Shown in pieces: positions 1-64,000 of a stretch of DNA of 64,000 nt. Made by a program: the position numbers and the translations under genes. This DNA comes from Daphnia pulex (taxonomy: Eukaryota; Arthropoda; Branchiopoda; Diplostraca; Daphniidae), in the NCBI RefSeq assembly GCF_021134715.1, contig NC_060024.1, positions 13,070,974 to 13,134,973 of the forward strand, written 5' to 3'. A model generated the notes under the pieces. That model ran no database searches, was not told the origin of the DNA, and saw only the letters and a program-made list of their open reading frames with translations. How positions within the stretch are numbered: the stretch's first letter is position 1; each line of letters starts with the position of its first letter.

Positions 1-1272
1 CTATTCTGCCTCGACTTCCTTGACGCTTCGTTGTTCCTCACGCGACGTATGTCGCTGTTATTGCTCGCACGTTTGGTGTTGGTTCTAGTGCGGGAAATCG
101 GCGTTGGGGGTAAGGAGCTCTCGGTGGCAGAATCGCTGCTGATGTCTTGAAGGACTAGAGGCAGATTGGAACAAACCAAAGATGTCGGTTTGATGTCGAC
201 TGGTTCTGGTATCTGCGATATTCAAAATGATTTTAAATAAATATTTGGCGGGTAAATAATCAATTGATAAGAAGATTCCATACCTGTTTACGGATTTCTT
301 CCTTCTCCAAAAGCATGTTAATAAGAACAGGAGTTGTTACAACTCCTTCTGAAGGGGTGGTGATGGGCTGCAGGATCGGCGGCAAATTTAGATGAAGGGA
401 CTCTCGCTTAACGTTTTCTTCCATTTGATAGTTAGAAATTGATGAGAAAGAGCACATTTCTTCGTAATTCATTTCGACATCCTCAGTCTTAATTTGAATT
501 GGATGCTGAACGTCAACGAATTCAAAAGGTGGTGGAGATGGTTCAACAGACATTTGAACGTCCGCATTCGAGTTTCGTCGTCTGTTTGTTTGGGAATGGT
601 AGCTCCCGGCATCGCAAAGAACAGTGCCATAACTGCTGTCTTCTTCTTTTATCAGTTCCTCAATATTAAAAGGAACATTCTCCAGGTAATCAAACAGGTC
701 TAATGGTAATTCAATCTGCTCATCAGGTGATTGATGAGGAAGAGCATTTGTAGGGCTTGCTTCTGCTGTGCCGCTGAATTTTAGTGTAGTATTTTGTGGT
801 AGCATGTTGAGATGAATATTTTCCTGCAATTGGAATTCCTGATCAAAGGAATTGCAAACAGGGACTAAAATGAGAATAAAAAGAAACATTATGTGATCTG
901 AAATCAAAAGTTTACAGAAATAAATAATTACTGCAGAGGGGTGTAGTAGGATCATCCATAGCAAAGTTGTTGAATGAATTCATTATGTCCATATTGGTTT
1001 CCATATTTGAAGGTGATGCTAAGAAGCTCATCAGTGCTGGCGAGGCAGTACTTGGAGGCTTGGATATTTGGAGACATTCGAGTGGGTTCAAGTTCCATCT
1101 GGGATGACCTGCTGGTGATATGCATACTTTCGTTCTCTGAAATTTCAACATTCAACAGGTAAGAATAAGTTGAGAAACTCCTTGACAAAAAACTAACCTC
1201 GAGTGTGTTCCCTTTTTGAGAAATGATGGCAGAGGTTTGCTGACGCTGTGAGAGAGCAGCAGGCTCCGTGTC
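1..1272 (-). CDS. bZIP transcription factor, 3' end cut by window edge
   Basis: Minus-strand exons 1198-1272, 932-1136, 284-864 and 1-212 join in consistent phase (0, 1, 0). The last visible exon runs into a bZIP basic region, RRVRNNEASRKSRQN, which carries the family pattern N-x-A-S-x-K-S-R. The leucine zipper would lie outside the window. The upstream part is acidic and rich in Ser, Pro and Thr (for example LDLFDYLENVPFNIEELIKEE), as expected of an activation region. The protein should bind DNA as a dimer in the nucleus. I cannot assign the subfamily. The start is unresolved: an upstream exon-like segment ending at 1431 has a good donor but no in-frame ATG. The first ATG in the open frame is in the 932-1136 exon, so the true first coding exon may be missed. 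Confidence 0.75.
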
Positions 1273-4049
1273 CTGTCATCATCCATATTCAAAGGAGAAA
1301 ACAAATGTTAACAATTATGTCAAGTCACAACAATCCAGCCACCTGGCAGTGGCCTTTAAAAGCTCAAGAATGCACATAACCTGAAGCAACTGAAATTGAG
1401 GTTAGTGAATTATGTAATATAAGACTTTACCTGTCTTTTGGGGAATCGGTGAAAAGTCAACCAGGAATCCAGTTATGTTTCTTTTGAGATACTTTTTCAC
1501 TGAGAAATAACCAAAAACTAGGAGCTGAGTCACCAGGGCGCAGACCAGTAGTTTGCGGGAAAAATCGGTCGATTGCGTCAGTCAAGACGCGCTGACTGTG
1601 TAGAGAGAGTTGGCTGCAGTGCACAATAGCTTCGAACGAAGATTCACGCGGGACTGAGCTCGAAGGGCGTGTTTGGGTTCTATTTAAGCTCTCGGATGAC
1701 GATACATATTTTTTTTACAAGTTTAGCTGCCGGCTATACAATCGTAGGCGGGACTGACCGGTTGCCAGTGCCTGGCAGTGGTTTCCTGGCAAATCGGCGA
1801 GTCCCTTTCTAAGGCATTTTGACGTTTTGGCACGCGGGTCACGATTCACGCGCTCTCTCTGGCGTCCAATGGAAACAAATCTTGGTCAAATGTTTGAAGA
1901 AAATCGGAGGCTCGAGACATGGTACACTGTAAAAGCGATGAATTTTCGTGCGGCTACTCCTGTGGACTCTTGCCTATGCAAAATGACCCGCGGGATTAAA
2001 CTGCGCATGAGTTTTTATTTGATTCGTCCTAACCTCGAAGATTAGAGCGGAATGTTTTGGGAATTTTTTTTCCCCTTGGTGCACTCACAAGGTGTGGTAG
2101 GAATGCCAAATTGGATGTACCATGACAAAATCCGCTGACGGGCCGTGACTGGACGGTTTGGAGAAGACATTTTTTTTTCGAATTAACAAATTTTCTAGAA
2201 TGTTTCGGTGAAAAATTGAACGTTATTAGATGACCAGACGATATTTTGCATCCCGAAAATGCGAAAATTAGTTTTTTTTCTCCATTTTTTCCTATGTAGG
2301 TTATGGCTGCACTGATCACGCGCTAGGAACGTGATCACGGTACAGTCTGTGCCGTCTCCAAGGTTCTGATGAGAGATAACGATGTCAAAAGTACACTACA
2401 ATAAAAAATATAACCGGTCCGATAGTCTTAATGGCATTAGCGGTTATCAATTCTCTGTGCGATATTTAGCCGTTGACTCATTTTTACGACTTTATCGTTC
2501 ACCTAAAGTTGATCTCACAATTTTTCTCCTCTTAACTGGCACCCTCGTGTGATGGAAATAATCTTGAACTTCCGCTAGGAATTCAAATAGCGCTGCTGCC
2601 ATACTTTTGAATGTTTCTCAACTTGCATACGCTCATCGGAATGGATTGCGGGGCTCAATTCGTGAAGGGGATTTTCGTTTACGATCGCCAAATCACCAGA
2701 AGAATACCGAATACGGTGGGCATTCCAAACAGGCTGCTCAAAAGTGATAGGGGAAAATACTACGAAGCAAAATGTCGACAGTCTAAGATTCGAGACGCTG
2801 TTGTTATAGGCGACTTTCTTTTTATTCTTTTTGCATTTTGGTTTTTTTTTTTCCCGGTGCCGAGACACAGTCCCGCCGATGTGTGGATATACGGTTGAAT
2901 AACCGATCACGACACCTGGTGGCAGTGACCTAACCTTTTCTGAAAAATTTGTCACACCTTTTCTTTGTAATTAATTTTTTAAAAAAAGATTGAATATGAG
3001 TTTAGAACGACGGTAAAGAAAGCCAACTATTTATTTTTTTTTCATAGACGATCAATCAGAACCAAACCTTTTTTTTATTTCAACCAAACAACGAGGAAAA
3101 AAATACTTGAAACTCAGAAAAATAAGAAGTAAAAAACCTCGAAATTTCTTCTTCAAATGAATTAAATTACAATTTCTTGTACGACAATTTCTGGACATTT
3201 TTGTGTGTGGTGTGAATGTATGTGGGCGTATTGGGGGAGGATTTTGAAATTGTACATTTGGGGGATCAAGAGATTGCACGAGAAGAGAGAGAAAGAGACA
3301 TGGCACATTTATGTACTGGGGTGATTTCATTAGTTTGCAACTTTTAATCATGTGCTGGACGCGATCCTTTTTCCCCCTTTTGCCCACTCTTCATAATATT
3401 CCCACCAGCACAGTGGTGGGCGGGATTTATTTCTGGGCAGCCAGCGACGACATACTGTCCCGTCTTTCATTATTAAATTATTAGACTAATTATTATTAAT
3501 GAGTCAGAATTATTACTTCAAATGGGATGGAGAGAGGGGGGAATGTCAACGCTCACGATGAGAACATTCTGAGAAAAATATAGAAGATTAATTAAGACTC
3601 ACGGTCACAGATTATTTTAGCAGCCAGTCATTTCATCATTTGTGTGGGTGGATTTTTTAACACAACTCTCCCAGTACTTTCAAACACATGGATTCGAGCC
3701 CACCTTCAAAAATCATCACGAACTGAATTATTTTAGTTACACAGACATCTTGGATGGGCATCGAAAAAAGCCTTTTTTCTTGGAGGATCGAGGTGGTGGT
3801 GGCTGGGAGAAACTACACTGAAAAATGACATTTCAGACGACAATTAGGATAGTTATATATGTATACAGGTATATAGTAGTTAGTAATAGTTAGTTATTAA
3901 ATAATGAGCGACATTCTATGATGTAATGAACGGATAAAGTTTCAGAGTCACGACGGATGTCATCCAAATTTGTAATTTTTTTTTTTCCTTTTTGTTTTTA
4001 TTTTTTTTCTTCTTCAGGGTTTTTCTCGTCCTTCCGGTTAGGAGGAATT
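1273..4049. other. bZIP 5' region, spacer and aminopeptidase 3' UTR
   Basis: No gene is supported here. 1431 to about 1640 looks like a 5' untranslated exon of the bZIP gene, with a donor (rc of 1429-1430) and stop codons in the frame that would be needed. The part near 4049 should be the 3' UTR of the aminopeptidase gene; a minus-strand AATAAA lies near 3427. The rest is AT-rich with T and A runs. Confidence 0.5.
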
Positions 4050-7000
4050 TCAACAGCGAGGCGAATTCCGGCTGAGCCACTGTTCCAGTTGCCGGTCGTT
4101 TTTGCTCAAGAAATTGATGTTGGCCTGGATAAGTTCCAGGGACTGCATCAGCGAACGTTTACCACTTCCGACGTTGACGTTGCGGAAAAATGTCTGCACG
4201 GATTTCAGATCCAGCGGGTCGTGAAAGTGCGAAACGGCCGCCACGATCAGCCGGCCTATCGTGAACGAGGCTCTACCGAATGTGACCTCGATCATGTTCC
4301 AGCGCGTCTGCAATTGACGCCAGACTAGCAGAGATCCGACCGGATTCCTAGCCACCGATTCCACCACCGTCCGGATGTCTTGAACGCGGATCGAGTTCCG
4401 TTCCATGGCAAAATCCAAATACCTGGCAAGTCAATTATCAAAATTGAGATTTAATTGTATAAAAGTTGTAAAAAATTGTTGTAAAAATTGTTTCATTGTT
4501 TACTGTTGCAGGATCCAGGGATCGTTGGAAGCGGCCAGGGCTCTCAAGAAGTTGAGCCGCTCATCCGGCACGGTCGTCTCCTTGTATCTCTGCCAGCAGT
4601 AGTCCCATTCGGTCCAGCCACCGTATTTGATTCCGGTGGAGTAGACAATGTCACGAATGTCGGGCGGCAGTTGCATCTGGCCAGACATCCACTGGGTGAA
4701 GAGTCGACGGGCTTCATTGACGGCACTGGACAGGCCAAAGTAGACGGCCGCTTCGAGTATTTCGCGCTGCAACAAGCTCTGAATGTGCGGCACTTTGGTC
4801 GTCCAGCCCATGATGCTGTAGAGAGGCGTGACCAGGTGGCGCACGAAGCAGTGGAGAGAGCGACGGGCCGTCCGGATGGACAGGACCGTGTCCAGTTTGC
4901 GGAGATGAGTCAAGGCCGTCGACCAGGGCAGATAATCGGTTTCATTAACCAGGTACTGGCTCAGCGTCAGCGGTACGGTGACGTTGAGCATGCCGGCCCA
5001 GGCCAGGGTGAAGGCGTCGTCAATCAACTGGGCGCGATCAGCCGGGCTGAAAGTCGTTGGCTGATTGGCCAGCACACGAATTAGCGCCTGCCAAATGGCC
5101 GGCTCGTAATTGACACGGTAATAGCCGCTAGCGTTCACGTTGGCTTTGATCCACGAAACGTTCATGGGTATCTCAAAGTTAACTGCAATCAAATCAATTG
5201 GAATAATTCATTTCTTTTTATCAAATTTGAATTTATAGCTAAGCAGGTGTGTGTGTGTGTGTCATACTGTCTGATGCCCTGAGCGATAGCGGGTCCCTCA
5301 TCCAGATTTGCGTTTCGATATTGGGAGCTGCGCTGGTGGTGAAACTGAGTGGCACGTGCCATTTGTGCGAGGAGTTGGCGCCGTGGGCCGACGAGTTCAC
5401 CAGCAGGAAATGCTTTTGCGAGGCGTGAATCATGTTGCCATGGCGACGGAGCGTCACCAAGGGGTAACCCAATTGATGTGTCCAAGTATCCATCATATCC
5501 TGCGAATATAATTCCCATCAATTCATCGATCCGTTTTCTAGAAATGCGCAGCGCCGCCGCCGCCGCAGGTCTTCCATGTATAAACTTTTCACCCCGGCCG
5601 AAAGAAGAATGAGGAAGATCAATAGAAAATGTACTACCTTGACGGGGACAGGATGCGAAGAGTTAAGCGTTCCCAGACTGAGTGCGTGCCATAGATCGTC
5701 CATATTGGCGTTGCCGTACTGATGACGTTCCAGATAGAGCATCAGCCCACGCCGCATTATCTCTTCTCCCAGCACACGCTGCAGCATGTACAAGATGGAC
5801 GCTCCCTTTTCAAAGGCAATCAAAAAAAAGTAACACAAATTGAATCGGACAATGTTTCACATTGATTAGATTATAACGTTTATATTAAATATAGGAGCCG
5901 GGAGGCCCTTTCAACTCCTGACTGGGAGGGACCTTTGTGACCTTTACCTTGTTGTAGGAGATTGTGTCAAAAATAGCTTCAATCTCGATGGGATCGGCCA
6001 CGGTCACCGACACTGGATGAGAAGTCGATAGGGCGTCCGTTCTCAAGGCCGGCATCGTCTTGGAGTGGATAAATTGATCCATCATGGCCCATTCCGGGAA
6101 GATGTGATGGACGCCAATGTACTCGGCGAAGCTGGCGAATCCCTCCGACAACCAGAGATCGTCCCACCTTTTTTTTCCCAATTATAAAAGTAAGGCCATT
6201 GATTTAAGGAGCTATTACAATCGGTCGGGGGATCAATCGAATGCAAGGTTACCACTTCATCGTGACGAGGTTGCCGAACCATTGGTGAGCTAATTCGTGG
6301 GCGATGATCAGGACCACCCGCTGTTTGGCAGATGACGATGTTGTGTTGTTGTCCATCAGGAGAGCGCTCTCCCGGAACACGGCCAATCCCCAATTCTCCA
6401 TGGCGCCTATTTCAAATTAATTTTTAGGATCGACATTATGTATAATTTTTCGGGGGGATTATATCGTACCAGCTGCAAAGTCAGGCATCGAGATGAGATC
6501 CAACTTGGGCAGAGGATAGCTGAAGCCGAAAAATGACTGGAAATAGTCGAAGAGCTTGACGGCCGCTTTGAGAGCGAATTCAGCCTGGTTGGTCATGTGA
6601 GGCGGGGCGTAAATGGATAAGGTGACACCCGTCTTGGTCACCTCCTGAATTCGGCCGTAGTCGCTGACCACCAGCGCCACTAGGTAAGTGCTCATGGCTA
6701 CCGATTCGTGAAAATTGTCCTGAACCTGCAAGAAAACACAAACAAACATTGCGTGTTTTCATTTCATTTTAGATTGACCGCTAGATGGCACTGTCGATTG
6801 TTTTCCTATTTTCTTTCGATTTGACGTGAGAGGAACGGACAAACAAATTATTACCAATCCACTGCCCCAGAAGATGGACACATCCTCCGTGTTATCCAAC
6901 GGCATATTGGAGAGGGCCACGTAATTGCGTTGGCGGACGGCACCGATCTTGAAACGAGCTTTAAAGTTGGGTTCGTCCCAGCATGGGAAAGCTGAACGAG

Positions 7001-8539
7001 CTGACGTCGGTTGGAAATGAGTCGTCACCAAGTACCTGTCGGTGACACAACAATGAGAAATGAATATCAGGTGTTTCTCTATTAATCATGATTTCTCCTT
7101 TTTAAATGACTCCTGATCAAACCCATTTATGCAGGGTATAGTGCACGCAAAGTGAAAATGAGCTCTCTCCTTTATTTCAAACACAACAGCATCAGCTGCT
7201 TGGTGTAGTGAATCTTTCAGAGTGAAAGGTCTCGCTCAATTCAATAAGGAGCCACTCTGTCAGTCCCTTACTGGCAATCACCTAGTGAAAAAGAGTGATT
7301 GCTGTTTCGGGGGGGCTGAACCCAATCATGGATTCCTATTCTTGGGAACGCACTCCCCTGAAGGTCCTTTGTGCAAGATTGACAGCACCAGCCAAAAACC
7401 TCCTTCTCTCTCAGAAGCTTCCCTTTTTTCTTTATTTTGTTTAAAAACCATCATGTGGGATAAAGGTTCCCTTATCGCAGACCTCCATTTATATCCTGCA
7501 GCCTATTAAGGTCTAGACAGCCTGCCCATAAATCTCGAGTATACATATCCATTTAACCAAGAATAACTAGTAGTATATGGCATGTCTTTATGGCCGGCTT
7601 GAAATTGAACGTATTTCATCTTCATGACCTTTCACGCCGTTTCTCCCCATTATAAATGTCTGACTTATTTTTCTTTTGACATTTCCCCTATAATATAGGA
7701 AAAAACCCGGAAGCAGTCGAGACTTACCGTTTCATTCCGCTGGGCGCTTTGTAGCTGGAGAGGTAGAGGCCTTCGAGATCGGTGCGGACCATGCCCTCGT
7801 ATCGGAGTGCCAGCGAGTAATTGTTGCCCGGCAGGAGATAATTCTTGAGCTCGATGTAGATCTGCTGATGGTAAGGGTAGTAGAGGGTCCTGGTGGTGAG
7901 TATTTCTCTCATGTTCTTATCCTTGACCATGACGACGGTGAGAGTGACGTCCTTGCCGTGAAAGACGATGAAATTGGTCTCCTTTTGGACGGCGAAAACG
8001 ACTTCCATCTGGCCGCGTAGGAAGAGCGTCGTCAGGTTGGGGTGGAGGACGACGCTGTAGCGGAGCGGGACGATCGAGTCGGGCAGTCGGACGTCATTCC
8101 ACGGGAACGGCTCGCCGTTGGTGGCGATGGCCTCCGGTGGAGCAGTGACGGCGACTTCCTCGTGGAAATCCAGTCCGCCTTCGTCGACGTGCCCGCAATG
8201 GCTGGGCCTGACGAAGGCAATGATGAGCGAACAGGTCAACAGCGTCACCAGGATGAGTCCAATAATGACGACGGCCTGCCTCCTGGAACACGTCGCCACC
8301 GGTGGGTTCGTATAGAATTCGCCCTTCTCGTAATTGATCTTGCCATCCTCTACATTAAAGATAAAACAATTCATTAGTACCCACCTGGAAATTCAATTTT
8401 AAAAAAGTGTGGGGTAGGAGGAATAAGTCGAACCTATTCCAGCACTTTTACTGGGCCCAGTCAAGACAGTCACTTCGTCTTCGTGATAGGCATTAGGCCC
8501 GGCATTGCGGTCCGGCCTCCTTCTAGCGCTACTATCCAT
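4050..8539 (-). CDS. Membrane aminopeptidase N (M1 metallopeptidase)
   Basis: Ten exons join in phase: 8434-8539, 7728-8349, 6855-7035, 6470-6725, 6253-6406, 5948-6167, 5638-5805, 5268-5499, 4504-5182 and 4050-4422. They encode 996 residues, usual for the family. A cytoplasmic N-terminus is followed by one membrane segment near residues 61-82 (type II anchor). M1 hallmarks are intact: the exopeptidase motif GAMENWG near 389-395, the zinc site HELAH at 425-429 and the third ligand Glu 448 in WLSEGFA, giving HExxH-x18-E. An ERAP1-like C-terminal region follows. Choosing the donor at 6251-6252 restores WWDDLW and the x18 spacing. The product should trim neutral N-terminal residues from peptides at the cell surface, as in arthropod gut. 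The start ATG is preceded by stops. Confidence 0.93.
7036..7727 (-). other. Long intron of the aminopeptidase gene
   Basis: A 692-bp intron, much longer than the other introns of this gene. It lies between the exon with the membrane anchor and the exon beginning [22 protein letters not shown]. It contains a 95-codon plus-strand ORF (7222-7509) with no recognisable domain. I see no repeat or RNA gene in it. Confidence 0.6.
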
Positions 8540-11500
8540 CTTTTGATTTGATTCCCTTCAAAAGTTTGTGATAGACCTTGATGCCAACCTTCCCAACACA
8601 CCGACACACAAACTTTTTCTCTTTTATCGTTCAATATATATTCCCGCACACACTCTGAAGAGTAACCACTTTGGGCTGCTGCTGCTCAACTTCTTCTTTC
8701 GAGAAACACAAGAGTTGAAAGAATTTCACCAAAGAGGATTTTCACGTCACGTCATGATGTTTTCTTTCGAGCGCACTCGAACCGATTTTTTTTAAAAAAA
8801 GGAGGGAAAAAGTGTCGGGACACTCACGTCCAGGGGTCGATGGTCCCCCCCTACCGGAAGCTTTTAAAAAAAAAATGTAAAAAAAAAAAATTTCGTAAAA
8901 TGTTTGTCGGAAGACGTTGCGAATCCTGCGAGTAGCGTCGGAGGACGCGTCGGTAACACTGACACACTCACGCACTCACCCAAAAAAGAAATAGAGAGAG
9001 ACGAGAGTCTTGTTTGGACTGCAGCTTCTTCTTGGCCTTTTCCGAGTGCCAAATCACGGCGCACAATAGTTGGCGCATCATCCCCCCTCCCTTCTACCGA
9101 ATTTGTTTTGCTAGGAGCAGCAGCACACAATGGTTGATCTCCCCTCTCCCCGACGTACCTCGGCGTCTGGGACGCCGTGGTGTTGCGCCTGCGCTGATCG
9201 ATGACGCCATCATCTACTGCTACTACCTACTACTACCCCCGCTCTTCTCTATTTCCAGTCGATCTATGTGCCGACTCGCTCTGTTTCATTAGCTATTCAT
9301 TGATTCGATCGATTCCAATGTTGAACTGCTCTGCCCCTGCATCCCAGCTCCTATTTTAGATTCGATTTTCTCAGACGAAATGAATTCGCAGAGGACTTTT
9401 TTAAAGAACAAATAATGAATTCTACTTTGAGAAAAAAGGGGGCGGGTCTCCATTTCTGGTTGGGGGGGTTGTTTAATCAATCAAATGCGGAAAAGTCCAT
9501 AAACATAACGTGAGCCATTTTTTCTCGTCTTTTTTTGTATTAGGAGCTGCCCCAACACACGAGACCTTGGCTTCTTTTGTGCTGCTCTCTCGGAATAATA
9601 TCGTGTTGTTGTGTGTGCAGACTGGCCAACGTGGTCGGATAAAGGCAGGAAAGTCGATTCCCCCCTCTACTCGCAGTCCCTAGCTGCACATACAAAGTCA
9701 AAGTCTCTATCTCTCTCTCTGGCCTGGCCTTTGTTGTTGTTGTTGTTGTTGCTACTGAAATGTCTAAACTCGGTTGACTCACGCACCCCGTCATTCAGGG
9801 CCCAGGAGCGTTCGAGACTACACAAAAGAATAAGATGCCACCGATAGATATGTGGGGGGTGAAAATGGGTGTCTGTCCATTCTGACGTCGTTGGGAAACA
9901 GAATTCTAAATGCTAGATCCTTTTTAGATTCACGCACGTCATTTGAACGATTCACTAGCGCCCTCGGGTGGCGGCCGAAAGCTCAACACGAAGCATTGGT
10001 CATTTGTTTCAAGATAAAAAGAGGAAAGAAGAAAAAGAAACCTGGTGCTGATGTTGCCGTGCTCAAATCCAATGATCCCGCCGATCGGTTCATCGTGTTG
10101 TATTCGGGAAAGGATCGGACCGTCTGCAGTCGAATGGTCCTATCTGATGCCATAGACCTCGAAAATTACAATTTCGCCCAAAGATTTCAATTAAGTTTCT
10201 GAATATAAGGAATAAGGATTGACTTGTCAAAAAAGAAAAAATCCTTACGAGAAATTCTAATAAATTTCTTCTTTCTTTGATTGGCTCCAGGGAACTGAAA
10301 GTCTGAGACGAGTAGCCCCGAGGGAGGGATTTATCCAAATGATATTGCACACAGCCGGAGACCCGGGGAAATAAGTTTGCCATACACACACAGACACACT
10401 GGGCAGACATCTGGCAATCCAGAATTTTTCCAGTTTTATTTTCTAAACTATCTAAGCTCCATAAAAAGGTAACCCGAAAATGTGCCTGGCTTTATTAATC
10501 CACCTCACCCCCCTCAACATTTTGAGATGTGTGTGCCGGAACATCACCCGGCCACGTCACAATGTGTTGCGTGAATCAGCTTCAGTGTTTGTGTCGTCGA
10601 ACCAACTGTTTCTTTGTGTCTGTTTCTTATGTGTCGGTTATAGGGAGGGGGGGGGGGACTGTGTGGTTAAAAGAGTCGAGGATGAAGATCCGGGAACTTT
10701 CGTTCAACCGCCCGTGAATTTTTCCAAGAGCTGAACGTCATATTTTATGCACACAATCTGACTCGTGAAGTCGTGATGTATACATTTGGGTGTTGTTTTC
10801 TTTATCTTGTGGAGTGGGGTGCGCAGGGAGGAAGAGAGACGGGCCCCCGCTCCTGATCTGTTCATATTTTCTCTTTTTTCCTTCCATCCCAGTCGAAAAG
10901 AGGAATCAAATGTGTCGCTCCTTCTGTTTGTTATTCGCTCCTGTTTCTCTCTCCGACTCCCCTGGGCGTCGTTGATGATGCCACCCTCTCTTTTCTTTTT
11001 TCCAGGGATTTTTCTTTTCACTGGAAGGATTTTTCAAGAGCTCCCAAGTCAATGTTGACCCATTTGCCAACCCTGTCCGGAATTCATCAGGAAGACAGAA
11101 GGGGGGAACGCCAACGGAAGCCGGATGTCATTTTCATTCCCTTTTTTGACATCAGGTTTGTCCATGAGTTTTGTCCCCCCCTTTTAGTTTTAAGGCCATC
11201 GATTTACTTTTATTTGCCTTTTTTCGTCAGGAGGAGTGGGGGGAAAAGGTGGTGGTTCGTGTACACACACACTACACGTGTCAACATCGTTTTAGAGCTA
11301 TTTTACTCGCGCCGTTAACTTGTTCCGTGACGACCGATATTCTTCTTTTTCCAGCAGCTCCTGGAATGACGGGTAAAATGTCTCTCCTCATCATTGTTAC
11401 CTGTCACGCGGGATCATTAATCCATTTCCAACCCCCACAAACGACTTGATTATTTATTCCGCGCAATTTTTTCTCCTTTTCTTTCGGTGGGGGTTTCATC

Positions 11501-13551
11501 TTTTTTCGAGATCCTTGTATGTGCAAATGTTATTTTGATATCCCGGCGTCGGGGGGAGATCTTTTTCGAGTATTATAGAGTGCCGCGTTGATGGGTGTTA
11601 AACCTCCCCTCCCCCCTCTATTCTTCTTTCTCTCTCCCCCCTCTGGAAAAAAAGTTTTTTCGGAGTCCTTTATGTAATACTGGCCCGTCTTGCAACTCTT
11701 GGTAGACGCCCGTCGACGCTGGGCACCACGACCGAGGGAGGGGGGAAGCGATCGATACCTTGTTAACAAATACGACAGACGCGACGCTGTGCGATGGGGG
11801 GAGAGACTCTCTCCCCTCTCTCTTTGCCATGTCAGAAAATTCATAACGAACACGAAAATCTAAAAATAAGAGAAAAAGGAGAGAAGGGCAGTAGCAGCAG
11901 CAGCATTGCGCCGAGTACTGCACTTTTCCCTCCTCTACTTGACGTAGCATTCGCCGTTTCTCCTCCCTCTCAGACTGGGAGCAATGAAGACGAGAGAGAG
12001 ATGGAACCAATCGATAAGTTGTGTGATGCGCCTCCTCTGCCGCCAGAGCTTGATTCAATACTACTACACCAGAACCCAGACGGATGGACCGAAAGTCCTC
12101 CCCTTTTTTCCTCTCCTAGAAAAATAAATAAAAAGGGACTAGTAGTATCTCTTTTGGCCGGATGCAGTTGCTCTCTCTCTCATTTTCCAATCGATCTTGG
12201 GGGGTGGTGGCTGTTGTTGTTGTTGTTGGGAATATGACCTCGCCAGATTATTATGTCGATGCAATAAGAGAGTCGAGCAAAGTTGGGAGGCTCCTGCATA
12301 TTTGTTTGCTATTGCTGGGCGGATGCGAGAGAAGAAAGCCCCTCGAAAGAAAAGAAAAGAAGAAAAGTTGTTGTCTTATTGTTATGCCGAGAAAAAAAAA
12401 GAAGATAACAACTTTTGCTTCTTTGTCGCCCTAAAAACATGTTAGCTCCTTTTCCCCCCCGCGCTGCCTTTTATTGTTTTCCTTCTCTTTCATATCCTCT
12501 TTTTCGAGACTTGTCAAAAAAGGAAACTGAGAAAGAAGAAGGAAAAAAAACATTTCATTTCTTATGTATACGGATGATCTTGCCTCCGCCCACCCCCCTT
12601 CTAGCTAGGCACTTCCTGCACCCCCCGCCGGATCGATTTCTTTATATTCTGCCACCACCGCCAAAACAATTCCGAGATGTACACTTCCCTCCCTCTTCTT
12701 CTTCTTTCGGGTGTAAAAGATTGTGAATCTATAAATCAACAAGGCTAAAAAAAAAATACTGACTAGCCGAGCCAATCTTCTTTTTTTTATTTTTTGTACT
12801 AGAGAAATATTATGATGCAAGTCATTGCTTCCAACGGTGACAGTTATAGGATCCCGGCCGAGAGAAAAAAGGAACTTATTTTCTTCCTCTGTTGGGGGTA
12901 TCTCATCCGCCATCCCTAGCCCATTTATTACGCCAGATACGATCCGTTTGACTTTTTATTTTCATCTCGGGATATTCTAGATGTAGAAGAACAGTAGTAG
13001 TAGATATTCGTCCTCCCTACCCCGGTATACATGAACGGCGCCATCTGCGGCGTCTCGACGCCACCGAGATTACATCCCCTTTCCCTTCCCCCTTTCCTAG
13101 ACTCTTATAAGTAGTAAAGAGTAGTAATTGAACTAATCAAGTCCCGCTGCTATACTGGAACAAGCCTCTTCTTTTTCTTCTATTAAAAATAAAAATCCAA
13201 TCCCCGTGAGCTGCTCTGCTCTCCCACTACTTTTAGATGTGGGGTGCACACGTCCCTAATGACTCCTCATCCCCCCCTCATGTCGATTGATTCTCCAACT
13301 AAAAATATAAATGGGGAAAAAAGAATAAAAGAGATTTGTATTTTCTTTGTGAAAAAATCCCCCCTCGTTCAGATGATAGCGCTAGGTAGGAGCTGTGAAT
13401 ATTAGTCCATAATGACGTAATCGGGAAAAAAATGTGTGTTCTATCCAGCGTGATAAGGAGATTTCATAAATGTCAAGCAGTAGATAAAAATGTCGTTTTG
13501 ATAAGAGGCGAAATTTGTTCGAGACGTCGGGCGACGTCAGTTCATAACGAC
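8540..13551. other. Five-kb intergenic spacer between divergent APN and GH31 genes
   Basis: No gene is supported. The sequence is strongly biased, with long C/T or A/G runs and G runs, so many spurious ORFs appear. It contains a GTT microsatellite near 9729-9752 and CT-rich stretches near 9700 and 11580-11650. It must hold the promoters of the two flanking genes, transcribed outward from it. A CRE-like TGACGTAA at about 13411-13418 lies 130 bp before the GH31 start. Confidence 0.5.
9729..9752. repeat. GTT trinucleotide microsatellite
   Basis: About seven consecutive GTT or TTG units follow a CTCT-rich tract in the spacer. Simple repeat with no predicted function. Confidence 0.8.
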
Positions 13552-16500
13552 ATGGCGTTTTGGAAAGAGTGGAAGGAAGTCATCTGGTTCAGTCCAAAAG
13601 ACGAAGAGGATGCATCTGCCCAGCAGCCAAAGAAAAAGAAGAAGAAGGCCAGGAATGCTAATCGGGAAGAAGATGATGAAACAATGGACGACAATTCTAC
13701 TCAAATAAGTAAAAAAAAATTCAAATTTTGATTCCTAATCACAAATTTGAAAATGTAAAATTTTAATTTCTTCCCCACCAAAAATTAGCAGACATGACGT
13801 GGAAGGATTTTCTGCTGCTGGATAATCGGATGCGCATAGTCTACGTCGTCCTTCTCTGCGTCCTGCTGGGCCTTATCTTGCCCATCATCATCAGTTACTA
13901 CCTGGGCGAGTACCAAGCCGATTTGGGTAATTGCAACACCCCGACGCTAAACAGGTGAAAACAAAACGCCCAGTTTAGATATAAGAAACAAACAAAATGT
14001 CTTCCATTATCTGAGCGTAGGGACTTTTTATATCCAATATTTCCTTTGCCCTTGAAAAACTCAAATGGGATTGCGCGTTACGAGTTTCTTTGATCCCACC
14101 CTTGTCTCGTCGATCCCCCTCCAACAATCAAAATAATATCAGGATCGATCGATGAGGTTATTATCCATTAGACGTCGAAGGAGTCGTCCCCCTTTAAGAT
14201 GCCTTTTTTACGGATGAGTGGTCCCTTTGAAACGACCCATACACGTCAGACGATTATAGAAGCTGAACTGGATAACTGCCGTGTGTGTGTGTGTCATCCG
14301 CCCGAGTCTTTTTTTAGGAATCGATTGCCAACCATTTTTGTTTGAACGTCTCAATCATTTCCAAATTGGATGATTTTTCTATTATTTTTGGCAGGTTCGA
14401 GTGCATGTCGGGATCGAATGTGCAGCTGAGCAAATCGGCTTGCGAATCGGCTGGATGCTGCTGGAATTCCGGAAGCGGATCGCCAAAATGTTACCACAGT
14501 AATCCGACGAGGTACACGTACAAGGTGGACAATGTTGTGGAAGCGCTGGATTACAAGATGGTGGTGGATGTGAGGCCGGAGCGTCGATCCTCCGACATGT
14601 TCGGCAACGTCATGCCGACGGCCAGAATTGTCGTCAGGGCCGTCAACCGCGATCATCTCATCGTCCAGATGATCGCACCCGGCCAATTTGAAGACGATTC
14701 CTTCCGGCTGGTGACGGCAGACGAGCAGACGCCATTCAGCCAAACGGATTTCCAAGTCAGCGTCACCACCGAGAAGAAAACTTCTTTCGCCATCGTCGTC
14801 AAGCGGGCCAGCACGGGCGAGGTGCTCCTCGATACGTCCTACGGTCCGTTGGCCATCACCGACGAGTACGTGGAAATGTCGACGACCGTGCCCAGCGAAT
14901 TCATTTACGGGCTGGGCCAGGGAGAGCGGCGCCAGTCGTTCAAGCGGAATTTCGCCAATTACGGGAAAACGGCCCTGTACAACCGGCAGAAAGCCGATAG
15001 CTACCACCCACTTTTCATGTCCGTCTCTCCTACCAGCGGACTTTTTCACGGCGTCTTTTGGGACAATTCTTTTCCCGTTGAAATCCAGTTCTCGCCAATT
15101 CCCGCCGTTTCCTTCCGCTCCATGGGCGGCAGCGGAGTGCTTCACATTCTTGCCGGACCCACTCCGGCCGCTGTTTCCCTACAGTACAGGCGTGACATTA
15201 TCGGCTTGCCCAGTCCCATGCCGCCGTTCTGGTCATTGGGATTCCACCTATGTCGGGAGAACGACGATCCCGAGGCCAGTCAGAACACCATCAGGGAAAT
15301 GGTCAACTCCGGCATCGGGTTCGATTCCGATTGCATCGATTTGCGGCTGTCCGGGCCCGGAATGGGTTCCGCCGACCTGGGACGATTCCCGCTGGCAGCG
15401 GAACATCGTGAGCGGCTCCGTGATCAGGGCAAGAAATTTGTCCTGTCGCAACCACCCCACGTCCAGGACGTCGAACAGTTCCCAGGCGCTTCGTGGATCC
15501 TCCACAATCGGACGGTCAACAGTTCGACGATCGTCGACTACGAGACGGGCGTCCGTTTGGATTCGACCGTCTACTATCCGAGTTATCCTTTCACCGGTCA
15601 ACTGACGGACAGATGGGACGCCATGCTCCAGCCGGAAGGTTTCAATTTTCTGGACAATTGGCCGTCAAACGACGCCAAAACGGCATGCGCCTCCACCGAC
15701 CGTCCGAGATCTTTCATTCCCGAAGCCCTTCGTTCCGGCATCACCAACAACTCGATTTGCCTGGACGCTTTCCACCCGACCCAGGAGCTGGAACACTTGG
15801 CAGTTCACAATCATTACGGCATCCAGCACCTACAGTCCTTCGTGGATCAAGCCTACAGTTACCGGTTCTTGTACTTGAATCGAGCGGCCGCTTTAGGCAA
15901 TTTGGGACACGCAGGATCCCCCGGTGACGACTTAACCGCCAATTGGGCATCCATGAAAATGGCTCTCGTCCAGGTATTTTTTCTTTTTGTTTTTTTCGCC
16001 TTCCGGTTTGACTGGGTTCCCATTTGGATTCCATCCAGCAAGTAACGATCCTGTTTTTCTTCCTGTTTTTCTCCCTGTTCATTTTTTTGTTGGAGATAAA
16101 AATTTAACGTTTATTTATTACATTATTTATCCCAGGTTATGGAAATGGGACTGTTTGGAGTACCGTTGTCCGGCTCTCCCATTTGCGGCACCTACAACAG
16201 CAGCCTGGTCATCGACAATTTGTCGGAAGTGAAGGAGGAACAACTGTGCATCCGGTGGTATCAAATGGGAATGATGTTACCGTTTGCCCATTCAATGACC
16301 AAGTTAAATCAACGGGCTCGTTCCCCTGTCGACTGGTCCCTAAACACCCGCAGGCTCGTGGCCGGATACATCCAGCAGCGCTACAGATTGTTGCCCTATT
16401 TCTACTCTCTTTTCTACCAGGTAAAATACAAATCACACAATCACGTCGGAATTATTTTATATATGATTTTGTTGTTTTTCCTTTGCTACAGGCCAACACC

Positions 16501-17432
16501 CAAGGAACACCAGTTGTGCGGCCGATGTGGTACCAATTCCCAAAGGACAATGAAACGTACACGCTGAACGAACAGTTTATGATCGGCGAGAGTCTTATGG
16601 TCTGCCCGGTCATGGTCCAAGACGATACAGAGACCAACACCGCCATCACCGTTTACTTCCCATCCGGAACTTGGTTCGTATATCAACTGCCAGTGGGGAA
16701 GGGGGATTTTTCCCATCATCGTGCATTCTATAATAAATTTGATGTACACACACCGGTTTTTATAGGTACGATTATTACAATGGAGACTGCGTTCATTCCG
16801 GTGAAGGAGATAGTGCTGTCGTCACGACCGGACTCAATCATCTCAACATGTTTGTCGTCAACAGTTCCGTTTTCGTTACTCAGGTAGAGTAGTAGTAGTA
16901 CATATCCTGCCTTTGTCGTCTTTTGATCTGCGCAATTTCTTTGTACTGTGACGTCGATATAACCCAATAACGCCGGGCTTTTTATTGACCATGAAACGTT
17001 GTAGGACAAGATATTATATTAAGATCAATTATATTATATCTATAATAAAAGGAACCGGGAGCCTCTGCCGAGAAAACGCGTAGGAATCCCTACACGGTCA
17101 CGACCGCCTTTCCAATCTCCTCCACCGCTTCCGGATGGCTATACGTCGACGATGGAATGACGGCCGACCAAGCTGCTCACGATTTGATTCAATTCACTTT
17201 TACCAGCGACGGAACTTTTACGATGGAGCGAGTTCATTTCGGATTCCAGGGTTCGGAGGAAATTTCAACGACCGTCAACACCCTTCGCATATTTGGGTTG
17301 GAATTAAAAAGTGAACAAATCCCTGCCGAAGCCACTTACAATCCTTACACCAAAGTCCTCGAATTCAACCAGCTCAACTACGACTGGCATCAAAATGACT
17401 TTTACAGTTTGAATTTCATTATCAATTCGTAA
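13552..17432 (+). CDS. Trefoil-domain GH31 alpha-glucosidase-like membrane protein, catalytic motifs altered
   Basis: Exons 13552-13708, 13792-13954, 14395-15973, 16136-16420, 16492-16673, 16766-16883 and 17052-17432 join in phase and give 954 residues. Order: a basic, Lys-rich cytoplasmic N-terminus; one membrane segment (VYVVLLCVLLGLILPIIIS); a P-type trefoil domain from about residue 107 (RFECMSGSN, then GCCWNSGSG); and a GH31 barrel with C-terminal beta domains. This resembles lysosomal or intestinal alpha-glucosidases. The usual nucleophile motif WIDMNEPSN is replaced by GFNFLDNWPSND (about 522-533), and GADICG by GSPICG (646-651), so the retaining Asp and a substrate Asp seem lost or shifted. 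An Asp pair at 618-619 (GSPGDD) sits where the acid/base residue would be. It may be an inactive homologue or have another substrate. An in-frame upstream ATG at 13432 exists, but 13552 gives a conventional start. Confidence 0.88.
13955..14394 (+). other. Intron of the GH31-like gene
   Basis: A 440-bp intron separates the membrane-anchor exon from the trefoil exon. It contains a short GT microsatellite near 14280-14297. No other feature is seen. Confidence 0.7.
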
Positions 17433-18048
17433 TTCGTATTAAATATTATTATTTTCTTTATTTCTTCTTTAAATAATCTTTTTTATCTTATGATTATTAT
17501 TCCTGTAAAATTACCGAAATTACAATTTACAATGAACAAAATTCACGCATTTTCAATTACCAGTATTAGGACCACCTTCAAAAGTCAGATCACGTTGGCA
17601 TTTGTATTTGTAATGACTTGTGTGGTAGTGACGTCAGGAACCCAACACACGTGGTCGTAGATATTTGAATCTTTTTATATGTGTCGAAAAAGGCGTGTTA
17701 TTTTAGGAATTTTCAGCGACAGTTTATCGGTTTTTACTTTGATAGCCAGGAAGTACAGGAGAAGGAATTAGATTCAACCATTGTTCTCCAAATGGAGTTG
17801 GCATACAAGTGCAAATGACCAATTTCTGTCGAAGACTGGTGAAAGAGAAGATTTTCCTATTTCAATCCCACACAGAGCAGAGCAAAATTAAACTTTAATC
17901 AGCAGTTTATTATTCAATCCAGTGTGAAATGTAGAATATAAGCCAGTGCACTGTGAGTGGTTGTGAGGTTTCGTCAATTAGTCCATTCAACACTTTTAAC
18001 AATGCACCTGAAGAAATATCACAAAAGGAGCATTCTCAATTTTTGACA
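17433..18048 (+). other. GH31 3' UTR and 5' region of the GON4L-like gene
   Basis: AT-rich sequence after the GH31 stop, then the presumed promoter and 5' UTR of the next gene in the same orientation. TGACGTCA at about 17629-17636 is a perfect palindromic CRE. A short upstream ORF begins at 18002 and overlaps the real start at 18049. No TATA box is evident. Confidence 0.5.
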
Positions 18049-19924
18049 ATGGAGAACACAGCAGAAGGAAGCCAATTGCACTCAACCGAGTGTGTAAAAG
18101 TAACTCCCCTAATAGACAATCATTTCGAGCCAGCTCAGTTTGCAGTTGGAGAAGTAAGATGATCATTTCACGATATTACAAACTCATAAGAAAATACAGT
18201 TTTTAAACTTTTTCAATTTCTAGAACCCCATGGAAAATCATGTTTCAGAAGATTGCCTCGTCATTTTCAAAGAACCTACGCCATCGGTGGTGATGCACGA
18301 AGAAAAGTCGTATACAAATCTGAAACCATCAAACATTAATCAGCAACCAGTTCCTTCTCTTATCTTAATTGACGGAGCATTGTCAGCCGAACCGCTTTCT
18401 CTCGAAATTGATCAACCGGAAAACGACCAGGAGCAACAATCAAGTAATGGACTGCTCCTTCAAGCCATGACTGACATCGTCGACATAATTGAACTGGAGC
18501 CAACTTTGCCTAGATCTAACTTGATTCTAAGTAAAATGCCGCCTCTTGTACCGATAAGAGAAAATGTCGATTGTCCCATCCCAATTGCTGAAGATGATTT
18601 TTTATTGGAGTCCCCTACCAATAATGTTATTCTTTCTCCGGAAACTAAGTTATTGTTGAGCGAGCAGATAAGGAAACATGTCCAACTTTTGACCCAAATG
18701 CACTTATTCACCGCTCAACAATCAGCTTTGACTTCTGTGACAGAAGAATGCCGTTCAATGCTACAGGACCTAATTCCGTTTAAGCAACGGTTGGGTATTG
18801 CCAACCTAGATGAAGCCCTTGATTTGGTCACTCACTGGGAGAATGTGGTGTCCAAATGCGAACCGGAAGAATTCTGTAGATATCAAAGACCAGAAGGGGT
18901 TACCTTTGAGTAAGTTTGCGCTCTTAAATTATTATTTTTTAAATAATCACTTGAAACTTTTGTGTCATTAGGGAGAGACAAGATCCGAATTTTTTCAATC
19001 CGGAACTGGTGGAAATGATGGGAGAAAGTCGCGTCTTTATGTACCCCGATTTACTTCCCAAACTCGCCATCCATCAAACGGAACCAGGTAACTTCACGTT
19101 ATCCTTAGAGTTTTTATCCATTTGTTTAAATTTATGTTTGTAAATAAGGAACCGGTCTGCGTTGGTTTTCACCTTACGAAGATCAGCTAATTGCTATGGG
19201 AATTGAGCAATTTATTCCTTTTTGTGAAAATTTGTCAATCGACTGGTGGTACTCCCTGGATCATTCTGTATCTTCCATGATATCTAAACACATGCTACCC
19301 CAATGGACTGCCGAGCAAATACAAATGCGAATAATGAACAATTGCCTAGAGACATCGCCTGCAAACCCAATTAAGGTACCTTTCATCTTCTTATTTAATT
19401 ACCGTCATATTATTTATGTTCTTTTGATTTTCCCCCTGTTTTTCTTACGAGTAGTATTGCCAGGAGAATAAAGTAGCTCCACCCCTTGAACACGTTATCC
19501 GTCCATTCTACTCTACAAGAAAATTACGTAATTTCTCTCCAGCATTGTTACCGGACCATTGGCAAAAATTGCTTGTCAAAAGTCCAGTGGAAGTGACGTC
19601 TCCTGTTTCCAGGTTTCAAGAAAATCAACTGCTTTGCATCGCTTCGATCGCTTCATTTTCTAGGACTTTTCCAGCAAGAATTGTCAATAGTCGAGCATTC
19701 GCAGGTGTTCCAGAGCTGATTTCGTCGCAAATTCCTTCACTGCCTCATCAACATCCTCCACCATTAATTCCCTTGTACCAGCAGAGACACAAGCCTGTTT
19801 GCGTAAGTTAACCGGTAAAAATGATTTTTAGACCTTACGATTTATTTCTTTTCTTATCACTTTGCGGGTTTGTTAGAAAAGGCGAAGATTTTTGCGAGAT
19901 TTCTCCACTGAAGCAAAGAAGTAG
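18049..19924 (+). CDS. GON-4-like (YARP/Mute family) chromatin regulator, short form
   Basis: Exons 18049-18153, 18224-18909, 18972-19087, 19149-19375, 19455-19802 and 19877-19924 join in phase and give 509 residues. A low-complexity acidic N-terminus leads to LSEQIRKHVQLLTQMHLF, matching the conserved QHVQLLTQ segment of GON4L. Then comes the block FSPYEDQLIAMGIEQF with downstream MRIMNNCLETSPANPIKYC and PFYSTRKLRNFSPALLPDHW, in the order known for GON4L and Drosophila Mute. The protein ends in a short basic tail, KRRRFLRDFSTEAKK. GON4L proteins are nuclear corepressors linked to YY1 and histone-gene regulation. Family members are usually much longer and carry PAH and SANT-like domains, which are absent here. 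Assignment is from recalled family motifs, without alignment. Confidence 0.72.
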
Positions 19925-20821
19925 CCATTCCCTTGGAAATGAACTTAAGGTGCCTTAAGGAAAAGCAATGTAACCTTATTAATTACATGTCTTTTATCTT
20001 TACGTTTAATTTGTAATTTTTGATATCGTCGGATATTTAAGTTAAAAAGTTTTTGATCCATGTTTGAATTAGTGTTATTTTTTAACTGTGTTATTTTTAG
20101 TTTTCGTTTATCAAAAATAAGAATGATAATCTCGAAATAAACTGTTTTGTTGGGATTGAAAGCTCAATGAAATTTACTGGAGAGGTTTCAGCAGCGAGCA
20201 AAAATGTTAAAGCATAGACATTATAGATATAGTCATATTCAAAGTCAGTCAAAGATAAAAGATGAAATTCAAAGCATTGCATTTAACTACGGTTGTTGGA
20301 ATGGTGAATAATCAGCTTGAAAAGTTTTCAACTACAAATTAAATTCTTTGCGATCGTTCAATTTGTTTTATTACACAGGAGAAAGAAAACCAAAATTGGC
20401 TGAAATATTTTACGTTGTTCATGACTGTTGAATAAGACGTTTCATGACTTATCAGTCTTTAAAAAAAAATTCGTTTTAATGCTCCAAAATGGCCAAATCG
20501 TCACAAAATGGCAATAATAACAGCGGTTTTTATTTGCAAAATAAAATATGATTGCGTAATTTAAAGTCCATAACTTCGACCAATAGGACCATTCCAAAAG
20601 TCTCGTGGCTTCTTCCCCCTGGGGCCATTAAAGAACCCTACATGGCCATGGGCATGGAGAGACGGCGTTCTTTTGTTTTATTAGGACAACTTATGATTTG
20701 GATTTAGCACATTTAGGACATTGGAAGGACTTGTGGTCTGGTGCTGCACGTGTTTTGAATCGTCTTAGATGAGAAGTTTGATATTTCATGGAAAATTTAG
20801 GGCATTACCACTCAGTGAAAG
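19925..20821 (+). other. Spacer between GON4L-like and MBD genes
   Basis: AT-rich 3' UTR and spacer, then the promoter of the MBD gene. No coding signal seen. A short minus-strand ORF at 20097-20282 lacks splice context. Confidence 0.5.
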
Positions 20822-23812
20822 ATGTCCGGTAAATATTACATAATAATTTACCATTTATCTTGGACTAACGAATCGTATTACCCATCGTTTAATTGTTTTT
20901 GTGCTCATAGATACTCCTCCCTCCTTAGTTAGAACAACGGCTAGAATTAGTATTAGACCGATTAGACCATCTAAAAATCGTAAAAATGATGCAACAAGTA
21001 ACAACAACAAAAAGTTTTGCACAAGTAATATTTCATCTCCTCTTTTGAAGGAACCATTTAAAAAAGGTATTAGTTCTTAAAGTAAACCTCGTTTATTGTA
21101 TCTTAAAATTTGAATTCGAAATTATAAGAATTATCTCATTCTAAAGGTTGGAAAAGAGAAGTTGTCTATAGAGCTATTGTTGACGAGCAATGGAGAAACA
21201 AATGTGACATTTATTATTTCTCTCCAGATGGGAAAAAATTAAGGTCAATGCCAGAAATATCCAAATACTGTAAGCATTTCATCAGCTCATGCTCCTTTAT
21301 TAAGTTATTTTCTGTAATAATCACAATCTGGTCAATCTATACATTTTGCAGTGAACCAAAGCAATAGCTGTTTTTCAATTAAAAACTTCAGCTTCTTTAA
21401 AGAACCTATTGGTATGGATGATGACAACCAAGAGATTTGCCGTTATGCAGGGACTAAATCAATCTGGGCAAGTTAACAGTAAAATCTTCATATTTGTAAA
21501 AGGTTTAATAGTATTACCTCCATTCTTGTGTTTTGCTCATTCTTAGCATGGTAAACAATCACAGAATGGCTTAAAGAAAAAAGAAATTGTTTGTGTCAAG
21601 AAAAACATTCCAAAGCATAGTCCTAGGGAAGAGGAAGACATTGTAGAAATAAGGACAACTAATAATACCTTGACCAAAAAGAGGAAGAGGTCATGTGATG
21701 ATGAAAAAGGTCCTTCCAGCCCAGTTTGTAAAATAAATACTGCTATTTATTTTTTGACATAATTTAATTATTCTTGTAATATAGATGTTGAAAATCAAAG
21801 CAAGAGAAGGGTTTCGACCAGGAAGAAACCACAGGGAAAAATGCAACCACATCCAATATCAGCCTTAAAAGCAACGTCGATGAAACAACCTCCAACGCTC
21901 CCTGCGACAAGTTCTGACAGTATGCAATTAATACTGACAAGAGTTGATGATAAATCATCACCCGCTTGCTCCGTCCATGATTGTAAAAATGTTTAAAGTT
22001 ATAAAGTATTAGTCTCACCTTTTATTAATATCGAATTTTCTTTCAGGCTCAGATGAAGACCAAGAGAAAGTTGAATCGCTGCAGGTACAACAAAACAAAA
22101 CATCGCTGGGAAAGAAGAAACAGAATCCAATACCAGTTCTTAGAGCCACAACGATGGAAGAACCTCCAACACTTCATGCTACAAGTAGTGACAATATGCC
22201 TGTACTGAGAAGAATTGATGAGGAATCATCGCTAGCTTGCTCCGTCCATGATTGTAAATGGTTACAGTAAATATTTTCGTCTCACCTTTCATAAATATCC
22301 GATTTTCTTTCAGCCTCTGATGAAGACCAAGAGAAGGTTGAATCGCCACAGGGAAAGAAGCAGCAAGATCCAACATTCCCTGCCGCAAGTTGCGACAAAA
22401 TTCCTTTACTAAAAAGATTTGATGAGTTATCGCCAGCTTGCTCCGTCTATGATTGTAAATGGTTACAGTACATTTTTAATTGTCTCACCTTTCATCAATA
22501 TCCGATTTGTTTACAGCTTCAGAGGAAGACCAAGTAAATGTCGAATCGCTTCGTGGACGCCAAACCAGGACGAGAGGGAAAAAGCAACATGATCCAAATC
22601 CAGTCGTTAAAGCAACATCCATGAAACAACCTCCAACCCTCTGTGCCACAAGTAGTGACAGTCTTCCTTTACTCAGAAGATTTTGTGATTTATCGTCGCA
22701 AAGCTCCGTCCATGATTGTAAATGTTACAATAAATATTTTCATGTAACCTTATTAATATCCGATTTGTTTACAGCTTCAGATGAAGACCAAGAGCAAGTC
22801 AAATCTCTACCCAGACACCACACCAAGTCACGAGGGAAAAAGAGACAAGATCGAGCCTCAAAAGCAACTTCGTTGAATATGCCTTTACTGACAAGACTTG
22901 ATGAAGAATCTTCCCCATCTTGCTCCGTCCAGGATTGTAAATACTTACAGTAAATATTTCCTCTTAGCTTTCAATAATATGGATTTGCTTACAGGCGAAG
23001 ATAAAACTGTGTCATCAGATGAAGACCAAGAAAAAGTCGAATCGCCAGTTCAGGAACCAGCTCCTGTAATCTCGAGGTTACCCGATGCAGCGATGCCATT
23101 TCCTGAAACTCTGCCTCTGAACTCACCTCTTATTGCGCTCCTTCCTGTTGGCACTACTCTGGTCCTTACCGATCCTTCGACTTTAAGGATTATTCCTCCA
23201 CCTACTGCCTTGACGTCAACGAAAGAAACTGAAGTCCCTCATCCGAAACCTATTCTTTCGCAACCATCAAGTGACAAAAATTCTGTAGCTGACTCGTCTA
23301 AAACTTCATTTCGGAAACCGAAGGCAACTAAGAAAATTCAATGGGCTACTTTGCCATCATCTCCGCCTGTGAACAAGCGCAAACTTAGAAGTAAGAAAAA
23401 ACCAGCGACTGCGACAGTTTCAGTTCCGAAGAGCACCCCTTCGGTGGATGAATTTGCAATTCCGCAAAGTCCATCTGTTTACCTAAACCAGAGATCACTA
23501 CATGAATATGGAGCGGTAGGAAACCAGAAACCGTCCTACTGGCAAAGTATAGGCGACGCTTTAATTGAAGAGGGATTAAAGAAGGCCTACCACTCTAGTG
23601 CAAAAATAGGAGATAATTCAATATCGGCGACACCGATATCCCAAATGGTTACAGGCGCTACAAAGGCTGCAACACCGCAAGTTTTGACTTGTAAAGATTT
23701 TTTCGCACTCCGCAAGCAAAAACGGAAAGAGCAACAAAAGCCTCAAATTACCGACTTAGATATTACAAGTATTTCGGCTGTGGAGAAATCGAACCAATAC
23801 AGTACTGGGTAA
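20822..23812 (+). CDS. Methyl-CpG-binding-domain (MBD) protein with tandemly duplicated exons
   Basis: Exons 20822-20828, 20911-21066, 21147-21269, 21352-21467, 21547-21727, 21785-21982, 22047-22253, 22314-22454, 22517-22717, 22775-22936 and 22995-23812 give 769 residues in phase. Exon 3 encodes an MBD from about residue 55: GWKREVVYR, then CDIYYFSPDGKKLRSMPEI, resembling MBD-R2-like proteins. Exons 6 to 11 are repeats of one exon, phase 1 at both ends, with the theme SDEDQEKVES at the start and CSVHD at the end. The tail carries LPLNSP...GTTLVLTDPSTLRI and KDFFALRKQKRKEQQKP. The intron after 21467 uses a GC donor (gcaagt). The stop at 23810-23812 overlaps a good donor (GG|GTAAGG), but AATAAA at 23966 supports ending here. 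The likely role is nuclear DNA or chromatin binding. Confidence 0.82.
21785..23060 (+). repeat. Tandem exon-duplication array inside the MBD gene
   Basis: Six units occur in exons of 198, 207, 141, 201, 162 and the first part of 818 nt. Each coding unit runs from SDEDQEKVES-like residues through TSSD..PLLRR.DE to CSVHD. The 21785 unit is the most diverged at its start. Introns between units are also alike, sharing GTAAATGGTTACAGTAAAT, then CACCTTTCAT and ATCCGATTT before the acceptor. Duplication therefore copied exon plus intron and is fairly recent. Every boundary is phase 1. Confidence 0.9.
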
Positions 23813-24407
23813 GGCAAACTTAACCTTCACCCACCCGTTTCAAAAGACTGTTGACATATAAAGTAAACTTACCTGTTTATTTTTTTTACTGTTATGTTCT
23901 TTAACTTAATTAACGAATAACGATGCTATCCGTTTAACATGAAGAAGATGGGAAGATAAAACTCAAATAAAAAAATGAAAATCTTTTGCTGATGCCTTAT
24001 TTCATGGCAGTTTGATCAAATGGATTGATGTTTTCACCTCCGCATTAAGAGGCCTGAGTGTCCTTGATTCATTCTAAGTTTCCTGTTTTCCCCACCGCTT
24101 AAGTTTATTTGTCTTAAACCGGATGTTGATTGAATTTGGTCAAATAAAAGGGCATGTTGTGTGTAATTAAAAACCTTTCATGTTACTCTTTCATGCCTGT
24201 CATTTCTGTACAATGTTGCGGTGTACAGCATACGTCAATTAGAAATTAAGACCTCTGGTGGTAAATTGAGATACTAAAAACGTAGCAGACATGTTTAGTT
24301 TGGCCGAGTTTTGGTTTGGTTATCTTGGATTCTTGGTTCAAGAAAAACAGTCGTAGACTTGTAACTTAAAGTTGTATGAAAAGCTGGCATAGATTTAAAC
24401 TCATTAG
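23813..24407 (+). other. MBD-gene 3' UTR and spacer
   Basis: Contains a poly(A) signal at 23966-23971 for the MBD gene, then AT-rich spacer to the next start at 24408. No gene seen. Confidence 0.6.
23966..23971 (+). terminator. Poly(A) signal AATAAA of the MBD gene
   Basis: AATAAA lies 154 nt after the stop codon and is followed by A-rich sequence. It supports termination of the reading frame at 23812 rather than further splicing. Confidence 0.6.
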
Positions 24408-27400
24408 ATGTCTAGCGATGTTCAGATAAAAGACGAGGATCAGCAACCTGTTTTAAAATGCAGAAAGCCTTCTTCGTCTAATGGTTTTTTTACGTTCATC
24501 AAACATGGGGGAAAAATAGAGGAAGGGATTGAACACAATCATTCTCTTGGAGAAATGGGCAGAAGTGTTTGCAATGTTGCTGGTTGTAGCTTTACAGTAG
24601 AAGGAAAAGAAACAAGGAGTCTAGTAAACCATTTAAAGACACACCGAAAAGAATATGTGCAGTTTTTGTCCAAATGTAAAGAAAAGGTTGTAAAAGTCAG
24701 GGCTGTGCCTCATAATGTAAACACAGTCGAGACAACAATCAAAGATCCACCAACTGTCAAAGAGGTAAGATGAGGTTTGAAATGGTTAAGTTTGTATTTA
24801 ATCAACCTCACAGTTTTCGTTCCATTTTCAGAAAATTGTAGCAAGTCCAGTTTTCCAAATAAATGGAGCTGCATCACTTCCCTCGCCCAACCTGACAGGT
24901 ATAAAGGTTGTTTTGAAAAATATTAATTTAATCTAATAGAAGCTTATGAATTGACAGTAGATAACTGTGACAATAAGTTACCTGTTCTGCAAGAAAATGT
25001 GGAAAGGGGGTCACCTCAAAGACAGTGTCTGTCAGAACTACCTCTAAATTCTCCTCTCACTATGTCTGTGTTCCTTCCACTTGGTACCACTCTAATTGTT
25101 TCGGATCCCTCAACTCTAAAAATCGTTTGTGCCAACTCCAGTCAAAATTTACCGCCGAAAGCAAAGAATTCGCCCGTTACCGTGGTCGTAGAAAACGAAC
25201 CACTTGGAAATACTTCAGCGTCCTGTGCAACTCCTTCTCTCTTGAAATGTAGCCAACCGACAGCTAATCGTAATTCCCCTGTTGACAATGGCGCATTAGC
25301 GATGAAAGGTATGGCCGCAGATAATGTAAACCACACAAGATCTCCTCCTGGATCATTTAACCTTGTACAGCCTTACAGTTGTTCACCAACAACTGTACCT
25401 ATTGAACATATCCGTCTTCAAGCAATTCCTACCCCTGGTATTGGACCGTCACCCTCAACAGAAACCACACACGTTTATAAAACGAATCCTGTTACGGCTT
25501 CCATTCCCATTGTACACGAAGTAAAAATTGTTTCCCTTTCACATCAAACTACCTCTTTTTCTTCCACTGTGCATCCTTCCGAAGTCATTGAACAGACTAA
25601 GGCCGTTGTTAAAAATTCCTCGTCTGCTCAACCTTCAGAACAAAAATGCATTTCCCAGAGCAGTACCGTTCTTTCCACAGAAACTCTTGATGCTAGCATT
25701 ACTGGGAGCGAACCATTAGAAGCCGTCCATGAGCATCTAAAAGTAACCGCCTCAAAGAAACAACCTAGCGTTCTCCAACAGCCACAACAACCTTCAATTC
25801 GGTCTCTTGAGCAACACCCCGATCTGCTTTCTGTCAATCAACTGGTATAAAAAAAGCTTTATTTGAATTTATTTTCGTTCAAATTCTAATACTTTTCAAC
25901 TTCAATAACAGGACACCACAAAAATGTCACCACTGCAGGTTGATAATACGGAAAATTCTTCTTTATTAATTGAGAAATCTGCTCGAACAAATGACAGTCA
26001 AGCTGGTTTACTCAGTAAGGACGTTCCCCTGACAGCCGTGTCTGAAATGACGGAACTACTGGAGCCGAATTCGCATGAAGAGTGTGCGGCAACGAGCCCT
26101 CTGAACAGCTTTAAGAAAAGTCTGTCCATGGCAACTGGCATAACCGTAGCTTCGTTTGGTAAACAAAACCGATTCAAGTAGAAACAAATTCCCAACTTAA
26201 TTATACTAAGAATGTAAATATTTTTATCCAGCTAAAATCGGTGATGGGTCTGAGGAAAGAGCTCAAACTGCTTTGACGTCGATGCCTCCACCACTGGAAT
26301 CTAGTGTACCGGTTAAAGAACCTCTTGTAGCCGCTTCGACATCACATTCTGAGGATTCCCCCAACAGTAATAAATCTGCTGTTAATAGCCCTACTATTCC
26401 ACATGCGGAGCCTTCGCCTATTACTGAATTGGACGTTCTTCATGATGGATCTGTATCTGGTATGCACAACTATTAAATTGTATACAAGGTTAGAAAAAAA
26501 AATTGGTTTGAATGAAGAAAATCTTGTGTTTGTTTGTACTTTACAAGGTACCACAAATGTTTGCGACAAGTCTTCAGGTGAAACGGTGGACGAAAGAACG
26601 CATCCGGTTTTCCAGTTTTTTAAATTTAATTCCGTCCATGGGAAGAGTGAGTGCATTGTTGATGGCTGCGGAGTTTTACGCAATGGAAAAAACCCGGCAA
26701 CTCTTATTAATCATCTGCGAGTAAAACATCCTAAAAAGGCATATACCGAGTTCATGGCCAAGTGGACAACAAATTGGGCTCGACCAAAAAGAACGACAAC
26801 AATGGTTAACGTTTCCAACATAGCCCAACCGTCAAAGATACTTCAATCAGCTCGTGCAAGAGTAAGAAAAGTTTACTTGCTTGCTTGTTGCTTTGCTTGA
26901 ATAAATCCTTGTGATCATTTGACTGTCTGTTAAATTAAAATATCTAACATTGCCCTTTTTTATGTTCTATTCAGAAGTCCAAGAAGAAGAACTCACCTTT
27001 ACTAGGCGAAAAAGGAATTGAACTAGTGCCTTCTTCAGTGATTGTACCTGATTTGGTGTCGACAGGATCGGTGGCTCCCCAAGGTTCTTCCGGTAAGTAA
27101 CAAATCTAAGTAGCAGCCAATAAATGAGTTATTAGCTTGAATATTTTGTGACTCTTTATTCGTTTCTCTTGATTAAACAGATGGTGGACCAATTTCTAAC
27201 GAAAATCCTTCAGTTGGTTCAAATATGCATCAAGCAATTCTTACAGATGGCGACAACTCTGCAACCCATAGCTACAGAAAAGATTCTTTTAATGAAAAAT
27301 TGCATCCGGTTTATCGTTATTTTACATTCCGTGAGGCAACAGAAGGGCCAGCTGAAGTTACCCAAGATAGTTGTGTCAAAAGCCAGTGCAATTTTCAGGG

Positions 27401-28018
27401 CTGTAACTTTACTATCAAGGGAAACAAAATGGCAAATCTCATGCTTCACTTGAGTTTGCAACATCGCGATACAAAGGAATTTGCTGAGTTCGTATCTTTG
27501 AATGACAAATATGAAGCGCAGCGCCTTAAATCAATGGACAACCCGTCAGATCGAATTGTAAGTTTATCAGCCTTTCTATCTGCTATTTTCGTTACATCCG
27601 GTTGGTAAATTTGGCTCAGATATTCTCAAATTTTCTAGGTAATTTTTTAATTATGCTTGTCCTATATTTTTATGTATAGCAACCACGAAAGAGGCCCCTT
27701 GCGAAAATTGCTGGCAACACCTATCAAGAATACCTTGCTTGCCGCAAAAAACAACGGAAAGACTTGGGCGTCGGGACTGCAATGTCATCCTCGTTGGTAA
27801 AGGGTCAGCAAAATATTCGTAATCAACCAACAACTTCCATTATGGTGGTCGACCAACAGATTTCATCAAACGTTGCTAATGAAGCAGCTGCTCAGTTACC
27901 TGTACACACTCCGGAACAAGAACTCGACTTTATCGGACCAGACATCCCTTTTGAATATTCTTCTTTAAGAACAACCGTTCGTGATCAACCTTTGCTCGAT
28001 TCGACGTTTCCGAACTAG
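24408..28018 (+). CDS. Protein with three BED-like C2H2 zinc fingers
   Basis: Exons 24408-24764, 24832-24898, 24958-25844, 25912-26158, 26232-26459, 26548-26861, 26975-27092, 27181-27557 and 27680-28018 join in phase for 977 residues. Three fingers share C-x4-C-x14-H-x3/4-H: VCNVAGCSFT...NHLKTH in exon 1, ECIVDGCGVL...NHLRVKH in exon 6 and QCNFQGCNFT...LHLSLQH in exon 8. Each is preceded by an aromatic block (FFTFIK, HPVFQFFKF, HPVYRYFTF), as in BED fingers, although BED proteins usually have C-x2-C. A middle segment, LPLNSPL...LGTTLIVSDPSTLKI, and a late EYLACRKKQRKD match the neighbouring MBD protein, so the two are related. Linkers are Ser/Thr/Pro-rich. It is probably a nuclear DNA-binding protein, perhaps of domesticated transposase ancestry. 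The exact family is not recognised. Confidence 0.8.
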
Positions 28019-28560
28019 GACTTTCTACAATTATTTACCTTATTTCTTATACGTTTGGAAGAAGTCAACAAGTTTGTGTTAATTTACTGGTATTGAAATT
28101 CTTCATTTTTGAATTACTTTGAAATTATTTTTACTGATTTTTTCATATTTATTTAGCAAAAGGAAAGATAAGCGAGGATTTTTTTTTAGTCACTGGAGAG
28201 CAGCGAACCATCGAGAAAAGATTATTTGTGGATTTTTGATTTCTTACGTCTGAATAAGTGTTAATATTTGCTCGTGTCATTTAATTTTTTTTTTTTACAG
28301 TGAACTTATTTTTTTTTTTGTTGTTAACCAAGAAACCAATTAAACTTAACTTTGATGTTATTTTATATTGTTTTACACTTTTATGAAGGTTTTATGTCGA
28401 TTAATCGCTTTTTTAAATCGATTTTAAAGTATCCTTGATTTCCGCTTTCAAAATTTGTCTTCTGCTTGTCTTTTCAATTAAGATTTACGAAGGCGTGTAG
28501 GACTCGTTCGTCTTGACGGGTACAAGACAAGACAGGTAGTTTAACCAACCCGGCTTCGAG
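28019..28560 (+). other. 3' UTR and spacer
   Basis: Very T-rich sequence with several long T runs (28183-28330) between the zinc-finger gene and the Spaetzle-like gene. No coding signal seen. Confidence 0.5.
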
Positions 28561-30317
28561 ATGAAAATTGCGGTATATTATTTGAAAAGTGATTCTTTGT
28601 TTTCGTGGAAATACTGATTTCATTTACAAGTTTTATTAATAGGTGCTTGAAATTCTACTGTGTTTGAACGTGATCTCGCACGTGGTTTTCGGCTTGGACG
28701 ATTCGCTGGTGTCATGTTCTGGAGGCTCGTCTCTTTTAGGCTTAGATAAATGGAATAGTACCGATCTACGTTGCTGTGACCCATCAGGCGTTTGCTATGG
28801 TTATGATATCCAATCTGTTGCAATTAAAGTGACCCATTCACTGCAGAATATGCTAAATGCCACACTACCCATTCCAAGATCTACCCAATACAAGGGGTGA
28901 GTACCAAATATCTGTTAGAATTATTATGGTACTATTACATTGTAAAGGAATTATAGTCCACCCAAAGAAGAATCCCGAATTGGTGCTAGGCATGAAGCTG
29001 TCCATGTTCATTCTAGTGAAGCTGATGAGGAAGTTGACTCTCCAGTCACCCCCTGCTGTCGGAGCAAACTTTCTGTCTTTTACCCCATTACTGGAATTTC
29101 TGCCACTTCAAGCAAGTATAATCTCACTAGTTAGAGTTTTCAACTATTGCTGTGGCTTAGTATATTAGTACTAGAACTTATTATTTCTGCTCGTGAAACT
29201 ATCTTTAAGCTGCATAATCCAGCACAGATCTTGCTTTAATACCTTGATAAACTTGGTCCAATTAGTTGATGGAGTTTTCCTTTTTCATATTCTTACCAAC
29301 CTGATCCCAGACAACTTTTGAATGTTTCCCGCTGTTTGCCCACCCTCATTTTATCGATCGGGGTCGCGCAGATGCGTGCTATTGATTATTTGAGCTTCTT
29401 GCCAAGAATAGCATGATACTGTTTGTTTGTTTATTTATTTTCAATATCACTTGCTATGCAATCCACAGGGAAACGCGTGGCCGTCGTTCAGATCGAACCT
29501 TTCAAACAGCCGGTGGTCTACGAACGCTGCCATGAAAGGAAATGCCGCATCTTACGTGGCAACTGCGTTCAAGTAAGAATAGAATCGATTTATCTTTGAA
29601 AATAGAACTGACCCTCTCCCCCCCTCCGCTCACTCCACCGCATCCTCTTTTAAGCTCAAATCCGACTGCATTCCTATCTCTCGCTCATAGGTTTATGCAC
29701 CCCAACCGTTATATATTCTACAAGCGGGCGAGGGTGGCGAATTGGCTGCCAAACTCGATTTCATCTTGGTCGAAGCCGGCTGTCAATGTCAGACGCGTCC
29801 CGTGGGCGATGGAGCCCCTCTCTCCGGCACGATGGGAGTGGACGCCAGTGTTGCCGAAGCCCTTCGTATCATCACAGGCTCTGACTTTGACGCAGATTAT
29901 TTCACCATGTTGGCCTCCATCGATGCAGCGTCTGCGATTGCCGGACCCAATCAGGCGACAATTCGCCCTGCAGTCTCTGTTGCTACCACTACGTCCGCAG
30001 CCAATACGGATGCACCGATTATCGATCCGCACGAACTTGGCAACCCTACTACTGTCATCGCCAGTCCAACTGCTTCCACTCCCCTCGCCAGCTCTCGGCA
30101 GACAGAGATGATAACAAGCTCATCCTCCCCCGAGTCAAGTCACGATCTTAGCAGCGGCAATGAGATCACGTCTCCTTCACCTTTCGAATGGACGACAACT
30201 ACCACCGTTCTACCCCTGCCCGTACTACCCGATCACGGCCAACCTATCCTAATCCTTCCTGGTCAATTTAATCCCTTATTACAGTTCCTAAAAAATTTCC
30301 AGAACAATCAGTTTTGA
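28561..30317 (+). CDS. Spaetzle-like cystine-knot ligand with Ser/Thr-rich C-terminal tail
   Basis: Exons 28561-28572, 28643-28896, 28948-29111, 29469-29572 and 29691-30317 give 386 residues in phase. The first exon supplies only MKIA; spliced to exon 2 it makes a clear signal peptide ending near HVVFG. The C-terminal knot has the seven-cysteine order of Spaetzle family members: TPCCRSKLSVFYP, ERCHERKCRILRGNC and AGCQC (about residue 209-211), with VAVVQIEPFKQPVVYERC between. RKRV at 144-147 lies at the exon 3/4 junction. Such ligands are secreted, processed by serine proteases and bind Toll receptors. About 175 residues rich in Ser, Thr and Pro follow the knot, unlike the usual C-terminal knot. 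Exon 3 must end at a GC donor (gcaagt) to keep frame. The related trunk/PTTH group is an alternative. Confidence 0.78.
29112..29468 (+). other. GC-AG intron of the Spaetzle-like gene
   Basis: A 357-bp intron begins gcaagt and ends ccacag. A nearby GT would put the next exon out of frame, so the GC donor is chosen. No other feature seen. Confidence 0.65.
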
Positions 30318-30356
30318 TGACCAAAAAACAAATGAAAGAGAGAGACAGTTTATCTG

Positions 30357-30362
30357 AATAAA
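30357..30362 (+). terminator. Poly(A) signal of the Spaetzle-like gene
   Basis: AATAAA lies 40 nt after the stop codon at 30315-30317, the usual distance for a short 3' UTR. It sits inside the 113-bp gap to the convergent ATPase gene. Confidence 0.65.
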
Positions 30363-30374
30363 AAGCAGAAATTG

Positions 30375-30380
30375 TTTATT
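30375..30380 (-). terminator. Poly(A) signal of the ATP13A-type gene
   Basis: TTTATT on the plus strand reads AATAAA on the minus strand, about 50 nt after that gene's stop at 30431. The two convergent signals are 13 bp apart, so the 3' ends should overlap. Confidence 0.6.
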
Positions 30381-30430
30381 TTTTTTCAACAGCATGGTGT
30401 TTTAAATTGGTACTAATACTACTGTCTTTG

Positions 30431-33400
30431 TTATTCGATCGAGTGAGGACCGTGTCCATTCAAATGGCGTCTCTGCTGCGAAGGAGACAGGTCGGATGGC
30501 CTGCGAGTAACTCTATAGGCCAATAATTGGACGTCAGAGTCTGGCTCGTCGTCGTCGTGCTTCTCGTCGATCAGCTGGAACATCCCTTGTCCTCCCCTGG
30601 AAGCAAATACAAAGCAATAGGGAGTCGGCAATTCGACCCAATATCGATTATCTGCACTGACCTGCTGAGTGGACTTCTTTGTTGAACGTCGATGTCAAAT
30701 GGAGGAGGGGCGGCGGCGGTGGCTTGTTCCTCATCATCGTCAAACGGGCGGATGGCCAAAATTTGAACTGGTGAACTCTGGGCACTCAAAAACTCATCCG
30801 GTAATGAATGCGGTGGTGGGGGGAAGTCTTCCCCAGACTCATCTTCGTCCGTCGTCGGAGGGAGTGGAGAACGCGGTGGCGGTGGCGGTGCTGCTGATGC
30901 TTGAACATTCACTGATACTGTCAATGGGATACTTTCGTGAACAAAGTCCGGCTCCAATTTTGAACCATTCACCGTGTAACCGCCACGTCGGCTGCCCTGG
31001 AACGTTCGAAATGTGGCTTTGCTTCGACCGACTAGATCTCGAACGCTATTACGTCCAGGACTTATCGAGGCGATTTGATCCTCTTCTCCGAGGAATTCCA
31101 CTGCCACTTTCACAGTAGGACTGGGAGGTTGTGATGGTTCCCATTCGAGATCTGAATATGAATGATCCTTAATATCTTTAGGCGGTTCGGGATGACAAAT
31201 GTCACATTAATTATTCTTTCTTTTTTAGATTTGTACCTTCAGAAATATCTTTACCGCCTAATTTAGGCCAATCTGGTTTGGATTTTAATTCTTTTTCAAT
31301 CTTTTGATAAGTATGACGTGGCGGGCGAATGCGGTTGATGCGTGGCCACACCCAGTGGTACATCCACCCACGGATCAGGTATTTCTATTCCCAATTTAAA
31401 TAATTAAACGCCATGACTAGAGTGCGCTGTATAAGTTGCTTTTCTTTGTACCTCCCAGCAGAAGCAGAATAGACCGCCGGCGAGACCCAACACCAGGATA
31501 ACTACTGTATATTCAGTATGTGGCGGGGTTTTAAAATTGCACCAGTAAACGAATCCCTCGTTAGTTATAAACATGACGCAAAGCACTGCGACAGTCGCCT
31601 CAAGGAACCAGGCAATAAAGATCTCTGCATAAATTTCAAATTCATTATTTAGTGTAGGCATTTCATTTATCATTTTGTTTCTATTGATTTTTTTTGTTTG
31701 TTCTTACTGTTGGTGAAACTGCTGCGGCTGTAAGGTTCACTCGGAGAGAAAACAAACGCCGCCACTATCGAGCCGATACACATCAAATAGAAAATGGTCG
31801 TTTCTTCATAACAAGGATTGGGTGGATGCTTGCCCGGTTCAAAAACGAACGGTTCAAACCTCCAAAAATGTATGATTGCAATTAATTTGAATGAAATACG
31901 TTACTAATTGTTTTCTGTCGGGAGACTTACCAGGGTTGAGCATGGCAATAAAACCAACCAATTAACATAATGACGGTCTGCCATCCGACGAACGTGAAGA
32001 AAGAAAAGAGCGGCAAGAATGCCCACAAGTGCCGGAGTGGTCTGCGCGGATGAAGGTATTTGGGTGGAGTGGTGTTGCCAATGGTGAAGAAAGGAACGAT
32101 GGCAATCCCGAAATCCCAAATCACGTACTGGAAATCACTCGGGGTCGTCGATATCTTAACCAGTCCCAAAGATATTAGCACGAAAATGTACAACGTGACG
32201 AGCAGCGAACAAATGTTACCGAGTAAAGCATCAAGACGCCAACAAAGAAGATGAAACAAATGCCAATAGCAAACTGGAAGGTTCCGAATGCTGCGTCGAG
32301 TGTTGTCCGTCCTTCGCAAATCAGTGGAGCAACGCAGCTGATGTTGGTTTCTGCAGGTAACATGTAAGATTTTCGTTATTAAGAATAAGTTAAGCCAAGC
32401 ATTGTGTACCGAAATTAATACCTTGTGACGTGAAGGGAGCGGCCACCGAAGCATCTGCCATGGAAAGAGAAATACCCGCGTCGGCCGTCCTTAGAGCACC
32501 GCAGTCGTTGCATCCATCACCCACCATGGCAACCTGACGCCTATAAGTTGGTTTGAGCCGGCCAGTCACGTACTAGATTGCTAGTTTATCTAAAACTTTT
32601 TTTTTTTTTTTTTTTTTTTCAGGGAGGGGTGAAGGGTGGGCCAAGTTTGCTTACCCAATTTTCTGTAGGGCCTCAATCAGATGTTGCTTGTGCTCGGGTG
32701 CCATGCGAGCAAAGACTTTACCCCGATGAATGCACTTGTCAAGCAGTACCGGATCGTGAATACGAAGTAACTCGAAACTAGGGCCGTCCATGGCGAAGCA
32801 ATAGTTTCCATTGTGAACATCCTGCATTTTTCGCATCTGCCAAGGTTGGTGGTAATTATCGATTGGATTTTTCTCTTGGATGAAAAGGAATGAATGGACT
32901 ATTGATTAAACAACAAACCGTTCCGGCGATAAATTCCGGCATGGCCAGCGGATCGTTGTAAAGGACTTGAAGATGCTGGGCGCCGTGAATTGATGCAGGT
33001 ATAATTGCAGCTTCGACTTGAATGATTCTTTGCACTCGATCGATCATATCACAATCTTTGGCCACTGTAACGGCCGTCTGTAGGTTGTCACCCGTCACCA
33101 TCACCGTCCGGATGTGGGCTTCGTGCAGGATGCGAATAGCCGGGATCGTTTCCTTTTTCAACTGATTCCGCATGATCAATAGACCAATCAATTCCGGATT
33201 GGCTTCCACCTCGTCACGAGTCATTTGCTGGATGTGAGTCCAAGTGAAGTGAGGACTCAGGGTTTTTACAGCCAACGCTATGACTCTGTATCCCTGGATG
33301 GTGTAGTGTTTCAGCACCGCGTAGTAATTCGAAGGTACTATAAAACAAAACAACCATCAATTATTCAACAATTTTAAATTTACAGAGACCTTGTTTGTGC

Positions 33401-35998
33401 GATTGAAATGGTACCTGTAACGGGATCGCAAAGTTCCGCAATGATTTCGGGGGCTCCTTTGATGAAGACATTGTAGCGTTCATTTCCCTTGCGCTGAGCA
33501 ATCACCTTTTTTGTTTGAAGGGGGAGCAGGAAACCAAGTCAGTGGAATAATCCAATTAGTTGATGAAACGAAAGGTTTATACCGTCATCCGTTTGATCGT
33601 CGACTCGAAGGGGAATCGTTTGAGCAATCCGTACTCCACCGTTGGATGTGGTGAACTTTCTTGATTCTCGTTCCACGACGGTGAGCTGACCAAGTAAGGT
33701 GTTTCCACCCCGTAATCTGCGTTGACTCCGGTCGGTCCGTCGGCGAAATTCCATTTGGTTGCGTCGAACATTTTCCGATCGATCGAGTATCCATTTAACT
33801 GATCGTTAACTTTGATCAGCGTATGGCAAGTTGCTGCGGCTTGCAACAACGAATGAGCCTCGGATAGTGACGACAACTGGAGCACCGGTTTCCGGAATTC
33901 TCCTTCTTGGATGGGAATGGCGCCAGCCAAATCGATATCCGTTTCCGTCAAGGTACCAGTCTTTTGACAAAATTGATTGTTGTTTACATGATTAATTAAA
34001 GTGCGTTTTGGTTTGCTTTTCTTAGAAATGATTGAAATACTTTGTCGAAGCAAGCGACGTCGACTCCGCCACTTAAGCTAATGTGTTTGGCACTGAGGCA
34101 GAAGATCTTCTTTTCTCGGAGACGACGTTGCGCAAAGGCTGTAGTTGCTGTTAAAGCGGCCGGAAGCATGGGCGGAACGACGAACGTCACAATGTCGAGT
34201 GAGTGGAGAATAATCTCTTTGGTGTTCCCCTGGTGAATTCCACAAGTTATTCACATTTATTTACTGCAATTTTATTGAGTAGTAACTGCTATACGTACAC
34301 CATTCCTGATCCAGGTATACATGGAGAAGATCATTCCTCCCAATCCAAAGACCAGGAATAAAATTGCTACTTGAATCAAATCGGCGTAGAAGCGGAAATG
34401 GATTGGTTTCGGGAATAAAATGGCCCGGATGAGTTCTCCTTTGCTCGTCATAAATCCTGCAATGTCATTCAATGTCGAGTCAGCGTGACTATTATTATAG
34501 GATTCTTTTTTTTACTATACTTTCAGAGTACCTGTTCTGATGACGACAGCTTTCAGGAAGACGTTATTTCCTTGCGGGCGACCTTGTAGCAGCTGCGTCC
34601 CGTTGAAGAGAATGTGACGCTTGTGCACTTCGTACTCGAAAGTTTCACGGTCTTCGGGTACAGGCATCTATCGGAAAAACAACAACAGCAAGAAAAGTTC
34701 AAGCCCCCTCTCTATCCCATGGATTTAGATAGACCGGCAGCTTACTTTAGTGATGGGGTAGCTTTCGCCCGTCAACATGGACTCGTCTACAGAGCAAGTT
34801 CCCTCCACCAAAACAGCATCGCAATGGAAAGGCACTTTGTCTTCTAGAGGGTTGATGCAGAGAATATCACCCGGAACGAGCTGCTGAGTTAAAATCCTTT
34901 TCTCTATACGGCGTACGAAAAACAAATAGCTTTTATAAGTACGTTTCTATTTGTATTTAGTGAATTTTCCGTTTGATACCTACGCCACCGCGAACCACAG
35001 TCGCTGATCCTGCAACTTGAACTTTTTTCTTCAAGGATAACATGTGCTGCAATCACACAAGAATCGACATGTTTATTGGTAAGTGTGTTTTTTATTGAAT
35101 TGTAAAATAGGATTTGTATACTTTTCTAGTTTCGTAAACGCTGGAACCGACTGCTATCATCGTGGTAGCTAGAACCAGAGCTGAATAATCGTAATAGGAT
35201 TGAGCCATCCAGACGACGATAGTATAGAATTGGAATAGGTAGAATGGGTTGGAAATCTTGTCGAAAACGTAATAATAGAATTAGGCCAAACAGGGTGTAA
35301 GATAAGATTTTTATTAGATTGTTACTTAATCAGTGTAGGTATTACCTCTTTTAGAATAAGCCGGTAAACTGGTAATACTGTTATCCGGATAAAGTTGGCT
35401 CCGTATTTTTGATGTCTCTCATTAACTTCTTGTAGTCCCAATCCACCTGGATTCTCGTGAAACGATTGAAACTCTGCATTTTCATCGTAGCATCTGTAAC
35501 GTGGATTGACGATTGATTTTTTGTTTAGCAGAACTTAAAACACACCTTAAAACTCCAAACTTACTTCAAACGGTTGAACTGAAGTGTCTTCTTGTCCCAA
35601 ATGTATTTGACTTTTTTGTTGACAAAGAAACGAGTTTTGGGCTCCAGGATTGGTCCACATCTTTCTTCTGCTGCATCTTCTTCGTAGAAGACTCCAAACG
35701 TATCCTTGTTTTTTACCCCCCAGAATTTCAGTCATTAAAAGTCTTGTATTAGTTATTCATGTGGTTACTGTACCTTGACTAGGATTTTCGAAGCGTGTTC
35801 GAGTGAGCATTCCTTATAAAACATCCACATCTTGATATCCTTGCGCCAAACGAGTAGAACGAGTAGCAAACCCAACGTCAGAATCAAAGCCGCACATGCC
35901 AAGGCGCATCGTCCTCGATGGACGCGGTATCCTCTCACTTCCAATTCGTCGGTTCCATCAGCGTTGATTTTGACGGGCAGCGAGTCGCTTTGTCCCAT
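30431..35998 (-). CDS. P5B-type cation-transporting ATPase (ATP13A family)
   Basis: 21 exons join in phase for 1340 residues: 35774-35998, 35565-35704, 35346-35493, 35122-35256, 34984-35046, 34746-34901, 34532-34667, 34299-34456, 34041-34229, 33583-33960, 33415-33505, 32919-33337, 32655-32836, 32422-32540, 32220-32350, 31931-32154, 31708-31859, 31452-31624, 31237-31384, 30662-31151, 30431-30596. Motifs: TGES (281-284), PPMLP (406-410), DKTGTLTE with phosphorylated Asp near 449 split between exons, KGAPE, MVTGDN near 690 and GDGCNDC near 815. The N-terminal hydrophobic segment and [13 protein letters not shown] are typical of ATP13A2/3. P5B pumps move polyamines from endosomes or lysosomes. 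P5B normally has PPALP; the Met is unusual. A Pro- and acid-rich tail of about 220 residues follows the last membrane segments, making it longer than usual members. Confidence 0.92.
32591..32620. repeat. Long T homopolymer in an ATPase intron
   Basis: A run of more than 20 T lies inside the intron 32541-32654 of the minus-strand ATPase. On the transcript it is poly-A, near the acceptor-distal half of a 114-bp intron. Length may vary or be misassembled. Confidence 0.7.
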
Positions 35999-37875
35999 TA
36001 CGACGGTTTGCTGACCAACATCCAACTTAGCAAGCACATAGGGGTGTACACGCTACGCACTCTGCCTTTTGTCCCGGTACCTTTCACATCCCCCAAAAGA
36101 AAATCTTATCAGTTTATTTTCTTTTTTTCATTATCGTAAGATTGAGAGATAATGGCGGCGACGGCGGAATCTTTCAGTGTTGGCCTAGTAAATGACTTAT
36201 TACGACACTATCTGCTGTTTCTATCCGGTACAACGAACAAAACACGCAATTGCGTTTACTTCCGAATTTCTCAACATTTATTCAAATCGTTTCCGAATAA
36301 AGGCAACAGCTTCGTATTAGAAAAAAAGCCAAAGAATTTGGTTTTTCACTAAATTAAAATGAAACTTGCCGACCGGCTGCCTCTTGTACGTGCAATCAAA
36401 ACTTTTTTGCTGTTGCTATGCGATATCTCAGACTATAAACAGACACCGCAATTGTTGATTTATTAAGTAATTGCGAGTCGAGTGTCTTCACTAACATTAT
36501 GTACATTTCTCTGAAGCATGTAATAACCATAAATGATAAAGGTAGTATGTTTTTTTCTTGTTAAATTGTTAATGGGCAGTACGTTTGGGAAGATTATTTT
36601 TTAAAAGTTGTTCTAAGAGACATCTAGTCGGCAGTAACTGAAACTGAAAAAAAAAATCCTGTTTCGATTTATCTTTTCACGGAGGTATTTCATTCCACTT
36701 ATCACTAAGGATTATCACTAAGGATTTAGCATAGTCATCATCCTAAATTTCAATAGGTAATAAAAATATTGCTCTTGGACAAAAATTGGTATCAATTATG
36801 TAAGTGTCCTCAATTAAAGTCAAAATTCGCTTCTGCTTACGCTGAGGTGGAAACGAAAGAAAAGACTTTTTTAAAAATATCATAACGAATAAAAATTGCA
36901 AGGGAAATTATGCGAAAAAGAAAGTATCGTAAATGAGTCAAATAACCTATCATTCAAGCGCTTATTTAAAATAATTCGGATCGCCCCTATCTCAACCTTT
37001 CCTTCCTTTTTTGCACTTTCCGAGTTTCGTGTCGACTAACCTGTTACAGTACTTTGAAATTTATCTGAGCAACTTGGATTAAAAGCACGAATCCAATGTC
37101 CAACAACCGAGGCCGAAAGATACTGACTGTCTTTCATTCCTGTCCCCATACGTATTCTTTTTTCATACTCTTCTTCATGTATGAACAAATCCGGCAACTT
37201 AATTGGTATCCGCTGGCCTTGTCAAATCTTTTATTAATCCCTCCATTTGATTTCGACTTTAGGCCAGAATGTGGTACAGACTCAGCATCCGGTTCTCACT
37301 AATGCAGGATGCTTAAAATATTTTAATGTTTGATTCTTTGATGTGCAGTGACATTGACGAGTGATCAAGTGTTCTGTGTAGCCGCTGGAGCGAATCCACA
37401 ATTTGACCCCTTGTGTTCTTAGCGTCAATCAGTCAATCATTTTTTTTTCTTATTTTGTCTGTGCCTTTTGTTGCGCCGTCTGAACTGATAATAGCTTATG
37501 TAAAATTGTAAACAATGATTTGTCGAATAACTTTTTTAGTCCATTAGGTCAACTTTATTTTAAATCTTATCTGACAACTAAGCAAATTTATCACTTAAGA
37601 ATTCAATATGTAATTGTTATTTCAAAAAATACTATGTGCAAACTAAGTTTTTGGTTAAAAATTTATTTTCTCCTATTTTCGCGCTCTACAAAGTATATTT
37701 CATTTTGGCCATTTGGCAACTGTGTTAATTGCGTTTTGACTTCTGTGGATGCGTCTGCTACAATTTTGACAGAACTCCTACTATGTTCTTCAATTGCAGG
37801 CAATATTTCTGCCGAAGAATATGACAGTCCAATCAAATTGAATCTGATTCGTAGTTTTTTTCATCTTTGTGAGTA
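35999..37875. other. Spacer between divergent ATPase and SV2-like genes
   Basis: AT-rich sequence between two divergent starts. It should contain the promoters of both genes. A plus-strand ORF of 66 codons begins with a good ATG at 36152 (MAATAESFSVGLVNDLL) close to the ATPase start, but has no homology I recognise. Nothing else supported. Confidence 0.5.
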
Positions 37876-40624
37876 ATGAGTTATTATACACGTTCACGTG
37901 CATCTTCTGCTCTATATTCCCCCTTAATTGAAAATGGTTACGAAATCACTAATGATGGTAAGTATACTTAATAGTATTTTGTAAAAATTTTGCTTTTGTT
38001 ATGTAACATACTTTTCAAACCAATATAAAGTATATCAGTCAATCAAAGTCAGATCACCCTGACAGGCTCTATTACCTGTCACAGATCTTAGTAGTGTTGA
38101 TACTGTGTATGCCTCTAAATAATGTCATCCTTAAAAATGAGTGATAGGAACTATGGGTTCAAAGGAGACAAATGTTCTTATCAGGTTTTGCAAGAAAGTA
38201 AAATTGTGGTAAAATTGTAAGAGCTTTGAAAATTGCCATTAGTTCAGTGTAGACTTTAATTCTATGTGGTCATGGAAATGGAACAAGATGCTGTTTCAGA
38301 GTCATCATCATCACGCTCATCAGTTTCTCAGACTTCTGTAAAGAAAGCTGATAAATATGGTGCTTTACACTTTAGTTTATACCTTTTCTCTTTCCATTTA
38401 TAGAAAATAATAATGACAACATATTTGTAACTATCGTTTAGATGAGGGTGGCCCCAGAAGATCTACAAGAGCCGATTATGAAACTGCCATTGCAGCAACA
38501 GGTAATAATTGTCATTCTTGATTAAGCACCATTGACTTTTAAAATTCTTTCTCATGCAGATTATGGGAAATTTCACTATTGGTTGCTGCTAGCATGTGGT
38601 TGGGCTAATGCAGCTGATGCTGTTGAAATTTTGTAAGTGCTGTAGAAATTGTGTTTATTTATCCAAACATAACCATCTTTTAAATTGTTGCAGATGTGTT
38701 TCATTCTTATTGCCATCTGCAGAATGTGATCTCTTATTAACCTCCACCGACAAAGGAATCCTGTCTGCTATCGTTTTCCTCGGTACTTCGCTTTTAAATT
38801 TAATGCATCAATATAATATTTATTTTTATTTTTTTGCGCTTCCCATAGGGATGATGATAGGTGGTTACCTGTGGGGAGGGTTGGGTGATTCCTTAGGTCG
38901 GCGCGGCGTTTTGATGGTTTCTATGACCGTGAACGCTATTTTCGGAATGCTGTCAAGTTTAGCAATGACTTTCCCAACATTTTTAGTTCTTCGTTTCTTG
39001 TCAGGCCTTGGGTAATTAAATTTCATATTTGCAAAGCAATAACGCCATTAATTTAAAAATATTGAAATAGGATTGGTGGAAGCATTCCCGTGACTTGGTC
39101 CTATTATGCCGAGTTTCAACCCAAAGCAAGAAGAGGTGCTATGCTTTCATTTTTAGCTGCATTTTGGATGGTCGGAAACTTTGTAGTCGCAGGTAACATT
39201 TCAAAGCAATTGTTTGTTTCATAATATATCTTCAAATTTCAATATTTTACAAGGACTTGCATGGGCTATCATACCGCTCACATTTAGTTACGAATCTGCC
39301 AATTTCCAGTTCAATTCTTGGAGATTGTTCACATTATTGTGTGGCATCCCCAGCTTATCGGTAGCAGTTACTCTCATATTCTTTCCTGAATCTCCTCGAT
39401 ACTTGCTGTCGCAAGGTGACGAGGAAGGGGCATTGCAAGTGTTCCGCCGGATTTTTACCTCCAATACTGGTCGACCAGCTAGTCAGTACCCAGTATGTTG
39501 ATAAGATGAAGCAAACGATGTTCCAAAATATTCAATTGATTTTCATTCTTTGTTTACAGTTTACCAATCTAGAGCTAGATGACGATATGTTATCCACAGC
39601 TTCACATCACGGAGAAAAACTGTTTCGAAGAATTAAAAAAATATGCCATCGAGTGGCGACTCAATCGAAAGCAGCTTTTGGCCCTACTGTCCGAAGATCA
39701 ATGATTTTAATGATTATTATCAATTTCGCCATTCAGTTTGGGTAAAGTCAAAGGATTTCCGCAAAAATCTTTTGTTTTTTAACATTTTTTTTTTGGTTAT
39801 CACTTATCAGCTATTATGGACTGTGGCTCTGGTTTCCAGAACTCTTCAATCGTCTACAAATTTACTACGAAGACCACAATGTTACCGTCTCTGTTTGCGA
39901 AGTGGTAGATTTTAAGCCAAACACTACAGGTCAAGATCCCTTTGAGCATTGTCAAGATGCATCACCACCCGACAATCAAGTTTTTATCAACGCATTTATA
40001 GTCGCAATCGCTCCGTTACCTGCAAATGTGTGGACTATATTTCATATGGACAAATTAGGAAGGAAGTTCTTTCTCGGTAAGCTTTAAGAATACGATTCAT
40101 GTTTATGTACGGAGGATATAACTGCAAATTTAAATGTAGTTTTTAGCATGATCGGGTCGGGACTTGCAGCATTTCTCATTTGGCTTGTACGTAGCAGCGC
40201 TGGTAATTTGGCATTGTCCTGCATCTTCGGAGCTGTTTCTACAATGGGCTTTAATGCATTGGACTGTCTGGGAGCGGAACTGTTTCCGACAAACGTTCGG
40301 TATTTTCTTGGATTTTTCTTCATTATTAATAACAAATAAAAAGATATTATTGATTTAGATCTACTGCGATGTCTATCACACTAGCTGCCGCAAGGTTAGG
40401 AGCGATATTAGGAAATATTATTTTCGGTGTTTTTGTTGATGTTGCTTGCGCCATTCCTATTCTCCTAGTCGCTACACTCTTGATCTGTAAGTCAAATTTA
40501 CTCATACCTTATATTTTACTCATATAAACTTTTGAACGGATTTTTAAAAAATATATATTTTGTTGCAGTTGGTGGGCTACTAGGACTTTTGCTCCCTAAT
40601 ACAACCAAGGAGCCATTGCTATGA
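37876..40624 (+). CDS. SV2/SVOP-like MFS transporter
   Basis: Exons 37876-37957, 38300-38359, 38442-38501, 38560-38632, 38694-38782, 38849-39011, 39071-39192, 39254-39492, 39560-39741, 39811-40076, 40140-40299, 40359-40486 and 40569-40624 give 559 residues in phase. YGKFHYWLLLACGWANAADAVEIL, IVFLGMMIGGYLWGGLGDSLGRRG (MFS motif A loop) and SGLGIGGSIPVTWSYYAEF are typical of SV2 and related organic-ion transporters. About 12 membrane segments are expected, with a hydrophilic loop around the FTNLELDDDM exon and a luminal loop between FNRLQIYYED and DASPPDNQ. Vertebrate SV2 sits in synaptic vesicles; insect relatives vary, so the substrate is unknown. A second ATG at 38272 (MEMEQDAVSE) reads through the exon 2 acceptor into the same frame and may be an alternative start. 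Confidence 0.9.
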
Positions 40625-43054
40625 TTTTTCATTATTTTGAATAATTAGGCCTATCCATTTGTAAACAAGTTTCTGTTGTGTAAACATCTATTTGAAAAAA
40701 TGAATTTAAATCATGTTTATAAAGGTAAACTAAAATTGATTAAACAATTATACAACCCTCAATGCATGAATCTTTGTAGTAGAAATTATTATTGAATATT
40801 TAATTATTAAACATTTTACTTGGTCACTCGCTCTCTTTGCTTGTCTGTTCTCATAGTTCATAGACGTCCAATCCCATGTCCTCATAGACCTGTTCCATCC
40901 ATCCAATTGGCCTATTGAACTAAAACCCTATGTATGGCACGCCTAGAAGGTAAAAAAAAAGTTAAAAAAAGATGCCATAGACAAAAGACAAGGCACATAA
41001 AATGATGAAAGAATGTCAAGAGCTCTTCCTTCTCGTTGTTGAAGTTTTGTTTTTATGTTTCTTTTAAACGTTTCTTCTTTCTGACGCTAGACAGCATTAA
41101 CCTTTCATTTTCCACTGTAAGAAGCATCAGTTTAGTTACGTTTGTGCAGTCCACTGTAAGAAACAAAACAATTAGTTTAGTAACGTTTACTTTGCACATC
41201 TCTGAAGAAATTTCTCGCTTCCACTATTATGAAATTTTGGGTGATAACTGCCAGTTTCTGTTTCAGCAACAAAACTCACTTGTTGTATTTTTAATAATGT
41301 GTTTTTTTTTTTCTACTTCCGGTTTTCTCATTTCTGCCAGTAGTTTAGTAAATATTCATCTGACGCACAAAAGAACCACATATTCGTGATCCTCGTAAAA
41401 TTTGTGGTAAAGTTCATGTTTTTGTTTGTACGTACGCGTACTTCCGGTTTCGAGAATTATCCTGAACTATAGTTCAGGAAAAATCTCGATTTTGACCAAA
41501 TTCTGGATTTCGTTTAAATTACACTTAATCGACCCCAAATTTCACGTAGATCACGAATTTTTGGTTTATCTTGTCGACAGCTCAATGGTTAAGGAGCTAT
41601 CGCTTACTTCCGGTATACTTCCGGAAAATTTGCATGAAACTAACAAGTGAGCTTTGTTCTCTGTAGAAAATTCTAAAGATTCCATGCTAATTTAAGCAAA
41701 AAGAATTGGTCTTTTTGATTACTTTTGTGACTTGTGACTATCTAAGGCCAGTCCTTTAGATATTGAGTTTTGAACGTGTCAAATAGATGGCGTTAAAGAA
41801 TGTTGTTAGTTGTGTCACATATGGGTAATGGCGGTTCGTTGTCAAAAGTTCAGCCACAGCTATCTTCTTCGAAAATTACCAATGAATTCGTTGGTAAATT
41901 GACTAGATTTCCTGTGCAATTTGTTTGGCATGTGTTCTTTACCGAAAATGTGTTTAATAACATCATTATTTCTCCTCCATTTCCAGGGAAAAATGTGAAA
42001 GGTGCATGAAGCCAGTACTGTCAACTATTGTGTTAAAAATCCTGGTATCCTACTGAATATGTCATCCAAATGACAGAGTGGTAACAACCAATGCTAGCTT
42101 TAGTAAAGTATTGCTGGAACTAGTCGTCTCATCTTTTATTAGGATTCATCACTTTTATCAGCTAAATCATTCTATGGGACTTGCCAGATCGCCAACCCAA
42201 GCATGGACCAATTTCTCATTCCATCTTCTAGAGAACCTTACATAACCGATTGGTGGTTTAGTGTGTAAGTTTACTTGTCATGTCACTGAACTTATTTTGT
42301 TGCAGTCTTATATGTATTTTTAGTATTGTTCTGCACTTAAGTCTATCTAATGTCTAAGTTTAATTATTCTTTTAGATCATAGACATCAAGCACATTGTCA
42401 TTGATGCCACAAATTATAGAAAAGGTGACTTTATTTTTTATTTACAGGTTTTAGGTTTCTAATGTAGCATGATAGACTTTATGAGAAGTTATGTGGTTCG
42501 AAGAAAAAGGACTATACAGTCAACAAGGTTCTTTCCTAACCTGTTGGCTGCTACCCTTGAATCTCCCTGTTTACTTCCTTGAACGGGTCCTCTTGATTTG
42601 AGGTACTGCTTTCTGTTGCTACAACCTTGTTTGAATATTATTGTCATCCAAATAAATCTCCATTCTACTTACAGGGTAATCCTTCGCTACTGATCACATC
42701 CACTGGTGAAAACCGACGAGAGAATGCTGTAATCCAAGACCGATAAATTGTGTAGTTAGATTAAATTACAAGTGCATTTCTGGGCTCCCTTCTTTTCTGT
42801 GGCCCCGTTTCCCTAACTAACCACTAACCAACGCCCGCCGGTGGTCACTCACCCGCTGTGAAACCAGGAGGAGGGGAGGGCTCTGGTTGAACGGGGACTT
42901 GGAAGGCGCATGATCCGACGAAAACTTTTAGAGGGTCATGAGTCTAACCCGGAAGCCTATTATGACTAATCGCTCCCCAGTAAAACTTGCCTCGCACTCT
43001 TCTCTCTTCTTCCATTTCCAGGTAATCTCCCTGGATCTACGCCGACACTGCATG
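40625..43054. other. Gene-poor region downstream of the SV2-like gene
   Basis: No gene is supported. It contains several copies of ACTTCCGG, a perfect 18-bp palindrome at 41461, and two similar 40-bp segments (41112-41152 and 41152-41190) sharing TCCACTGTAAGAA and AGTTTAGT. A non-coding transcript is possible but cannot be shown. Confidence 0.45.
41461..41478. repeat. Perfect 18-bp palindrome
   Basis: CCTGAACTATAGTTCAGG is its own reverse complement, in a stretch with repeated ACTTCCGG elements. It may be a hairpin at the centre of a small non-autonomous element or a dimeric protein site. Confidence 0.7.
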
Positions 43055-43571
43055 TGCGAGTTTTAGCAAGCAATCCGCCACCCAATTTGACAAAGAGTGA
43101 TAGTTTGTTTTCACGGAAATTTCGTCAGACGGTTACAAAATTTCTAATTCAACAATCTCATGTAGAACTTTGCATCTTGTCTACTGGTACAAATTGTGAT
43201 TCTTTAAGCTTGATTAATTTAGGTGATGTGTTAAAAGCAATTGTGGGTAGCTAAACAATTGAACTAATCCACTTTTTCTGAATATTTTGGTTTTAGATCA
43301 CTTTGTTGTTTTTAGATTTTCTTGTGATCTATCTTCAAAATATTCTGAAAAAGCGAATTAGTTCATTTTGTTGGCTACTCACAATTTTTTTAACAAATCT
43401 CATAAATAATCAAGCTTAAAGAATTGCAATTTGCACCAGTAGACTAGATGCAAATTTCTACATGAGATTGTTGAAATAGAAATTTTGTAACCGTCTGACG
43501 CAATTTCCGTGAAAACAAACTATCACTTTTTGTCAAATTGGGTGGCGGATTGCTTGCTAAAAAGCCTCGCA
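43055..43571. repeat. Long inverted repeat (hairpin), two arms of about 247 bp
   Basis: The left arm 43055-43301 and the right arm 43324-43571 are reverse complements at roughly 88-90 per cent identity by eye, separated by a 22-bp loop. Shared landmarks are TGCGAG, TTTTAGCAAGCAATCCGCC, AAATTTCTA.TTCAACAATC and AGATCAC next to the loop. A transcript would fold into a long double-stranded RNA. The left arm holds a 66-codon ORF (43054-43254) without a recognised domain. It could be a foldback transposon or a hairpin-RNA locus. Confidence 0.9.
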
Positions 43572-43716
43572 CAAAAAAATTGTCTCGAACCGGAGGCTCT
43601 GTTTAATGAATTGTTTATTTTATATGTGTTCCTTAATAAAATTGAGTCTTAATTATTACATAGGTTTATTTATTTAACAATTGCATTTTTATATTACAGA
43701 TATTTGTGGGGAAATT

Positions 43717-43797
43717 GGGGTTTAAGGAATAGATGTTGGTGGAAGTTATGGGGTTTAAGGAATGGATGTTGGTGGATGTTATGGGGTTTGAGAAATG
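43717..43797 (+). repeat. 33-bp tandem repeat, about 2.4 copies
   Basis: Units begin GGGGTTTAAGGAAT and continue with GATGTTGGTGGA and GTTAT. Copies lie at 43717-43749 and 43750-43782, differing at two positions, with a diverged partial copy at 43783-43797. Confidence 0.85.
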
Positions 43798-43994
43798 TGG
43801 TTATATAGGTATATGGATGTGATAGACAAAGGATTTCATTTCTACCTTATTAAAACAAATCACGACTTCTTCTAGTTAATGAAAATCAATTGCCCCCCCC
43901 CCCAATCTCCTCCTCGCTGGTTTCCCAATCGCGAAGGCATGTTTATTATTTGTTCAACGCAAAAATTCCCCGTATTACTATTTTTTTTTTCATT

Positions 43995-44205
43995 CTCAAC
44001 ATATAAACGGTTAACTTCATAGACGCAAATAGCAATTAAACTAAATACTGGATGTAACTTATGTAGCACAACACCAGCGATTCAACACCAAGGAACTTTT
44101 CTGTTCCTTTTTCAACATATAAACGGTTAACTGCATAGACACAAATAACAATTTAAACTGGATGTAAGTTTTGTGGACAACACCAGCAGTCCGGCACCAA
44201 GGAAC
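43995..44205. repeat. Tandem duplication of about 100 bp
   Basis: 43995-44097 and 44112-44205 share CAACATATAAACGGTTAACT, then CATAGAC, CTGGATGTAA, ACACCAGC and CACCAAGGAAC. The copies differ by small indels and substitutions. No gene is recognised. Confidence 0.85.
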
Positions 44206-44689
44206 AGCAACAGCATAACTCGATGCAAAAAATCTTTCACCAGTATAGGCTGCAACAACATATGCCATATTGGACAGCAACATCACTGCTACGTAAACAT
44301 AAACCTATGACCAAAATGAAATTAATGTTTGATCAATGGAAATTTTGTATAAAATTTAAAAAAATCACTTCAAATAAAGTTCACCCAAATATTCTTTGGC
44401 AACACTATCTGATAACTATAGTTTAAACAAAAATTTACATGAAACTAGATTACTCATTTAAGATTTCAATACAAATTCATTTGAAATTTGTAGTGCTCTG
44501 CAGCAAAACAAAAACATTCTTCAACAGTATCTGCCTATCTTGTTAACCAATTCCCCTTAAACAATCCATAACTCAATTTACATATGATCAAAGGAAAGAG
44601 CTGTTGACATGATGAAATCCCCAAATGTTAAAATTAAACAATGTAAGCAATTACAGTAGTCCAAGCATGATACTTCCCAAGTTAGAACT

Positions 44690-45780
44690 TATAAAATTTT
44701 TATCAAATTACCATTTCAAGGAGTCTTCTTGCAGTTCTACTAGATGTCCAACATTTCGGCAACCACAATGCAGCATGATCTAGCGTCAACTCAGATATAG
44801 CTGATCCCAGAAGACTTGAAGCATGGGACTCTCCCACACTCCAGGACAACATCAGCACCAAAGACTGCATGCAACAGCTCAATTTAATCACACCTTTCAC
44901 TGGATGACTGCAACGAATCCATGCGCACATAAGACTGCAAAAAAAGCGCAGACTTCACCTGGCTATTCAAAAACAAAAACAAGTTACTAACAAGGAACAG
45001 AATCTCATGTGACATAACAAAACGACAAAAGTATGAAGTTAAACTATACAATCTCTCAGAATTACCTTGATAAATCTTACAAAGGAATTTGTAGTTGTCA
45101 AGTTTTCCAACTTGAAAATAACAAATGTAATCCACATTTCCATAATGGTCTTAACTCATAATTGCAACAGAGAAGCAAAGGGGTCTACTCTCTAGTCATT
45201 AACTAAATCTGTACGATCAACTATCAGTTGAATGCAAAATAAAAAACAAAAAAAAAACAAAAAAAACACAAGATTTCCCAAGTTACAACCAATAATATCA
45301 ATCAAATTACCAATTCAAGAAGTTTTCCTGCAGTTACACTTGGGATAGCACCAGCTCGATAAACTGCAAGCAGAAGCTTCAACTCAACCATGACTTGATC
45401 ACACCTTTCACCAGCTGGCTGCAACAAAACCACATTAATGATACTACAGCCATGAAGCTCAGACTTTGTCATGTTCTAAATTTCTGCAAAAGTTGAGCAA
45501 AGGGATCTCCATTTCCGACCTGAAAATCAACTTATGAAAGTAAAACCTATTGTATTATTGCAGGGAGATAGATCAACAAAATTACTTTACTAGCTCTGAA
45601 GTGTTTCTGCACGAGATGAGACATACAGCTAACAATGGCCGACATTTCGACAAAATGGACAGCGGTTTCGACCCACGTCATCACATTCGGCCAAGTGAAA
45701 TTATATGCCAGATTGCCTGAAATTCAGACAGAGACGTCAAAGATTAATTAAATTTAAGAAATCCAAACTAGCATTACCAA
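44690..45780 (-). other. Unrecognised minus-strand locus with a duplicated exon-like block
   Basis: Two blocks, about 44703-44912 and 45312-45425, share sequence at both ends: GAAAGGTGTGAT near the start and CTTGAA.TG|gtaattt at a donor-like end. In the upstream block (on the minus strand) the frame GERCDQVMVELKLLLAVYRAG is open to the donor. In the other block the same frame has stops, so it looks like a decayed copy. A further exon-like piece at 45602-45720 reads MTWVETAVHFVEMSAIVSC. I do not recognise a family, and frames between pieces do not join cleanly, so this may be a non-coding RNA or a degenerating gene. Confidence 0.35.
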
Positions 45781-46934
45781 TTACATTTAATGGCTAAAAA
45801 TGTAGATCGACACCAATCAACTTGGAAGACACATTCAAGTCCAGCGTCTCGGAAACAAATGGCAAATTTTTCTTCCTCACGAAGACACTCGCGCCACCTG
45901 GCGGATGGGAGGACAATCCGCCGTTATGGCGACCGTAGAACTCCAATAAATTCTTTAATTATTTTCATGTTCGACGGTAGAACTCTATTGAATTTTACAA
46001 TTTATGCACGGCAGAATTTCTTGTGACTTTAATTTATAATTTAATTACTTGATTAAGCATTTGCCCAGGTATGAATTGATTTACTTTAGGGGACAAATCA
46101 GAATACACCCATGTGAACGATTTAGATAAAGAGTCAACTCAGTCAAGTCAGCTTGGTTCGGACCGTCCCTGCTTGTTTCATTAGGGGTGTAGTATTTCTG
46201 TAAATTGTAATCTTTTCAGTTTTGAACACAAGAGTTTTGTTTTCTTGGGGTACAGGACTGCCTTTGTTCAAACACGGGATATTTTCTGGGTCAAAGTACG
46301 TACTGTCAGCGTTTGTCACTATAAACATGTTTGTCTTGCGCTCGATTGTTGCCAGTTCAGGCGGCAGTCTGTGATGTGTATTTGTTGAATCAAATTCAAG
46401 TGTATCGAAGTCGAATCCAACAAAAATTAACAAGTAATTAATATCAAAATTTGGTCACACGAAAAACAGAAAGGAATGAAATTCCTTAGGTCCATTATAG
46501 ATCAATTATCATAATGAGCACCACTTTTAAAATTAAATGCTGATGCGTAATCAGGCCTCAAATTGACGTGGTCTACGTGCCTGTCCCTCCCCGTCCACGA
46601 ATCAATGCCATTTCGTTCACCTCAGAAGTCAGCTTTTGTCACGCCACCGACAAATACCGACACAAACATTACATCATTAGCGGAACTACAATAAGCGTCA
46701 TTCATATGACCAGCATTATGATTAGTTAAAAAAAAAAACGTTTCTATTAGCCACCGATTTAGCAGATTAAAACAGAAGAACGAAAGTTTGAAAGTTTCTA
46801 AACTTTGGACTGGTAATTCCTGACACATCGTCCACTAAAATAAAAATTAATATTTTAAACAATGCCTCTGTTGTCACTGGATCAATTCAATACAGTACAT
46901 GCTGTAAGGTATGCTGCATCTTTCCTGCTTCTTG
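45781..46934. other. Spacer with an isolated minus-strand ORF
   Basis: 46143-46433 (minus) is open for 96 codons (VGFDFDTLEFDSTNTHHRLPPELATIE) but starts with TTG and has no clear splice partner. It may be an exon or fossil of an unrecognised gene. The rest is AT-rich with nothing supported. Confidence 0.3.
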
Positions 46935-46942
46935 TATAAAAG
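46935..46942 (+). promoter_or_regulatory. TATA box of the Reeler-domain gene
   Basis: TATAAAAG lies 89 bp before the start codon at 47024. An arthropod-type initiator sequence (TTCATTCGAG) follows about 40-50 bp later. This is a typical strong inducible-gene promoter layout. Confidence 0.7.
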
Positions 46943-47023
46943 CAGGGGATGCCAAACGTATTGTCACACTTTGACTATTAGATTCATTCGAGACGATTGT
47001 TTTCCTAAAGTAAATCCTTCGAA

Positions 47024-47835
47024 ATGAATTGTCGAATCAACTTACTACTTGCATTAAGTGTGCAATTCGTGTGTCTCGTTTCTGTTCTGGAAGCCTATTC
47101 AAATGGAGATCTGACTGCCGCCTGCTCCACCATGGCTCCCGTGCACGACGGGACTGCTCCTAGTACCGATCCTTGCCCTTATGAAACGGTCCCATCACAG
47201 GTAAATTATACCACATCTATCATTTATTATAAATAATAACAACAATCTTTGCTATGCATTTCCAGACGACGATCATTCAAGGAGAAAGTCTCACCATCAC
47301 ATTACGAAATATCACAACAACTTCCTTCAAAGGTGAACTGTATATGGAAACAAAATTTCATTACTCTAATTGCACTAACTTTCAGTGGTATGATTAAGGT
47401 TACATGACAATGGCCTTCGATGCCTCCAAACCGGACGAAGCTGGACCAGTCGGAACGTTTGATATGCCAACTGACGGCCAGATATTGAGCTGCCCCGATG
47501 GTGTAAATGTATGTCTGAATTTCACTGCATGCATACCTGTTTTTAATTTCTAAAAGCACATAATTTGGGTTACGCAGAATACTATTTCTCACCAAGACAA
47601 CAACAGTATCAAGAAGTTCGTGCAGGCCATCTGGACGGCACCGGTTGACTTTGTCGGCTCTGTCGTCTTCAAGTAAAATTAACTTTAAATTATTCACAGT
47701 TAAAGAGAGAGGGGGAGTCAAATGCATGTTATTTAAACAAATTTAATTAATTTTAGGACGACATTTGTGCGAGGAGAAGCTATTTACTGGGTGAAGGAAC
47801 CATCAACGGAAAATGTCGCAGTAACAACTTTTTAG
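47024..47835 (+). CDS. Secreted Reeler-domain putative defence protein
   Basis: Exons 47024-47200, 47266-47332, 47399-47508, 47578-47672 and 47757-47835 join in phase for 175 residues. A signal peptide (INLLLALSVQFVCLVSVLEA) precedes a Reeler domain that fills the rest: YSNGDLTAAC, MAPVHDGTAPSTDPCPY, SFKGYMTMAF, GPVGTF, LSCPDGVNNTISHQDN and WTAPVDFVGSVVFKTTFV. This matches small haemolymph defence proteins (Noduler/DFP type) of arthropods, which are secreted and induced on infection. Length is usual for the single-domain group. Choosing the acceptor at 47397-47398 avoids a stop that a nearby AG (47384-47385) would create. The TATA box upstream suggests inducible expression. Immune function is inferred from family. 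Confidence 0.85.
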
Positions 47836-49178
47836 TTTAGTTGTTAACACTTTGACTGAGTTTTGACAATTTTGTAGTTGGCATAATGCACATGCATTAG
47901 TGTAATCAAACTTAACGAAAGCTTACTAGGGAATACATTACAAAGTGCTATTCGAAACGTTCTAAGTGCTTTTTTAAAACAACGGCTACTGTTATTGTGA
48001 ATTGCATTGCATTGGGATTTGATGGTGATTGGCAACTAAGTACCTGCTGTTTCGTATTCAAGGTACACACTGTGAAGATTCGAATCGAAGAAGGGGCTGT
48101 ATTCGCTGCGCTAGCTTCATCAAAGGATTCTTAACTGAACTACAAGTAACTCTGAGGATTGCGATTAAATTTTCGGGACATTGCGTAGCACAGCATCTAC
48201 TACATGTTTTATCTTTTAGCCCTTGATGAAACACAGGCCAACGTCAGAAGGATTCCTATTTTGAGCAGAGCACTTTCTTTAGTTGCTGCAAATAACAGTC
48301 GGCAGTTTGACAGTTAATTCAGAATTGTAAACAAAAGAGCACATCCCATAAGCTCAATAGATATAGGTAGATACTAGATAGTTAGAAGTTATTAAATGAA
48401 ATAAGCAGCAAAGTCACAAAGTGAGAGGGAACGTGAAATTGTGAAAAACAAATGTGAGTGAATGAAGCCTAACCTGTTTCATGACTCATCGGCGGCATTT
48501 GTCGTTTCCTTATCAAGAGCAACTTGCGTCATTTGAGATCTGAAAACGCGGGAGGATACCGATCGCAGGTGCTCAGCGCCGAAGAATAAGTCCCACGTTA
48601 GGACCTCATACCTCTTGCCTGCAAAAGTTTTCTTATTTACGAGCTAAAAAGAAAGACGTAACAAGTTATAATAACAAGCACCTTTTTAGGTAATTAAGCA
48701 AGAATATTAGCTGAAGATAACGATAACTACCTGAAAGTAATATTATCATTGGGAAGAAACATATAATAAATTTAAAAAATAATACATTTCATATACCAGA
48801 CTCTCTCTAGCGGTAAGCTAAATGGTCCTCGACTTGTTTGTCTGAAGGTCACCTGAGTTATTACTGGAAAAAAAAACTTCGCTGTAGTTCACCTGTCTAT
48901 TATTTGGATGACACTCCAATTCAAAGTTCAGATGTCCACACAAAGTTCCATTACAATCCAATACAGAAATCCTGTCAAAGAAAAATCTATTCCAGCATCA
49001 TAATAAAGCCCGTTTGCTTTTTCGATTGATACATTCTGGTAACACAAACTTAATTACATTAGGTCACTTCAAATTTTGCAAAATGTGACGCTAAATACTT
49101 AATACGTCAATGCAATTGAGGTGAACAGTTAACGGATTTTTGGGGTAACATTTTCAACTCAGTTTCCATTACCAAATA
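47836..49178. other. Spacer between convergent Reeler and ACE genes
   Basis: No gene is supported. It holds the 3' UTRs of both flanking genes. Short ORFs at 47844-48035 and 48029-48226 have no recognisable content. Confidence 0.5.
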
Positions 49179-51769
49179 TTACTGATCTGAATCCCATCCG
49201 ACAGGTTCGCCAAGTTCCTTGTTCTTGGCTATCAGCCACACCTCCAGGGGCTTAAAATATTCACGGAAAGCGCTGGCGTCCATGCGATCTTGTCCCGTGA
49301 CGGCTCGCATCGCTTCTGGCCAAGGTCGGGAAGCTCCCATAGCCAACATCGTTCTTGTATTTTTGAGCAGAAGAGGTAATATTGAGAATCAGTTAGAAGG
49401 GAAGAGAAAAATTTACCCTAATTTGGCTCCTGCTTCTTTGTTCCTGTAAAAGTCGCACTCGTGAAGTGGTTGGGATGGATTGTGCGGATCATATTGTCCG
49501 GCTGTCGTGCACAGGGATTTGTAAAACTGGAACTGGATAACGAAGCTCACAAAATACCTGCACTCACGGATTTAAAACAAATTTAATTACTAGAACCCAA
49601 GTCTTGTTAATGGAAAATTGCTAAAATTAACACAATACCTAATGTACTCGACGTTGGCTGCAATATGATATTTTGCTCCGGGATCGAAATCATTTTCGGA
49701 TCTTGTTACTGGCGATCGGATGCCTTGGTACTTCTCACTTTATTAAAGAGGAGATTTAAAAGCAATTACAAAAAAAAAATAAAAAAATAAACTAACCGAA
49801 GCTTCCACCAATGACCATTGTAATCGGTCGATTTAACGGACCCGTCAAACACATCCCAGCGCCACTTGTCCATGATGTACGCAAATGGGAAAAAGGCGAT
49901 TTTTTCCAAAGCTGTCGCCAATAGGTAATTGATGGTCGCTTCCTGATCTTGGGGTGTTGATTTGTCTAATAATCCGATTTCCTTAAGACTGAAAGAAACG
50001 AAGGTTAATCATTTATTCGTCTTGGGACAATGGGATCAAGCCTTACTGTTTGGTGGTCTGGACAGAGAGGGCTAGAGAATCGCCTACAGCTTCGTGAAAA
50101 CCTGTAAAATAAGAAGTTGTATTTCAAAAATTCAAAAATCTATGAAAATGAGAAAATTTACCAGAATTGGCTCCGTCCCTGTAGACTAGCGGAAGATTTT
50201 TGTACTGTAAAAAGTACTGGATGTGTCCCATTTCGTGATGGACGACAATAAAGTCCTCCATGGTGACCTTGGTGCATTGCTTGATCCTGAAATCCTTGCC
50301 GTTGCAAAAGTCCCAAGCAGAAGCGTGACACACCATTTCCTTACCCACCAGTTTCTCGATGATGGATCCGCTCCAAAATTCGGGCGGAGTCGGCAGCAAA
50401 CCCATCGAGGTGAAGAATTCTTCCGACATTTCAAACATTTTCTTTGGGGTGTAACCCTAAGTGAAAAACAACGTTTTGTAGCTTTGCTTTATCTTGAATA
50501 TTCAACGAGGACCCTTACTTGCTTCAACATCTCAGGAGTGACATCAATGGAAGTTTTCCCTGGATATGGCGTAACCAAGTCGTCGATATTCCCCCATGAT
50601 TGGGCCCACATATTGCCCAGAAGATGTGCGGGTATGGGTTGATTTTTGGGGACCTTGTCTTCTCCGTAATGAGCTCGGAGTTTGGCCCGGACGTAGGCGT
50701 GAAGTTGAAGGTAAAACGGTCTGATGGTCTGCCACAGCCCCTCGATATCTTCCTTGAATGTGTCCGACTCATAATTCTGTAGCCAATAAGCTCCCGTGTC
50801 GCTGAAATCTGTAAGCAAAAAGTATAAAGCATTGGCGACAATAACAAATAACATTTGAACATATGTACTATTCATTCGAGCGGCTTCGTTGCTGAGTTCG
50901 ACGAATTTTTCGTAATGATGCCGCATTTTACCGCCACTCTGTTCGTGCCACTGCTGCCAAACATGTTTCAACTCGTCAAAGTTACGACTTTTGCTCATTT
51001 TCTCCGTAATTTCTAAAAAAGGGCAAAGGGGGAAGTTTTAACCGCTGTGCTCTACTTACTTAACCTATGTCTAGATACCAGGATCGAGATTCATTCCGCA
51101 ATCGCCCGGATTGGTGAAGGAACAGATTTTGGCCGTGCTGTAAATCTTCTCCATGGCGTCAATTGTTTTGCGGTACTAGTGAAACCAAAACGATGACCTC
51201 CCATCAATAAATAAAATTTATTTTGAAGTGCCAATTTTACCTGCGTTAGTTTACCCTCTGGGAGGGCAGAAGGACCCAAAACGGATAAGAGTTTAAATTT
51301 GCGTTTCAAATCGGGGTCAGTGAACGGTTTCCAATTGAAACTGGTTATATTCTTCCAAGCTTCTTTCTCAAAACGAGCGGCAACTAAACTTTGCTCCAAC
51401 TGCGGTATCAATAGAAAGGTATTACGTAAAGTCGAGATTCATTAGCGAAATAAAGAAATACTTTGAGTCGTTCGTTCTCGTCGGTGATGTCCGAAGCGAA
51501 TCTCCACTCCGCAACGTTAGTCTTGTAACACATTTCGGAAGATTTTACATTGTGGGCTGACAGGTACTCCCTAGCAAGGGCTTCGTCTTCCACGATTGAC
51601 CTTTTCGACCGTAGCACCGCATACTCACCAGTCCTAGAACAAAAATACCGTCCAACTTAAACTACTCGTTATTAAATCAAAATTCGACTTACAGTTGGTC
51701 TGTCTTGAGATGACGGGCATAATTAAAACTGGCACAGCAGCAAATGACGACGAACGCAGTGAAACGCAT
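49179..51769 (-). CDS. Angiotensin-converting enzyme (M2 peptidase), single-domain secreted form
   Basis: Twelve exons join in phase for 631 residues: 51693-51769, 51462-51633, 51241-51399, 51079-51175, 50869-51012, 50519-50808, 50162-50456, 50047-50101, 49797-49988, 49639-49737, 49417-49557 and 49179-49353. A short signal peptide ([14 protein letters not shown]) is present and there is no C-terminal anchor, so the enzyme is soluble, like Drosophila AnCE. The zinc site HEMGH is at 387-391 and the third ligand Glu 415 lies in GFHEAVGD. The 28-residue spacing from the first His equals that of AnCE. Other family blocks are [17 protein letters not shown] and [18 protein letters not shown]. It cleaves dipeptides from peptide C-termini; in arthropods ACE acts in reproduction and peptide-hormone turnover. 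Confidence 0.95.
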
Positions 51770-52370
51770 TCTGGCGACTGACCACCAGTAAACTAAGAAC
51801 GAAATGGAACAAACTGTCGACTTAAGTAATGGCGAATATTGTTAACGGTACTACTACCAGTTCAAACGTGAATCAGCTGTGACGATTCACCCCTCCCACT
51901 CTTTATCTCCCCATACCGGATGTCATGGTTCGCCACACACGACCTCCGCTACATTTCGGACATCCTGTGATTGTCCAGTACTACTAGACCACGGCATTTC
52001 CTTCCTGTACTTTCTCTCTCTCTCTGTAGTGATGGTGCAATCAGCCTACTTGGGGATGGTTCATTTCAAGTTCTTCAGCAGTTCAACAACCTCACAAATA
52101 GATCTCCTTGCCATAAACACTCAGGGAACGAGAATGAACTGGTGAACACACGGGAAGGAGGAACCACCAACATCACAAAATCTTGCTGCTATACGCCAAA
52201 CTGACTATTAGTTCGAAGTAAAATAGACGTCCAGTTTTGAAGGTGGTAACACACCTGCAGTTGTTTGAATAGCACACATAATAATAAATTTAACAAGAGA
52301 TAATAGCAAAGAAAAGGTTGTGTGAAAAACAACAATAACAAAAAAGGGAGGAAAAAAATTCGATACTCAC
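51770..52370. other. ACE promoter region and spacer
   Basis: Upstream of the ACE start on the minus strand. A CT-rich tract (52010-52025) is present. No coding feature supported. Confidence 0.5.
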
Positions 52371-53820
52371 GGAATATTTTCTTCTCTAAAATCAACATAT
52401 TGTCGTCCCCAAGAAATGCCATGACACATCACAACTCCTAACGCATCAAACATTCTAAAGATCAAAACTCCACGCTGTGTTAAAACACGTGTAGTAGGAG
52501 TCAGTGAAGGGTCTTCAGCCCTATAGTGCTGGGTCATCCGAGAACCGGGATCTCCTTCAGCCCATGAAATGATCGATGCACGATCAAAACTCGGCGAAAT
52601 CCAAATCTATTTTCAAAATAGCAATAGATATAAAAGAGAATTCCAATTTTCAAGTATTGGTACTCACCAATTTTCATGGAATAACCCAAAAAAGTTCCTA
52701 GCTGCGATGCAATTTGTTCAACCGGATTAACTGGGGACGAACTAGGACCACAGTGATAAAGAATCAATCTCCTGTAAAACTTAACAGAATCGAATACATG
52801 CCACAAATAGTTCTAACAGAATTTTACCCGATAGGATAACTTTTATCATTTCCGGCAACAAAATAGCGTTCAAGTTTGGAATTCGATGCGATGCAAACAG
52901 AAAAACTAATCATTGGCGAATCGGCGACATTAAACGGGCAAATAAGTTCGCGATCCCAGGACCATTCGGCATCTGCTGTTGAATTGAAATGGAGATCACT
53001 TTTGAGGGTTGGGCCGCTCTTGCTACTCCTGTTTGTGGCTCCTGCTGTAATATTATTGGAAAAGGCATCAGATTAACGATTACTTGAGTTGAGTGTGGGC
53101 GGTTAGCAGATGTAGCAGATGTTGGTTTACCTTCTTCTTGGTTTACTTCAACTACCGACATCAAGACGGCTTGATGAATTGCAATATTCTCGAGTCGTCG
53201 TTTCTGTTTTTGACCGGTTATCATTAATACTTTTGCCGAAATAGTAAAATACTTTCCAACCAATCGGGTGTATGGTCCTATGGACTGTCTTATGAAAATT
53301 TTTCCTTTCGGCAAAGGGAAACCATATTAGGTTGGAAATAAGAGGGGAAATATACAGAATCTAGAGTTGAAAGTCTTACCTAATATGGCTCATGCGGAGG
53401 TAGGATAGGTTCTCCAGCTCGTTGTTCCGAATTTGAAGGATCCGTTTTCGCTGATCCGATTACTTGAATGAAAGAACGAGGTGTCGAGACGGGTCGTCCG
53501 CATGGACTTCGGGTTGCACATGGGGATCCCAATTTGGAATCTGAAGATTCAAATGAAGAAGACGGTGGGTACAGGAAACGCAGATGTGAAGTGGACACTG
53601 GCGATCCAGTTGGGCCTTTCAAGATACACTCGGTTATAGTAAACCTTACAAAACTATCACGAAGTCTGTTACCGAAATTTTTTTTTTTTTTTTACTTTTA
53701 TAACACATAAATTGATCTTTATTTTAAATAACTCACCAAAATCAAACCAGATGAGCTCGCAAAAGTCGAACAGCTGGGGCAGAAGCACGATCCTTTCGAT
53801 GACTGGTACATAGTGAAAAC
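52371..53820 (-). pseudogene. Unrecognised multi-exon gene with inconsistent frames
   Basis: Several long open exon-like pieces occur on the minus strand. 53750-53815 reads YVPVIERIVLLPQLFDFCELIWFDF. 53383-53690 reads FVRFTITECILKGPTG and ends HEPY then TAG just before a donor. 53110-53315 reads GKIFIRQSIGPYTRLVGKYF, joining in phase to about 52820-53055 (WSWDRELICPFNVADSPM) and to 52670-52775 (LILYHCGPSSSPVNPVEQ). 52371-52606 reads SPSFDRASIISWAEGDP then TQRGVLIFRMFDALGVVMCHG. Three junctions fail: first to second, the TAG, and the last. The pieces look protein-coding but I cannot name the family, nor exclude a real gene with unusual splicing or base errors. Confidence 0.4.
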
Positions 53821-56800
53821 GAACTAAAGATTACGCACAACTTCGTGCGTAACTCATTCATAAACTCCCTGGTAGAGTCCAGCAGGTCTTCGCTTTAAGC
53901 ACGTTCTTTGCGTCATAGGGGTGGTGTGTTCGTCTCTTTTACTTAACCGAGGCAACTCTCCGTTGACCAAAAGTGTTCATCCTTTCAAGAAAATCGAAGT
54001 CCATGACGTTGGACTCCAACATGAGGCATTGCATTTCATCTTTGCATTCAACACTAACGAAGAGCTCTCTTCGTCAAATTTGCGGCAGTGTAAATGTTGT
54101 TGACTTTAACTTGAAATACCGAGAGTGCATTCAACATTCATCCAGGAATTGGAGTGATAACGTTGTCTGGTCAGCTCACCGACCAACAGTAGATGATCCT
54201 AAGGCGGAAAAAAAGATCGATTTGGTGGACATGATCATCGGACATATCGTCGAAGAAAACGAATTAATCAAGTACTTCCTCGTAAAGACACTGAGATGAG
54301 ATGAGCTTTGACGTAAATGCGCAACTCACCTGATCGAATGGGATGTGGCTTTAAGAGAGCCATTTAGAAAGGACGATAGGGCGGACAAACCATTTCCATA
54401 CCGTTAAAACTCTCATAGCCGAAAATAAGGTTAATATTGTTTAACCAGATCCAGGTGGACCACAAATATCCAATGGCTTCTGGCTTGCAAACCGACTGTA
54501 AAAAAGCGACTCGTGATGGGGACGGTAGAGTGGCTTATTTGTGACCCCACTATAAGCTGGGATATTTTCATTCACCTTACACAATGTTGATTTGCGGTTA
54601 CTGTATGTTCTCGGGGACGGATGCTCTCTGCTAAATGAAGCTAAAGTATATTGACAACATCTCGTGGCATGAGGATAGCGAACAAATGATTTCGCGAGTT
54701 TTCCTCTCGCCGGGAATGCCAAAACTGCCAAGTAAAGAATAAAGTAAAATAAACTAAATACATCCAAATTTATAAATGAATTACCCCTTTTGCTTCACGG
54801 GAGGCAAGAACATTGTTATTTTCCTCGTTTAAGGTATGGAAGACACAGAAGGAAATCTTTTTTTGAAATGTTTTTATGGCCGAGGGATATTTTTCAAATG
54901 CCCGATTATTTCCAAAAAATTTTTCGTCACCGTCAAAATAAAATCGGGGATTGTTACGCGTTACCGATATTGATGTTCTGTCAAATCTTTTTGAATTTTG
55001 CTCGTAAGTTCTGCAAGGCGTGCAAGCGAGCGCTAGGAGTTTTCTAGACGTCGATGACCATAAGAGACTTGGATACATTTTTATCGGCGTTAGGAACTCA
55101 GAGCTGATGTTTGGAAAACGATATGTTTCTACATATAGCCATGCTTTAATATTGGTGCTTTCGGTAAGACTTCTATGTATACCCATCGACTCTGAACGTC
55201 AAAGAGAGCGTGGATTTTGTTGAGGTTTACTTCTCATATTAGAGCCTTTATTTCAAAGACTTATTCGAATTCGGACATTTTCAGAAGTGTGTTCGTAGGT
55301 TCGGATATTTTTAACCAGTGGTAAACCGAAATGTTTGAACTCATTGGCCGTAAGACTTTTTGTCGATTGCTACCGGCACACGGAAATTGATAATCTTCAA
55401 ATTTCGAACCTTCTTCTTAATCAACGCGATGACCTCGGATAAGACGTTGGCGTGAAGGCGGAGAGAATTGCCACGACCTCCAAAACGAGTGCGCAGCGCA
55501 TGAATAGTGAAGATGAGGTCAGAACTCAGAAGCACCGCGTATTGTTAAACCTCATTCGTCCAATTCTCAACGATTTCTTCAGTGTTGAGCTTAAAACGAA
55601 AAATGTCACCACCCCCCTTCGATTTTTACTCTCGGAAATGTTAACATTGTTCTCCCAGCCTTTAAATACACAGCAAAATACAAATATTTAATATTAGAAG
55701 CCAGACATGAATATACTGTAATATATAGTACCTTCCACATTTTTAATTTGCTTCATGTAGGTATTAAGCTGTCTCACAACTTAAGAGCCCAGAAGATGGA
55801 GTATGCCGAAGATGGAACTATAATTCGTTGAAAGATTTGGCCCACATTTGGTTCCTATCACAAACAATTGATTATAGATTTTTTACAAAATGAAAACATT
55901 TGAATTCTTCTCACCCGGAAATTTGTGTGCAAAGCTCCCATTTCGTTGTCAGATACAATGGATCAACTATGTCCAAATGGCTTCACCAATCAAAGGCCAA
56001 TCACCAATTTTCACTCCATCGAACCCTGCAATATGTAGGTGGGCTGCCTTACAACAATTCCACAATGTTCGTCACCAACGCCGATATTATACTCACTGGC
56101 TTAAGTTTTTCCTTAAGTCAGCATTTTTCATGGTCACAGCATGTTGCTGACTTTTAACGCTCAAGTTTGCATAATCAGGTTCTTGTTCTTCAACAATTTT
56201 CTTCATAAACTGAGACAAGTTCAACAGCCACACTGTAGCCTACTTGAAAGCACCTTTGAGTATCAATCAAGTGTAATGACCATCAAGTTTACGATTTGGC
56301 AATCGAGAAACAAAATACAAGTTCATGTGAGCAGACTTTCTTTGTTTGAAAAAGCTCAATCAAACATTTCTGTATTGCTAAAACTTTCTAACCAGAGAGA
56401 CCCGAGTATGTAACACAACACACACCTACGAGGCTACGACCGTACGAACTACGAAGTACGAAGGCACCGCACCAAACCAAGTACACCCGCGAAACTGACC
56501 GAAGAAAATTAGCATACTGCAGACGAACTTCCGTCATTCCGTGAGAACCCGACCCAGTTAATAACATCGAAATTTCTTCTTGATTATGGCACCTGGATAC
56601 ACGGTAGAGGTGCCATAATTAGTTTGGCCGTATACTATAAACTAATATCTATAAAGCTCACTAAGAAAATAGCTGTGAGTTACTGAGTTTCTTCCATTTT
56701 AAATTTATTTTTAAATTCACGCCTAGAGGCTAGAGTAGCCTAGTTCCGTCTTATTCAGATGGCTTTCGTACAGCGTTGCCAATCAAAAACATCCTGATAA

Positions 56801-57290
56801 ACAAAAACAAAGTAATTGTGAAAAGTTTATTAATATGCGTGGATATTTAATATTTAATAACCACTCACTGCAATATTTGATAAAATTAAAGCAACACCTA
56901 AAAGAGCTGAGAAAATCTGAAATGTATTTTTGATTTGACAGCGCCCCAAGCCCAAGCCAGAAAGAGAACAGGGGGAGTGGAAACCAGTGCTGCCACTATG
57001 TCGGATTTGTCAGTTTTTGCAGGATTTTCGAAGTGCTTGCATGACATTTGCAGGACGTAAGATTTTGCAGGATTTTCGAATTTTTTGTCGGATTTCTGGT
57101 AATTTTTGGGGATTTTTTGAATATCTGGTGATAATTGTATTAATCAATTGAAATTTGCAGTAGACAACAACTGAGACCACTGTGGCGCTGTTGTCTGGTG
57201 CTCTGAGCCTAAGCCGCTCTGAGCCTGACTCTGAGTTTCTGATCTGTGGACGTCTAGTCCTCTCGTTACTCGTTTGACTGTTTGAATTTG
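53821..57290. other. Degenerate region without a supported gene
   Basis: Medium ORFs on both strands (plus 53973-54299; minus 54441-54767 and 54770-55186; plus 55890-56157) have no splice partners and no recognised domain. The minus ORF ending GPPGSG resembles the start of a P-loop, but a stop follows where Lys should be. The region may hold remnants of transposons or decayed genes. Confidence 0.35.
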
Positions 57291-57299
57291 AGAGTTTTA

Positions 57300-57386
57300 T
57301 TGAAAAAAAGTTCTGACTTTGTTGAGGTTTGAACCATCTACCACTGAAGTGCTGATCCAGCTTGCTAACCAATCAGCTACAGGGAC
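57300..57386 (-). mobile_element. tRNA-derived SINE head (pol III promoter boxes)
   Basis: On the minus strand, TAGCTGATTGGTTAGCA fits a tRNA A box (TRGYNNANNGG), and about 45 nt later GGTTCAAACC fits a B box. The ends do not form a tRNA acceptor stem, so this is a tRNA-like SINE head, not a tRNA gene. The following minus-strand sequence toward 57010 may be its body. Confidence 0.6.
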
Positions 57387-57389
57387 TTT

Positions 57390-58156
57390 ATCAACAATTA
57401 CAAATTGTATGTATTAGTTACATCCCTGAGAGATTTTTAAAATTCTTATTTTAAAAAGCCGAAGGCTTACCGCCTTTTAAGGGTGAGAGATTTGAAGAAA
57501 CAAAAGTTCCGACAGCGCTCCAAATAGTGTTAACCCTGAGAGGTCCCTGGGGAATTGGGCGGGGGGAGACGAAAACGGTTTTTCATACTTTCACGCTCTC
57601 GTGATCCTCCGATCATGAAGCGACCTATCTCATTCAACGTAGAATGACTTTTTACATCTAATACGACTAATTTTTACAAGTGTTAACGAAATTAACGGGG
57701 TTATAATCGGGGAAAAGAACAAAAAAAAGGGAAAACTTCTAAATGATGAGAAAAAGTTCGCTTCTAATATTTGAGAATCTAACCACCTCTAATTTAAAGA
57801 AGAACTTTCCCTTTAACGAAAAAAACTAGAATTGCGATATCTTATTTGTTTTTCGCGAGATATCTGCAAAAGAAAAAGACACCCAGATTGACTTTTAGTT
57901 GGATTCCCCAGCAGACGACATTTTCTATAGCCTGTGTCTGCTTGTCGAACGTCAAGCTCAATCAAAACAATCAACGAGGCTAGAATTTCATTTGATTATC
58001 GGACGCTGTGTCTCAATTCGCTTCCCAATCTAATATTTCTCACCCATTCGCAAGGTATGATACAACTTAAGAATTACTCAAACGTTATCCTTTCTTATTT
58101 TTAACATTTTTAAATGTAGATCCGGAGATCCTATTCCAGTTTATCCTATCTGTGCA
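57390..58156. other. Spacer
   Basis: AT-rich DNA between the SINE head and the direct repeats. No coding or RNA feature is seen. Confidence 0.4.
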
Positions 58157-58429
58157 TCAGTTTGTTTTCGGTACAACTACTCACTATTATTCTCGATGCT
58201 TTGTAATCTTTTAGATGATGGAATAACCACTTTGCTACAACAGGGGCTATACCAGTAATTCCACAAGTATGTTTACACACATCAAGACGCAGGGAATGGT
58301 TGGTCTCAAAACCACTCCTTTAATTTCAATTTATGATTTATCTATCTATTCACATTTCAGGTTACTTTACTAAAGAAGCTCAGTTTGTTTTCGGTACAAC
58401 TACTCACTATTGTTCTTGATGCTTTGTAA
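58157..58429 (+). repeat. Pair of 50-bp direct repeats
   Basis: 58157-58206 and 58380-58429 both read TCAGTTTGTTTTCGGTACAA, then CTACTCACTATT, with two differences before GATGCTTTGTAA. They are 223 bp apart. They could be LTR-like remnants or a local duplication. Confidence 0.8.
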
Positions 58430-58769
58430 AATCTTATTCAAATTCCCAAAGATTTGAATTTAAAAAAAATTACGTTGTGAAACAATAATAAATAATGAAA
58501 GAGACATGGTAAAATTGAATTGCATCACAATTTGAGTACGCTACTTTTCTTTCCAAAAGGTTTCCAGTTAAGTTTCAATTGTTGGAATGTAAAAAATAAA
58601 GATTAGGAGGAAATCATTTTAACTAAACCAATTTATTTTTGTTCAAAACACTAAACAGTCGTTAATTTTCGATTATAAAAAAAATTAATAAAAGGAAGGA
58701 AAAATAAGGCAGACAGGTGAACAAAAAAAATGTTTAATCTGTAAACGTTTAGGTAATATTGAGAGAAAA

Positions 58770-60117
58770 TCAGAGTTTCGGTAAACCAGCTGTGATCTGA
58801 CTTTCAATGCCACAATCATCTTTCCCACGAAGAAGTTTGATATAACCATTATCACCCCAGTCGGTATTCCAGTTGTTAGCAATAAGCCAGTATGGAACAC
58901 CTTCCTCAACGCCCCATCCAAGAATTCGGATGGCGTGACCGCCGACTGCTTTCCATGAACATGTTGGTAAACGCCTAATTGAGAGATCATAATAGCAATA
59001 AAATTTGATTATAAAAAAGGCCTAATTCTTTCATACCTTATTTGTAAGTAGGAAAATCTTCGTAAACGGTTAAAGCTCTTTCAACCGGACCATTGTTTAA
59101 AATATCTCTAACTGAATATCTTCCATGCGTTTGTGAACAGAGTAAGAAGAAGCACCTAATTTTTAGGAAACAAGCTCTGTTAGTTATTTTGAATTGAGAA
59201 CGAGAATAAAACCGGACATACCATAGTGAAGAACTGAAGATCTTGCGTATAATCGACTGTACAACAATCTTCACAAATCTTGAGGCATTTCGGAGTACCA
59301 CCTCCCTCTGAGCAAGGTGGACGATCACCTGTTGTATGATGCTCACATGCGGGAATAATATACGGCTGGCATCCCTATATGAGGAAAAACAGTTAATTAT
59401 TCAGCACACCTAAAAATTAAGTATATCGACTTACTTGACTTGAGTTGTAATTGCCTCCAGTGACAATAACCTTCTTAACCCAGTGGCTCCAAGCAGCACC
59501 AGTGAAGCCACCATTGCATCCAAAGCCACATGTGTAGCAGCAGCTGACCAAGTTTTCGGCTGAGAGATGAGCATTTACTACTCCCTTTGAGTGAATGCAA
59601 ATATGATCTGACATGACCTCTACAGCTCCAAAAGTCTGAAACCAATATAAATAGAAAAAATAAGAGATATTAATATCAGCAGATTAATAAAATTACCCAG
59701 CAAGATCAACAAGAGTCTTGATCTCTAATTTCTTGGATGGTGGGGCAATATCTGGCCATTGTTCCCAAGCATCAAATGCCTCTGGAATAGCTAACCTGGT
59801 TACTAAACATCTGGCTGACATTCTTCAATGGAGGCATCTACAAATTTGAATCTGGGTGTACAGCCATCATTTGAGTCAGGGTCCCATCGGGAAGTTTTTA
59901 CCAAAATTACGTCCAGCCTAGAAGGATGAAACATTAGTAATTCATCAGAATTTAATGTAAGTAACAAGTGTCATATTACCTTCCATGTTGATTTCATGGA
60001 ATTTATGTGATTGATAAACTCATCTGACAAAGGATTAAAATACTTGTTTGACTTCAACTTTTTGGCCTGGCTTGTCACCAGTACAAAAGCATAGATTATA
60101 AACAAAACTGTCTTCAT
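58770..60117 (-). pseudogene. Cathepsin B-like cysteine protease pseudogene
   Basis: Exon-like blocks with splice signals are at 59980-60117, 59697-59917, 59435-59635, 59222-59374, 59037-59155 and 58770-58974. The start is normal (MKTVLFIIYAFVLVTSQA signal peptide) and exons 3 and 4 are intact: SAENLVSCCYTCGFGCNGGF, TPKCLKICEDCC. Breaks are: a frameshift after the GRNFG propeptide motif; another near IPEAFDAWEQWPD; TGA replacing the Gly between the Cys residues of the active-site QGSCGSCW block; a shift before LNNGPVERAL; and a shift before [10 protein letters not shown] (catalytic His). [12 protein letters not shown] with the catalytic Asn and a normal stop remain. Gene organisation with introns is kept, so it is a decayed duplicate, not a retrocopy. 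Functional cathepsin B is a lysosomal or gut protease. Confidence 0.85.
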
Positions 60118-61119
60118 GGTGAAACTCTGGAAAGAAAACAAAAATTTCACTTTAAAATCAATTTGTGGTATAATAAAACATGTATATCAATTATTACAAA
60201 TAGAAACATATTCATAACTTTCAGAACTTCGAAATGACAGACTAAGACACACTGACTATATATTTTCTTTACAACCAAGAAACTTGTGTACCATTATCAA
60301 GGGGAAGGATTCAAGACAATTTTATAATATTTTTGCAAACTAAAGAAAGTGAGGGGCGTCACTTGATTTCTGGAATTCTAGGTAATGCAAAATAACTCAA
60401 CAACATCTTAACAATCATGACACCAATAATTTTATTTATAATGGAAACTTAACTGAGAAAAGAAATGACAATCCCTGTTACCTTCAATTCCACTATGGGC
60501 GTTGCAAGCTACGAACTTGACTATTGCTTACTTTCAATATTGCTTTAGGAAACAAAAATACGCAGTAAATGGATTAGAATAACGAAATTTCTCCTTTTGT
60601 TCTGATTAATACCAAGCACTATATTGACAGACGGGCCGCTACAGTGCATTCAATTTTGTTGCCATACGCATTTAAAAGTATTGTGCACCAGAGGCGCTCT
60701 GTAACATGTAATTTTTGGAAGACATAAATTCGAATGAGTCATTCTGTCAATTATTTTGTGAAAAACCGGAAACGGAATACATTTCTAACCAAATAAAACC
60801 GTCTAACCAAGCCTGCATACAATTGGCAAACTCCGTAACAACCAGTGAACAGGGTTTTCCATTTGAAAAGTATCAAGGTAATTTAGATGTGGTAATTGGG
60901 GTAGTTCATGGCCGAATGTACAGGTAAAACTGGTTTTAAATAGCATTTACTTAGCGAAATGCGGATTAAAAATAGACGTCCAGTAAGACCGCAAACCCCC
61001 ATGAAACAAATACTTAATACAAATAAAATAACAAATTACTTATGCCTTCGATCAAAAAACATTTTAATAATTTACCAAAACTGAAGACGTTGCAAATCGA
61101 AAAATATAATGTTTCAAAA
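60118..61119. other. Pseudogene promoter remnant and spacer
   Basis: A TATATA sequence at about 60254-60260 lies upstream of the cathepsin pseudogene and may be its old TATA box. A plus-strand ORF at 60715-60927 starts with TTG and is not recognised. Nothing else supported. Confidence 0.4.
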
Positions 61120-61455
61120 TCAAACTATATTTCTCTTATCTTTCATTTTCAGTTTCAACTTCGATAATTTTTTGTTGATCTTTTGATGCCAATGCACAAC
61201 CAACAAAAATAAAACAATAAGGCAAATTGCGAAAACCCCTGTTGACACATTTTTCCAGAAATTTAAATATTCGTCAGTTTAACTCATCTCTTTGATAGCA
61301 GAATTAATGAATGTCAAAGAATTTTTTAATACAACATCAATTTGAGTCTTCAACATTGACTGGCCAGCTTCCGATAATGTTTTCGTTGGTTCTGCTGGTA
61401 TTGGATTGCAAATAACCATTGTAAAACCAGCAAAAAATACGATAGCGCAATTCAT
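61120..61455 (-). CDS. Small secreted peptide ORF, in-frame TAA, then a membrane-anchor ORF
   Basis: From ATG at 61453-61455 a 58-codon ORF begins with a signal peptide (MNCAIVFFAGFTMVIC, cleavage near NPIPAEP) and reaches TAA at 61279-61281. In the same frame, without a break, a second stretch of 52 codons follows to TGA at 61120-61122. It has one strong membrane segment (VFAICLIVLFLLVVHW) and a Lys-rich tail (KINKKLSKLKLKMKDK). Together these would make a type I single-pass protein of about 110 residues. Options: a short secreted peptide ending at TAA, stop readthrough, or a recently broken membrane protein. No family recognised. Confidence 0.5.
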
Positions 61456-62271
61456 CTACATAAAATACATTGAAAAAAAAAAATTGATAACGAAGACCAA
61501 CACAATAACAACACAAATTTACAATACCTTAGTAAAAAAATCTATAATGTAAGAACACAATTTTTGACGTTCAGTAAGGACAAGTGCAGACTGAAGAATA
61601 CCATAAAACAACGAAATATTGATAGCAAAGGGGCAGCAAAGAACTCAAGATTTATTAACATTATATGAGACGTTCGTAACTTGACTACACTATGCATACC
61701 TCCCCGTTTCGGAAAAAAATTTAAACATTTTGAATTTAACACCACACCAGTTTTCCCTAGTATTGCCTCCCCTCTGTTAACACCGGAACCTCATATTTCC
61801 CACTTTAACTGATAACACCCCTCCTCCCTCTTAAAAAAAAAAGTATTTTCAATACACTCATAAATTTCTCAGTATTTCAAATAATTTCTAACACTACATT
61901 TTTTCCTGAGAACGCATACCCCAGACTTTACTAATAATACCGCTTCAAATTTCCGCATTTGTCACTGACACCATCTCATATTTAAAAAAATTTAAAAATA
62001 AAAACAGTTAGTGCGTATTTCTCTTCTTCTTTCTAGTCGTCCGTAGCTTTTGTAGACACTATATTCACCACGTCGCTTGTTGCAGTGGAAAGTTTTCGTG
62101 TGTAGTTCACCGAGCATTGACATTAATTCGTTAAACAATAACATATTCTATTAACGACGAAAGTGATTATAGTATAACTTGAGTAAGTGTATTTTTGTGT
62201 TTCCATAAAACAATCATCAGAAGAAACACATCATAGTTAAAATTTTTTTTACATCAAAATTTAAATTCACA
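61456..62271. other. Spacer
   Basis: AT-rich sequence between divergent starts, so it should hold both promoters. A minus-strand ORF (61542-61745) is not recognised. Confidence 0.4.
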
Positions 62272-63348
62272 ATGGCTGGTAAAAATTCTGTCGAACAATG
62301 CTCCGTCGGAATACATTGCAATTCTCCCTGTTTTCTATCAAGATATGTAAAAGAAAATTTCGAGTTACACACATTAGATGATTTAGAAGAAGAAATACGT
62401 CAAACTATTCATTTTAGAAGTAATATGGAACACATTCCGACTATTTGTAATCATCACAAATCAACTTATACTACTCGATTTAAATCTTTTAAACAAAGTA
62501 AAAAATGTGACAATCCTTTTGGGAATCACTTGCAAAAAAAAAGACCTTTAGGTTTATTTACAGTCACCCTTGCGTCGTGCGTAAAAGTGTCTTCAAAAAC
62601 CAAGTTTCACTTCTATCCTGGACAAATATTGTGTGACAATTGCAATCAAAACTTAAATTCACTAGTTCTCCACAACGCTAATGAAAAACAACCACTCAAT
62701 ACTGAAGAAACTACAAATAATCAAAATGCAACTCAGGTAATCTTTATGTTCATTTGAACAAAATATTCCACTAATAACCCATAATAATGCCTACTTTTTT
62801 ACAATTGATAAACAAACAACTATATCTATTAAAGTAAATAGGGTACTAGTTCAACTACCAAAAAATTCAAATGAAGTATTACATTTCCGTATAAAGAATT
62901 AATAAAATCCCAAAAAATACAATATAAAACTTGAAAGTTGAAAAAAATAATAACCACCTAGCGATAAAAATAAAAACTACATAGTACGTACCTCATTTGT
63001 AGCCAGTTTGGATGTATTATATACAAACAGGAGATTACTGCGCGCGACGTGCTAAATTTAGAGCGTTACATTAAATCACAATCACATTATTAAAAAACTC
63101 ACAAGCATTAAATTTAGAGTGATATTCATTAAGTAGTATTAAATTGTTAATTTAATGCTTCCACTTTTTGTTACGATAAATAAAATTGTGCAATAAAATT
63201 GCCCATTTATTTAGCACATAGCATGCAAGTTATCACCATGCGCATTCATTTGCTTTTAATATAATGCAAAATATTAAATCTTTTTATTATCGCGTAGAGG
63301 GCCGCCTGCGAAGGATTTTCCACTGAAAATGTCGACGGTACATCACAG
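62272..63348 (+). CDS. Cys/His-rich protein, 5' part; gene continues past the window
   Basis: Exon 1 (62272-62736, 155 codons) starts MAGKNSVEQCSVGIHC and ends at a good donor in phase 0. Exon 2 (63298-63348) adds RAACEGFSTENVDGTSQ, also phase 0 at both ends. Paired Cys and His residues recur: CSVGIHCNSPC, ICNHHKSTY, KKCDNPFGNH and the block FHFYPGQILCDNCNQNL. These could bind zinc. The C-x2-C near the end of the block (CDNC) resembles the N-terminal zinc region of some transposon-linked or uncharacterised arthropod proteins, but I do not recognise the family. The 3' part is outside the window. Confidence 0.55.
62737..63297 (+). other. Intron of the Cys/His-rich gene
   Basis: A 561-bp AT-rich intron with GT-AG ends. 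No other feature seen. Confidence 0.5.
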
Positions 63349-63408
63349 GTAACCATATCTATTATTAATTGTGCATAAAAAACATAAACATTTCACTAAT
63401 ACTATTAT

Positions 63409-63461
63409 TGTAACGTATTGAATGGATAGGCCTTTTGACTGTTTCCACTCAATACGTTACA
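63409..63461. repeat. Short inverted repeat, 12-bp perfect arms
   Basis: TGTAACGTATTG (63409-63420) and CAATACGTTACA (63450-63461) are reverse complements around a 29-bp loop. Might be a hairpin or the terminal repeats of a tiny element. Confidence 0.7.
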
Positions 63462-63757
63462 TTGGTAACAACTTGTTATAACAACAATCTATCTGTCTTG
63501 CATGCTATTGTGGATTCTGTTTTCTTTTTCGTCTTGCTATGTTTTCTTATTGTGTGTAAAATTCACGTCAGGTGCGGTCTCCAATTTATTGGATGTAAAA
63601 ATCACAGCCATCGACGTTTGTACCTTTTGACTCTAGAACCCCCGTGTGGTTATTCCGAATGCACAAGATCTACCAATTCTTGGGGACATTCGAAGACACT
63701 GTTGAAAGGTTTAGCGTCCGTACCCGGAACACGGCGTGGATCTTGCAGTGGGATAGG

Positions 63758-63809
63758 GATTGACTGACGTGTAATTATTGGCTTTCAATCAATTACGTAC
63801 GAGTCAATC
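63758..63809. repeat. Imperfect inverted repeat
   Basis: GATTGACTGACGTGTAATTA and CAATTACGTACGAGTCAATC are imperfect reverse complements around a short loop. Together with the hairpin at 63409 they bracket a 350-bp segment. Confidence 0.55.
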
Positions 63810-63847
63810 GTCACTTTCTTTTGACTATGTTAAATTGAAAGCAGACC

Positions 63848-63988
63848 ATATTTTCCCTCCCATTCGTATATCGGGGTAAAGTGCACCACACGTTGTATTG
63901 CAGTTTTGTTTCCGTCAAAGCTGCTCTGCCATTTTTATATTTTCCCTCCCATTCGTATATTGGGGTAAAGTGCACCAAACGTTGTATT
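63848..63988 (+). repeat. 52-bp direct repeat pair
   Basis: 63848-63899 and 63937-63988 both read ATATTTTCCCTCCCATTCGT, then ATAT.GGGGTAAAGTGCACCA, then ACGTTGTATT, with two mismatches. The 89-bp period may be the start of a satellite array beyond the window. Confidence 0.85.
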
Positions 63989-64000
63989 AAAAATGGCAGA
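63925..64000. mobile_element. 76-bp element with perfect 13-bp terminal inverted repeats
   Basis: TCTGCCATTTTTA at 63925-63937 and TAAAAATGGCAGA at 63988-64000 are exact reverse complements enclosing the second copy of the 52-bp repeat. It may be a miniature inverted-repeat element. The right end coincides with the window edge, so a target-site duplication cannot be checked. Confidence 0.6.

Follow-up and report, generated by a model that had tools for sequence, protein, structure and literature searches.

A tandem array of phase-symmetric exons in a predicted methyl-CpG-binding protein gene of Daphnia pulex and its probable origin from two neighboring exons

Introduction

Do similar exons that all begin and end in the same phase point to regulated alternative splicing, or does their symmetry record how they were copied? 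This question is raised by a gene in the window analyzed here, the whole 64,000-nucleotide stretch of Daphnia pulex contig NC_060024.1 (positions 13,070,974 to 13,134,973); coordinates below are those of the window. A sequence-only reading of this DNA had proposed six consecutive exons encoding variants of one unit, at 21785..23060 in an MBD protein gene, and had suggested that any combination of them could be skipped without loss of frame, yielding many repeat-length isoforms. Tandem exon duplication, of which the array is a tidy example, is a known phenomenon: according to PMC9013439, which cites a 2002 survey, tandemly duplicated exons occur in about 10% of animal genes. Among titles and abstract openings, we recognized no literature on such a Daphnia MBD gene, and we claim its absence no more strongly than that.

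Results

The gene and its methyl-CpG-binding domain

The exon and intron boundaries of the gene model were picked by hand from the sequence letters, yielding an open spliced frame with the following overall features.

20822..23812, + strand: MBD-protein gene, 11 predicted coding exons, 769 aa
21147..21467, + strand: exons 3 and 4 with intron 3, encoding most of the methyl-CpG-binding domain (Pfam PF01429)

Intron 4 (21468-21546) is apparently of the GC-AG type, as the donor GCAAGT at 21468 gives an open frame. A GT donor for this intron and a GC donor shifted by one base were both rejected, since each broke the frame.

The assignment to the MBD proteins was borne out by a PF01429 match at aa 50-111 (E 7.2e-14, 51.6 bits against a curated cut-off of 21), which begins within the last codons of exon 2, and by the best solved relatives. 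The closest chain was MBD2 (2ky8, E 3.3e-9), followed by BAZ2B, MBD3 and BAZ2A. The positions aligned to R24, D34, Y36 and R46 of 2ky8, which we take to be its methyl-CpG contacts, are all identical (4/4, read from the alignment). These similarities support the identification of the product as an MBD protein, with binding to methylated DNA as a prediction. The Pfam scan of the 769-aa protein returned the MBD only, with no second domain above cut-off, and in the whole window nothing reached the gathering score of an Rfam family. Relatives of the MBD were confirmed neither in viral contigs nor in prokaryotic genome contigs, and those of the terminal exon were not confirmed in viral contigs; these collections hold no eukaryote genomes, so that both results say little.

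Several features were observed around the array. In its terminal exon (23111-23194) the MBD gene shares with the next gene downstream (25038-25127) a 30-aa motif, LPLNSPL..LP(V/L)GTTL..(T/S)DPSTL(R/K)I, with 63% identity and a tblastn E value of 2.9e-6; Pfam reports no family there in either gene. The downstream gene (24408-28015) seemingly contains, near 24570, 26650 and 27390, three mutually similar finger-like segments with Cys and His, which look BED- or C2H2-like by eye and have no finger match in Pfam. Farther upstream lie a glycoside hydrolase family 31 segment with a trefoil domain (14318-16045) and a segment without Pfam match (18224-18913) that we take to be possibly GON4L-like.

Composition of the repeat array

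The array extends from exon 6 into the terminal exon and consists of the following parts.

21785..21982, + strand: exon 6 (U0, the "A" exon), 198 nt; unique head, homologous middle and tail
21983..22046, + strand: intron 6 (i6), 64 nt; homologous to i7-i10 in its 3′ half, without significant homology in the 5′ half
22047..22253, + strand: exon 7 (U1), 207 nt; full unit
22254..22313, + strand: intron 7 (i7), 60 nt
22314..22454, + strand: exon 8 (U2), 141 nt; unit with internal deletions relative to U1
22455..22516, + strand: intron 8 (i8), 62 nt
22517..22717, + strand: exon 9 (U3), 201 nt; full unit
22718..22774, + strand: intron 9 (i9), 57 nt; a multiple of three, stop-free
22775..22936, + strand: exon 10 (U4), 162 nt; unit with an internal deletion relative to U1
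22937..22994, + strand: intron 10 (i10), 58 nt
22995..23812, + strand: exon 11 (terminal, the "Z" exon); only its head homologous, followed by unique sequence, with alignments ending at 23045-23077

U0 to U4 were homologous in all ten pairwise comparisons, each better than all 1000 shuffles (z 9.9-28.5). U5, the start of exon 11, reached this level in three of its five pairs with U0-U4, the pairs U0-U5 (43/1000 shuffles as good) and U3-U5 (12/1000) falling short of it. Introns i6-i10 were also mutually alike (10/10 pairs, z 2.9-10.7, 300 shuffles), and pairs involving introns 1-5, listed only above z 2.5, did not exceed 3.3 (i2-i10 3.3, i1-i4 3.0, i1-i9 2.5). The same units, exons 6-10 and the head of exon 11, were recovered by a general repeat search, and Tandem Repeats Finder reported 22182-22549 only (period 203, 1.8 copies). 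In the gene model exons 6-10 are all phase 1-1, with lengths that are all multiples of three. Homology of adjacent exons and of the introns between them supports tandem exon duplication, with expression of the copies predicted.

The description of these exons as tandemly duplicated phase-1 exons with similar introns was therefore confirmed for exons 6-10 and i6-i10. The repeat itself is real, and the count of six full variants had to be reduced: the head SDEDQEKVES or a variant of it is present in exons 7-11 and the tail CSVHD, again with variants, in exons 6-10, so that only the four exons 7-10 combine both. No significant homology was seen for the head of exon 6, and at the DNA level exon 11 lacks a homologous body. 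As to the extent, exon 6 does start at 21785, and exon 11 continues past 23060 to 23812.

Origin of the inner exons

Local alignments placed the start of the homology of U0 at unit nt 48 (against U1 and U3) or 44 (against U2, which has a deletion there); the U0-U4 alignment extends into the intron and yields no breakpoint. The homology of U5 stops at unit nt 42 (U1), 51 (U2), 33 (U3) or 61 (U4), so that the one homology sets in close to the point at which the other stops. Outside these limits, the end of i5 together with the start of U0 showed no match to the starts of the units (z -0.4 to 2.2 in four tests, best 46/1000; control pairs z 26-37), nor was there one between the unit heads and the initial 14 aa of U0 (137/1000 at best). 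Past its head, U5 matched none of the five unit bodies in DNA (z ≤1.0). When the introns were compared by halves, mutual matches extended over both halves of i7-i10 but for i6 were confined to the 3′ half; the 5′ half of i6 (z -0.6 to 1.7) was no better than i1 (0.6-2.7) or i4 (1.6-2.3).

We consider it probable that exons 7-10 are chimeras with a Z head and an A tail, because a segment running from the end of exon A through one phase-1 intron into the start of exon Z was duplicated in tandem, and that most transcripts include all units. Such a duplication is the simplest origin for the sequences at hand. One breakpoint of the first duplication would have fallen within exon A and the other within exon Z, and the copied segment would have produced an internal exon with a Z head and an A tail; the four exons would then have arisen as this unit, 201-271 nt from donor to donor, was duplicated further. 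A new exon of this kind is flanked by two copies of one intron and therefore starts and ends in the phase of that intron, 1-1. The phase symmetry of exons 6-10 is thus one inherited fact, not six independent ones.

Alternatively, a whole exon with its flanking introns might have been duplicated; exon 6 would later have lost the head, and exon 11 would have become fused with the last unit. At the protein level, U5 past its head does give matches that are nominal for U0 (z 3.7, 3/1000) and weak for U4 (21/1000), which could mean that U5 was once a whole unit and would speak against a chimeric origin. This scenario nevertheless requires two extra events, neither of which left a DNA trace that we found, and i5, tested by halves, matched the i6-i10 family in neither half. 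We regard it as unlikely.

Age of the units

Pooled over units, dN was 0.29 and dS 0.65, with dS values of 0.31 in the tail, 0.86 in the middle and 1.33 in the head. No exact match between units is longer than 24 nt. By these measures the units are old, and frequent unequal exchange is unlikely today because of the short exact matches and the high dS. The low identity between units also speaks against frequent variation of copy number between individuals, as had been proposed from the sequence.

Three of the four adjacent pairs of introns were the most alike in their 3′ halves (i6-i7, z 8.0; i7-i8, 8.2; i8-i9, 7.3-7.7), compared with 4.1-6.0 for farther pairs, the adjacent pair i9-i10 (4.2-4.3) being the exception. 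Stepwise duplication or local conversion would produce such a pattern. Trees of the units were weakly supported (36-72%). The distribution of dS over segments allows for gene conversion of the tail and intron, the data being too few to tell it from constraint.

Coding capacity and selection

Exons 6-10 contain no stop in the 302 codons of their frame, compared with 11/303 and 29/302 in the other two frames; shuffled exons had a mean of 16.6 stops, and none of 5000 shuffles was without any. Pooled omega was 0.45 (95% 0.29-0.68). By segment it was 0.32 for head and middle together (bootstrap 95% 0.18-0.52), 0.39 for the middle, 0.19 for the head (156/2000 bootstraps undefined) and 0.86 for the tail (0.37-2.36), the latter not distinguishable from 1. 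These values suggest purifying selection on the head and middle, and hence that the units are translated. Of the 14 gap runs in the multiple DNA alignment, 12 have lengths divisible by three, and the remaining two, both in U0, total 12; in pairwise alignments the proportion was only 26/56 for exons versus 5/25 for introns.

Pooled pairwise differences among U1-U4 amounted to 54/291 in the following introns and 69/299 in the preceding ones, versus 43/89 for fourfold sites and 110/305 for third positions overall, in comparisons that share sequences, involve short introns with splice signals and include a poorly aligning middle segment. By columns, 15 of 46 internal positions vary in introns 7-10, versus 13/19 third positions of the head and middle (p 0.013 without correction, in one of five segment groups), 20/37 of all third positions (p 0.07) and 7/18 in the tail (p 0.77). 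The lower divergence of introns than of silent sites is thus modest by columns and only a lead. It may be that the intron and donor sequences are constrained or homogenized and, with equally weak donors, form a splicing rheostat that sets the number of phospho-acidic beads described below, an idea to which we give a slim chance.

Inclusion, skipping and retention

All 32 subsets of exons 6-10 stay open in frame (32/32), so that each skip keeps the frame, as in a PEVK-like array. The arithmetic of the skipping proposal thus holds. In-frame skippability is no evidence of regulated isoforms, however, because it is expected from the copying of a single phase-1 intron.

The donors of i6-i10 (GATT/GTAAA) have the weakest pairing to U1 snRNA, -1.6 kcal/mol, of 15 donors, namely the ten of this gene, i6-i10 included, and five picked by eye in neighboring genes; the others range from -2.4 to -9.6 kcal/mol. 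This weakness counts as one event rather than five, because the donors are copies. At 57-64 nt, i6-i10 are near the median introns of 63 and 77 bp given for two D. pulex assemblies in PMC5427498. Short introns are linked in PMC9225289 to pairing across the intron, and PMC1831480 connects intron retention in human with weak sites in short introns. An exon between 87- and 80-nt introns was recognized by exon definition in work cited in PMC9225289. PMC6142364 reports that the lengths of introns and exons do not affect retention in a homogeneous way throughout the eukaryotes, and that frame-preserving sequence is enriched in exon skipping among animals. Introns as short as i6-i10 favor recognition across the intron, a mode that commonly fails by leaving the intron in. 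Since the introns are short and their donors weak, full inclusion with some intron retention would be expected, and we infer that skipping is a minor path.

Combinatorial skipping, in which the symmetric exons would serve as a splicing rheostat and generate many repeat-number isoforms, has in its favor the open subsets, the weak donors and the precedent of titin PEVK, whose length is altered by splicing more or fewer repeats according to PMC6469411. All the same, the symmetry appears to follow from the copying of a single intron, all five donors share one origin, and both the intron length and the human link between weak sites and retention point away from skipping. We consider such a rheostat improbable.

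Intron retention might instead be the real alternative, leading to truncated proteins or, for intron 9, to an internally extended one. The weak donors in short introns are consistent with it, and intron 9 can be retained in frame, exons 9 and 10 also reading as one open frame. Read-through stops after 12-15 nt in i6, i7 and i10 and after 81 nt for i8, beyond its own 62 nt. Yet only one of the five introns keeps the frame, the others being expected decay targets, and the influence of length differs among eukaryotes. Such retention seems possible, if doubtful; it is compatible with the preferred reading of chimeric exons that most transcripts include, and our confidences in the various alternatives are not mutually exclusive.

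Tandem homologous exons in a presumed arthropod also bring to mind mutually exclusive splicing of the Dscam type. Here, however, including units jointly keeps the frame, exon lengths vary from 141 to 207 nt, and the units would seem to resemble linkers rather than alternative versions of a fold. No docking-selector pairing was found in the regions scanned (about 20700-21789 and 23000-24059). The best of 102 windows outside the array, a candidate docking site at 21220-21279 (mean z -2.7), was dropped, as 36 of 60 column-shuffled intron sets equaled it. Local consensus RNA structure around the introns was not detected either (z -0.35). We consider mutually exclusive use of these exons very unlikely.

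The encoded array

Order-promoting residues are scarce in the protein segment encoded by the array (aa 195-521), where they make up a fraction of 0.22, compared with 0.36 for the MBD and 0.26 for the C-terminal part. The segment contains 21 S/TxxD/E sites, compared with 10.7 ± 2.7 in shuffled sequences (0/2000 with as many), an excess that is inflated by the repetition. S/TxxD/E is the site recognized by CK2, and many of these sites fall in the junction bead SVHD-SSDEDQE. SUMO-interacting motifs in the hydrophobic tail were dropped as candidates, with 3 motifs versus 2.1 ± 1.5 in shuffled sequences (706/2000 with as many).

With all units included, as proposed for most transcripts, the protein would continue after the MBD as a chain, probably disordered, that carries five beads rich in Ser and acidic residues. 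Each bead (SVHD-SSDEDQEKVES and variants) would be built across an exon-exon junction, be rich in CK2-type sites and alternate with basic stretches. The array may thereby make multivalent acidic contacts, the number of beads setting the valency of contact with chromatin proteins. Skipping of one exon, probably a minor path, would remove one bead.

Discussion

The proposed history would make this array a clean worked case in which a single duplication with breakpoints inside two neighboring exons yields symmetric exons without selection for skipping. It also carries a caution, namely that phase symmetry should not be taken as evidence of alternative splicing. If the number of beads is regulated after all, splicing would be linked to the valency of a methyl-DNA reader.

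The predicted protein has its MBD in common with MBD2- and BAZ2-type proteins, down to the four residues aligned to 2ky8. It differs from them in having no further Pfam domain above cut-off and a repeat array after the MBD. A second comparison is offered by the PEVK segments of titin, which are disordered. There as here, repetitive exons change in number by duplication, and in titin splicing varies the length, as described in PMC6469411. The present array has four full units separated by 57-64-nt introns, in a presumed nuclear MBD protein. The Dscam clusters of insects and crustaceans likewise consist of tandem exon copies within one gene (PMC3236188), whereas here no docking signal was found and all copies can be joined in frame. 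A further parallel is tandem exon duplication as it occurs in animal genes, with adjacent homologous exons and homologous introns; the inner exons of this array differ in that they look chimeric, derived from two ancestral exons and one intron, and lie in a linker.
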